A stretch of DNA of 45,794 nt from Gemmatimonadota bacterium (GTDB lineage: Bacteria > JBHIER01 > G020348925): NCBI GenBank assembly GCA_020348925.1, contig CP070758.1, positions 3,776,965 to 3,822,758 of the forward strand, written 5' to 3'. A program made the position numbers and the translations under genes. Shown one piece after another: positions 1 to 45,794 of this stretch (positions are counted from its first letter, which is position 1; every line of letters begins with the position of its first letter). Below the pieces are notes generated by a model. That model was not told the DNA's origin. It searched no databases and worked only from the letters and a program-made list of their open reading frames with translations.

Positions 1-2030
1 TAGATATCACGTTGGACGGGACCACTTTTTATCCTTTATGCGGGCAGATGGGCGGAGTCAATGACGATCCTGAGATACCCCCGGTGGGTGGGTGGAGTCG
101 GGTTGTACTGGATCTCACACAATACGCGGGGAACACCGTTCGCATTCGATTTCGATTTCAATCCGACAACGAGCATACGCAACCCGGGTCTTACATCGAC
201 GACGTCCACGTCTATACCAAGGACGCAACCGGTTTCGTGCCGTCCTTTACAGGTGAGCCAAGGTGCGGACATGCTCCACTGGAGGTGTGTTTCACGGGCC
301 AATCATTACGGGACATCGAAACCTGGCGATGGGATTTTGAGAATGACGGGACGATCGACTCCTACGAACAAAACCCGATCTGGACGTACGGAGAGCCTGG
401 TACGTATACCGTGGGTTTAGAGGCTTTTGATGGCTCGGTTTCAGGAGTATCGAACCACGAAAACTACATTACTGTCTTCGACGGTGAAGCCGCCCTTCAC
501 TTTAACGGACACAGCGGTTACGTCCAGTGTCTACCGAATCCGAATATAAATCTGACAGATGGTGTGACGATAGAGACCTGGATAAAGCCACTGGGATGGG
601 ATCAATTTCAAAGAATCCATAATGGAACTCTTATCGACAAAGGTGTTCTCTCTCTCCGCTTCATACAAAAAAGTCTCATCATGAATGATTCGAGTCTCGT
701 ATTTCAGATCGTTCATGAGGATGGGAGGGTGAGCTACTCAAATACACCCCAGAATTCGATGCATCTTGAGGAATGGCAACATATTGCTGCCACATACAAA
801 AGCTCCGGTGGAGCCGAGGTCTTTATCAACGGCGAGAAGCAGCCGACCACCCGAAGAGTATATTCCTCCGGAAGTGTGGACGAGCATGAAATGATCATCG
901 GGAATTCCGCAAACTATGGTTCAGCTTTTCATGGTGTCATCGATGAAGTGCGGCTGTGGGATATTGCCCGCACCTCAGACGATATCCGATCCCATATGGA
1001 TTCATACCTGACCGGATATGAGCCCGGTTTGGTCGGCTACTGGCAGATGAATGAAGGGAGTGGAGGGACAATTGAAGACCGTTCCGGAAACGGTTGTAAC
1101 GGGACCCTCGTCAATGTCTCCTGGAATCAAGGTATTCACCTGAGTCCCGCCTCAGAGGATATTGACGAGGACGGGATATTCAACGATGATGACAACTGTC
1201 CTCTGGAGTTCAATCCTGAGCAGAGGGATACCGATGGTGATGGTGTCGGAGATACATGTGACAACTGTCCGGAAGATGAAAATCACGACCAGGCGGATGG
1301 AGACAGCGATGGCATGGGCGATGTGTGCGATACATGCCTGGACACCGACGGCGACGGATACGGCAATCCCGAATATCCGCTGAATGAGTGTGAGGAGGAC
1401 AATTGTCCGAACCTCTATAATCCTGAACAGGGCAGTATTGAAAGAGGTGATATCGATTGCCTGGGTGGGATCGATGTCTTGGATGTCCTCGCTGTCGTCA
1501 ACCACATCTTGGGCAATTCATTCCTGATCGGGCATCCTCTGGACCGGGCCGACTGCAATGGTGATGCGAGTGTGAATATTCTCGATGCTTTGGGGATTGT
1601 CAATGCGGTTCTGGGCATTGGGGAGTGTGGACCGTCGATTTCGCAGTTCAAAATTACCCCTGAAGTGCTCCACTTTTGCCAGTCTCTGGAATCCTACCTT
1701 TCGCCGGATGATTTTACGGAATTCATGGGATTGGTGAAAAACGAAGCCCAGATTCCGACACAGTTCCATCTCTCTCAGAACTATCCCAATCCCTTCAATC
1801 CAACTACGGATATTCGATATCAGATAGCGGATAGGAGACGTCCCATACACACTACCCTGAAAATTTATAACATTCTGGGGCAGGAGGTATCAACCCTGGT
1901 GGATGAGGTGAAGAAGCCCGGATACTATTCAGTAACCTGGGATGCATCGAATATGGCAAACGGCGTCTATTTCTATCGATTGATCGCAGGTAAGTACACG
2001 ACCACAAAGCGAATGGTATTGATGAAATAG
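1..2030 (+). CDS. Partial multidomain surface protein: PKD, LamG, thrombospondin-3 repeats, dockerin, T9SS sorting domain
   Basis: The frame is already open at base 3, so the N-terminus lies outside the window; about 675 residues are present. In order I see a jelly-roll/MAM-like end (to about residue 75, ending IDDVHVY), a PKD domain (80-158, with WRWDFENDG and the TYTVGLEA strand), a LamG/concanavalin-like domain (163-380, starting ALHFNG and ending DRSGNGCNGTL), calcium-binding thrombospondin type 3 repeats (383-476, several DxDxDGxGDxCD loops), a type I dockerin with two DCNGD-type calcium loops (480-543), and a C-terminal T9SS type A sorting domain (585-675, with YPNPFNP, YNILGQ and a basic end). 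The family is exported by Sec and passed across the outer membrane by T9SS. It is probably a cell-surface adhesin or the tail of a hydrolase; any catalytic domain would lie upstream. Confidence 0.88.
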   Translation, partial: DITLDGTTFYPLCGQMGGVNDDPEIPPVGGWSRVVLDLTQYAGNTVRIRFRFQSDNEHTQPGSYIDDVHVYTKDATGFVPSFTGEPRCGHAPLEVCFTGQSLRDIETWRWDFENDGTIDSYEQNPIWTYGEPGTYTVGLEAFDGSVSGVSNHENYITVFDGEAALHFNGHSGYVQCLPNPNINLTDGVTIETWIKPLGWDQFQRIHNGTLIDKGVLSLRFIQKSLIMNDSSLVFQIVHEDGRVSYSNTPQNSMHLEEWQHIAATYKSSGGAEVFINGEKQPTTRRVYSSGSVDEHEMIIGNSANYGSAFHGVIDEVRLWDIARTSDDIRSHMDSYLTGYEPGLVGYWQMNEGSGGTIEDRSGNGCNGTLVNVSWNQGIHLSPASEDIDEDGIFNDDDNCPLEFNPEQRDTDGDGVGDTCDNCPEDENHDQADGDSDGMGDVCDTCLDTDGDGYGNPEYPLNECEEDNCPNLYNPEQGSIERGDIDCLGGIDVLDVLAVVNHILGNSFLIGHPLDRADCNGDASVNILDALGIVNAVLGIGECGPSISQFKITPEVLHFCQSLESYLSPDDFTEFMGLVKNEAQIPTQFHLSQNYPNPFNPTTDIRYQIADRRRPIHTTLKIYNILGQEVSTLVDEVKKPGYYSVTWDASNMANGVYFYRLIAGKYTTTKRMVLMK

Positions 2031-2124
2031 TATCAAATACCTTCAAGTATAGAAACAGTAAAGAGAAGAACTGTATTCTCAAATATGGAATATCCCATGT
2101 ACCTTTGAAGAAAGGAGGATTCCA

Positions 2125-4530
2125 ATGATAAGCGGACGGCTCTTTGCTATGATAGCTATTTGTGTCATTATAATTCTCAGTACATCCGTGATGCTTCATG
2201 CAGAAAGCTTTTTAGACTATGCTGAAGGTGCGGCCGAATGGTTGATGAATGAGGCCAGAGTCGATGGAAACGGATACAAGTGGCCTGATGTCGCTGATGG
2301 TGGTTATCATTCTACAGACCTGTATTATGGTTCTCCTGGAATTGTCAAACTTTTCTCAAGGCTCTATGAGACAACCGGGAAGGAGCAATATCGCCATTAT
2401 GCAACAGGTGGTGCTCAATGGCTTATCGACGAAGCGGTGCCAGAGGGTGGTGGTTACAAATGGCCGATGATACAACGGCTCTCTTCGTATGGGATAGGAT
2501 TCTACACAGGAGTGACAGGGACTGGAGATGCCTTTGCCGATCTCTATGAGATCTTTTCGGATACACGGTATCTGAACCATGCCATGGGAGCGGCGGATTG
2601 GCTTTTACATGTGGCCGTCTTTGAAGGACCGGATATATGTAAATGGCCTTATACTCAAAACTCCGGATCGTATTATACTGACATAATTGGTGGTGTGGCA
2701 GGTGTTGGCCTCTTTTTATTGAGGATGTATGAGTTGGACGGAAACCAGAAATATCTGGAGTATGCAAGATACGGAGGTAATTGGCTGGTGAGTCAGGCTA
2801 TTCCTGACGGGAACGGATACAAGTGGAAAATGTCTACTGGTTCGCATAAGATCTTTACCGGCTTCTCACACGGTGCGGCAGGAATCGGGTATTTTTTAGC
2901 AGAGCTGTTCCGTGTTTCGGGTGACGATATTTATTTGGAATATGCGAAAGGTGCAGCCCAGTGGTTGATGGATGTAGCCATTGAAACAGAACATGAGTGT
3001 ACATGGTGGAGTGAAGAAAGCGAAAGGAGTGTGTTTTTTAGTACAGGATGGTGTCACGGTCCTGCCGGAACCTGCCTTATCTTTATGAAACTATATGCGA
3101 TTACGACCGAAGAGAGATACCTGGCATACGCCGAAAAAGGGGCGAACTGGTCGGTCAACGTTGCTATTCCTGATGGCGGTGGTTACAGGTGGCCATATAC
3201 GGTAGCGAGTGGCTTCTCCGATGTTACTTTTTGCCATGGGGTTACAGGAGTTGGGAAATTTCTTCTCGATTTTTACACTCTGACCCGTAATGAACACTGG
3301 CTGAAGTACGCCAAAGGGGCGGCATTCTGGCTTGGGAGTATTGCTGACACTTCTGCCGGTGGTTACCGCTGGGAAAGCTTTGATTTCTATAACACTGGAT
3401 ACTCCCTTGGCACAGCGGGAATAGGACTCTTTTTCCTGGACAATATGGAATACAACTGGCCCCCAATAATAAAACCAATAACAGAACAGGCGGACCAGTA
3501 TTACAACACCGCCCCGATACTCTCCACTTTCGGTTTCTACGATGACATGGGACTGGTTGATGGTTGGTATCAGATAGATTCGTATGAAGGCACATGGACA
3601 ATCCTCTTCTCCGATATCTCCGGGACGTCCTGGGACAAGGAAGATTGGTCCATCCCAGGATTTTCAGATCTTCCGGACGGCAGTCACACGATCTATTTCA
3701 AAGCCTCAGACGACTCAGGGGCTGTGGAGGGGGAGTCGGGTGAATGGAGCTGGCAGTTTTTCAAGGATACGACGCCACCGTCTGCTGGGACAATCTCCAT
3801 ACAGAACGGTGCGGATACAATCAACTCGCTGATGGTGAGCCTGGATGCCTTGACTGCATCCGATACATTGAGCGGTCTCTCTCAGATGCAATTCAGCAAC
3901 GACGGCAACAACTGGTCTTCACATGAAGAATATTCTCCAACGAGACCGGATTGGGACCTGTCGGCTTACGGCGGAAATCATTTCTCCGGAACGAAGAGAG
4001 TGTGCGTGAAATACAAAGACGTGGCCGGTAATTGGTCGGAGTCTTTTTCTGATGAAACAGTCTGTATTCTTCCTTTAGCTATAGTGACAGATTCACTGAC
4101 GAACGGTATCGTGGGAGTCCCGTACAATCAGACCCTCGAAGCGTGGGGCGGTTGGCATCCCTACCGCTGGAACCTGGAAGCCGGCTCTTTACCGCTGGGA
4201 CTCACTTTCGACACGACTGGTGTGATAGCAGGTGTACCGAATGCATCGGATACGATCTCTCTGACACTAAAGGTGACCGATTCAACCTCGGCCATATGTA
4301 CACAGGATCTCGAACTCACAATCACTGAGGGTTACAAAGGGGACATCAACGGTGACGGTCAGATCAACATTATTGACGTGGTTAGGCTCGTGAATTCCAT
4401 TCTCAACAACCGCGATCTCACACCCAACGAGCACTGGACTGCCGACTGCAATGGCGATGGGAGCGTGGACATTTTAGATGCTTTGGGTATTATCAATGTG
4501 ATACTGGGTGTGGGCGAGTGTGAACCATAA
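2125..4530 (+). CDS. Secreted LanC-like (alpha/alpha) toroid protein with Ig-like and dockerin domains
   Basis: 801 residues; the ATG follows an AAAGGAGGA ribosome site at 2111-2119. Residues 1-27 are a Sec signal peptide. Residues 30-440 hold seven repeats of about 60 residues, each starting like YAxGAAxWLxxxA and most followed by GxGYKWP, matching the seven-fold barrel of LanC lanthionine cyclases. GxxHG-type turns occur as SHGAAG (about 248), WCHGPAG (309) and FCHGVTG (369). C310 and C370-H371 correspond by eye to the LanC zinc ligands. Bacterial Ig-like domains follow (about 445-645), then a putative-Ig/cadherin-like module (655-740) and a C-terminal type I dockerin (742-801). There is no T9SS tail, unlike the preceding gene. 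Known LanC enzymes are cytoplasmic, so lanthionine chemistry is not claimed; a glycan-active or binding toroid is an alternative. Confidence 0.82.
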   Translation: MISGRLFAMIAICVIIILSTSVMLHAESFLDYAEGAAEWLMNEARVDGNGYKWPDVADGGYHSTDLYYGSPGIVKLFSRLYETTGKEQYRHYATGGAQWLIDEAVPEGGGYKWPMIQRLSSYGIGFYTGVTGTGDAFADLYEIFSDTRYLNHAMGAADWLLHVAVFEGPDICKWPYTQNSGSYYTDIIGGVAGVGLFLLRMYELDGNQKYLEYARYGGNWLVSQAIPDGNGYKWKMSTGSHKIFTGFSHGAAGIGYFLAELFRVSGDDIYLEYAKGAAQWLMDVAIETEHECTWWSEESERSVFFSTGWCHGPAGTCLIFMKLYAITTEERYLAYAEKGANWSVNVAIPDGGGYRWPYTVASGFSDVTFCHGVTGVGKFLLDFYTLTRNEHWLKYAKGAAFWLGSIADTSAGGYRWESFDFYNTGYSLGTAGIGLFFLDNMEYNWPPIIKPITEQADQYYNTAPILSTFGFYDDMGLVDGWYQIDSYEGTWTILFSDISGTSWDKEDWSIPGFSDLPDGSHTIYFKASDDSGAVEGESGEWSWQFFKDTTPPSAGTISIQNGADTINSLMVSLDALTASDTLSGLSQMQFSNDGNNWSSHEEYSPTRPDWDLSAYGGNHFSGTKRVCVKYKDVAGNWSESFSDETVCILPLAIVTDSLTNGIVGVPYNQTLEAWGGWHPYRWNLEAGSLPLGLTFDTTGVIAGVPNASDTISLTLKVTDSTSAICTQDLELTITEGYKGDINGDGQINIIDVVRLVNSILNNRDLTPNEHWTADCNGDGSVDILDALGIINVILGVGECEP

Positions 4531-4729
4531 ATATCCCGAACGGAATTCCGATCTCGTTTTATTCAAGATCTCTATTCGGCTTCTTTATATATTTAGCCCA
4601 GGATTCCATCGTCGTTCTCGACACTTACAGAGCTGAGAAAAGGAGCCTGTCACTACTTTCGATGGATAATAATAAATCTGTTTTTTTAACAGTGGGAATG
4701 ACAGTTGTGGATAAAGCAGGATCTATAAA

Positions 4730-7700
4730 TTATTTCTTCGACCGCACGGCCGAGAAGATGCCGACGGTGTGGACCTTGAGTTTATCTAAGAGAAGATAAA
4801 TTGAAGGCGTCACCAGGAGTGTCAGGACGGTGGATACCGCCAGGCCGCCCATGATGGCCCGGGCCATAGGGTAATACATGAGCCCGCCGAGCAGCTGGGC
4901 TTTTCCCCAGGCCATGGGTGCCAACCCCAGGATCGTTGTGGCGGCAGTCATAACAATCGGGCGAAAACGGTTCTCACCACCCCGGACGATAGCCTCCTCG
5001 CGGGGAACTCCCTTCCGCCGCAATTGATTGATATAATCCAGCAGCACGATGCCGTTGTTGACCACAATGCCGACCAGGACCAGGATGGCAATCCTGGCCA
5101 TAATCGTCAGGGGCGTATGTGTCAGAAAGAGGAACCAGACCACACCGACGAAAGCGAAGGGCAGGGCCGTCAGAATGGTCAGGGGGTGAACGAGGGATTC
5201 AAAGAGGGAGGCCATGAGCAGATAGATGAGGATGATGGCCATAATATAGTTCCACAACATCTGGCTCTGCTGCTCCTCCTCCCGCTCAAAGCGCTGGCCC
5301 AGGCTCCAGGAATATCCGGGAGGCATCTCCAGGGTCGCCATCTGCTGGAAGATCTCGCCCCGGAGTCGACCCAAATCGGTCGCCTGCAGGTTGGCGTACA
5401 CGGTCGTCGTCGTCCGGCGATCCTCCCGCCTGATGGTTCGAGGTCCCTTTCGCACGATGAGATCGGCCACGCTCTTTAAGGAGACGGGTTCTCCCGAAGT
5501 ACTGATAAGGTTTATTTTCTCCAGGCTCCGCACGTCCTTTCGATCCGAGGCCTGGAGCTGGAGGTTCATCTCGATCTCTCCCTCGACGTCTTTAAACCTC
5601 GACAGCCGGGTCCCCCGCAGCGTTCCGGAAACGGTCTGAGCCACTTGCTGAGCGGAGATACCGAAATTCTTGGCTCGCTCCCGGTCGACGACGATCTGGA
5701 TCTCCTCGTCACCGGCCTCGTCGTCGGTCTGCACATCGGCCAATCCCGGGATACGCTCCAACCGTCGTTCCACCTCCCTGGCAATACCGGACAGAACTTC
5801 GCTGTTATCCCCCTGAAGACGGACCGAGACGGTGATCTCGCCGCCTCCCGTCTGTTGCTGCCGACCCATGACAAGCCGGACCCCCGGCAGCTTGGGCAGT
5901 CCTGTCCGGATATCCTCCATGATTTCCGGCACTTCCCTGCTCCCCGCACGCCAGTCGATGAGTTTGACAGACGTCATGGCGTAATCGCGTTGATAGTAAC
6001 TGTAAACGGATTCTATCTCGAACCGCTCCTTGTCCTCCAGGAGAAATTCCTCGACACGATCCACCATGCGCTCCACAGTATTCAAGGTAAAATTCTCATC
6101 AATGAAGTATCGGATTCTGATATACCGCTGGGCACTCCGAACAACCTCATCCTTGCTCATGAATTTGTAGGGTCCGCCGCATGTGCCGGCCAGACAGATG
6201 AGGGCCAGAAAAAAGACGAGGAGAGCCCGTTTTGTCGACTGAACCGTCCATCCCAGGATTCGTACATATTTCTTCGTGACCTTTCGGATGAACTTCGATT
6301 TCTCCTTTATCTCCCCCTTGAGGAACCTGGAGGTGGTCAGGGGGATGAAGGTCATGGCGATAAAGAGGGAACACAGAAGGGTGAAGGAAATGGCCAGGGC
6401 AAAGTCCTTCAACCACACGGTCAGATCGTCCTTTCTGCCGAAGATAATGGGGACAAAGACGATGGTCGAAGTGAGGGTTGCAGCCAAGATGGCCGTGCCG
6501 ACCTCTTTCACGCCCAGCGTCGTTGCATCCTTCGCGGATTCACCCTGTTGCTTGTGTCTGAAGATAGATTCCGCCACAACCACGGAATTGTCGACAAGCA
6601 TCCCGACGCCCAGCATGAGTCCGGTCATGGACAGGACATTGAGGGTGACGTTGAAGATTTTGAGGAAGGTCAGGGCCGTAATGATCGAAAAAGGGATGGC
6701 CACAGCCACAATAAGCGTCGTGCGTACTTTTCTCAGGAAAAAGAAGAGAACAAATATGGCCAGGATCGCGCCGTAGATACCGGCCTTCTTCACCTCGTTG
6801 AGAGAATCGATGATCTCCTCCGACTGATCCAGGAAAAACCACAGGTTGATCCCCCTCATCTCCGGTTCGTTCCCGACGTCTTCGATAACGGTCCGGGCCT
6901 TGCGCGCTATCTCCACGGTATTTCGCCCGGACTCTTTGTAAATATCAAGACCGATGGCATAGTTGCGATTCAGATGACGGCCGTACGTCAGGGTCGGGGA
7001 AGCCAATTCCACATCGGCGATCTCCTTCAATTTAACGCCTCTCCCGGTCACAATAATATTTTCCACGTCATCAAGGCTTCCGTATTTACCGATAGCCCGG
7101 ACGGCGTACTTTTTCCCGCCGTCAATCACATCACCCACGGACAGAGAGAAATTGTTATTGCGCAGGGTGGTCAGGAGGCGGCCGACATCGACGTTGTAGG
7201 CCTTCAATTTGTCCACTTTAAGATCGATGAAAATCTCACTTTTTTCGACCCCGTAGAGATCGACCCGGGAGACGCCGTCCACCCGTTCCAGCCGGCGCTT
7301 GAGCAGGCGGTCCAGGGTATCATAGGCGTTGGACAGATCGCGCTCCGAGGAGATCCGCATCTGCAGCACGGGAATATCCGTGGCCGAGAATCGGTAGATG
7401 AAGACCCTGTCGATGTCGTCCGGCAGTTCGTTCATGACGCGGTCGATCTTCTCCCTGGCCTCCACACCCAGGATGTTCATCGATTTGCCGTAGTCGAAAA
7501 AGACGTTCACCTGGGAAAAGTCGTCCCCGGAGTAGGATTCTATGCGCCTGATACCGCTCATGGTGCCGATGGCCTCCTCGATGGGGACCGTGATGTTCTG
7601 CTCAACCTCGTTGGGCGTAGAGTTGGGGTAAGGGGTGTAGATGAACAAGCCCGGGAATTCGACATTGGGCAAGAACTCCAGGGGCAGGCGGGAGATAGAG

Positions 7701-7780
7701 ACCGCACCGATGACCACAAGGCTGACCAAGATCATGACCGTCGTGATGGGACGGCGTATGGTAAAATCGGGAATGTTCAT
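4730..7780 (-). CDS. RND efflux permease (AcrB-like)
   Basis: 1016 residues, the normal length for the AcrB/HAE1 family. These inner-membrane trimers use the proton gradient to export hydrophobic compounds through an adaptor and an outer-membrane channel. The start has the family hallmark IRRPITTVMILVSLVVIGAV, then LPLEFLPNVEFP and the porter domain. TM4 reads GMLVDNSVVVAES and TM10 reads GIVVNNGIVLLDY. By eye the first relay aspartate of AcrB (D407) is kept, D408 is replaced by Asn and the TM10 lysine by Asn, as in many permeases of this subgroup. The gene is last in a minus-strand operon (adaptor, long permease, this permease), 137 bases after its neighbour. An AGGA ribosome site precedes the ATG. 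Substrate is unknown and no TolC-type channel is encoded here. Confidence 0.92.
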   Translation of the reverse strand: MNIPDFTIRRPITTVMILVSLVVIGAVSISRLPLEFLPNVEFPGLFIYTPYPNSTPNEVEQNITVPIEEAIGTMSGIRRIESYSGDDFSQVNVFFDYGKSMNILGVEAREKIDRVMNELPDDIDRVFIYRFSATDIPVLQMRISSERDLSNAYDTLDRLLKRRLERVDGVSRVDLYGVEKSEIFIDLKVDKLKAYNVDVGRLLTTLRNNNFSLSVGDVIDGGKKYAVRAIGKYGSLDDVENIIVTGRGVKLKEIADVELASPTLTYGRHLNRNYAIGLDIYKESGRNTVEIARKARTVIEDVGNEPEMRGINLWFFLDQSEEIIDSLNEVKKAGIYGAILAIFVLFFFLRKVRTTLIVAVAIPFSIITALTFLKIFNVTLNVLSMTGLMLGVGMLVDNSVVVAESIFRHKQQGESAKDATTLGVKEVGTAILAATLTSTIVFVPIIFGRKDDLTVWLKDFALAISFTLLCSLFIAMTFIPLTTSRFLKGEIKEKSKFIRKVTKKYVRILGWTVQSTKRALLVFFLALICLAGTCGGPYKFMSKDEVVRSAQRYIRIRYFIDENFTLNTVERMVDRVEEFLLEDKERFEIESVYSYYQRDYAMTSVKLIDWRAGSREVPEIMEDIRTGLPKLPGVRLVMGRQQQTGGGEITVSVRLQGDNSEVLSGIAREVERRLERIPGLADVQTDDEAGDEEIQIVVDRERAKNFGISAQQVAQTVSGTLRGTRLSRFKDVEGEIEMNLQLQASDRKDVRSLEKINLISTSGEPVSLKSVADLIVRKGPRTIRREDRRTTTTVYANLQATDLGRLRGEIFQQMATLEMPPGYSWSLGQRFEREEEQQSQMLWNYIMAIILIYLLMASLFESLVHPLTILTALPFAFVGVVWFLFLTHTPLTIMARIAILVLVGIVVNNGIVLLDYINQLRRKGVPREEAIVRGGENRFRPIVMTAATTILGLAPMAWGKAQLLGGLMYYPMARAIMGGLAVSTVLTLLVTPSIYLLLDKLKVHTVGIFSAVRSKK

Positions 7781-7900
7781 TCACTAAATCCTAAATAAGA
7801 ATACCGAAATTCGAAAAACGTTTTGCTCCATTGTTAATTTTAGATTTCGGATGTGTGTCGGCACTCGAATTTCGTGATTCGATTTTTTTCTCATCTTCTC

Positions 7901-7933
7901 AGACTTCCGGAGTTTTCTAAACTTCTGAAGTCT
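7901..7933 (-). other. Imperfect 15-bp hairpin over the stop codon of the long RND gene
   Basis: Bases 7901-7915 and 7919-7933 form an inverted repeat with 13 of 15 positions paired and a 3-base loop. It contains the stop codon (complement of 7917-7919). On the transcribed minus strand it is followed by A-rich, not U-rich, sequence, so it does not look like an intrinsic terminator. An mRNA processing or stability element between the two permease genes is a possible role (inference). Confidence 0.5.
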
Positions 7934-10900
7934 TTTCCCCTTTCGAACTGGACTCCACAACAGGCACGAACTGCTTTCTGTCCATCACCGTGTAGAGGGT
8001 TGGGATAACAACCAGGGTCAGGATCGTCGAGGTGAGCATCCCGCCGATAACGGCGATGGCCATGGGTGACCTGATCTCGGCCCCCTCACCGAAGCCCAGG
8101 GCCATGGGCAAAAGGGCCAGGACTGTGGTGGCCGTCGTCATGAGAATGGGACGGAGACGCACGCGGCCCGCCTGGATGACAGCCTCGTACTTCTCGATAC
8201 CGCGACGCCGCAACCGGTTTATATAATCGATGAGGACGATGGCGTTGTTGACGACGATGCCGGCCAGCAAGATCACTCCGATGAGGACGACGACGCTGAT
8301 CGTTTGGCCGGTCAGGAGCAGTGCCGCGACGACACCGATGAGGGCCAACGGTAACGAGAACATAATGACGAAGGGATGGAGGAGCGATTCGAACTGAGAG
8401 GCCATCACGAGGTAGACCAGAAAAATGGCCAGGAGCAGGGCAAAGCGCAGTGAGGCAAACGACACCATCATTTCCTCATTCTGACCGGCCAGAGAGGCTG
8501 AAAAAGTTGGCGGCAGCGTCACCGATCGGATTCGTTCCCCGGCCTCGCGGGAGACACTGCCCAGGTCACGACCGACCACATTTGCGGTGACGAGGGCCGT
8601 CCGCTGCTGGCCCAGCCGATGGATCTGACTGGGACCGATATCGACCCGCACATCGGCCACGGAACTGAGGTTGACCGGCACCTCAGCCTCAGGATTGATG
8701 GTCAGGTTTCTGATCCGATCGATGGTCGCCCGGTTTCCCTCCGTTGCCCGCACCAGAATATCGATGCGGCGCTCTCCGATGGCAAACCGCGAGGGGATAT
8801 CTCCCTTGATCCGGTTTCTGACCAGCCGGGAAATCTCATAAATATCCAGCCCCAGAGCGGCGACCCGCTCCCGGTCAAAGACGATCTGAACCTCGGGATT
8901 GCCGGCTTCAAGGTTCGACTGGACATCGGTCAAGCCTTCAATTGTGCTCAAAGCGGCGACGACGCGGTCGGCGCTCTCTTTCAACCGCTCGATGTTAAAT
9001 CCCGTCACTTCCACCTCGATCGGTGTCTTAAAGGTGAAGTAGGTGGGCGACAGGAATTCCGCCTCAGCGTCCGGCACCCGGGTCAGCTCCCGGCGCATCA
9101 GCTCTTTTACATGAGCCTCCGCCTTCTTGTCGGTCGGATCCTTCATCACCACCTTCAGTTCACCATGATTTTCCCCCTCCATCTCTGTATCGGCCGTCAT
9201 CCTGTTGCCGGTGCCCACTATACTGTAAATTTTTTCCACGCGGGGATCATCCCTGACAGCCTGCTCAATGCGGTTGAGCAGGACGTCCGAGACGTCAATC
9301 GGCGTCCCCACGGGAAAATCGACGGCCAGGGTAAATTCACCCTGGGAGAACTGGGGGATGAGCTCCATGCCCAAAAAGGAGATCGCCAGAAGCGAGACGA
9401 CAAAGATGATGAGGGCCGACGCCAGCACCGCACCCTTATTGTTGAGAGCCCACCCGAGAAAGTGGGGATAGGCCTTGGCCAGGACCGGGAACCCTCTGTC
9501 AAACCAACTGAGCAAGATTTTGAGAACAAGCAGCAATCCGATGGCCAGGGGAACGGCCAGACCATAGGTTTGCGGTTTCAGCCCCTGTCCGGTCAGGGTG
9601 AAAAAAATGAGGAGTCCGGCGTAGGCCAGGAGAAACGCGCCCAGCCTCTTCCCCACCCACTTGCCAACGACGACCAGTGTATAAAAAAAGTTCGTGAACA
9701 GAAACACGATCAGGGAGAAAATCAGGGTGACGGCGAAACGAACGATGAAAAAGGGCGGCTTGAGAATGTTCCAGGGAATACGGATGATGGGAATGAACGC
9801 TCTCACCACCTGGCACCACAGAAATCGTACTGGAATGAGGATTGTTTTCCATGCGGTCAGCACCGAGAACTTTATCCGGGTTACCTTCTCCCTTTTCGCT
9901 CTCGTCGGAACGCGACAGATTGCTCTCACTTCACCGGGATACTGTTCCAGGAAGCGATGCTTTGCCTCCCATCTGTCCTCTCCGCTGCAGACGACGCCAT
10001 TCTCGCGGAGGGCCACGAACCTGCCGCCGTGTTGAGCGACCAGTTCACGCCAGTGCTTCCGAAACCATACTTTTTGACGGGTTTTCACGGTGTAGCGTTT
10101 CTCGGCCGTTTTCACCCAGTACAATTCCCTCACGAACCACCCCGGTATACTCATCAGAAAACGGAGGAGGAGATAAAACGGTAGAAGGAAGTAGAGGGGC
10201 CACCTATAGCTGTCAACATAGGTTTTGCCGGTCTGCCCCATCCAACGCAGGATCGAAGCATGATTCCACAACCACAGGCCGATGCCGCTGACGCCTTCCC
10301 ACGCCAGACGGAGGACATAGGTGATGAGAAATCGCAGAGCCCAGATGAAGGTCCGCAGCCACCTCAGTATGAGGCGTTTTTCGCGCCATGCGGATCGTGA
10401 ACCCCGGCGTGACACATGCGCCCGCGTTATTCTCTGCAACCAGACGGTCGTCGTCTTCTCCACAACAGCGCCCCCGCGGTGCTCCCGTGACGCGATCATG
10501 GGAATGAGTGTCAGGGCGATGATGAGAGAGACGATCAGCGAGAAGGTGATGGTCAGGGCCTGATCCCTGAAGAGCTGGCCGGCAACACCCTTGATAAAAA
10601 TGATCGGGAAGAAGACGCAGATGGTCGTCAGTGTCGAAGCGATGACGGCAGTACCTACCTCGCTGGCCCCTTTGTTGGCGGCTTCGAACAGACCGAACCC
10701 CTCCTTTCGGTATCTGTCAATACTTTCCAAAACCACGATGGAGTTATCCACGAGCATACCCACGCCCAGAGCGAGCCCCCCCAGGGACATGATGTTGAGT
10801 GTGACCTTGCCGAAATACATGGCCAGAAAGGTGGCGATGACCGAAGCCGGAATGGCAAAACCGATGATGGCCGTACTGCGCATGTTCTTCAGAAAAAAGA

Positions 10901-11936
10901 AGAGGACGATCATGGCCAACAGACCGCCGATGATGGCCGAATCCCGAACCTCGCCCACCGCCCGCTGGATGAACCGGGACTGATCGGAGACGGTCGTCAG
11001 CTTCATTGAACCCAACGCCTGCGGCGTGTACGATCTGAGGCGTCTGGTTACATGTCGCGCCACGGCCACCGTGTTGGCATCACCTTCCTTGTAGATGGCG
11101 ATCTCCACGGCCTCCTGACCATTGATCCGGGTGATGGCATCCCTTTCCTTGTAAGATTTTGAGACAGCCGCCACATCCTTCAGATAGAACTTCACACCCT
11201 CCCTCTGACCGATGACGACATCATCGATCTCATCGACACGTTTAAACTGATTGAGCGTGCGAACGAGGTATTCCTCCGTCCCCTCTCTCAGGCTGCCACC
11301 CGAAAGATTGACGTTCTCCTGGGCCAGACGCTGGGAAATCTGGGCGATGCTGAAACCCAGTTGGGCCAATTTGCCCTCATTCACCTCGATGTGGATCTCC
11401 TCCTCCAGACCGCCGCTCACTTTGACCGCCGCCACCCCCTCCACGGTTTCCAGATCCTTCTTCATGTGCTCCTCGGCAAAAATTCGCAGCACGCTGAGCT
11501 CCGCCTGGCCCGTGAGCCCGACCAGAACGATGGGGTCGTTCGAGGGATCAAAACGAAGCAGGATCGGCTGTCTCACCTCCCGGGGAAGGTTCAGGATATC
11601 CAGCTTCTGTCGCACCTCCAGGGCGGCATTGGCCATATCAGTACCCCATTGGAACTCCAGGATGACGTCCGACCAGCCGGATCTTGAAATCGAACTCATG
11701 TTCAAGAGGTTTCTGACTGTACCAACCGATTCTTCAACAGGCTTGGTCACCAGATTCTCGACCTCGGCGGGTGCAGCCCCTTCGAATTCCGTCCGTATCG
11801 TCAGGGTCGGATAGGTCAGCTCCGGCAGGAGATTCACCCGCAATCGCTGAAGGGATACCAGTCCGAAGAGCAGCACCGCCAGGGTGAACATGGCTACGGT
11901 AACGGGGCGTTTTGTCGAAAGCTCAATTATTTTCAT
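7917..11936 (-). CDS. RND efflux permease with a large extra membrane insertion
   Basis: 1339 residues against about 1020-1050 for the family. The N-terminal half is ordinary: TKRPVTVAMFTLAVLLFGLV, LLPELTYPTLTI, porter loops, TM4 with GMLVDNSIVVLES. After TM6 (about residue 482, ASREHRGG) comes an insertion to about residue 815, where the second half resumes (GWALNNKGAVLAS, LGMELIPQF, later GIVVNNAIVLIDY). The insertion has about six hydrophobic stretches and a basic, Trp-rich soluble part near 590-690. Within that, residues about 630-680 (HGGRFVALRENGVVCSGED, EQYPGEVRAICRVP) resemble the small DUF5678 domain. The reading frame is clean throughout, so this is not an assembly fusion. An AGGAT ribosome site precedes the ATG, 46 bases after the adaptor gene. 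Two consecutive permeases behind one adaptor suggest a heteromeric pump, or two alternative pumps. Confidence 0.9.
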   Translation of the reverse strand: MKIIELSTKRPVTVAMFTLAVLLFGLVSLQRLRVNLLPELTYPTLTIRTEFEGAAPAEVENLVTKPVEESVGTVRNLLNMSSISRSGWSDVILEFQWGTDMANAALEVRQKLDILNLPREVRQPILLRFDPSNDPIVLVGLTGQAELSVLRIFAEEHMKKDLETVEGVAAVKVSGGLEEEIHIEVNEGKLAQLGFSIAQISQRLAQENVNLSGGSLREGTEEYLVRTLNQFKRVDEIDDVVIGQREGVKFYLKDVAAVSKSYKERDAITRINGQEAVEIAIYKEGDANTVAVARHVTRRLRSYTPQALGSMKLTTVSDQSRFIQRAVGEVRDSAIIGGLLAMIVLFFFLKNMRSTAIIGFAIPASVIATFLAMYFGKVTLNIMSLGGLALGVGMLVDNSIVVLESIDRYRKEGFGLFEAANKGASEVGTAVIASTLTTICVFFPIIFIKGVAGQLFRDQALTITFSLIVSLIIALTLIPMIASREHRGGAVVEKTTTVWLQRITRAHVSRRGSRSAWREKRLILRWLRTFIWALRFLITYVLRLAWEGVSGIGLWLWNHASILRWMGQTGKTYVDSYRWPLYFLLPFYLLLRFLMSIPGWFVRELYWVKTAEKRYTVKTRQKVWFRKHWRELVAQHGGRFVALRENGVVCSGEDRWEAKHRFLEQYPGEVRAICRVPTRAKREKVTRIKFSVLTAWKTILIPVRFLWCQVVRAFIPIIRIPWNILKPPFFIVRFAVTLIFSLIVFLFTNFFYTLVVVGKWVGKRLGAFLLAYAGLLIFFTLTGQGLKPQTYGLAVPLAIGLLLVLKILLSWFDRGFPVLAKAYPHFLGWALNNKGAVLASALIIFVVSLLAISFLGMELIPQFSQGEFTLAVDFPVGTPIDVSDVLLNRIEQAVRDDPRVEKIYSIVGTGNRMTADTEMEGENHGELKVVMKDPTDKKAEAHVKELMRRELTRVPDAEAEFLSPTYFTFKTPIEVEVTGFNIERLKESADRVVAALSTIEGLTDVQSNLEAGNPEVQIVFDRERVAALGLDIYEISRLVRNRIKGDIPSRFAIGERRIDILVRATEGNRATIDRIRNLTINPEAEVPVNLSSVADVRVDIGPSQIHRLGQQRTALVTANVVGRDLGSVSREAGERIRSVTLPPTFSASLAGQNEEMMVSFASLRFALLLAIFLVYLVMASQFESLLHPFVIMFSLPLALIGVVAALLLTGQTISVVVLIGVILLAGIVVNNAIVLIDYINRLRRRGIEKYEAVIQAGRVRLRPILMTTATTVLALLPMALGFGEGAEIRSPMAIAVIGGMLTSTILTLVVIPTLYTVMDRKQFVPVVESSSKGEKTSEV

Positions 11937-11982
11937 GTTTTTTATCCTATTATTTGGTCAGCGGAGCAATACCTTCACTTTT

Positions 11983-13782
11983 TTATTGAACAACCTCCAC
12001 CTTCGTGCTGTCCTTCAAGCCGCTCTGCCCGATGGTGACGACCTGTTCCCCCTCCTCCAGACCACTCAGAATCTCCACTTTGCCCTCGTCATCGAAACCG
12101 ACTTCAACTTCCTTCTTGCGAGCCAGGTTCTCCGTGACAACAAAGACGGCCTGCTTCCCATCATCGGAAACAAGGGCCCGTTTGGGTATGACAATGGCGT
12201 CCGTTTTGGTATCCGTAATAATTTTGAGACGGGCGAACATGCCGGGTTTGAGAGACTCTTTGCTGCTTCCGGTCACCTCGATGGTGGCTTTCACCGTGCC
12301 GCTGGCCGGATCGACCACAGGACTGACCCGGGCGACGCGACCATCGTGCAGCTCATCACCGTTGGCGTCGATCACTATTTTCACGGGCTGACCGACCCGT
12401 AATCGCCTCATTTCACTCTCGGGGATAAAAACCCTGGCCACGAGGGGATTAAAATTGGCGATGGCAAAGACCTTCTGGTTGACATTGATTTGATTCCCAA
12501 TACGGACAAGGCGCTCGGTAATCACCCCGGAGATAGGCGCAGTGATGGCTGAATACTTCAGATCCAGTTTTCGCAGCTCGTAAACCGACTTCTGGGATTC
12601 GTACTGAAACCGCAAGTTCTCGTACTCCTCCTCGCTGATCAACTCTTTTTCAAAGAGGTTTCCGGCCCGATTATAATCGGCCTCCAGCCGGTTGAGGTCG
12701 GCCAGGGCCTGGTCTACCTGAATTTTGAGACGCTCGTCGTCCAATTGAGCCAGAACGTCCCCTTCCCTGACCCAGTGCCCCTCTTCGACAAAGAGCTCTC
12801 CCACCAATCCCGATACTTTGGCCACAACGTCGGCCCGTCTTTCCGGCTCGAGGGTCGCTGTGGCCACGAGATATGAGGACACCGCATTGCGCTTCGCGGT
12901 CGCAATCTCTACAGGTACGGGCGGCAGTTCAGGAGGCCCATCCCGCCGCTCCTCCCTTTTAAAAGCGGCCTTAATGATGGAAGCGGTATCGTAGTCGACC
13001 TGCACCGTCAGGGAACTGTCGATCTCAAGGAGCTCCTGACCGGCGGAATCGTACAACTCTATAGAGAAAGAGATTTTCACCGGTTCTTCGAGGGTCAATT
13101 CATCGGCTTCGATCGTCTGAGTGAACATATCCTTCGGCGACGTGCCCTTAATCTGCCAAGGTTTGGTCCAGAGTGTATCGTGTGTCGTCTTGGAGACGAT
13201 CTTGGCCTTGATATCCTTTGTGGCCTTCTTGGCGGAAGTATTGACATCAATTTGAAGATCAAACCTCTCGAAGAATTGATCATTATCCCGATCGACTTGG
13301 TTGGTTATCGAAGGGCTCCGCTCCGCAAACAGCGCTTTGATAAGGACCTGGGAATCGTCGTCGTCGATGAGAAGAGACAACGAGCTGTCAGCATCGAACT
13401 CATTGGAACCCGATGAATCAAAGAGGACGACCTTCAAACCGATCTCCATCGGTTCGGTCAGTTGGAAATCACTGCTCTCTAAGGACACGGTGTGGGCGTC
13501 TTCCGTCACCTTTCCCGTTAAGGTCCAGACGTCGGTCCATATGGTATCTTTGGTGTCCGGCGAGATGATCTTGGCCTTTACCTCGAGGGTATCGAATTCG
13601 GTCTGCCCGTTGGCATCGATGCGAAGGTCAAAGCTCCCGTAATATCCGTCCTTATCTTCATCAACTTTGTTGACAAGAACGTTACCCGGAGGCTGGGCTT
13701 TTTTTCCACACCCGCCTCCGAAACAAATGAGGAACGACATTGCGAGCAAAGGGCTAAACCGCAATATTTTTTTCGAGTACAC
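11983..13782 (-). CDS. RND periplasmic adaptor (MFP) with duplicated N-terminal domain
   Basis: 599 residues; typical adaptors have 350-420. The start is GTG (complement of 13780-13782) with AAGGAG seven bases upstream. The N-terminus is a signal peptide ending FGGGC, a weak lipobox, so lipid anchoring is likely but not certain. Residues about 37-290 hold two related units of about 120 residues: NKVDEDKDGYYGSFDLRID and NQVDRDNDQFFERFDLQID, each followed by KAKIxS, DTxWT and a VLFDSSG or ELYDSAG strand. From about residue 290 the classic HlyD/AcrA order appears: barrel-sandwich strand (VSGLVGELFVEEGHWVREGD), coiled-coil hairpin, second lipoyl half (YSAITAPISGVITERLV), beta-barrel and membrane-proximal domain. 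First gene of the efflux operon. The extra domains look calcium-binding or protein-binding by composition; their role is unknown. Confidence 0.9.
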   Translation of the reverse strand: MYSKKILRFSPLLAMSFLICFGGGCGKKAQPPGNVLVNKVDEDKDGYYGSFDLRIDANGQTEFDTLEVKAKIISPDTKDTIWTDVWTLTGKVTEDAHTVSLESSDFQLTEPMEIGLKVVLFDSSGSNEFDADSSLSLLIDDDDSQVLIKALFAERSPSITNQVDRDNDQFFERFDLQIDVNTSAKKATKDIKAKIVSKTTHDTLWTKPWQIKGTSPKDMFTQTIEADELTLEEPVKISFSIELYDSAGQELLEIDSSLTVQVDYDTASIIKAAFKREERRDGPPELPPVPVEIATAKRNAVSSYLVATATLEPERRADVVAKVSGLVGELFVEEGHWVREGDVLAQLDDERLKIQVDQALADLNRLEADYNRAGNLFEKELISEEEYENLRFQYESQKSVYELRKLDLKYSAITAPISGVITERLVRIGNQINVNQKVFAIANFNPLVARVFIPESEMRRLRVGQPVKIVIDANGDELHDGRVARVSPVVDPASGTVKATIEVTGSSKESLKPGMFARLKIITDTKTDAIVIPKRALVSDDGKQAVFVVTENLARKKEVEVGFDDEGKVEILSGLEEGEQVVTIGQSGLKDSTKVEVVQ

Positions 13783-14010
13783 GTCACTTCTCCTTATTCA
13801 GTATTGTTTGAGTCTACAGTTTCGGGAACCCCTTCATTCAGTACAAACGCCTTCTGCAAGCTGTATATTGCGAACTGTCTCTCTTACAGATTGTTGTCAA
13901 TACGACGTGGGAGAAAGTAAAAATGTTTCAGTTCCCCAGTAGAAACTTACATCTTTATCCAAAAGACACTTCCTGTCTCTGCCTGAAAGTGAAAGGTTCC
14001 GAAAAAGAGG

Positions 14011-14039
14011 TTGACTCGAATGTATTTTTATAGTATACT
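14011..14039 (+). promoter_or_regulatory. Sigma-70 type promoter of the folP-thiE operon
   Basis: TTGACT (14011-14016), a 17-base spacer, then TATACT (14034-14039): near-consensus -35 and -10 boxes at ideal spacing. Predicted transcription start is about 14046, 34 bases before the folP ATG. This rules out the TTG inside the -35 box as a translation start. Confidence 0.8.
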
Positions 14040-14079
14040 TTTACCTCTCTGTGTCCGGCACAGGAAGGATACGAATACC

Positions 14080-15330
14080 ATGGAATCAATTGAAAGTATG
14101 AGACTTATATGCGTAAACACAATCGCTGATGCAGTAACGGAACTGAAGCGGATCGGTGTTGATGATTACAGCCTCGATATCATGGCTCCGAAAGCTCTCG
14201 GAGGGAGCATCAAGTTGAAAAAAGTTTCTTCGCCAGCAGCCAATATCTTGAAACAGGAGATGCTCTCCCTGGGCGGCGATGCAGCGGTTGCCCGAGACGT
14301 CATAACCGGGAAAGCCAAAACATCCGACGTTCTCCTGATGGGAACGCTCAGACAGTTTAAGAGCCTGGTGGGGAAAATTTCTCGTCAACCTTTCGGTCTC
14401 ACGGATATCGCACAACACCTTCAGGAGTTCCTCCCTTCTATGGAGAATCCTTCGCCTTTTCCCCTCACATGCAGAAACCATAATCTTGATCTTGGGGCCA
14501 GAACTTTCATCATGGGAGTTCTCAATGTCACCCCTGATTCCTTCTCAAACGGAGGTCGGTTTCAAGGGTTGGCTCGGGCCGTCGACAGAGCCGCGAAAAT
14601 GGTGGAAGAGGGGGCGGACATAATCGATGTGGGCGGTGAGTCGACCCGACCCGGATCCGATGCAATCCCTCCTGAACAGGAATTGTATCGCACCTTACCG
14701 GTTGTTGAAAAACTCGTGAAGGAGCTTCATGTCCCCATTTCAGTCGACACATACAGATCGCAGGTGGCGGAGAAACTCCTCGAAGCGGGCGCACACATGG
14801 TGAATGACATCAGCGGTCTGGATTTCGATCCTGACATGGCTCATGTTGTGAGCCGGTACGAAGTCCCCGTGATCGTGATGCACATCAGGGGGCGACCCAA
14901 GGATATGCAATTGAATCCAGAATATGACGATCTTATCTCAGACGTTTACACCTCCCTGAAAAGATGTGTTACTAATGCCCTTCAAGCGGGTGTTCACAAG
15001 GATAAGATTGTCATTGACCCGGGAATCGGTTTCGGAAAAACGGTAGAGCACAATTTGGAGATTTTCAAGAGGCTTCGGGAATTTTCAAGTATGGGTTATC
15101 CAATTCTCATTGGAGCATCGCGGAAATCATTTATAGGTAAAATTCTGGACGCACCTGTTGACGACCGTCTCGAGGGATCTCTGGCAGCCGTGGCGGTGGC
15201 TATTATGAATGGAGCGAATATTCTTCGTGTTCACGACGTAAAGCCAACGGTGCGTGCGGCGCGACTCGTGGATGCCATTCTGCGAGTGAACAACGGTTCA
15301 AAACTGTCACACGATGTGAGAAAGGCTTGA
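14080..15330 (+). CDS. folP: Dihydropteroate synthase, long form
   Basis: Joins 6-hydroxymethyl-dihydropterin diphosphate with p-aminobenzoate in folate synthesis. The TIM-barrel part (from about residue 140) has all signatures: GVLNVTPDSFSNGG, VGGESTRPGS, PISVDTYR, NDISGL, VIVMHIRG, DPGIGFGKT, LIGASRKSFIG. About 140 residues precede it (LICVNTIADAVTELKRIGVD, LKQEMLSLGGDAAVAR, VLLMGTLRQF), an N-terminal domain I recognise from other long-form bacterial and archaeal DHPS. I chose ATG 14080 (416 residues): it has AGGAAGGA at 14062-14069 and lies downstream of the promoter. An upstream in-frame TTG at 14011 lies in the -35 box. The gene is first in an operon; gcvT starts three bases after its stop. 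Confidence 0.95.
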   Translation: MESIESMRLICVNTIADAVTELKRIGVDDYSLDIMAPKALGGSIKLKKVSSPAANILKQEMLSLGGDAAVARDVITGKAKTSDVLLMGTLRQFKSLVGKISRQPFGLTDIAQHLQEFLPSMENPSPFPLTCRNHNLDLGARTFIMGVLNVTPDSFSNGGRFQGLARAVDRAAKMVEEGADIIDVGGESTRPGSDAIPPEQELYRTLPVVEKLVKELHVPISVDTYRSQVAEKLLEAGAHMVNDISGLDFDPDMAHVVSRYEVPVIVMHIRGRPKDMQLNPEYDDLISDVYTSLKRCVTNALQAGVHKDKIVIDPGIGFGKTVEHNLEIFKRLREFSSMGYPILIGASRKSFIGKILDAPVDDRLEGSLAAVAVAIMNGANILRVHDVKPTVRAARLVDAILRVNNGSKLSHDVRKA

Positions 15331-15333
15331 GGA

Positions 15334-16440
15334 ATGGAATCCACGGCGATAAAAAAGACCGCTCTCTTTAACATTCACGAAAACCTGGGGGCAAAGATCG
15401 TTCCCTTCGCAGGGTATTTCATGCCGGTCTATTACACGAGCATTATTGACGAGCATCGGAGGGTGCGCTCGACGGTCGGGCTCTTTGATGTATCCCACAT
15501 GGGCGAGTTTGAAATCAAAGGGCATGATGCTCTGGCCTTCGTGCAACGCGTAACGACCAATGATGCCGCCGATTTAAAAGTCAATCAGGTTCAATATTCC
15601 GTGATGTGTTATCCTGACGGTGGAATTGTCGATGACCTTCTCGTCTATCGACTGGAAGATCATTACCTCTTTGTGGTCAATGCAGCCAATCTGGACAAAG
15701 ATTTTTCGTGGCTCCAAGACAATCTGCGCGGGGCAGTACAATTAGAAAATAAGAGCGATGCGACGACCCTTCTTGCGCTCCAAGGTCCTCAGGCTGAAAC
15801 GGTTTTATCTCCGCTCGTTGAAGTTGACCTTTGTCGGAAATTAGGTTATTATTACTGTCAACCGGGAAGTGTGATAGGACATCCCGCATTAATTTCTCGA
15901 ACGGGGTACACCGGGGAAGATGGTTTCGAAATATATTGTGCTCCCCGAGCCGGAGTCGCTCTATGGGAAGCGCTCATGGAGTCAGGTCGTCGATACGACA
16001 TTCAACCGATCGGCCTCGGTGCCAGAGATACACTCCGACTTGAGATGAAGTACGCCCTCTACGGAAATGATATTGATCAGACGACCAATCCCTTGGAAGC
16101 AGGTTTGGGATGGGTGGTCAAATTCGATAAAGACGATTTCATTGGCAAGGAAGCCCTGCTCAAGGTGCAGAAAGAGAAGCTGAAGCGGAGACTTGTTGGA
16201 TTCGAAACTGATGGAAAAATATTCCCCCGGAAGGGCATGAACATACACAAGGAGGAAAGTGAGATCGGCACCGTGACGAGTGGAACCTTCTCCCCTTCCC
16301 TGGAAAAAGGGATTGGTCTGGGATACGTTTCAACTCCCCATACGAAAGTAGGAACCGAGATCGGTCTGGATATCCGGGGAAAACGTGTGGGGGCACGTGT
16401 TGTGAAAACACCATTTTACAAGAGTGGCTCTCATAAATGA
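15334..16440 (+). CDS. gcvT: Aminomethyltransferase, glycine cleavage T protein
   Basis: 368 residues, full length for GcvT. The enzyme moves the methylene group from aminomethyl-lipoyl H protein to tetrahydrofolate, releasing ammonia. Signatures seen: PFAGYFMPVYY, GLFDVSHMGEFEIKG, the folate-binding stretch VNQVQYSVMCYPDGGIVDDL, ARDTLRLEMKYALYGNDI and the C-terminal barrel GTVTSGTFSPSLEKGIGLGY. It starts three bases after folP, so the two are probably translationally coupled. Making the folate carrier and the enzyme that charges it with one-carbon units in one operon is sensible. The other glycine cleavage genes (H, P, L) are not in the window. A YgfZ-type folate protein is less likely given the length and signatures. 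Confidence 0.93.
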   Translation: MESTAIKKTALFNIHENLGAKIVPFAGYFMPVYYTSIIDEHRRVRSTVGLFDVSHMGEFEIKGHDALAFVQRVTTNDAADLKVNQVQYSVMCYPDGGIVDDLLVYRLEDHYLFVVNAANLDKDFSWLQDNLRGAVQLENKSDATTLLALQGPQAETVLSPLVEVDLCRKLGYYYCQPGSVIGHPALISRTGYTGEDGFEIYCAPRAGVALWEALMESGRRYDIQPIGLGARDTLRLEMKYALYGNDIDQTTNPLEAGLGWVVKFDKDDFIGKEALLKVQKEKLKRRLVGFETDGKIFPRKGMNIHKEESEIGTVTSGTFSPSLEKGIGLGYVSTPHTKVGTEIGLDIRGKRVGARVVKTPFYKSGSHK

Positions 16441-16472
16441 CTCATTTGTATTCATAGAACAGGCGCATTGAA

Positions 16473-17216
16473 ATGAAAATTCATGTCTATTTCACTTTGA
16501 ACCGAGTAACGGAAGATCAATTGCGAGGCAAGAGAGTTGTCGTCATTGATGTCTTGCGGACATGTACAACCATTGCCACAGCCATCGCGAACGGAGGTCG
16601 AGAAATCATACCCGCCGAAAGCATTGAGGCAGCCACGTTGTTGGCCACAGACATCGACAGAAAATCCGTTTTTCTCTGCGGTGAAAGAGAGGGGAAACGC
16701 ATCGATGGGTTCGACCTGGGAAACTCACCCCGGGAATACAAAGAGAAGATAGTGAAAGAGAAAAACATTGTTTTTGTCAGCAGCAATGGCTCTGTGGCCT
16801 TAGTCAAAAGCAGGTTTTCTGCGATCACAGTCGTATGCGCTTTTGTCAACGTCTCAACCGTTGTGGACTACCTTCTTCAAGAGAAGGGTGATATTCATAT
16901 TTTGTGCGCCGGGAATCAGGGCAGATTCTCTTTGGAAGACGCCGTGTGCAGCGGGATGCTCCTTCAGGGGCTTCAGATGAAGGGGGAGAATAATTTTGAA
17001 CTGAACGACAGTGCGGTGGCCGCAGAGGTGTTGTTGAGGAAATACGAGAAGAGAATCAAGGCCCTCCTTCGGAACTGTGATCACGGGCGCTATCTGACCG
17101 GAATAGGATTCAGCAAGGATTTACTCGTCTGTGCGGAGGTCAACTCCCTGCGCATTGTACCGGTTATGCGCGATGGTCGGATTACGAAAGCGAAAGTCCA
17201 CCAGCCCCACATGTGA
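16473..17216 (+). CDS. comB: 2-phosphosulfolactate phosphatase family protein (ComB-like)
   Basis: 247 residues, the usual length. ComB removes phosphate from 2-phosphosulfolactate; in methanogens this belongs to coenzyme M synthesis, while in bacteria the family is widespread with less clear roles (sulfolactate formation, or other acid-stable phosphates). Signatures: VVVIDVLRTCTTIATAIANG near the N-terminus, the strongly conserved LCGEREGKRIDGFDLGNSP, FVSSNGSVAL and ILCAGNQGRFSLEDAVCSG. It lies 32 bases after gcvT. Its TGA overlaps a possible GTG start of the following thiD2 gene (GTGA at 17213-17216). No other coenzyme M or sulfolactate gene is visible nearby, so its partner pathway is unknown. 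Confidence 0.88.
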   Translation: MKIHVYFTLNRVTEDQLRGKRVVVIDVLRTCTTIATAIANGGREIIPAESIEAATLLATDIDRKSVFLCGEREGKRIDGFDLGNSPREYKEKIVKEKNIVFVSSNGSVALVKSRFSAITVVCAFVNVSTVVDYLLQEKGDIHILCAGNQGRFSLEDAVCSGMLLQGLQMKGENNFELNDSAVAAEVLLRKYEKRIKALLRNCDHGRYLTGIGFSKDLLVCAEVNSLRIVPVMRDGRITKAKVHQPHM

Positions 17217-17230
17217 GAGAGCGAGTGCTT

Positions 17231-17677
17231 ATGCCCTCAAAACGGGAGAGGGATCGGATTGTTAGGATTATCGATGCGAACGCCAATCGGCTTCGGGAAG
17301 GTCTCCGGGTTGTGGAGGAGATTGCTCGCCTCGTCCTCAATGACGCTCAGCTAACGAATAGACTGAAAGTGAAGCGCCACGCAGTAGAAGATCTTGTGGG
17401 TCAGCTCACGCTGTCCAAGGAGACCCTTCTTTCGGCCCGGGAGAGTGAAGATGATGTAGGCCTTGAAAGGGTCTTCGATAGAACTTCCCGAAAGAACTGT
17501 GAGGACATTTTGTGGGCCAATATAAGACGTGCCCAAGAGTCCTGCCGAGTTCTCGAGGAATTCTCAAAGCTCCTCGATGAAAACATTCCCGTCTCCCTCA
17601 AAAAGATTCGATTCAGCTTGTACACATTGGAAAAAGAGATACATACCGAATTAAAAAAATGGAATGAAACGCGTTGA
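17231..17677 (+). CDS. thiD2: ThiD2-type hydroxymethylpyrimidine phosphate kinase
   Basis: 148 residues from ATG 17231; a GTG at 17213, overlapping the comB stop, would add six residues. The core RIIDANANRLREGLRVVEEIARLVL, a basic helix (LKVKRHAVEDL) and ANIRRAQESCRVLEEFSKLL match the ThiD2 domain, known as a domain fused to ThiE or as a separate small protein. ThiD2 is reported as a monofunctional kinase that phosphorylates hydroxymethylpyrimidine phosphate to the diphosphate used by ThiE. Here it is a separate gene overlapping thiE by 14 bases, which fits that role exactly. The protein is all-helical by appearance and has no P-loop, as expected for this family. Assignment is from remembered family motifs. 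Confidence 0.8.
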   Translation: MPSKRERDRIVRIIDANANRLREGLRVVEEIARLVLNDAQLTNRLKVKRHAVEDLVGQLTLSKETLLSARESEDDVGLERVFDRTSRKNCEDILWANIRRAQESCRVLEEFSKLLDENIPVSLKKIRFSLYTLEKEIHTELKKWNETR

Positions 17678-18317
17678 AGAGTGGAAACTTTATGTCATTA
17701 CAGACCGTTGCCTGTCCAAAGGGCGGACGAATGAGGAAGTAGTCTGCGAAGCGATATCAGGCGGTGCTGATGTTATTCAGTTTCGCGACAAGGAAGCCTC
17801 CACAGCCGAGTTCTACAGGGAGGCCGTCATCTTGCGAAAGGTGACAAAAGCATCGGATGTCCCATTCATCATAAATGACAGAATTGATGTCGCTCGCGCT
17901 GTGGAGGCTGATGGCGTCCACCTGGGACAAGATGATCTCCCTGTATCAGTGGCTCGAGACATCTTGGGGCCGAATAAAATCGTTGGAATTTCGACCCATT
18001 CACTCGAACAGGCCCTGATCGCCTCCTTGAAGAGACCCGACTATATAAGCATCGGCCCCATCTACTCCACGAAAACGAAAAAGACGGGCCCTCCTGTCGG
18101 GGTGGACGTCATCCGTCAGATTAAAGAGAACATTTCTATCCCAATCGTGGCTATAGGAGGAATCACTTTGGAGACTGTGAGTGCGGTCTCCCAAAGTGGT
18201 GCCGACTGCATCGCCCTCATCTCCTCAGTGGTGAGCGCAGATGACATTGCGGGTACTGTTCGGAAGTTCGAGGCAAAAAGAAAAACATTCAGCACTGACG
18301 AGGAGGCGAAGATGTAG
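17664..18317 (+). CDS. thiE: Thiamine-phosphate synthase
   Basis: 217 residues, normal length. ThiE couples hydroxymethylpyrimidine diphosphate with thiazole phosphate to give thiamine phosphate. TIM-barrel signatures: LYVITDRCLSKGR, the substrate-binding GGADVIQFRDKEA, PFIINDRIDVARAVEADGVHLGQDDLP, VGISTHSLEQA, YISIGPIYSTKTKKTGPPVG, PIVAIGGIT. It overlaps thiD2 by 14 bases and ends the cofactor operon. I see no TPP riboswitch inside or upstream of the operon. No hairpin with a T-run follows, so the termination site is not evident; the next 300 bases are a sigma-54 control region. Confidence 0.95.
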   Translation: MKRVEEWKLYVITDRCLSKGRTNEEVVCEAISGGADVIQFRDKEASTAEFYREAVILRKVTKASDVPFIINDRIDVARAVEADGVHLGQDDLPVSVARDILGPNKIVGISTHSLEQALIASLKRPDYISIGPIYSTKTKKTGPPVGVDVIRQIKENISIPIVAIGGITLETVSAVSQSGADCIALISSVVSADDIAGTVRKFEAKRKTFSTDEEAKM

Positions 18318-18437
18318 AAGAGAACCTCGTTGAATTGAGCGTGTGATTTTTTTTGAAAGTGTCGCTTTCTCCCCCCCATTCTTTTACTCTTTTAATAACA
18401 AAATCTTAATTGAAACATGCCATCATGTCGAAAGGAA

Positions 18438-18457
18438 GTGTCGAATTTTTTTAACAC
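18438..18457 (+). promoter_or_regulatory. Upstream activator site (inverted repeat) of the sigma-54 promoter
   Basis: GTGTC at 18438-18442 and AACAC at 18453-18457, separated by an A/T-rich core. The same arrangement recurs at 26231-26249. Its centre is 110 bases upstream of the -24 GG of the downstream sigma-54 promoter, against 111 for the other copy. It is probably the binding site of an NtrC-family activator (inference). The rest of the gap 18318-18632 holds a T8 tract at 18347-18354 and related TGTCGAA words, but no convincing gene. Confidence 0.6.
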
Positions 18458-18556
18458 TCCATAGTGTCCCATTTGAGACAGGATACACGTCAAAGAAACT
18501 TCGTATCCTTTTTACTTTTCTGGTCTTATATCCGATTACCATCATGACTCTCAAAA

Positions 18557-18572
18557 TGGCATACAATTTGCA
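18557..18572 (+). promoter_or_regulatory. Sigma-54 (-24/-12) promoter of the REC/radical SAM/peptide unit
   Basis: TGGCATACAATTTGCA: GG at 18558-18559 and GC at 18570-18571 with exactly 10 bases between, and matches at TGGCA and TTGCA of the consensus TGGCAC-N5-TTGCA. Predicted start near 18583, about 50 bases before the ATG at 18633. A sigma-54 promoter needs an AAA+ activator; one is encoded at 24454. Confidence 0.78.
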
Positions 18573-18632
18573 AAAAAAAGACACATCTCTAACACCGGAC
18601 TGTTCTCTTGAATAAGACAAAGGGGGTGTACA

Positions 18633-19106
18633 ATGCCAGATCAACGCTTAAAAATTCTTGTGGTTGATGATGATGAAGGAGTAAGAGATTCTTTGAAAGT
18701 CATCTTAGAGGATGAGTACGATGTATGGGATGCCGATGGAGGCAAAAAGGCGCTGAACGTTTTCATGAGCATGAAGCCAAACCTCGTTTTTTTGGACCTG
18801 GTACTCCCGGACATGGGGGGGGTTGATGTCCTTGAGAAAATAAAGCGCCTTTGTCCGATGACACCGGTGGTTATTCTCACGGCGTACTCAAATATTAACA
18901 GTGCATTACATGCAATAGAGAGTGGAGCGAGCGATTATATTCCCAAGCCTTTCAGCGTTGAGGAAATTCAGGTGAGAACGGCCGAACTGTTGGGCAATGA
19001 GAAGAACAGACCTCTCGATTGCGAGAGTTTCCGTCAGAGGTGGTTAACGAGAAAGAAGGACATCAGGGAACGGTTTCTCACGACGGCTTTCGTACCCACC
19101 TCATAG
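18633..19106 (+). CDS. Single-domain response regulator (REC)
   Basis: 157 residues; ATG with AAAGGGGGTG at 18619-18628. Residues 7-125 are a complete receiver domain: acidic triad DDDE (12-15), phospho-acceptor D55 in VFLDLVLPDMGG, the conserved Thr in VILTAYS, and Lys in YIPKPFS. The 30-residue tail (DCESFRQRWLTRKK and onward) is basic and matches no output domain I know. It may be a connector like Spo0F or CheY, or a phosphate sink. Its REC is close to that of the AraC-type regulator at 26427 (both read DDD..VRDS..VILED), and both genes have the same promoter layout, suggesting duplication. First gene of the unit; the radical SAM gene starts 39 bases later. Confidence 0.88.
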   Translation: MPDQRLKILVVDDDEGVRDSLKVILEDEYDVWDADGGKKALNVFMSMKPNLVFLDLVLPDMGGVDVLEKIKRLCPMTPVVILTAYSNINSALHAIESGASDYIPKPFSVEEIQVRTAELLGNEKNRPLDCESFRQRWLTRKKDIRERFLTTAFVPTS

Positions 19107-19145
19107 ACCGTTCATTGCACTCATCGACGGAAAGGATCTGAAAAA

Positions 19146-20507
19146 GTGCGTATACTGTTTGTTGATCCGGCCCCACGCAGTGGGATTGTCGAACCGTATG
19201 AACATTTGGGTCTCGGTTATTTGTGCGCAGCATTGGGCGGAAAGGGGTACGAGGTTGATACGCTCAGTGTCCCTTTGCAGAATCTCTCCGCACACCGACT
19301 TGTGAGAGAGATCATGAAGACCGACCCCCATATCCTCGGTTTTTCCGTGAAGGAGATCAACGCCCGGCGCACTTTTCGATTGATCCGAAAATTACAGAGC
19401 GCCGGATTAAATTGCCACATCACACTGGGAGGCCATTTCCCGACTTTCAACCATGCCCGGATTCTTCATGATTTTCCGGAGGTGGACTCCGTCGTTCGTG
19501 GAGAGGGAGAAGACACCATCGTAGAATTGATGAGGGCTTTGGCCGACGGCGGCTCCTTAGCAGGCATCCCCGGCCTTACGTACAGGGAGGGCAATAATAT
19601 CAGGGAAAATCCTCCCCGGCCCTTGATCGAGGATTTGGATCGCCTTCCCTTTCCTTCGAGGAACATGACACCACGCGTCATTGATCAAGGCGGAGCCATC
19701 GGTCTGGTGGCCTCCCGGGGATGCTATGCCAACTGCTCCTTCTGCAGCATACGATCATTCTACGGCACCTCCTCAGGTCCCAAATGGCGAGCCCGGTCAC
19801 CGAAACACGTTGTGGATGAAATTGAAATGCTTGCCTCCGCCTTCCCCGGGATCCCCTTCAAGTTTGCCGACGACCAATTCATCGGGCCCGGCGAGAGAGG
19901 AAAAACGTGGGCCCTCAACCTGGCTTCGGAAATAAGGAAGAGAAACCTTTCCGTCCAATTTATCGTATCCTGCCGCGTGGACGCCGTTGAGCAAGACCTG
20001 TTCGCTTCGTTGAAGGAGGCCGGTTTGAAAAAGGTCTTCATAGGCGTTGAATCGGGAACCCAGCAGGGATTGGACCGCTTCAACAAAAAGACCACCGTTG
20101 AACAGAACAAAAGAGCGCTGAAGATCTTAGAAGCGGTCCGTGTCGCATACACTATAGCCTTCATCTTTTTCGACCCGTATTCGACCATGGAGGACGTGAA
20201 GGGAAATTTGGAGTTTCTGTCAGATATCCGCCCCTACTGGCATGGCAAAAAGGGTATTCTCTCCATAGAACCGTCGATTACGGTCCATAAAGGAACCCCC
20301 ATCGAACAACGATTGAGAAACGACGGACAGTTGCTGGGTGATTATTTAGGTTACCGATACCGAATCAAGGATCGTCGCATCCAGTATGTCCGCTTCATAG
20401 TAGATTTTTTCATACGACGTGTGATGCCTACCTATCACACGTTAAATCTCAGAGGGAAAACTATCAGAAACAGGGCACATGAGTTCTTTCATCACGTTGG
20501 CAACTAA
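19146..20507 (+). CDS. B12-binding-domain radical SAM enzyme
   Basis: 453 residues; GTG start with AAAGGAT eight bases upstream. Residues 1-150 form a Rossmann-like cobalamin-binding domain (MRILFVDPAP, YEHLGLGYLCAALGGKGYEV, ITLGGHFPT, VVRGEGEDT) without the DxHxxG histidine motif, as in the BchE/MiaB-like class. The radical SAM core carries C193-x3-C197-x2-C200 (GCYANCSFCS), which holds the 4Fe-4S cluster, then YGTSSGPKWRARSP, KFADDQFIGPG and VFIGVESG. Such enzymes do methylations or ring closures on lipids, antibiotics, cofactors or peptides. No pathway neighbour fixes the substrate, but a 30-residue peptide gene follows at 20598 in the same unit, so peptide modification is possible (inference). 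Confidence 0.88.
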   Translation: MRILFVDPAPRSGIVEPYEHLGLGYLCAALGGKGYEVDTLSVPLQNLSAHRLVREIMKTDPHILGFSVKEINARRTFRLIRKLQSAGLNCHITLGGHFPTFNHARILHDFPEVDSVVRGEGEDTIVELMRALADGGSLAGIPGLTYREGNNIRENPPRPLIEDLDRLPFPSRNMTPRVIDQGGAIGLVASRGCYANCSFCSIRSFYGTSSGPKWRARSPKHVVDEIEMLASAFPGIPFKFADDQFIGPGERGKTWALNLASEIRKRNLSVQFIVSCRVDAVEQDLFASLKEAGLKKVFIGVESGTQQGLDRFNKKTTVEQNKRALKILEAVRVAYTIAFIFFDPYSTMEDVKGNLEFLSDIRPYWHGKKGILSIEPSITVHKGTPIEQRLRNDGQLLGDYLGYRYRIKDRRIQYVRFIVDFFIRRVMPTYHTLNLRGKTIRNRAHEFFHHVGN

Positions 20508-20597
20508 TGGAAGAGACCGTTTATAACCTAAGATCTTGAGGGAACATTTACCACAACTATTCAATATTTCATTCCACGAAGAAAGGAGGTGAAAGGA

Positions 20598-20690
20598 ATG
20601 AGAAAAATGTATCGTCTTATAAGTTTGGTTGCTTCGATTGTGTTCGCTCTGTGTACAATACAAAGATATCCCCCTCTCACTGCAGCATGA
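20598..20690 (+). CDS. Small hydrophobic peptide, 30 residues
   Basis: A near-perfect Shine-Dalgarno AAGGAGGTGA (20583-20592) lies five bases before an ATG that opens a 30-codon frame ending in TGA at 20688. The peptide begins MRKMYR (basic), continues with a hydrophobic run of about 14 residues (LISLVASIVFALC), and ends TIQRYPPLTAA. This looks like a short signal/leader with a small C-terminal product, or a membrane micropeptide. It lies 90 bases after the radical SAM gene and is followed by a strong terminator, so it ends that transcript. It could be a signalling peptide or a RiPP-like precursor; I have no homologue in mind. The strength of the ribosome site is the main reason to call it. 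Confidence 0.55.
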   Translation: MRKMYRLISLVASIVFALCTIQRYPPLTAA

Positions 20691-20745
20691 TATCGGAGTA
20701 ATTATGCCTACCAGATAAAGGCGTTTGGCTCTTAGTCGGAAACAT

Positions 20746-20787
20746 AAAAAAGAGGCACGATTGAGGAAAAAATGGTGCCTCTTTTTT
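20746..20787 (+). terminator. Rho-independent terminator, possibly bidirectional
   Basis: A perfect 13-bp stem, AAAAAAGAGGCAC (20746-20758) with GTGCCTCTTTTTT (20775-20787), around a 16-base loop; the GC-rich part is followed by six T on the plus strand and, symmetrically, on the minus strand. It ends the REC/radical SAM/peptide transcript. Confidence 0.85.
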
Positions 20788-20793
20788 AATGCC

Positions 20794-20822
20794 TTGCTAT
20801 TTGAAAAATTTCATTGTATTAT
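20794..20822 (+). promoter_or_regulatory. Probable sigma-70 promoter of the binding protein/kinase genes
   Basis: TTGCTA (20794-20799), 17 bases, TATTAT (20817-20822). Predicted start about 20829, twenty bases before the ATG at 20849. It sits directly after the terminator, so the downstream genes need their own promoter. Confidence 0.5.
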
Positions 20823-20848
20823 TTCTGGAGAAATGAAAGGTATGTTAC

Positions 20849-22405
20849 ATGTTCCATTTTCCAAAAATATGCATTATTGCTCTCTTCAGTTTCATTCTCC
20901 TGTGTTCCTGTTCCTCGAAAAGAAACCCTGTCGTTCTTCGTTTTGGTGTTTCAAGTGCTCCATCATCGTTGGATCCGGCAGAGACGGAGGACTTCGTGGC
21001 AAGCAAAATATTGGCCAATATGTTCGATACCTTGGTCAACTATGAGAGGGGTAAGTTTTTCAAGAGGTCAGCCTTAGCCGAATCACTCAGGGTAAATTCT
21101 GAAGGAACGATATGGACTTTCTATCTGCGTCGGGGCATCACTTTTCACGACGGAACCTCTTTCAATGCTGAAGCCGTGAAAATATCCTTCGACAGGCAAA
21201 TGAATCCGGAGACCGATTTCTACCTCACTGAAAAAAATGTGTATGGAGGCTCGACCTTGAGTATGATCGAACGCATCGACATACTCGACGAGTTCACAGT
21301 CCGTTTTCAACTGCACTATCCATATGCTCCTTTTTACCATACGCTGGCCAATTGTTTCGGAGCCTCTATCATCAGCCCATCCGCTCTGAGAAAATTTGGC
21401 CCTGAATTCGGGAAACACCCCGTGGGGACAGGCCCTTTTCGCTTGGCCAGCTGGAAAGAGGGAAAATCGATCACCCTGGTGGCACATGAAACCTATTGGG
21501 GAGGTCCGCCAAAGATCGACAGAGTAGAATTTGTCATAGTCCCTCAATCCATTGACAGAGTGGAGAAGATGCTTGATGGTTCCTTAGACATCATTGAGGA
21601 TGTCGGAGCGACTTTGATCGATAAGCTCTATCTAAAACAGGATGTCGAACTAATCTACAGTGAAGATCTCGGGGTGCATGTGCTTGGTTTCAACTGTCAA
21701 CAAAAACCTTTCAACGATCCAAGAGTGCGGAAAGCCGTTGCTCTGGCTTTTGATAAAGAGAAATTTGTGCATACGATGCTTCGAGGAAAAGGTCTGGTCG
21801 CCTCCAGCCCCCTACCCCCAGCCCTGGGGACATTTTCTTCGCTATCAGAACAGTTGCCGTATGATCCTGTCGCCGCTCAAAAGCTTTTGGCCCAAGCAGG
21901 ATATACTCGAGGGTTCTCTGTTGACCTGTGGTGTTACTGCATATCGGAACGGGCAGGCGTCCTCCCCTTAGCAATCAAAAAAAATCTTAAAAAGATAGAC
22001 ATCCAGGTCAACATAAAGTATTATGAAGATTGGGATGAGTATAATAGAGGCGTTATGAGAGGAGAAGCATCCCTCTTCGTAGACGGATGGAGAGGCAACA
22101 TAGTAGATCCCGACGGCTTTCTGTACCCCATTTTCCATTCCCGGGCAAGGAAGAGCGGAGGGAATTTGTTCCATTACTCGAACGCGAGTTTCGATCAATT
22201 ATTAGAGGAGGCGCGTCGCACAATGAATGAACCCACGCGCATGATGCTCTATGATGAGGCACTAAGAATTATTGTTTCGGATTTACCCTGTCTCTTTATC
22301 AGTTTCAGTAAAGAGACCTTTGCCCTTCGAAGTTGTATCGAAGGATTCTCTGTGAATCCTTTGGGTATTGTTCGATTGAATAATGTTGAATACGTACCCC
22401 TCTAA
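20849..22405 (+). CDS. Family 5 (oligopeptide/dipeptide-type) solute-binding lipoprotein
   Basis: 518 residues, standard for OppA/DppA proteins. The signal peptide ends in a lipobox LCSC with the lipid-bearing cysteine at 21. Family signatures: FGVSSAPSSLDPAETEDF, IWTFYLRRGITFHDGTSFNAEAVKISFDR, HPVGTGPFRLASWKEG, HETYWGGPPKIDRVEF, FNDPRVRKAVALAFDKEKF, LLAQAGY. Such proteins bind peptides, nickel or sugars outside the inner membrane and normally feed an ABC permease, but no permease or ATPase gene is nearby. A kinase follows after 77 bases, so a sensing role is plausible (inference). The ATG has AAAGG eight bases upstream. Ligand identity cannot be read from the sequence. Confidence 0.9.
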   Translation: MFHFPKICIIALFSFILLCSCSSKRNPVVLRFGVSSAPSSLDPAETEDFVASKILANMFDTLVNYERGKFFKRSALAESLRVNSEGTIWTFYLRRGITFHDGTSFNAEAVKISFDRQMNPETDFYLTEKNVYGGSTLSMIERIDILDEFTVRFQLHYPYAPFYHTLANCFGASIISPSALRKFGPEFGKHPVGTGPFRLASWKEGKSITLVAHETYWGGPPKIDRVEFVIVPQSIDRVEKMLDGSLDIIEDVGATLIDKLYLKQDVELIYSEDLGVHVLGFNCQQKPFNDPRVRKAVALAFDKEKFVHTMLRGKGLVASSPLPPALGTFSSLSEQLPYDPVAAQKLLAQAGYTRGFSVDLWCYCISERAGVLPLAIKKNLKKIDIQVNIKYYEDWDEYNRGVMRGEASLFVDGWRGNIVDPDGFLYPIFHSRARKSGGNLFHYSNASFDQLLEEARRTMNEPTRMMLYDEALRIIVSDLPCLFISFSKETFALRSCIEGFSVNPLGIVRLNNVEYVPL

Positions 22406-22482
22406 CCTGTATCAGAAGGTGACGCTTTGCGAATACTCCAGGAGATTACTTTGTAAGCACGCTCTGTAATCATGCTCTATCG

Positions 22483-24333
22483 ATGAAACTGCGCATCAAA
22501 TTTCTGTTGTCAATCTCTCTCCTTATTCTCATGGTGATCGGTGTTATCGTCATCGTGGTCAATCATCTCGAGGAGCGGTCAATTCTCGAGGACAGGGAGA
22601 TCAGTGCTTTCGATCTTGTCTATGTCCTGGCTCACAGTAGTGTCCAAGCCATTGTGGCCGATGATTATTTGGTTCTGCAGGAAATTCTTGATAGCGTTCA
22701 CAGCAAAAAAGATATCATACAGGCCATGATCCTCGATAATGACGGAAACATCCTGGTCCATAATGATACACGGTTGGTCGGTCACACTTTGGCGGACGCA
22801 CTCTCAACGGATGCTATCCGGGCGAACTCCGAACGCTCTGTTCGAATCCAACATGGTGGCACAACACCGGCTTGGGACGTATCCGTCCCGGTTATGATTC
22901 TGAACAAAAAGGTGGGAACAGCCAGAATTATCTTCTCGCTGGAGAGCGCCTATAGTGAAATTGCCAAGACGCGAAATACCGTACTGACAATAGGGGCATT
23001 TGCATTTTTGAGTGGTATTTTTCTTTCCATGGTATTAGGAAGGATTATTGCCAGACCTTTGTATAAACTCGTGGATGCCACTCGACGAATTGGAAAAGGC
23101 GATTTATCCTACAGGGTTCGAATTGATTCCGGCGATGAGATCGGCGAGCTGGCTAAGGCATTCGATCAGATGATCGAGGGTCTGGTCGAGAGAGACACAC
23201 AACTCGAGGAGAAAATGGCTCAACTCTCCGAACTCTCCAGCTACAACGAAAATATCCTCCAGTCGATGAGCAGCGGTGTCATCACCGTCGATCTCAGGGG
23301 CAGCATAGTTACGCTCAATAAGAGTGCCGAGAAAATCACTGGTCTGATGAAAGATGACGTCAAGGGAAAAGATGTGAGATCGATAGTATCCTTCGATCCT
23401 TCCTTTCGAGACATCATCTTCAAGGCTTTGAGTTCCGGAAAAGAGATACGAAACATCGAGGTGAAATATAAGAATCTCCAAGATCGAAAACTTACGCTTC
23501 AGGTGAATACTCGACTTCTCAAAACTTTTGAGGGCAAAACCATTGGTGTCCTCACCGTGTTCAATGACCTGACCGAGATCAAGAAGCTCGAGGAGGACAT
23601 GAAACGGGCAGAACGGCTTGCCACATTGGGGACGACGGCGGCCTCGATTGCTCATGAGGTTCGGACACCGCTCACTTCACTGAGCACATTTACCGAACTG
23701 CTTCCGATAAAGTACAACGATCCAAAGTTCAGAAAGCGGTTCCAAGCCATCGTGCCAGCGCAAGTGGATCGTTTGATCAACTTGGTGAACGATCTCCTCG
23801 ACTTCTCCCGGGTCGAAACGCTTCACTTCCAAGATACCCAAATCAATACAATAGTGAAGGAAGCCGCAGATGTTCTTGCGGAAAAGACGTCGGAATGCGG
23901 TGTCCGTATGGACCTTGATCTTGCCTCGAACCTGCCTGTCATCCGAGTCGACCGAGAACATATTTCTCAGGTCTTCCTGAATGTGATACAGAACGCTCTC
24001 CAAGCCATGCCCGACGGTGGGGAACTGAAGATCGCCAGTGCCTATGCGGACTATGATGCCTCTCAATGCAAAGACACCGTTGAACGATCCTTATACCCTG
24101 GATTCGTCGAAATTTCTTTCTCCGATAACGGTTTTGGGATTGCTGAGGAAAACATGGAGAAACTTTTTGAACCGTTCTTCAGTACCCGCTCCAAAGGGAC
24201 CGGTCTCGGCTTGGCCATCAGCTACAGAATTGTAAAAGACCATGGAGGTTCCATTCAAGTGCGGAGTGAAGTCGGTCGGGGAACAACCTTTGTCATCTTC
24301 TTACCCAAAAGGACCCAGACTGGGGAAATTTGA
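22483..24333 (+). CDS. Membrane sensor histidine kinase (periplasmic sensor, HAMP, PAS)
   Basis: 616 residues. TM1 about 8-28, periplasmic sensor domain about 29-165 (single-CACHE-like by layout), TM2 about 166-190, HAMP about 190-245, coiled linker, PAS about 258-365 (MSSGVITVDLRGSIVTLN), HisKA with phospho-acceptor H391 in SIAHEVRTPL, and HATPase with the N box (NVIQNALQAMPDGG), G1 (DNGFGIAEE), F (FEPFFSTRSKG) and G2 (GTGLGLAISYRIVKDHGG). All catalytic boxes are intact. The layout is that of NtrB/ZraS-type kinases that partner NtrC-type regulators, and the next gene is one. I see no clear ribosome site before the ATG, which may mean coupling to the upstream gene or a misjudged start. Confidence 0.92.
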   Translation: MKLRIKFLLSISLLILMVIGVIVIVVNHLEERSILEDREISAFDLVYVLAHSSVQAIVADDYLVLQEILDSVHSKKDIIQAMILDNDGNILVHNDTRLVGHTLADALSTDAIRANSERSVRIQHGGTTPAWDVSVPVMILNKKVGTARIIFSLESAYSEIAKTRNTVLTIGAFAFLSGIFLSMVLGRIIARPLYKLVDATRRIGKGDLSYRVRIDSGDEIGELAKAFDQMIEGLVERDTQLEEKMAQLSELSSYNENILQSMSSGVITVDLRGSIVTLNKSAEKITGLMKDDVKGKDVRSIVSFDPSFRDIIFKALSSGKEIRNIEVKYKNLQDRKLTLQVNTRLLKTFEGKTIGVLTVFNDLTEIKKLEEDMKRAERLATLGTTAASIAHEVRTPLTSLSTFTELLPIKYNDPKFRKRFQAIVPAQVDRLINLVNDLLDFSRVETLHFQDTQINTIVKEAADVLAEKTSECGVRMDLDLASNLPVIRVDREHISQVFLNVIQNALQAMPDGGELKIASAYADYDASQCKDTVERSLYPGFVEISFSDNGFGIAEENMEKLFEPFFSTRSKGTGLGLAISYRIVKDHGGSIQVRSEVGRGTTFVIFLPKRTQTGEI

Positions 24334-24453
24334 TTGATGCACTCCAACGAAATAAAAGAAGCCTTTCATCCTCTTATATTCGCCATACTGTACATCCGAT
24401 TTTTCAAGCTTCTGTAAGTACCTTATTCCCTTTCACCATTTAGGAGAAAAGTG

Positions 24454-25836
24454 ATGAATGCAACGATACTCGTCGTTGACGATGAACCGAGCGTCCGGGA
24501 AACCCTCATCATGGCTCTCGAGGATGAATACGACGTTGTTGCCGTGAGAAGTGGTGAAGAAGCACTCGATCACATATCAAAATCGAAGGTCGATCTCGTC
24601 CTTCTCGATATCCTCATGCCCGAAATGGATGGGTTCGAAACCCTGAAAGCCATCAGAGAGAGGGACGATGAGCTGCAGGTGATCATGGTCACTGCAGTGA
24701 AGGAAATCCAGAAAGCGGTGGAATCAATCAAACTCGGAGCTTTCGATTATATTTGTAAACCCTATAAGCTTGAAGAGTTGAAACGTTCCATCTCTCGTGC
24801 CTTGAAGGTTGAGGAGCTGGAGAAGGAGAATATCTATCTTCGCTCCGAACTGGACAGTAGATTTCAATCCACGTCCATCATCGGAAAATCGAAGGCGATC
24901 CGGGATACTTTGGCTATGATCGAACGGATCGCCGGTATGGACTCAACGGTGCTCATTTCAGGGGAGACCGGAACCGGCAAGGAATTGATCGCCCGCTACG
25001 TGTGGCAGCGGAGCGCACGCTCCTCTCGTCCATTTGTGGTCATCAACTGCGCCACTATTCCCTCATCTCTGATGGAGAGCGAACTTTTCGGTCATGAGAA
25101 AGGAGCTTTCACATCTGCCGATAAAAGAAAAACAGGGAAATTGGAGATGGCCGACACCGGAACAGTCTTTTTGGATGAGGTGAGTGCACTTTCCCTGGAT
25201 ATGCAGACAAAATTTTTGCGAGTGCTTCAAGAGAAAACCATCGAAAGGGTGGGCGGAGGGAGGGTCATTCCTATTGATGCACGATTTATCGCAGCCACCA
25301 ACACAGATCTGAAAAAAGCCATAGAGGAAAAAACGTTCCGCGAAGACCTCTTTTACCGCCTCCACGTCGTGCCCATCTGTATCCCTCCCCTCAGAGAACG
25401 GAGGGAGGATATTCCACTTCTGATCGCCCATTTCTTGGAGCGTTTCAACCGGGATTTCCGCAAAAACATCAAAGGTGTCTGCGATGAAGTTATGGAGATT
25501 TGCACCAGTTATCGGTGGCCGGGAAATATTAGGGAACTGGAAAATTTAATGGAAAGACTCGTTGTTCTGACAACGGAGGAAATAATACCCATGAATATGA
25601 TACCCCAGAACATGCTTACCAATGAGATTGATGCGGCTATTGAAACAATCCCCGAGGAACTGAGTCTCAAGCAGGCCAGGCAAACCTTTGAAAAGAGATA
25701 TATTGAGAAGTTACTCAAGCTGACCAACGGAAACGTGCAGCAAGCGGCAAAATTGTTAGGTGTGCACCGAGCCACCGTTCTCAACAAAATCCAAGAATAC
25801 GGGCTGAATCGGCACAAATCTGTCAGTCATATATAA
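24454..25836 (+). CDS. NtrC-family sigma-54-dependent response regulator
   Basis: 460 residues from ATG 24454 (AGGAG seven bases upstream; a GTG three bases earlier is too close). REC domain with D52 in LLDILMPEMDG and Lys in YICKPYK; AAA+ domain with Walker A GETGTGKE, Walker B GTVFLDEV, the arginine-finger region LRERREDIP and SYRWPGNIRELENLMER; C-terminal Fis-type HTH (NGNVQQAAKLLGVHRATVLNKI). The sigma-54-contacting loop reads GAFTSA (217-222) instead of GAFTGA. It is probably phosphorylated by the kinase upstream. Two sigma-54 promoters with matching upstream inverted repeats flank this block (18557 and 26350), the obvious candidates for its targets (inference). Confidence 0.94.
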   Translation: MNATILVVDDEPSVRETLIMALEDEYDVVAVRSGEEALDHISKSKVDLVLLDILMPEMDGFETLKAIRERDDELQVIMVTAVKEIQKAVESIKLGAFDYICKPYKLEELKRSISRALKVEELEKENIYLRSELDSRFQSTSIIGKSKAIRDTLAMIERIAGMDSTVLISGETGTGKELIARYVWQRSARSSRPFVVINCATIPSSLMESELFGHEKGAFTSADKRKTGKLEMADTGTVFLDEVSALSLDMQTKFLRVLQEKTIERVGGGRVIPIDARFIAATNTDLKKAIEEKTFREDLFYRLHVVPICIPPLRERREDIPLLIAHFLERFNRDFRKNIKGVCDEVMEICTSYRWPGNIRELENLMERLVVLTTEEIIPMNMIPQNMLTNEIDAAIETIPEELSLKQARQTFEKRYIEKLLKLTNGNVQQAAKLLGVHRATVLNKIQEYGLNRHKSVSHI

Positions 25837-25866
25837 TTTCGTTTCCAATCCTTTGAATGCATCGAT

Positions 25867-25998
25867 TGTCATTCCCGTCCCGCAACAACTGCGGGATAAA
25901 CTCCTGCAGAGCCTGCCCCGTATTTATTAGGGGGAATCTCCTCGATATACACAACAGACTCTCAATGAAGGGGATTCCGGGATACACCCGGAATGATA
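25867..25998. repeat. REP/MITE-like palindromic element, degenerate
   Basis: About 132 bases bounded by TGTCATTCCCG (25867) and CCGGAATGATA (ending 25998), inverted relative to each other. Each end carries a hairpin: TCCCGCA/TGCGGGA (25878-25896, 5-base loop) and ATTCCGGG/CCCGGAAT (25974-25994, 5-base loop). This is the look of the widespread GTCATTCCCG intergenic repeats. No coding sequence inside. Confidence 0.55.
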
Positions 25999-26152
25999 CA
26001 GCACAGAATCGTGGACAGTGCCGTGAAATACTGTTCAAAACCAATGTTCTTTTTCACTCTATGAAATGTGCATGTTACATCACATTTGTGTTGATTTTAT
26101 GAATAATCCGGGTGAGAGAACGAAGTTGAAAATCCAGAGAATAATTTGCAAT

Positions 26153-26171
26153 TGTCATTTTTTTTTGACAC
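26153..26171 (+). promoter_or_regulatory. Distal upstream activator site (inverted repeat)
   Basis: TGTCA, eight T, TGACAC. It has the same arm spacing as the copy 78 bases downstream. The distance suggests a second activator dimer site; 78 bases is about 7.4 helical turns. Confidence 0.55.
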
Positions 26172-26230
26172 CCCTCCAATTTCTTTAAAAATCAATAGTT
26201 ATAAAAAATAATCGCCCCCTATCCCAACCG

Positions 26231-26249
26231 TGTCATTTTTTTTCGACAC
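26231..26249 (+). promoter_or_regulatory. Proximal upstream activator site (inverted repeat)
   Basis: TGTCA, eight T, CGACAC, preceded by G (arms GTGTC and GACAC). Centre 111 bases upstream of the -24 GG at 26351, as with the copy at 18438. Probable enhancer for an NtrC-type activator (inference). Confidence 0.6.
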
Positions 26250-26349
26250 ATGTATCACGGTGATCGTTCCAAAAAAGTATGACCAGTGAAATCCCTAACT
26301 TCCAAATAATCAAAAGAATCGACATTCTCGTGGGCAGATGTAGGATTCT

Positions 26350-26365
26350 CGGTATTATTTTTGCT
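26350..26365 (+). promoter_or_regulatory. Sigma-54 (-24/-12) promoter of the REC-AraC gene
   Basis: CGGTATTATTTTTGCT: GG at 26351-26352 and GC at 26363-26364 with ten bases between; the -12 half TTGCT is good, the -24 half is weaker. Distances to the upstream site and to the ATG (64 from the GC) match the promoter at 18557 within one base. Confidence 0.6.
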
Positions 26366-26426
26366 TTATAGCAATATCTATGTATTTTTGAGAGTTTGGT
26401 TGAAACACAGGAGAGGGGTGCATGAT

Positions 26427-27173
26427 ATGAACACGGAACGAAGAAGTGTGAAACAATTAAGGCCGAGAAAACCATCAATAATGGTGATCGATGATGATTC
26501 GGATGTGAGGGACTCTTTCTCCGTTATACTTGAGGATCATTGTGACCTTCTTTTGGCAGCAAGCGGTGAAGAAGCCTTGGCTCAGCTTCGGGATCGAAAT
26601 GATATCAATATGATTTTTTTGGACTATAAGCTTCCCAGAATGAACGGACTCGACTTCCTGAAAGCATTACATCAGTATAAAATCAACGTACCTGTGGTCA
26701 TGGTCACAGGAAGAGGGACAAGGGATATTGCGGTGAAGGCTTTTCAATATGAGGTGGAAGATTACATCACCAAACCTTTTCGGGTTCGGGATATCCAAAA
26801 TGCTGTCGTAAAAGTTATCGAAAAAAGCAGGCCCCACAAAACCACTCTGACCAGAGCGAAGACATTTATCAACAAAAATGTCCATAAAAAAATGTCCACA
26901 CTGGAGATCGCCAATTCCCTCGGAGCACAATACAGGGATCTGGTACAGCAAATGAAGGCGGATACGGGTATGACGATTGTTGGATTTAAAAATGCAAGGC
27001 GTATCGAATTGGCTAAGAAATACTTGCGGGAAAACGATTGGAAACTAGAGAGCGTCTCCACCGCCGTGGGATTCAGAAGACAGAATTACTTTTCGTACGT
27101 CTTTCGAAAAATAGCAGGTCTGACACCCTCAGCATATCGAAAGCAGTTTCGTAAGTATCCCTTAAAAACATGA
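26427..27173 (+). CDS. Response regulator with AraC-type DNA-binding domain
   Basis: 248 residues from ATG 26427, which has AGGAGAGGGG eight bases upstream; in-frame codons further upstream fall inside the sigma-54 promoter. REC domain about 17-135: DDD at 22-24, phospho-acceptor D66 in FLDYKLPRMNG, VMVTGRG, YITKPFR. The C-terminal domain (about 150-245) is a double HTH of the AraC/HTH_18 type: KKMSTLEIANSLGAQYRDLVQQ, then KLESVSTAVGFRRQNYFSYVFRKIAGLTPSAYRKQ. It would act as a transcription activator. The REC resembles that of the regulator at 18633. The gene stands alone, driven by its own sigma-54 promoter, and a decayed kinase follows. Its targets are not visible here. Confidence 0.9.
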   Translation: MNTERRSVKQLRPRKPSIMVIDDDSDVRDSFSVILEDHCDLLLAASGEEALAQLRDRNDINMIFLDYKLPRMNGLDFLKALHQYKINVPVVMVTGRGTRDIAVKAFQYEVEDYITKPFRVRDIQNAVVKVIEKSRPHKTTLTRAKTFINKNVHKKMSTLEIANSLGAQYRDLVQQMKADTGMTIVGFKNARRIELAKKYLRENDWKLESVSTAVGFRRQNYFSYVFRKIAGLTPSAYRKQFRKYPLKT

Positions 27174-27212
27174 CTGTTCTGCCTGGGAGAGGGCTCGCAG
27201 CTTCATAAAAAT

Positions 27213-28593
27213 ATGGAGAGTGAACACCTCACGGCTGCAGGAATCTCAACTGAGGGGATGTTTGAGATTTCGGAAGAGTAATTCCGCAGTCTGTTCAACA
27301 ATCTCCCAATCGCCTGTTTTGGATATGACCGCAAAGGGAGGATCCAAATCTGGAACAGGGGTTATGAAGAACTGTACGGCCTAAAGGCCTGAGAAATAAT
27401 GGATCCTTCCATTCTGAGGAACGTTGCCCGCCCCGAAGACCGCCGGGTTCGAAGGAAAACAATCAGAGACGTCTTTGCAGGCAAAAATTTCTACTGTTTG
27501 GAATGGGCGGACTGTCGAGCCGACGGATCCTCGTGCATTGTTCGCGTGGATACACTCCCTCTCCGTGATACCCAAGGTGAGATCATCATGGGCATATGCG
27601 CCTGCAACGATATCAGCGAACAGAAGCGCAATGAGGAGTTGCTCATAAGAGCCGCCCAGGAATGGCGCGTGCCCTTCGATGCTATGGTCGATTCTGTTTC
27701 GATCATCGACACAATATGCCGTATCAAGCGGAGCAACAAGACGACGACTCAAATGTTCGGTCTGACCTTTGGAGATCTCATCCACCGCTCATATTATGAA
27801 ATCTTCCACGGTACGAGGAGTCCGATAAAGAACTGTCCCTTTCAGACAATGCTCACAAGTCGGACCTCAGAGAGCGGGGAATTCTATCTCGACAACCTGA
27901 AAGGGTGGGCTTCGATCACGGTCGATCCCATCCTTGATGCGCACTTCGGAATTGTAGGAGCCGTTCACATCGTTCGCGACATCACTGAACGTAAGCAGTT
28001 ACAGAAACAATTGTTGCAATCAGAAAAAATGTTCACTTTGGGTCAATTGATCTCAGGGGTCGCTCATGAACTGAACAATCCCATGACAGGCATCCTTGGA
28101 TTTTCCCAGCTCCTGATGACCTCTCAAGACCTTCCGCGGCAGGCGCAACAATATCTTTCAAAAATCAACCGCGAAGCCGAGCGGACCAGGGGGATTCTTC
28201 AGAATTTGCTTACCTTCGCGCGTCAACGGAAACCTGAGAAGAGAATGGTTCGGCTGAACGAAATCGTCAACCGTACGTTAGAGTTGAGAGCTTACGAGAT
28301 GAATGTGAGTACCATCGAGGTGGTTCGAAAATTTGACCCGAAAATCCCTCCCCTTTTGGCTGATGGGCACCAACTCCAGCAGGTCTTTTTGAACATCATC
28401 ATCAACGCCGAACAAGCCGTACTGCCATCACATGATGGAGGCAGGCTGACTACGGCTCTCCATCTCTCACAGCATAATATAAGAGCACGGAGGCCCCATT
28501 ACTGTTGTGAGTGAAAAGGGCCGAGGGGCCACCTTAACAGTGATACTGCCAGTCGGTACCATTCAAGATTTCGATAATGATGAAGAGCTTTGA
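27213..28593 (+). pseudogene. Decayed PAS-PAS sensor histidine kinase
   Basis: A soluble kinase can be read across lesions. From ATG 27213 the frame runs MESEHLTAAG to ISEE, then stops at TAA 27279-27281, where the family expects Gln (CAA). It continues FRSLFNNLPIACFGYDRKG, a first PAS domain, with a second in-frame stop TGA at 27390-27392 after YGLKA. The frame is then open from 27399: rest of PAS1, PAS2 (about 27640-27990) and HisKA with SGVAHELNNPMTGILG. The HATPase has its N box (NIIINAEQAVLPS), but the G1, F and G2 boxes are missing. The last part (EHGGPITVVSEKGRGATL, VILPV) returns in another frame from 28483 and ends at TGA 28591. Two stops plus a deletion with frame change mean the enzyme is dead. 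It sits three bases before a broken regulator gene. Confidence 0.85.
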
Positions 28594-28596
28594 CCG

Positions 28597-28966
28597 GTGG
28601 TTATCGCGGCTGACACCGCAACGAAGACCGTCTTGGCTGTTGACGATGAATCACGTATAACAGCACTCGTCAGAGAGCTTCTTGAAAGAGAGGGGCAGAG
28701 TGTGGAGATGGCGAATGGTGGAGAAACAGCCATCAGAAAAATCGATGAGGACTACTTCGATGCCGTCTTCTCCGACCCGACGATGCCGGTCCAAAGCGGG
28801 GCTGAGATCGATCTCCAGTGTCAGGAGAAAAACTGGGACATTATTGCCCCCGGAAGCTCTTCGTTTTCTGAGAAAAAACAGACCGTCATATGTTTCAAAA
28901 CCTTTTGAAATAAAAAACCTCGTCTCTTCCGTCAATCTGCGCCTTCGATCGAAGATCTTTACGTGA
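28597..28966 (+). pseudogene. Decayed response regulator receiver domain
   Basis: From GTG 28597 a receiver domain begins normally: VLAVDDESRITALVRELLEREG and FDAVFSDPTMPVQSG with the phospho-acceptor Asp. After EKNWDII (about 28848) the middle of the domain, including the conserved Thr/Ser strand, is missing. The end (PEALRFLRKNRPSYVSKPFEIKNL) is found in the next frame, stopping at 28964-28966. The simple reading is an internal deletion plus frameshift. The gene follows the decayed kinase by three bases and was probably its partner. The +1 frame, which ends at TGA 28906-28908, gives a short nonsense tail, so no functional protein is expected. Confidence 0.8.
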
Positions 28967-29882
28967 GTCAACATATTCTGATCATGTGATCGAAGAAATT
29001 GTATGACCGCGCCTTTTCAGAATGCCATTGTCGAGATGACAGGAGGCACATCACAGCCCATCCGAACCATAAAATTCTCCCCATTAGAACCGCCATGGGC
29101 CCACGATTCCCGAATTAAGAAAATCAAGTTTTGTTGAATAAAGGGAAACTCATTACCACCTAAATTCTGCAATGTTTCGGTTCAAACATAGCAACAGTCC
29201 ACTCTCAAAAAGTCTCACTGTGCAGCCGGTGTGATGCTCGCAAGCGTTGTTCAATGCCGTTCTGTTGACAGGTTATCATAAAGGCATGGTGCCTCGGATC
29301 ACCTCTGTACTCCCTTTCGTTATCGGTTTCATATTCTTCGAGGTCAGAGGCACGTTTCTCACTGACCCGTTCGAGGGCCCATTGGGCAGAGGGCTCCGTT
29401 TTGTCGGGCAGTACGGCTGCAAACAAGTCCCTCGAGAAATCTCGTCACCGTCCTCGCCTTATTACAGAGAGTATGGGAAGTCCAGAAAGTGGTAACAACG
29501 TTGAGGTTTCGTACCAATGAAATGATACATCGACCAACCGAAATGTTATTCAGGAACGCAGAAACAAGCTCTCCATTCGCGTCGAGCGAAAATCGGTTCG
29601 GCTTTTCCCATGATCAGCAAGGGAGGTCGCACTCATTACTTGACTTTTCCACATCGCCGGGTTAGTTTTGCCTCATAAGACACATCGTATGGGCGATGAA
29701 TCCTTTTGCCCTCTCAGGGAATCCAATGGGTGCGATAGACAAAACTTCCGGAATGTTCCAAACCTGCCGGAAGGTCATCCCTCGACTCGCAGCGTTAAAG
29801 AATGCCGGGAAATACCGAGGACAATGAATTTCCCGGTCCCATCATTTTGGACATAAACCATGGTCACAAAGGAGAGGATGTT
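28967..29882. other. Gene-free stretch after the decayed two-component pair
   Basis: About 900 bases with no convincing gene. Short open frames on both strands (for example 29205-29495) have no ribosome site and no recognisable motif. Given the broken genes upstream, this is probably eroded coding sequence. A possible TTGACT at 29640-29645 has only a poor -10 partner (TAGTTT at 29663), so I do not call a promoter. The last 15 bases hold the AAAGGAGAGG ribosome site of the next gene. Confidence 0.5.
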
Positions 29883-31322
29883 ATGGCTCTCGAAAAAACC
29901 TTATCGCGGAGAAATTTTTTACGCTCGTCCGCTTCCGCAATGGGCCTTGTTTATCTCTCTGTCGTTGAACCGGAAATGTATGATCACACTCCTGGGGTAC
30001 ACGCTGTTGATTATCCAGGGCGTTTGTGTTACAATGAAAACCCTCTGGGCCCGTCACCGCAGGCACGGGCGGCGATGAGTAAAGCGGTTGCAATGGCACA
30101 TCGTTATCCTGACTGGTTTTGCTCAAATCTGGAAAGCCGCATCGCAGCTCATCATGGTCTTCAACAAAACAACATCTGTGTGGGCGCTGGCGCGACGGAA
30201 GTCATTCGCCTCATAGCGGATGCCTTTTTAGGGCCTGGCGATGAGATGATTACGGCCACCCCCACGTATTCCCAGATGGGTTACGATGCGACATCGAACG
30301 GCGCCAGCGTTGTTGAAATACCGGTCGATGAGAATTATGACATTGATCTCCAGGGTATTTTTGAGGCTATTGGGTCCAACACCAGGATGATATCCCTGGT
30401 GAATCCCAATAATCCTCTGGCAAGAGTTATCAATAAAACCGATATGGAGGCGTTCATCAGAGAGGTTCCCACAGGTATCGTGGTCGTGGTGGATGAAGCC
30501 TATCATCATTACGTTCACTCCCCCGATTACGAAAGTTGCATCCGTTTCGTGGACGAAGGACTGCCCGTTGTTGTGGTGAGAACGTTTTCCAAAGCCTTCG
30601 GACTGGCCGGAGCCCGCATCGGATATGCTGTGGCTTCCTCCGAATATACCCCTCTCATCGCTTCGACGCAATTGTTCGGAACGGTGAGCAACCTTGGCCA
30701 GGCCGCAGCCGAAGCGGCCCTGAATGACATGAATCATGTGAACAATACCGTAGCGATCAACGACGAGGTGAAGGGCTTTCTTGAAACCGAGTTCACCCAT
30801 TTGGGTTTGGATTTCATTCCCTCGGAAACAAATTTCATGATGATTGACGTTGGCACAGACGCCGAGACGGTGGTCTCCCAGCTTGCTTCCCGGGGTTTTC
30901 TGGTTCGCTCCGGCTGGGGAATGCGGCACCATATCCGAGTTTCAACCGGATTGATGCATGAGGCGGTGAGCTTCGTGGGAGCCTTAAAAGACGTCCTGGA
31001 TCTCGGGTTCCATTACGGTCTCAAAGGGAGTGGTGAAAGTCCGAAAACCTTCGGCTTGAATTCTGTCTATCCCAACCCGTTCAACTCACAATGTAAAATC
31101 AAAATTACGGCCCATCGGGATGAGAACGTGTCACTGACAATTTATGACACACTGGGGCGCAAGGTGCGATCGCTGGTCCATCATCCGCTCCGAGCCGGAG
31201 TACATTATATTCCCTGGGATGGGAAAAACGCTCACGGAAACAGTGTTGCCTCGGGAGTGTACATCATCAGTCTTATACAAGGCGAATGTGCCGAAAGTTC
31301 CAGAGTTACATTGATTCGATAA
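29883..31322 (+). CDS. Tat-exported HisC-like PLP aminotransferase with T9SS sorting domain
   Basis: 479 residues from ATG 29883 (AAAGGAGAGG at 29868-29877, five bases upstream); longer frames lack a ribosome site. A twin-arginine signal SRRNFLRSSASAMGLVYLS lies at the N-terminus. Residues about 45-375 are a fold-type I aminotransferase like histidinol-phosphate aminotransferase: YNENPLGPSP, GAGATEVIRLIADAFLGPGD, VNPNNPLARVI, VVVDEAYHHYV, and the PLP lysine K237 in TFSKAFGLAGARIGYA. About 90 residues at the C-terminus form a T9SS sorting domain (VYPNPFNSQ, IYDTLGRKVRSLV, SGVYIISL). Tat export would allow PLP loading before transport. An exported enzyme of this kind is unlikely to serve histidine synthesis; substrate unknown. 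No other his gene is nearby. Confidence 0.87.
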   Translation: MALEKTLSRRNFLRSSASAMGLVYLSVVEPEMYDHTPGVHAVDYPGRLCYNENPLGPSPQARAAMSKAVAMAHRYPDWFCSNLESRIAAHHGLQQNNICVGAGATEVIRLIADAFLGPGDEMITATPTYSQMGYDATSNGASVVEIPVDENYDIDLQGIFEAIGSNTRMISLVNPNNPLARVINKTDMEAFIREVPTGIVVVVDEAYHHYVHSPDYESCIRFVDEGLPVVVVRTFSKAFGLAGARIGYAVASSEYTPLIASTQLFGTVSNLGQAAAEAALNDMNHVNNTVAINDEVKGFLETEFTHLGLDFIPSETNFMMIDVGTDAETVVSQLASRGFLVRSGWGMRHHIRVSTGLMHEAVSFVGALKDVLDLGFHYGLKGSGESPKTFGLNSVYPNPFNSQCKIKITAHRDENVSLTIYDTLGRKVRSLVHHPLRAGVHYIPWDGKNAHGNSVASGVYIISLIQGECAESSRVTLIR

Positions 31323-31513
31323 AAATGGAAATCTTTCAAGAGGAAACGGGCCCTTCTTCGTCAGCGAGAGAGTGCGCTGGCAAAGATCCAACCGAGGATG
31401 ATTTCGAGAGAAACAAGAGGAAGGAAAATACGCATGGTCTCCATTGATTCGAAGCGAACAAACGTGAGGATGGGAAAAATGGAAGATACAAAATTATCGG
31501 AATACTGGGGAAT

Positions 31514-31972
31514 TTGGTGGTCGCCGATTTTCTGAATACGAAGCCGATCACGGTAACCTCAGATACTCCGATGGCCGAGATTGTCAAAATATTTCTGGAT
31601 CACAGCTTCGGAGGTATTCCTGTCGTTGACGACGGTCTCCTCCAGGGTATGGCCTTGAAAAGAGATCTTCTGGAGATCTATTTCATACCCCACCACGAGG
31701 TGGATGATACCGAAAAATTGCTGCGCTTGGTCTCGCTCATGGATCCTCTCAAACCGGTCAGCGAGTTTATGGAACCTGATCCTATTACAGTCACCCCGGG
31801 GTACAAAGCTTCTCAGTTGGCCCAGCTCATGCTCAAAGATGACACGTTTCTCTTTCCGGTCATTAAAAAGAAGGGGCTTCTCCCATTCACCGCCAAGAGG
31901 AAATTCCTCGGAATCGTTACCCCGACAGATATGCTGCCGCTCCTTTACGAAGCTATGGTCAGAGAGGATTAA
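31514..31972 (+). CDS. CBS-domain pair protein
   Basis: 152 residues with two CBS motifs (about 2-60 and 78-150): FLNTKPITVTSDTPMAEIVKIF, FGGIPVVDDG, then FMEPDPITVTPGYKASQLAQLM and FLGIVTPTDMLPLL. CBS pairs usually bind adenosine nucleotides and gate a linked enzyme or transporter. The gene lies seven bases before the antiporter gene, so it may be its regulatory subunit, as with other CBS-controlled ion transporters (inference). The start is TTG 31514 or GTG 31517, with GGGG at 31507-31510; there is no ATG in the frame, and a stop lies upstream at 31445. The start is therefore less certain than the rest. Confidence 0.75.
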   Translation: MVVADFLNTKPITVTSDTPMAEIVKIFLDHSFGGIPVVDDGLLQGMALKRDLLEIYFIPHHEVDDTEKLLRLVSLMDPLKPVSEFMEPDPITVTPGYKASQLAQLMLKDDTFLFPVIKKKGLLPFTAKRKFLGIVTPTDMLPLLYEAMVRED

Positions 31973-31979
31973 AAGCATT

Positions 31980-33195
31980 ATGGAAGAATCCGGTCTCCAT
32001 ATGGGAGAAATATTTTTGGCCATCACCCTGCTCTTGGTGCTGGCCAAACTGCTGGGGGAGGCGATGGAGCGACTGGGACAGCCCGCCATCTTGGCGAGCT
32101 GACCGCTGGCATCGTCCTGGGCTCTCATCTCCTGGGACCAGTCCTGTTTCACAAACCTTTATACGACATCGAGTCCATGGTCTTTCTCGGGGAAGTAGGG
32201 GCCATATTCCTGCTTTTTTCGGCCGGATATATGGAAGTCGACTTGAAGAGGCTCATCCGCATGGAAAAAGAGTCCCTCATCGTCGCCCTGCCCGGGGTCG
32301 CTGTGGCCTTCATGGCCGGTTTTCTTATCGGGAACTCATTTGGATACGGGTTCATTGGCAACCTTTTTCTCGGCTTGGCCTTGTCCATCACCAGCATCGG
32401 AGTGACGGTGCGAACGCTGATGGATCTGGGGAGATTACAGACCGATTACGGCATGATTATCCTGGGAACGGCCATTATCGATGACATCCTGAGCCTCTTT
32501 ATCCTGGCCATCCTCGTATCCATGGCTCAACCACACGCCACCCTGACGGCATTCGGAGTAGGTTTTATACTCCTCAAAGTTATTGCGTTTTTTGTCGGTT
32601 CGGCGCTCTTTGCCATTTTTTTACTCAGGCCTTTAGCCAGAATCACCAATAGATTTATTTTTGCTGAAAAGCGTTTGGGCATTATGCTCGGCGTCATCTT
32701 CTTTTTCTCACTTTTGGCCAAAGTTACGGGATTGCATATGATCATCGGTGCTTTCACTGCGGGAATGATTCTCGCTCTCCAACCCGATTTCAAGGCAAAG
32801 GACATCGAATACAAAGTGAACGGTTTGGCCTACGGCTTATTTATCCCTCTCTTTTTTGCTATACTGGGAACGAGGATCGACTTCGCTGCTTTAATGCAGG
32901 GCGGAAAACTGGCTCTGGGGATCATTCTTGTGGCCATCGCCGGCAAAATATTGGGGGGGTTATTGGTGGGAGAATAATTCGGTACACGTTGAAAAAATCT
33001 CTCGTCATCGGCATAGGCCTCATTCCCAAAACCGGCGTGGAGCTGGTCGTCATTTCGATAGCCCTAAGTGCCGGTATCATCGATCAAAAAGTCTTCACCG
33101 CCATTGTGGCCATGGTTGCTGTGACAGTGATTCTGACTCCCCTCCTGTTGAAGCAAGCCATTGGTCTCTTGGAGAGAGGAGCGGAGCTCTTTTGA
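31980..33195 (+). pseudogene. CPA2-type cation:proton antiporter interrupted by two frameshifts
   Basis: Read across two single-base losses, this is a full membrane antiporter of about 405 residues, similar to KefB/NapA-type sodium/proton exchangers. Segment 1 (31980-32102) ends LGQPAILAS; the family sequence GELTAGIVLG continues in the next frame, so one G is missing near 32092. Segment 2 (about 32093-32977) holds most transmembrane helices, including IILGTAIIDDILSLFIL with the paired aspartates typical of the ion site. Segment 3, after another missing G near 32963, reads GGRIIRYTLKKSLVIGIGLIPKTGVELV and ends at 33195. Both lesions lie in G-rich runs, so sequencing error is as likely as a real pseudogene. 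Everything else is well conserved. Confidence 0.82.
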
Positions 33196-33431
33196 GTCGA
33201 AGAGAGGCGTTCCTTTCCTACCCTCCCTGGGCTCTCACGGGGGCACAATTGAATTTCCCCGCATTGTTCTCAAAACTTCGGAGTCGTGTTGAGCTGATTC
33301 GTGAGAAGTGAAACCCTCATGAATTGACACGTGTCGAAATGATGTTGTTGCAGTGATGGACTACGAATCACGCGGAGTTCACTCAACGCCCGCGACAGTG
33401 CCCTTTTCGATTTCTCACCAAGGAGGTGGAC

Positions 33432-34124
33432 GTGACACAACAGATGAATGGAGAACAGCGGCTGGAATCTCCTCTTTCCCCCGGAGTTCTTTCTTGTTAC
33501 AGTCATGCATGGAATATCATGCGGGAAAAATTTCTTGAATTTTTCGTCATCACTGTGATTGCCATAGCCCTAACACTTCCAACTGCGGGATTGTCTCTCA
33601 AAGACGAAATTCCGCCGTTCTTTGCGATGCAACTTTTTAGTTTTTCCCTTCTGTACACACTCGTCCTCTTCTGGCCCCTTGAATATGGAATCGATTTCGC
33701 GTTCTTAAAGGGGGCCAGAGGTGAGGACGTAAAGGTCAATGACATTTTTGAAGTTTTTAAAAATTATCTGAATGCTGTCCTGGCACACTTCATCGTCGGG
33801 GCAATCATAGGGATCGGAATACTGTGTTGCTTTGTCCCGGGGATCGTTTTTGCTTGCAAGTTGGCCTTTGTTCCCTATTTGGTCGTTGATAGGAAAATGG
33901 ATGTGATCAACGCTCTCAAGGAGAGCTGGAGACTTACGACCGGACATTCGATGACCGTATTTCTTATCGGGCTCGTGTCGGTTCCCATATTTATCGCGGG
34001 ATTGATGATTTGTTTCGTCGGAGTCATCATCTCCGCCATGTGGGTCGAACTGGCCTTTGCATCTCTGTATTGGTCAGTTGCCCGCTCGGCGGAGCCCGGA
34101 TATGCAAACAATCGAAAAGTATAA
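33432..34124 (+). CDS. Multi-pass membrane protein, YciC/DUF975-like
   Basis: About 230 residues. AAGGAGGTG at 33421-33429 puts the likely start at GTG 33432; an earlier GTG (33426) lies inside the ribosome site, and ATG 33444 is the alternative. A soluble N-terminus of about 25 residues (SCYSHAWNIMREKFLEF) precedes about six hydrophobic segments: VITVIAIALTLPTAG, FFAMQLFSFSLLYTLVLFWPL, AVLAHFIVGAIIGIGILCCFV, VFACKLAFVPYLVV, VFLIGLVSVPIFIAGLMICF and the last near 210. The ALKESWRLTTGHSMTVFLIGL element is typical of YciC/DUF975-like membrane proteins, whose function is unknown. The next gene starts 11 bases later, so the two are probably co-translated. Confidence 0.75.
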   Translation: MTQQMNGEQRLESPLSPGVLSCYSHAWNIMREKFLEFFVITVIAIALTLPTAGLSLKDEIPPFFAMQLFSFSLLYTLVLFWPLEYGIDFAFLKGARGEDVKVNDIFEVFKNYLNAVLAHFIVGAIIGIGILCCFVPGIVFACKLAFVPYLVVDRKMDVINALKESWRLTTGHSMTVFLIGLVSVPIFIAGLMICFVGVIISAMWVELAFASLYWSVARSAEPGYANNRKV

Positions 34125-34135
34125 AGGGGAAGATA

Positions 34136-34471
34136 ATGACCGCATGGATCATGGTTGCCGTGGCCGGTGGATCTCTTTTTCTATCAGGTATGGTTCTCGT
34201 AGCGCTTCGATATCGGCGAGGCGATTTCAATCGATTCGAATTTCTCGTCCTCATGATAAGTGGTCTCGCTGTGGTCCCAATCGCCGTTTTCGGCGGGCTT
34301 TATGGAGAACCAGTGGTGGACTGGGCAGGATTTCTTTATTGCGTATGGTTGGGATTGATGACTGTTATGAGCTGCCGTCGTCGCAAGCGGATACACCACC
34401 ACAGCAATGAATGCCCCGGAAGAGAGAACCTCTCTCCCGAAAACCGCTCCCCTGAAGGCGCAGGTATGTGA
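34136..34471 (+). CDS. Small three-helix membrane protein of unknown function
   Basis: 111 residues from ATG 34136, with AAGGGGAAG (34125-34133) just upstream and only 11 bases after the preceding stop. Three hydrophobic segments are clear: IMVAVAGGSLFLSGMVLVAL (about 5-24), FEFLVLMISGLAVVPIAVFG (about 34-55) and WAGFLYCVWLGLMTVMSC (about 63-80). The end is basic and hydrophilic (CRRRKRIHHH). I recognise no family. Spacing suggests it is a partner of the membrane protein before it. Confidence 0.6.
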   Translation: MTAWIMVAVAGGSLFLSGMVLVALRYRRGDFNRFEFLVLMISGLAVVPIAVFGGLYGEPVVDWAGFLYCVWLGLMTVMSCRRRKRIHHHSNECPGRENLSPENRSPEGAGM

Positions 34472-34635
34472 AGAGCAGAGACACGAGCCGATATGTGAGT
34501 GCCTGGCAAGGGATCACTACGCCCGAAGTGATTTTTCCCCTGTAAGTGCATCTTTTTGCACGTTACCACGTCGACAGATATTCCCGCGGATATTCGGTAA
34601 GATGATTATTTATTTGCACGTTAAGGGAGAAAACT

Positions 34636-34734
34636 GTGGCGAGACACTCCCGTGCATTCCTGGGCACAGTTTTTGCGATACATTTCTGCGCGGCAGGTAT
34701 TATGAGACATGGCGCTCTAAGGCTCTGTGGCTAA
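34636..34734 (+). CDS. Possible 32-residue peptide upstream of the DUF362 gene
   Basis: A GTG at 34636 has AAGGGAG (34623-34629) upstream and opens a 32-codon frame ending at TAA 34732. The product is basic and hydrophobic (starting VARHSRAFLGTVFAIHFCAAG). It could be a leader or micropeptide, or chance. The surrounding gap (34472-34765) shows nothing else. Confidence 0.22.
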   Translation: MARHSRAFLGTVFAIHFCAAGIMRHGALRLCG

Positions 34735-34765
34735 TGGCTCAACAATATCCGAATACGAAGAGACA

Positions 34766-36100
34766 ATGTACCCCATGAAACACGTGAATAAAGGCGATCG
34801 TTTAACCATCTCCACCCGCAGAGAATTTCTCAGGCAAGTGGTGACGGTTGGGGCTTGGTCTTTCTTTGGCGTGAAGGGGATTCCCAAAATTGTGGGAGCC
34901 AACCCGCTGGTGTATCCTCCCCGTGCTCGAATACCGAATCCATACGTTTCTGACGAAGGGAAGCCGCTCCTTGTCACGGTTCTTGGGACTGATATTCGAC
35001 AGATGCTGAGGGCTGGATTCGAGCGACTGGGTGGTCTTCACAAACTGATCAATGACAACCAGGACGTTCTCATCAAACCGAATCTCAATGGGGTCGATAT
35101 CTATCCAGCTATTTCCAGTGCGGAGGCCATTGCAGCACTGGCTCAAGAAGTGGCGGAACGTACGACGGGAACCGTGAGGGTTGGGGACACGGGATTTCAT
35201 TCGAGAGATGATGTGTACGCCCATATCGATCTCGAGGGCGCACTCACAGGAACAGGAGCCGAGGCAGCCTATTTTACTGACACCTATAATGTCCGGAGGT
35301 CGTCGTGGAGCGATTCCAAACCGGACTATTTGGTGTACACCGATGTCTACGACGCACCGATCATAGTCAACTTTGCCTGCATGAAACGCCATTATCTGGC
35401 TCACATGAGTATGGCTCTGAAAAATAATGTGGGAGCTGTGGCCGGCTCGGACGCGACGGAATCACGAGCATATCTTCATGGGCTCAGTGGCAATTCCTTT
35501 TTGGAGGAGGTCGCCGAAGTAGCCGGCCTTATTAATCCGGAATTGACCGTTGTCGACGCGCGGAGCGTCCTGGTCGGCAACGGTCCTTTTTCCGATATGC
35601 CTGACGCTCAGATCCTCCACGGCTTGAATTTTCTGATCATAAGTGGCGATATGATGGCTGTTGATCTTTACTGTTCCGTTCTTCTCCAAGGATATGATCG
35701 CGATTTTTCGTCGTCCCAAATCATGCCCACCCTGAATCGGGCTCATGAATTGGGCTTAGGAGTGAGAGAATTGAGCGACGTCGAATTTGCGGAGACATAC
35801 ACGTGTGTCGAGAATCTTGAGGACGGAACCATGCCTCTTCAGTTCGAACTGCATCAAAATCATCCCAATCCCTTTAATAGCTCAACACAAATTTGTTTCA
35901 GAATCCATGACAAAAATTCCGTTGCTCTTTACATCTATGATGCTCTGGGAAGAAAAATCTCAACGGTAATGAACCGCGAAATGGCCCCTGGTCAGTATTC
36001 GGTGGAATTTCACGGGAACAGCGTGCCGAGCGGCCTCTATTTTTATCAATTGAGAGTTGGGCCGCATCTCCTGACGAAAAAGATGACGCTGCTCAGATAA
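34766..36100 (+). CDS. Tat-exported DUF362 protein with T9SS sorting domain (copy 1)
   Basis: About 444 residues; ATG 34766 or 34775 are both possible. The N-terminus has a twin-arginine motif STRREFLRQVV followed by a hydrophobic stretch. The body matches DUF362: KPLLVTVLGTDIRQML, QDVLIKPNLNG, AISSAEAIAALAQEVAE, RVGDTGFHSRDD, CMKRHYLAHMSMALKNNVGAVAG, LTVVDARSVLVGNGPF. About 85 C-terminal residues are a T9SS sorting domain (HPNPFNSS, IYDALGRKISTV, SGLYFYQLRVG, ending KKMTLLR). DUF362 proteins have no settled function; some carry iron-sulfur domains, which are absent here. The Tat signal suggests folding, perhaps with a cofactor, before export. The next gene is a paralogue. Confidence 0.85.
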   Translation: MYPMKHVNKGDRLTISTRREFLRQVVTVGAWSFFGVKGIPKIVGANPLVYPPRARIPNPYVSDEGKPLLVTVLGTDIRQMLRAGFERLGGLHKLINDNQDVLIKPNLNGVDIYPAISSAEAIAALAQEVAERTTGTVRVGDTGFHSRDDVYAHIDLEGALTGTGAEAAYFTDTYNVRRSSWSDSKPDYLVYTDVYDAPIIVNFACMKRHYLAHMSMALKNNVGAVAGSDATESRAYLHGLSGNSFLEEVAEVAGLINPELTVVDARSVLVGNGPFSDMPDAQILHGLNFLIISGDMMAVDLYCSVLLQGYDRDFSSSQIMPTLNRAHELGLGVRELSDVEFAETYTCVENLEDGTMPLQFELHQNHPNPFNSSTQICFRIHDKNSVALYIYDALGRKISTVMNREMAPGQYSVEFHGNSVPSGLYFYQLRVGPHLLTKKMTLLR

Positions 36101-36259
36101 TTCCACCCGCGCGGTTTTCGCCGAAAAAAGTCAGACGCGGAGCTTTAAACCCCCGAGCCCTGAAACATATCCTCCGCAGGTGTGGTCACATGGTAGTATC
36201 ATAAGCCTGAAAATTCGGGGCACCCATACAGCACGTTCAGAAGATCGGAGGGGTTCCAC

Positions 36260-37618
36260 ATGTGTCGCCGTGAAGAGAAAAGTCAAAGCAGACAGACACA
36301 TCCGCGAAGAACGTTTCTGAAAAAAATAGCCTCACTGGGGATGCTGTCTCTGTTGGGGAGAGATATACTTCCCAGACGAGCGAACGCAGGTGTGACGGCC
36401 TTTCCGCCGCGAAAAAGAATTCCGAATCCGTACGTTTCCAGTGAGGGCAAGCCGATTCTGGTGTGTGTCTCGGGTACGGATTTCGGAGAGATGTTGCGGA
36501 CAGGACTGGAGCGGATCGGCGGACTTGAAAAACTGATCGACAGCAATCAGGATGTCCTCATCAAACCGAATCTGAACGCCTCGGATGTGTACCCCGCCAT
36601 TTCCAGCGCGGAGTCCATTGCTGCCTTAGCTCGGGAAATTGGAGGCGTAACGAGTGGGAGTGTCAAGGTGGGCGATGTCGGGTTTCATTCGGCCAGTCGG
36701 GTTTACAATCACATCAATTTGGAGAAGACATTGAGCGGTACGGGAGCCGAGGCCGTCTATTTCTCAGAGACGTACGATGTTCGCCGAGCCCCATTTATCA
36801 AAACATTAGCCAGTAAATCGTTATGGAATCCTTCGAAACCGAATATTTCGGTCTATTCCGATGCGTATGATGCCCCGATCATCATCAGTCTCACCTCCAT
36901 CAAACGCCATTTTCTGGCCCACATGAGCACGGCGCTCAAGAACAATGTGGGCGCTGTGGCCGGATCGGGCGCGAGTAGGTCACGGGAGTACCTTCACAGT
37001 CTCCGCGATAAGTCTTTTTTAAGAGAAGTTGCGGAAATTGCTCGGGTTATCCAACCGGAGTTGACTGTGGTCGATGCTCGAAGCGTACTCATCGGCAACG
37101 GTCCGTTTTCCGACTATCCTGGGGCGGAAATTCTCGACGGCATTCATCTGCTCATCATGAGCGGTGATATGATTGCTGTTGATCTCTATTGTTCCCTTCT
37201 TCTTCAAGGCTATGACGATACGTTTTCATCGTGGCAGATCAACTATACGGTCCAACATGCACATGCCCTGGGTGTCGGCGTGGGGAGTTTGGACGAAGTT
37301 GAGATTATTGAACCTGTCGCGTCAGTTGAAAGTTCACCTGGTTCATCCGTGCCGGGCGGGTTTGAATTGTATCAGAATTATCCCAATCCCTTTAACGCTT
37401 CAACTCACATCGGATTCCGTATTGAGGAAAAGAGGAATATCACGCTGCACGTTTATGATTCACTGGGACGAAGAGTTTCGACTCTTGTGAAAAGGGAGAT
37501 GTCGCCTGGTGAGTATTCATTCACATTTGACGGGAACGGATTACCGAGCGGCACCTATTTTTATCAACTCAAAGTGGGTCGAAGTCTTGTAACGAAGAAG
37601 ATGATGTTGCTGAAGTGA
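36260..37618 (+). CDS. Tat-exported DUF362 protein with T9SS sorting domain (copy 2)
   Basis: 452 residues from ATG 36260, with GGAGGGG (36247-36253) six bases upstream. Signal: HPRRTFLKKIASLGMLSLLG, a twin-arginine motif. DUF362 body as in the preceding gene: RIPNPYVSSEGKPILVCVSG, QDVLIKPNLNASDVYPAISS, KVGDVGFHSASRVY, SIKRHFLAHMSTALKNNVGA, LTVVDARSVLIGNGPFSDY. T9SS tail: YPNPFNAST, VYDSLGRRVSTLV, SGTYFYQLKVG, ending KKMMLLK. An insertion of about ten residues (KTLASKSLWN) after YDVRRAPFI distinguishes it from copy 1. The two are clearly tandem duplicates that have diverged, separated by 159 bases without a gene. Function unknown. Confidence 0.86.
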   Translation: MCRREEKSQSRQTHPRRTFLKKIASLGMLSLLGRDILPRRANAGVTAFPPRKRIPNPYVSSEGKPILVCVSGTDFGEMLRTGLERIGGLEKLIDSNQDVLIKPNLNASDVYPAISSAESIAALAREIGGVTSGSVKVGDVGFHSASRVYNHINLEKTLSGTGAEAVYFSETYDVRRAPFIKTLASKSLWNPSKPNISVYSDAYDAPIIISLTSIKRHFLAHMSTALKNNVGAVAGSGASRSREYLHSLRDKSFLREVAEIARVIQPELTVVDARSVLIGNGPFSDYPGAEILDGIHLLIMSGDMIAVDLYCSLLLQGYDDTFSSWQINYTVQHAHALGVGVGSLDEVEIIEPVASVESSPGSSVPGGFELYQNYPNPFNASTHIGFRIEEKRNITLHVYDSLGRRVSTLVKREMSPGEYSFTFDGNGLPSGTYFYQLKVGRSLVTKKMMLLK

Positions 37619-37650
37619 TGTCAGACCTGACTTCTGAAATTTGCCGATCT

Positions 37651-38190
37651 TCACCGATCCGATTTCTTTTTCACTTCCCAGCTTAAAAACCCCCATAAAA
37701 TTCGTTTTTCAAGATACTGTTCGTGTTTCCTTTTTAACTCTTTTAATGCTCTCAGTTCAAGCTTCATTTCTGGAATTTTTTCGTTCAGTTTTTCAATTTT
37801 GCTTTGGACCGCCGCGATCTTTTTTCTGAGCGATTTGGCTTCTTTCTCCCGGTCACTCAATTTTGGCAAGGTAAAAAGTCCTCCTAAAAACGTAGAGTGC
37901 CTGCGGACAGAGACGGTGTCTGACCGCATGAGTGTGTTGAGACTGTCCAGGTATTGCGTCCTTTCGGCCTGATGCCGTTTGAGCGCCTGTTCTATTCGGT
38001 CATTTTTTTCTTGCCACTCCTTCAATTCGGACTCGTTCAAAATGGGATATGTGCCGTACACACCTCCTAAAAATGAAGAGGCGGAATCTTCAGGCGTGTC
38101 TGTCGCATCCTCGAGCAGTAGAGCCCCGTGCACCTGAACAACCACGTTCCACAGAATGACAATTGTAAAAATGTAGATCCAGTGTTTCAT
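37651..38190 (-). CDS. Exported coiled-coil protein with duplicated FLGG motif
   Basis: 179 residues; the ATG has AAAGGAG eight bases upstream on the minus strand. Residues 1-22 are a signal peptide or membrane anchor (HWIYIFTIVILWNVVVQVHG). The rest is charged and helical, with a long coiled coil from about 115 to 165 (KIAAVQSKIEKLNEKIPEMK). A short motif occurs twice: SSFLGGVYGTYPILNE (about 38) and STFLGGLFTLPKLSD (about 99), each followed by a charged helix, so the protein looks like an internal duplication. No family is recognised. It converges with the DUF362 gene (32 bases between stops) and is the only minus-strand gene in the right half of the window. A periplasmic structural or adaptor role is a guess. 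Confidence 0.7.
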   Translation of the reverse strand: MKHWIYIFTIVILWNVVVQVHGALLLEDATDTPEDSASSFLGGVYGTYPILNESELKEWQEKNDRIEQALKRHQAERTQYLDSLNTLMRSDTVSVRRHSTFLGGLFTLPKLSDREKEAKSLRKKIAAVQSKIEKLNEKIPEMKLELRALKELKRKHEQYLEKRILWGFLSWEVKKKSDR

Positions 38191-38362
38191 GAGATGTCTC
38201 CTTTCTTTGAGAGCCGTATGAAACTTATTGCAAGGCTAAGGTAGTCATATGAATGCGGCCAGTCAAATAGGAATGGATGAAGATGATGAAATTTTTGATG
38301 AAGGGGTTTGGAAACTGTGTAAGGACCATTCGTCAAAAAACGGTTGAGCTTCAGGTCCCAAC

Positions 38363-39391
38363 ATGTATATTTTAGGCGTCATGGTTTTCTTGAAAAAACA
38401 TGGGTTCTTGAGAAGGCGAACAGGATATCACCTGACCTTCTGGTTTTGCATCTTCCTCATCATCTCTTTCGCATCCTTGGCGGCTTCGGCCACGGTCCTA
38501 TTCTCTCTGACCTTAGCCTTGAGTCTCGTTATTCTTATGACCATTCCGGTCTATCTTCACTTTTACTTTCTCGATCATTTTTTCAATGCCAAGAGATACA
38601 CCCTGTATGTGAGCCTCGTGATCGCCACCATTGTTGTCCTCAGTCCTCTCTTTTATCTCTACTTTTCCAATTTTTTCGGGACGAAGAACAATATTGTTCA
38701 ATGGATGATCGATATCATCTTTGTCTTGGTAACGACGACGGCTATTAAATTTGTGAAACACGGCTTCCGGCAAAGATTGCAGTTGCATGAGATTAAGGCG
38801 AAACAGCTCCAGACGGAGTTGAGCTTACTGAAATCTCAGGTCAATCCTCATTTTCTCTTCAACACGTTAAACAATCTTTTTTCAATGGCATTGGAACACG
38901 GGGATAGAACCGTTGCCGAGGGTATCTCCCGATTATCTCATCTCATGCGCTATATGATCCACGAAAGCGGCGAGGAGAAGGTCAGTCTCAAGAAAGAGGT
39001 CGAGCAACTCGAGCGTTTTATCGCACTGCAAAAAATGCGTTTTTCAGATGAGGATGCAATTCACATCGAATTTCAAGTGGAAGGTGATATGGACGGAATA
39101 CAAATTCCGCCTATGATTCTGATACCCTTTGTGGAGAACGCCTTCAAGCATGGCATCAGTTTGTGTGATGCCTCGTCCATCGATATGCGTTTGGGTATAA
39201 ACAGCAAGAGATTGATATTCTCCGTCGAGAATACAGTCCATCATGCGGTAAGGGGAATTCTGGAGAGCACTTCAGGGATTGGTCTTGAAAATGTGAAGCG
39301 GCGACTGGAGCTGCTCTATCCGAAAAATCATGAGCTCACCGTTCGCCAAGCCGACGATACATTCTCAGTTCGGTTGGTGTTACACTATTGA
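38363..39391 (+). CDS. LytS/YehU-type sensor histidine kinase
   Basis: 342 residues. About four transmembrane helices in residues 24-130 (TFWFCIFLIISFASLAASAT and onward) are followed by a short coiled linker and the His_kinase domain of the LytS family: H163 in QVNPHFLFNTLNNLFSMA, then KEVEQLERFIALQKMRF. The ATP-binding part has PPMILIPFVENAFKHGI (N box) and STSGIGLENVKRRLELLY (G box). There is no separate extracellular sensor domain, so the membrane part probably senses the signal. ATG 38363 or 38381 may be the start. The stop overlaps the start region of the LytTR regulator gene, its certain partner. Such pairs often control cell-envelope or carbon-source genes. Confidence 0.92.
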   Translation: MYILGVMVFLKKHGFLRRRTGYHLTFWFCIFLIISFASLAASATVLFSLTLALSLVILMTIPVYLHFYFLDHFFNAKRYTLYVSLVIATIVVLSPLFYLYFSNFFGTKNNIVQWMIDIIFVLVTTTAIKFVKHGFRQRLQLHEIKAKQLQTELSLLKSQVNPHFLFNTLNNLFSMALEHGDRTVAEGISRLSHLMRYMIHESGEEKVSLKKEVEQLERFIALQKMRFSDEDAIHIEFQVEGDMDGIQIPPMILIPFVENAFKHGISLCDASSIDMRLGINSKRLIFSVENTVHHAVRGILESTSGIGLENVKRRLELLYPKNHELTVRQADDTFSVRLVLHY

Positions 39392-39399
39392 GGTTTCGC

Positions 39400-40119
39400 A
39401 TGGTTATGAAATGCTTGGCCATTGATGACGAACCGCGTGCGTTGAAAGTTTTAGGAAATTACATCGAAAAGGTACCTTATCTGGAACTTAGCGGGAATTT
39501 TCGCGAAGCTCTGAAAGCGTTGGATTATCTGCAGATCAATACCGTCGATCTTATCTTTCTGGACATCAACATGCCGGATCTTACAGGGCTTCAATTCTTA
39601 AAATCCCTCATACACAAGCCTCTGGTGATATTTACAACGGCGTATTCAGAATACGCCGTTGAGAGCTATGATTTCGACGCGGTCGATTTTCTTCTAAAAC
39701 CCATTGAATTTGACCGGTTTCTCAAAGCCACCAATAGAGCTTTGAAACAGTTTCAGCTCATACATCAACTCGAGCGTTCCGACATCTCGAACTCGAAGTC
39801 CGAGGAGCGCGGCAAACACACCGTTCTCATTAAGAGCGGTTCTGAAACCCATCAAATCAAGATCGAGGACATACAGTATGTGGAAGGTGCAGGGAATTAT
39901 GTGACCTTTGTAACGAGAGATAAAAAGATCATGTCTCTCCTGACAATGAAGGATGTCATGGATATCCTTCCTTCGCAACAGTTTCACAGGGTGCACAAAT
40001 CGTACATTGTAGGTCTGAAGCACATTCGTCTCATCGAGAGACATCACCTTGAGGTGCGAGACAAGAAAATTCCGATAGGGAGACTCTACAAGGAGAGTTT
40101 TCTCAAAGCCTTCCGTTGA
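39400..40119 (+). CDS. LytTR-type response regulator
   Basis: 239 residues from ATG 39400 (ATG 39406 also possible); an upstream TTG overlapping the kinase stop is less likely. REC domain with DDE at 9-11, D55 in IFLDINMPDLTG, Thr in VIFTTAYSEYAV and Lys in FLLKPIEFD. The LytTR DNA-binding domain (about 140-237) has IKIEDIQYVEGAGNYVTFVT, LLTMKDVMDILP and the end motif QFHRVHKSYIVGLKHIRLI. It is paired with the LytS-type kinase immediately upstream. LytTR proteins bind direct repeats near promoters as dimers. No such target site is obvious in the adjacent gaps. Confidence 0.93.
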   Translation: MVMKCLAIDDEPRALKVLGNYIEKVPYLELSGNFREALKALDYLQINTVDLIFLDINMPDLTGLQFLKSLIHKPLVIFTTAYSEYAVESYDFDAVDFLLKPIEFDRFLKATNRALKQFQLIHQLERSDISNSKSEERGKHTVLIKSGSETHQIKIEDIQYVEGAGNYVTFVTRDKKIMSLLTMKDVMDILPSQQFHRVHKSYIVGLKHIRLIERHHLEVRDKKIPIGRLYKESFLKAFR

Positions 40120-40196
40120 TGTCCAGAAATCCCTTCTTACACCCCTGTATTCGGCAGGCGAAAGATGCCCAAGGGATCGCTGGGGTGAGGTGTATA

Positions 40197-40499
40197 ATGA
40201 TATGGGGCAATGCGATTGGAGGTGTGGAGGAAGGACTCTTAAGGGCTAAGGAACGGCGGCTTCCCCTTTGCGCGGAGTGCGAGCGCTCAGCGGCGAACTC
40301 CTGTTGTCCGGTGGCGATTGATTCCAGAGGGAAAAAGGAATTGGGCGTCGCGGTTGACTGGGGACCTGTCGCTGAACGATTAAGAAGCGATGGCAGTTCA
40401 TATCTTTTCAAAATTTTGGATGCTCGGATAGCTCAGGATCTTCCGGTGGAAAATGACTTCTGTGGCGTCGAAAACTATTGGGGCCGCGATGAATTGTGA
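40197..40499 (+). CDS. Hypothetical small Cys-rich protein
   Basis: 100 residues from ATG 40197, preceded by GGTGAGGTG (40184-40192). A cysteine cluster (CAECERSAANSCCP, about 25-38) could bind metal. The middle (GVAVDWGPVAERLRSDGSSY) faintly recalls NifX/NafY-like domains, but the match is too weak to name. The frame is open further upstream without a better start. It follows the LytTR gene by 77 bases and may be co-transcribed. Whether it is expressed is uncertain. Confidence 0.35.
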   Translation: MIWGNAIGGVEEGLLRAKERRLPLCAECERSAANSCCPVAIDSRGKKELGVAVDWGPVAERLRSDGSSYLFKILDARIAQDLPVENDFCGVENYWGRDEL

Positions 40500-40889
40500 G
40501 CCAAATCGTGTCGTCTTTAACTCTATTTTTTCAACAAGAGGAAGAATCGATGGCGGAACAGCATGAGTCCCGTAGAAATATTACACTCGGAGAACAATAG
40601 CACGGGAAAAAAGATTTTATTCCCCCTCCAATCATTCTCGATCACCTCAACCCAGAACTCAATAAGGCTGGTGGTCCTGTGCCTGCCCCCAGTCAGCATG
40701 ACAAAACTTTTTGCTTGACATCCTGGTAAAACTTTGTTAATCTGTTCCATATTTTTTGGTGGGAGGACGTTGCAGAATCGGTCATGTCGGGGTTCTTTGG
40801 ATCTTTTCTCTGATAATTCCAAGGGATCAAGCCAATTCGTGGATCGTTGGATGATAATGTTCGAAACAAGAGTCGACCGTGGGTAGCGT
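40500..40889 (+). promoter_or_regulatory. Intergenic region with a probable sigma-70 promoter
   Basis: 390 bases without a credible gene. TTGACA (40715-40720), 17 bases, then TAATCT (40738-40743) make a likely promoter with a perfect -35 box and a weak -10 box. It would give a leader of about 140 bases for the membrane cassette starting at 40890. An antisense open frame in this gap overlaps the cassette start and is not called. Confidence 0.45.
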
Positions 40890-41834
40890 ATGGATTCCGT
40901 AATGACAAGATTGTCGTTCATCGTTTTTTTCTCCTCATTCTTACTTACGGCTACCGTCGCTCAGGGCACTGAGACACCTGAACCAAGCACACCGTCTCAA
41001 ACAATGGGGAAACAGCTCCTCGTGAACTCGGATGCGAAGCAGTCGAAAGGAACGGATGCGGAGTGGATCCATTGGGAGCGGTTCAATGTTCTTGTGATTG
41101 TGGGGATCTTTTTTGTCTTCGTCATTCTCCTGACGAACTGGGCCAAGAGGGGAAAAGAGCTTCGCATGCGAGAGATTGCTGGTATTCAGGCTATGGGGAA
41201 GGCCATTGAACAGGCGTCGAGAGAGGGCAAACCGGTCGTCTACGTGCCCGGGGTTTTCGATGTGGACAACATCCAAACCATTGCCAGCATGGCCATTCTT
41301 GTTCATGTCGCGAAGAAAGCTGCGGAGAATAATGTCAGACTTATTGTCCCGCTCAATCGAGCATTTCTTATCCCCCTGGCTGAAGAATCGGTAAAGAAAG
41401 GAATGGATGAAGCAGGAAAATTGGATGCGTATGATCCCGACAATATTCGATATTTATCTGACGATCAATTCGCCTACGCTGCAGCGGTGGACGGAATTAT
41501 GCTTCGGGAAGAGCCTGCGGCGTCCTTCTATCTGGGAGGATTCGGCGCGGAAGCACTCATTCTGGCGGAGATAGGCCACAGCGTTGGGGCGGTTCAGATC
41601 GCAGGCACAGCCGAGACACAACAGCTGCCCTTTATTGTGGCCACATGTGACCACACCCTCATCGGCGAAGAGTTCTACGCTGCAAGCGCTTATATTTCAA
41701 AAGACTCGAAGTTGTTGGGTACGCTCAAGGCAGCAGATATTGTGAAAGCAACCATCATTGTACTGTTGGGTGTCGGATCGATTCTGGAATTCTTTGGAAT
41801 TCCTACGATCAGTGGCTGGTTCCTTGTTCGGTAA
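40890..41834 (+). CDS. Membrane cassette gene 1, DUF6754-like
   Basis: 314 residues; ATG 40890, or 40902 if shortened by four. Signal peptide (about 1-26), a Ser/Thr-rich stretch, TM at about 66-84 (FNVLVIVGIFFVFVILLTNW), a soluble alpha/beta domain (about 90-280) and a C-terminal TM (ATIIVLLGVGSILEFFGI). Conserved-looking stretches: GKPVVYVPGVFDVDNIQTIAS, RLIVPLNRAFLIPLAEE, AYDPDNIRYLSDDQFAYAAAVDGIM, LPFIVATCDHTLIGEEFYAASAYI. I recall this pattern as the uncharacterised family DUF6754. First of four adjacent plus-strand genes; gene 3 shares its TM-soluble-TM plan. Function unknown. Confidence 0.75.
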   Translation: MDSVMTRLSFIVFFSSFLLTATVAQGTETPEPSTPSQTMGKQLLVNSDAKQSKGTDAEWIHWERFNVLVIVGIFFVFVILLTNWAKRGKELRMREIAGIQAMGKAIEQASREGKPVVYVPGVFDVDNIQTIASMAILVHVAKKAAENNVRLIVPLNRAFLIPLAEESVKKGMDEAGKLDAYDPDNIRYLSDDQFAYAAAVDGIMLREEPAASFYLGGFGAEALILAEIGHSVGAVQIAGTAETQQLPFIVATCDHTLIGEEFYAASAYISKDSKLLGTLKAADIVKATIIVLLGVGSILEFFGIPTISGWFLVR

Positions 41835-41882
41835 TCAGCAAAGGGATTCGGCTCCCACGCTCGTCATCCCTGGAGTCAAAGA

Positions 41883-42509
41883 ATGCGACGGGAAATCCCG
41901 ATAGCCATCACTTTTATTTTCGGGATCTTTATGATCCTTCAATACTTTGTGCAACATCCCGTGGTCAGTTTTCTGGCGAGCCGTTTTCAGCGGTGGGCCA
42001 TCATTGTTCTCTCCTTTGCTTACGTTCTGGGTGTCTCGAACATCCTCCGGGTGAATGGATCGAAGATACTTCGCAGAGAGAAAGACTGGGGGTACAAGCT
42101 TGTCTTGGTCTTGGCCCTCCTTGCTACTTTAGTGATTGGACTGGTTCAGGGTTTATCGAAGGGCACTTTTTTCATCGATCGCATCTATATGAAAATGTAC
42201 ATGCCCATGATGGCCACCATGTACGCCAGCCTCGCCTTTTTCATTGCATCGGCTGCCTTTCGTTCTTTTCGCATTCGGACGTGGCAGACAGGATTTTTAG
42301 CGGTGACAGCCCTTATTGTCATGGTGGGGCGTATTCCCCTGGTCTACAATTTCGTTTGGACGCGATATCCGGATCTCGTCGAATGGATTATGAACGTCCC
42401 CAATGTGGTGGCCTACAGGGCGATTCTCATCGGTGCAGCCCTGGGTGCGATTGCTACCGGTCTGCGAGTTATTTTCGGAATAGAGCGCTCCTATCTTGGA
42501 GGCGAATAA
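41883..42509 (+). CDS. Membrane cassette gene 2, multi-pass protein
   Basis: 208 residues; ATG with GGAG eight bases upstream, 48 bases after gene 1. Six hydrophobic segments: IPIAITFIFGIFMILQYFV, WAIIVLSFAYVLGVSNIL, LVLVLALLATLVIGLV, MMATMYASLAFFIASAAF, TGFLAVTALIVMVGRIPL and AYRAILIGAALGAIATGLRV. Short basic loops (RRFQRWA-like, REKDWGYK) suggest the N-terminus faces the cytoplasm. No known family motif. Its stop codon is two bases before the GTG of gene 3, so the two are almost certainly translated together and probably interact. Confidence 0.75.
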   Translation: MRREIPIAITFIFGIFMILQYFVQHPVVSFLASRFQRWAIIVLSFAYVLGVSNILRVNGSKILRREKDWGYKLVLVLALLATLVIGLVQGLSKGTFFIDRIYMKMYMPMMATMYASLAFFIASAAFRSFRIRTWQTGFLAVTALIVMVGRIPLVYNFVWTRYPDLVEWIMNVPNVVAYRAILIGAALGAIATGLRVIFGIERSYLGGE

Positions 42510-42511
42510 AC

Positions 42512-43342
42512 GTGCTGGAAACCCGAAAACAGAAGGTATTCGACAGGCGCATTATATTCCTGAGCTTGGCTCTGGCTGTCATCATACCGCTTCTCCTGCC
42601 CGTCGGGGTACCGATGAAGGTGAGCCAACCGGTCAGGGATTTTTATGACAAGATCGAAAAGCTTCCGGCCGAAGCGAGGATCCTACTCTCATGCGATTAC
42701 GATCCGGCAGCGAAAGCGGAAGTGTACCCAATGAATCTGGCCATACTCCGGCATCTCTTCAGGCGCAATATGAAAGTTGTCTCCTTCAGTTTGTGGGAGG
42801 GAGGACCGCCCATGGCAGAACGTGCCTTGAAAATAGTGGCTGAGGAATATGGCCAGATCTACGGGAGTGATTACGTCAACCTGGGCTTCAAGGAGGGTCG
42901 AGAAGCCACTATGGTGGCCATGGGAGAAAATATAAGAAACACCTTCCCGACGGATTATTATCGGACACCGATTGACAGCATTTCTCTTTTACATGATGTC
43001 AAAGATTACGGCGATTTTCAGCTTTTGATCAGCCTGACTGCGGGATATCCAGGAGGCAGGGAGTATGCGAAATATGTGCAGCCTCGCTTCGACATCCCTC
43101 TCGTCTGCGCTGTCGTGGCCACCGGAGTTCCGTTTCTCATGCCCTATTATCAATCGAACCAGATTTCGGGTCTTGTAACAGGGATTATTGGCGGGGCCGA
43201 ATATGAGGAACTCATCGGCGCTCCGGGATGGGCGAAACGCATCATGGATCCTTTGACCATAGGTCATTTGATGATCATTGTGTTTATTGTCTTGGGAAAC
43301 GTATTGTACTGGGTGCACCGGGGATCTCGAGAATCTCGGTGA
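42512..43342 (+). CDS. Membrane cassette gene 3, TM-soluble-TM protein
   Basis: 276 residues from GTG 42512, which has GGAGG (42498-42502) nine bases upstream inside the end of gene 2; the longer open frame to 41993 overlaps gene 2 and is not used. TM at about 13-31 (IFLSLALAVIIPLLLPVG), a soluble domain of about 200 residues (RILLSCDYDPAAKAEVYP, HLFRRNMKVVSFSLWEGG, YVNLGFKEGREATMVAMGENI, LLISLTAGYPGGREYAKYV), and a C-terminal TM (HLMIIVFIVLGNVLYWV). The soluble part looks alpha/beta and may be a distant relative of gene 1's domain; that is a visual impression. No family is known to me. Confidence 0.75.
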   Translation: MLETRKQKVFDRRIIFLSLALAVIIPLLLPVGVPMKVSQPVRDFYDKIEKLPAEARILLSCDYDPAAKAEVYPMNLAILRHLFRRNMKVVSFSLWEGGPPMAERALKIVAEEYGQIYGSDYVNLGFKEGREATMVAMGENIRNTFPTDYYRTPIDSISLLHDVKDYGDFQLLISLTAGYPGGREYAKYVQPRFDIPLVCAVVATGVPFLMPYYQSNQISGLVTGIIGGAEYEELIGAPGWAKRIMDPLTIGHLMIIVFIVLGNVLYWVHRGSRESR

Positions 43343-43359
43343 GAGGAGCAGGTTGAGCG

Positions 43360-44016
43360 ATGGAATTTTTCTGGACGACAGTGGCAGTACTTTTGACGCT
43401 CTGCGTCTTCAGCTTCCTGTACAAGGACAATCCCCTGTACAAGTTTGTCGAACATCTCTTTGTCGGTATCGCTGCAGGCTATGTGATTGCCGTACAGTTT
43501 CATAATGTGTTCGTGCCCAACATATGGCATCCTTTGACCAAGGGATTGGATTGGTGGCCGGTTGTTCCTCTCATTATGGGGCTCTTTCTTTTTGCCCGAT
43601 TTTTTCCTCGGGGAGGATGGATCAGCCTCTGGCCGATGGCACTCATCCTCGGAACATATTCTGGGCTGGCGGTCATCGGCTTTGCCTCAGGTGATCTGGT
43701 TATTCATATTCAGTCCAATTTAATCCCCATTATTGATGTCGGTTCCGTGAAGGCATTCGCAAAGGAGCCGGGCCTGTTCACGTTTTTGCAGACCCTCACC
43801 AACCCCCTCATTGTCCTGGGTCTCATCTGCACATTGAGTTACTTCTTCTGCTCCAAGGAGTACGAACGACTCACAAGAATAACTTCAAAGATCGGCGTCG
43901 CGTTCTTGATGATCGGATTTGGAGCGGGATACGGATACACGGTTATGACCAGAATAGCCCTGTTAATTGACCGTTTCTTTCTGATTTTTAGCGAGTGGTT
44001 GGGCATTATTCAGTAG
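43360..44016 (+). CDS. Membrane cassette gene 4, multi-pass protein
   Basis: 218 residues; ATG 43360 with GAGGAG 11 bases upstream, 17 bases after gene 3. About six transmembrane segments: FFWTTVAVLLTLCVFSFLY, YKFVEHLFVGIAAGYVIAVQ, WWPVVPLIMGLFLFARFF, SLWPMALILGTYSGLAVIGF, PLIVLGLICTLSYFFCS and GVAFLMIGFGAGYGYTVM. No recognised family. It closes the cassette. The four genes alternate soluble-domain and multi-pass proteins, suggesting one membrane complex. The following gap (44017-44301) shows only the promoter of the next gene. Confidence 0.75.
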   Translation: MEFFWTTVAVLLTLCVFSFLYKDNPLYKFVEHLFVGIAAGYVIAVQFHNVFVPNIWHPLTKGLDWWPVVPLIMGLFLFARFFPRGGWISLWPMALILGTYSGLAVIGFASGDLVIHIQSNLIPIIDVGSVKAFAKEPGLFTFLQTLTNPLIVLGLICTLSYFFCSKEYERLTRITSKIGVAFLMIGFGAGYGYTVMTRIALLIDRFFLIFSEWLGIIQ

Positions 44017-44235
44017 ATTCAATCACCCCTGACATTCGTAACAGTGGAAAGTCGAGAAAAGACAACGCCTCTGTCCGATTGTGCGTTTCATGAAATTTTC
44101 CCGTGAGAGGCCCGTTCCGAGCTCCATGGTTTTTGGTGAGGACCTTGGGGAATGTCGGAGTGCTTTCAGAGGGCAAGAGTACCGAGATCGAGATCTGTGT
44201 CCACTCTCTCGCGATGTCATAACTGAAGTTTAGGA

Positions 44236-44264
44236 TTGACTCACGGCGTTTTATATGATACATT
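44236..44264 (+). promoter_or_regulatory. Sigma-70 type promoter of the DUF5916 gene
   Basis: TTGACT (44236-44241), 17 bases, TACATT (44259-44264). Predicted start about 44271, about 30 bases before the ATG at 44302. Confidence 0.65.
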
Positions 44265-44301
44265 AAAATAACCTGAAAGAAATCAAAGAAACTGAGGGAA
44301 C

Positions 44302-45794
44302 ATGATAGCGAAAATTTTGTTATTACTCATCTTCATTGGTGGTGTACTCATTTTCCCCGGGCAGGGGACTTTTGCTCAGACCGAGGGTTCCGCTGACAGC
44401 ATGACGTCTCGGGGGGAGAACGTTGTCGCGAGTCCTCCTGTCGATGTGGAGATCTGGGTACCGAAATTGCAGGGCTGGATTCACGTTGATGGGAGGTTGG
44501 GGGACGAGGGCTGGGTGCAAGCCGCACGGCTTGAAACGTTTTTTGAGACTGAGCCCGGAGATAATGTGGAGCCGTCCGTGGAGACGAAGGTTTGGATGAC
44601 GTATGATGATCATACCCTCTACATCGGTTTTCATTGTTACGATGATCCAACGACCATACGGGCGACGCTGAGTGATCGGGATCAATTCAGAGCGGATGAT
44701 ATAATTTTCATTATTTTGGATACATTTCAAAATTATCAGACCGGTTATCAGTTGGGAGTGAATCCCTATGGATTGCAGGTCGATATCCTTCGCAACATGG
44801 AAGAACAGGATGGGACATTTGACATTGTCTGGCACTCGGCCGGCCGCATTGTGGATGACGGCTGGGTGGCGGAGATGGCTATCCCCTTTAAAAGTTTGCG
44901 TTTCCCCAACAGGGAGGAACAGGAGTGGGGGTTCCATTGTATCCGACTCCGGCCCCGTGAGAGCTTAGAGGAGATCTCGTGGCCCTCGCGGGATCGGGAT
45001 AATCCCTGTTTTTTATGTCAAGCCGCCGTGTTGAAGGGTATACGAGGTGTGAACGCCGGGCGCAATATGGAGATTCTCCCCTATGCGCTCTCCTTTCAGG
45101 CGGGGAGCTTGGAGGATAGTGACGATCCCGAGTCGCCTTTTCAAAACGAGGATGTTGACGGTGCTATAGGGTTCAATTTCAAATACGGTCTCACCTCTGA
45201 TCTCACTCTCGATTTTGCCTATAATCCGGATTTCAGTCAGGTTGAGTCTGATGTTGCCCAAATTGACATTAATACCCCCTTTGCGCTTTTCTACCCTGAA
45301 AAGAGGCCCTTTTTCCTGGAGGGCAACGATATTTTCAGCAGCCAAATCCACGCTGTGTATACCAGAACGATCAATGACCCGATTTTGGCCGCGAAGCTTA
45401 CAGGGCGAGTGAACGAGACCTCAATCGGATACATCCTGGCCAAGGATGAGAGATCGCCTTTCATCGTGCCTTTCCAAGAGCAGAGCGATTTCGTCCCCAG
45501 TAGTGTGACATCAGTATCAAATGTGTTCAGGCTGAAACATGACGTCTGGGAGGATTCCTTTCTGGGTGCAATGGTTACGAACAGGGAGGTTGGTTCCGGA
45601 TACAATCGTGTAGCCGGGGTCGATGCGAGCATCAGGTTTTTCTCGGACTATCGCATTACAGTGCAAGCCCTTCAAAGCTGGACGCAGGAGCCCCCGGATA
45701 CGAGTTTGTATGAAAATGGGGACACCCTGAGGTTTGATGAGGGTCGGTATAGTGCAAAATTCGACGGTGAAGAATTTCAGGGGCTTGGCTTGTC
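44302..45794 (+). CDS. DUF5916/CBM9-like outer-membrane protein, cut by window end
   Basis: 497 codons are present and the frame is open at the end; full-length relatives have roughly 700-900 residues. ATG 44302 has GAGGG just upstream. A signal peptide (about 1-27) is followed by a CBM9-like domain (about 50-220: GWIHVDGRLGDEGWVQAA, VWMTYDDHTLYIGFHCYD, ADDIIFIILDTFQNYQTGYQ, GWVAEMAIPFKSLRFP). Then begins the DUF5916 beta-barrel part, with NFKYGLTSDLTLDFAYNPDF and the hallmark FYPEKRPFFLEGNDIF. Such proteins sit in the outer membrane of FCB bacteria and are thought to handle carbohydrates or peptides, without a proven function. It has its own promoter and is not clearly part of the membrane cassette before it. 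Confidence 0.88.
   Translation, partial: MIAKILLLLIFIGGVLIFPGQGTFAQTEGSADSMTSRGENVVASPPVDVEIWVPKLQGWIHVDGRLGDEGWVQAARLETFFETEPGDNVEPSVETKVWMTYDDHTLYIGFHCYDDPTTIRATLSDRDQFRADDIIFIILDTFQNYQTGYQLGVNPYGLQVDILRNMEEQDGTFDIVWHSAGRIVDDGWVAEMAIPFKSLRFPNREEQEWGFHCIRLRPRESLEEISWPSRDRDNPCFLCQAAVLKGIRGVNAGRNMEILPYALSFQAGSLEDSDDPESPFQNEDVDGAIGFNFKYGLTSDLTLDFAYNPDFSQVESDVAQIDINTPFALFYPEKRPFFLEGNDIFSSQIHAVYTRTINDPILAAKLTGRVNETSIGYILAKDERSPFIVPFQEQSDFVPSSVTSVSNVFRLKHDVWEDSFLGAMVTNREVGSGYNRVAGVDASIRFFSDYRITVQALQSWTQEPPDTSLYENGDTLRFDEGRYSAKFDGEEFQGLGL

Follow-up and report, generated by a model that had tools for sequence, protein, structure and literature searches.

T9SS type A cargo such as gingipains, RemZ, and mirolase shares a C-terminal beta-sandwich tail with the pattern PNPF...GR...SGxY...LLK, and is served by SprA and PorU. 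According to reviews, all described T9SS cargo carries a Sec signal (PMC10202324, PMC5449463), and Tat feeds the T2SS only (PMC5449463). Tat-then-T2SS cargo likewise leaves in two steps, with Tat delivering a folded protein to a second outer-membrane machine. Folded cargo is an established load of T9SS itself (PMC9251779). No report of Tat-exported T9SS cargo was found in the open-access literature. Tat-type HisC-like aminotransferases of Bacteroidota (NF006580/PRK09105 region) share the PLP fold and a Tat-region alignment with the aminotransferase described below. However, the open frames of the 24 Bacteroidota aminotransferases that match across the Tat region measure 369-421 aa and leave no room for a tail, whereas the Tat-plus-tail aminotransferases of Zixibacteria have open frames of 491-514 aa.

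The window is a stretch of 45,794 nucleotides from a Gemmatimonadota bacterium, in which the sequences of three enzymes carry paired Tat and T9SS signals. This pairing contradicts the rule that T9SS cargo always leaves unfolded via Sec. The described type A proteins are Sec-signalled and the window proteins Tat-signalled; in Tat-then-T2SS export the second machine is the T2SS secretin, in contrast to T9SS with an autonomous C-terminal tail here. The features are as follows.

29883..31322, + strand: HisC/CobD-like PLP aminotransferase, 479 aa, with predicted Tat signal and T9SS type A tail (Aminotran_1_2, 173 bits)
29904..29921, + strand: Tat motif S-R-R-N-F-L of the aminotransferase, residues 8-13 (SRRxF invariant in 9/9 aligned orthologues, 33-61% identical)
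31056..31319, + strand: T9SS type A C-terminal sorting domain of the aminotransferase, about residues 392-479, YPNPFNS...VTLIR (Por_Secre_tail, 29.9 bits)
34775..36100, + strand: first DUF362 protein, 441 aa, with predicted Tat signal and T9SS type A tail (DUF362, 95 bits)
34814..34834, + strand: Tat motif T-R-R-E-F-L-R of the first DUF362 protein, residues 14-20
35858..36097, + strand: T9SS type A sorting domain of the first DUF362 protein, HPNPFN...KKMTLLR (TIGR04183 27.5 bits, Por_Secre_tail 27.6 bits)
36260..37618, + strand: second DUF362 protein, 452 aa, tandem paralogue, with predicted Tat signal and T9SS type A tail
36302..36322, + strand: Tat motif P-R-R-T-F-L-K of the second DUF362 protein, residues 15-21, with the c-region predicted to end RRANA/G (cut after RRANA)
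36902..36940, + strand: K-x-H...K motif of the second DUF362 protein, residues 215, 217, and 227 (invariant in 17 sequences; LarA-type His/Lys alignment)
37373..37615, + strand: T9SS type A sorting domain of the second DUF362 protein, YPNPFN...KKMMLLK (TIGR04183 38.5 bits)

The N-termini of the three genes are MALEKTLSRRNFLRSSAS..., MKHVNKGDRLTISTRREFLRQVV..., and MCRREEKSQSRQTHPRRTFLKKIA..., respectively. Two of the three starts are preceded by a Shine-Dalgarno-like site, and none lies ahead of 34775. The two DUF362 paralogues are 60% identical to each other. The earlier note had reported three genes that join a twin-arginine N-terminus to a YPNPFN-type tail; this is confirmed at that place and on that strand, with the tail of the first DUF362 protein reading HPNPFN.

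The same genome encodes the machinery on which the earlier note had made a Tat-to-T9SS route depend. A profile search of the genome finds TatC (245.8 bits), and a TatA-like reading frame of 78 aa lies at G000:C1:4091129, where it was located by a pattern search and identified by eye, without a model. SprA is present (708 bits) with its neighbours in the frame, as is PorU, at 737 bits where the cut-off is 420. In machinery and tail the three proteins belong with T9SS type A cargo, and they lack the Sec signal that the reviews give for it.

With a probability of roughly three in four, judging from sequence, these are surface or secreted enzymes that fold with their cofactor in the cytoplasm, cross by Tat, and are then carried outside by T9SS, two translocases for folded proteins acting one after the other. 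The cofactor enclosed on folding would be PLP in the aminotransferase and may be a LarA-type bound nucleotide in DUF362. The twin-arginine signal would then take the folded enzyme through Tat and be cleaved by signal peptidase. The C-terminal beta-sandwich would be read by T9SS, with a putative PorV shuttle and the SprA channel, and PorU would remove the tail and release or anchor the enzyme outside. Tat use in vivo, SprA secretion, cofactor loading before export, and surface location are what we infer here. It is also probable that this is a conserved Tat-to-T9SS relay in several phyla outside Bacteroidota, in which enzymes from at least two unrelated families take up their cofactor, fold, and pass both membranes in that folded state. 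If true, surface enzymes of these bacteria can carry cytoplasm-loaded cofactors, which are made only inside the cell, and there would be a clean test of SprA as a channel for proteins that at no time unfold in the periplasm. Such a route might also be used to display cofactor enzymes on T9SS hosts. With the conserved pairs of Tat signal and tail, the Tat-to-T9SS question can be tested directly.

The aminotransferase resembles HisC structures (Foldseek E 4e-30). The PLP lysine and the NPNNP/DEAY motifs place it in fold type I, and its orthologues are invariant at K237 (the Schiff-base Lys237), N174-P178, and D204-Y207. AlphaFold2 models give a HisC-like or LarA-like enzyme with a separate beta-sandwich tail. 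Related HisC enzymes act as dimers, and a dimer might not pass SprA, which counts against the relay. DUF362 is not known to have an enzymatic activity. The top Foldseek matches of the DUF362 proteins are malate and lactate racemases (E 1.9e-6), and an invariant His-x9-Lys is aligned with malate racemase Mar2 in a weak local HMM alignment (E 1.1). LarA, a nickel-pincer racemase, is a cytoplasmic enzyme. LarA (DUF2088) and DUF362 stand in one Pfam clan, CL0471 (PMC11770544), and share the fold match, but the sequence likeness at E 1.1 is not significant; the proteins are therefore classed as DUF362 and not as LarA members.

All three tails exceed the curated Por_Secre_tail (PF18962) cut-off of 27 bits, the second DUF362 protein scoring 37.6, and both DUF362 proteins also pass TIGR04183 (cut-off 23 bits). 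The aminotransferase tail is modelled as beta-strands over residues 391-477. In the AlphaFold2 model of the second DUF362 protein (mean pLDDT 81 for the protein), the tail forms six beta-strands over residues 381-450, and Foldseek matches it to 8qb1, the T9SS tail of mirolase, and to chain 8gl8_D of the T9SS translocon complex. The closest known tail to that of the window aminotransferase belongs to its orthologue in G169 (58% identical), whereas the nearest other tails of its own genome reach at most about 42%. The two-signal protein is thus inherited as a unit.

Outside the phylum of the window genome, orthologues of both families repeat the two-signal design, as read from sequence, and the relatives compared share only the domain with the window genome. 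Tat-plus-tail aminotransferases are found in five genomes of the Zixibacteria phylum (G044, G159 with two copies, G169, G163, and G164). Tat-plus-tail DUF362 proteins are found in four (G158, G159, G167, and G169, the last with a tandem pair) and in LCP-89. The enzymes could instead be exported by Tat and stay periplasmic or envelope-bound, with the folded, possibly dimeric cargo carrying an inherited beta-sandwich that T9SS does not use. Close homologues without a tail (L194, L196, L334, L335, and L174) are in line with this, some of them resembling Tat lipoproteins, and so are the short Bacteroidota aminotransferases. Some Zixibacteria genomes with SprA (G044, G162, and G067) also encode tail-less DUF362 homologues, which shows that the enzyme can do without the tail. 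However, tailed orthologues retain the whole PNPF...GR...SGxYFYxL...LLK pattern, and the likeness to authentic T9SS cargo tails and the capacity of T9SS for folded cargo (PMC9251779) also speak against an unused tail. Moreover, tails are restricted to genomes with SprA: it is present in all nine genomes with Tat-plus-tail proteins, the window genome included, whereas in G042 and G024, which lack SprA, the Tat forms are tail-less. Periplasmic retention is unlikely. A 'Tat plus dockerin' architecture was considered for the G162 aminotransferase and rejected, because the tail follows an N run and the join is uncertain.

The three genes lie within 8 kb on one strand, and a gene placed once at random would fall within 3.5 kb of the DUF362 pair with a probability of about 0.0014. 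This would suit an operon for a dedicated surface pathway shared by the aminotransferase and the DUF362 enzymes. In contrast, about 3.4 kb of unrelated genes (a CBS domain protein, a Na+/H+ exchanger, and a membrane protein) separate the aminotransferase from the DUF362 pair, and in G044, G159, and G169 the families are widely spaced or sit on separate contigs, so the clustering is not conserved. A joint pathway is quite improbable, and was rejected as unsupported by the layout of other genomes.

The signal peptides bear the marks of Tat substrates, namely an n-region motif S/T-RR-x-F-L-K, a weak h-region, and an A-x-A site, which is A-N-A in the protein encoded at 36260. A weakly hydrophobic h-region is expected of Tat signals (PMC7317946). 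Mean h-region hydrophobicity is 1.40 in the Tat set and 1.15-1.42 in the three genes, against 2.43 in the Sec-type T9SS cargo that this genome encodes (Mann-Whitney p = 2e-11 for Tat versus Sec-type). In both families the RRxF motif stands unchanged in all intact close homologues that were read, against drift at most other positions of the signal peptide, and tail-less relatives keep it equally. The Pfam TAT_signal model gives the aminotransferase 14.6 bits, below its cut-off of 22.7. The N-termini could still be Sec signals in which the RR is incidental, making these proteins ordinary T9SS cargo. Many Tat signals can also work with Sec if the passenger is compatible with it (PMC7317946), which also counts against the relay itself. 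In addition, this genome encodes a more distantly related DUF362 protein with a Sec-type signal, a T9SS tail, and the same His/Lys spacing, so the fold alone does not demand Tat. Against this, RRxF persists over divergent homologues of both families and the tail-less ones, the h-regions are weakly hydrophobic, and RRx[FLIVM] occurs within the first 25 residues in only 1/123 Sec-type cargo proteins with a readable signal. A Sec identity is very unlikely, and motif and hydrophobicity together support the Tat assignment made earlier.

The genome-wide count covered 1.97 of the 5.04 Mb, spanning 150 scored TIGR04183 matches, and yielded 199 reading frames with a terminal T9SS tail, 40 of which have an N-terminal part masked by N runs. 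Among the unmasked frames, these three alone have credible Tat signals. Other Tat regex matches in tailed proteins (for example 469766, 2183512, 2720665, 3124831, and 4026637) were discarded, the RR being upstream of the likely start and followed by a normal Sec signal. About 20 tailed frames in 60 kb sampled from G044 include no Tat-type signal. The earlier note had argued that three cases in 8 kb speak against chance; the dual signals stand, but the strength of the count does not. The DUF362 pair is a duplication, which leaves two independent cases, and when the residues of Sec signal peptides are shuffled, about 0.65 RRxF motifs are expected per 199 proteins, so the count of three was rejected as statistical proof. 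Proximity and count are weak evidence, and conservation in relatives is strong evidence: beyond the three in this genome, the combination returns in other phyla. Random RR or chimeric gene joins can be dismissed almost entirely, for although the genome is scaffolded, with N runs in it, and shuffling alone gives some motifs, all three genes have uninterrupted frames without N runs, and nine independent assemblies, that of the window among them, show this architecture.

The earlier note had placed three genes carrying both a twin-arginine (Tat) signal and a T9SS sorting tail in the window, and their coordinates are confirmed:

29883-31322, + strand, PLP aminotransferase, HisC/CobD-like (Aminotran_1_2 173 bits; HisC proteins are the best solved relatives)
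34775-36100, + strand, DUF362 protein, first of a tandem pair
36260-37618, + strand, DUF362 protein, second of the pair (60% mutual identity)

The N-terminal Tat motifs are SRRNFL in the aminotransferase and TRREFLR and PRRTFLK in the DUF362 pair, and two of the three gene starts have a Shine-Dalgarno-like site. All three C-termini pass the Pfam Por_Secre_tail cut-off, and the DUF362 pair also passes that of TIGR04183.

Tat signals differ from Sec signals in having an arginine pair and a less hydrophobic core (PMC7317946). The signal core value averages 1.40 in the Tat set (1.15, 1.42, and 1.41 in the three window genes) versus 2.43 in the Sec-type T9SS cargoes of the source genome (n=83; p = 2e-11). 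By RR motif and low core value, the three N-termini are Tat-like, not Sec-like. The genome (5.04 Mb, a single scaffold with N runs, on which the window spans G000:C1:3776965-3822758) encodes TatC, a TatA-like 78-aa frame at 4091129 (found by pattern), SprA as a 2000-aa frame, an unambiguous PorU (737 bits against a curated 420), and at least 150 T9SS tails by scored matches. It is the sole member of its phylum in the genome set searched and nonetheless has SprA, PorU, and ~200 T9SS tails. It also gives 14 C25-peptidase matches, with dockerin-like repeats at the C-terminus of several C25 proteins.

A census with a locally built tail model, covering 1.97 Mb and all 150 scored tails, gave 199 reading frames with a terminal T9SS tail, 40 of them with N runs in the first 120 residues. 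Among tailed frames free of such runs, a credible Tat signal is confined to the three window genes. RR matches in other tailed frames were rejected as not Tat, the RR lying upstream of the likely start. RRx[FLIVM] occurs within the first 25 residues of 1/123 Sec-type signals. Shuffling predicts 0.65 RRxF in 199 frames, and therefore the count alone is not decisive. The earlier argument that three cases in 8 kb speak against chance is weakened by the tandem pair, which reduces them to two.

The decisive evidence for the paired signals, as predicted from sequence, is found in relatives. The DUF362 search (84,980 species genomes plus 133 Zixibacteria-phylum genomes) returned one close clade. Tat signal and T9SS tail occur together in candidate division LCP-89 (L195) and in the Zixibacteria-phylum genomes G158, G159, G167, and G169 (tandem pair). 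Zixibacteria G041 (L193) has Tat with dockerin-like C-terminal repeats in place of the tail, Aminicenantes L194, G024, and Zixibacteria G044 and G162 have tail-less, lipoprotein-like Tat forms, and Zixibacteria G067 has Tat without a tail. The G162 aminotransferase (L307) seems to pair a Tat signal with C-terminal dockerin-like repeats in place of a T9SS tail, across an uncertain join that spans an N run. Among aminotransferases, both signals occur in Zixibacteria G044, G159 (two copies), G169, G163, and G164; the Aminicenantes homologue has Tat and no tail, and other HisC-like proteins read in the same phylum have neither. RRxF is invariant across close clades while most remaining signal positions vary; the motif in one homologue (L303) is SRRGFVG.

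The tail follows T9SS across genomes. SprA is present in 9/9 genomes with tailed Tat proteins, and Aminicenantes G042 and G024 have no SprA, their homologues being tail-less. G041, G067, and G162 have SprA, yet their DUF362 homologues are tail-less, as is that of G044; the tail is therefore permitted by T9SS, not forced. In Bacteroidota (396 genomes), the 24 listed aminotransferases with a match extending into the Tat region leave no room for a tail, their open frames measuring 369-421 aa.

The nearest relative of the window aminotransferase tail is that of the G169 orthologue (58%), the closest other tail of the source genome reaching ~42%. In the tree the two enzymes are sisters (support 99/96), and Tat-type aminotransferases form one group separate from cytosolic HisC (97/98). 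Tail identity and tree grouping thus argue that Tat signal, enzyme, and tail were inherited as a unit. In G169 the aminotransferase (L365:3964-6162) adjoins DUF1611 and enolase-superfamily (dipeptide epimerase-like) genes, and at the G159 locus L363 a gene for an M19 membrane dipeptidase lies two genes away; these neighbours possibly link it to dipeptide or D-amino-acid metabolism.

One review gives all T9SS effectors Sec signals (PMC10202324), and another restricts Tat to T2SS (PMC5449463). The parts consulted of a 2024 review treat Sec or Tat as a generic first step for T2SS, T5SS, and T9SS and name no Tat-exported T9SS cargo (PMC10925705). No described case of Tat with T9SS was found in the open-access literature, although such proteins may already bear both domain labels from automatic annotation. 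From the observed signals, machinery genes, and conservation we infer every transport step: the enzyme would fold and load its cofactor in the cytoplasm, leave folded through Tat, have its already folded tail recognised in the periplasm, and pass SprA, whereupon PorU would remove the tail. Folded proteins are already known as T9SS cargo (PMC9251779), so the second step demands nothing new of the machine; the new element is the first step, Tat.

In an AlphaFold2 model of a DUF362 protein the tail is a separate six-strand beta-sandwich matching the tail of mirolase, a T9SS cargo (8qb1), and chain 8gl8_D of a T9SS translocon complex with RemZ. The body matches LarA-type racemases (7s91, E 1.9e-6), which share Pfam clan CL0471 with DUF362 (PMC11770544). 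In a weak sequence match (E 1.1) to the malate racemase Mar2, the invariant DUF362 residues H217 and K227 pair with its H171 and K181, and they are spaced like the catalytic His174 and cofactor lysine K184 of LarA; the aminotransferase retains its PLP lysine. Cofactor placement in the cytoplasm may be a reason for Tat export. Against this rationale counts a distant DUF362 protein of the source genome (G000:C1:3685800, minus strand; L115:2691-5060), which keeps the His/Lys spacing and has a Sec-type signal with a T9SS tail. It also carries repeats resembling thrombospondin type 3 and dockerin-like repeats.

Elsewhere in the window, a Na+/H+ exchanger-like gene (PF00999, 32177-33311) seems split, frame 32177-32977 stopping and an overlapping frame continuing to 33311, possibly through a frameshift or assembly error. 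The 801-aa protein at 2125-4530 has LanC-like and Ig-like domains and ends in a dockerin, an unusual joining of a LanC-like barrel to a dockerin.
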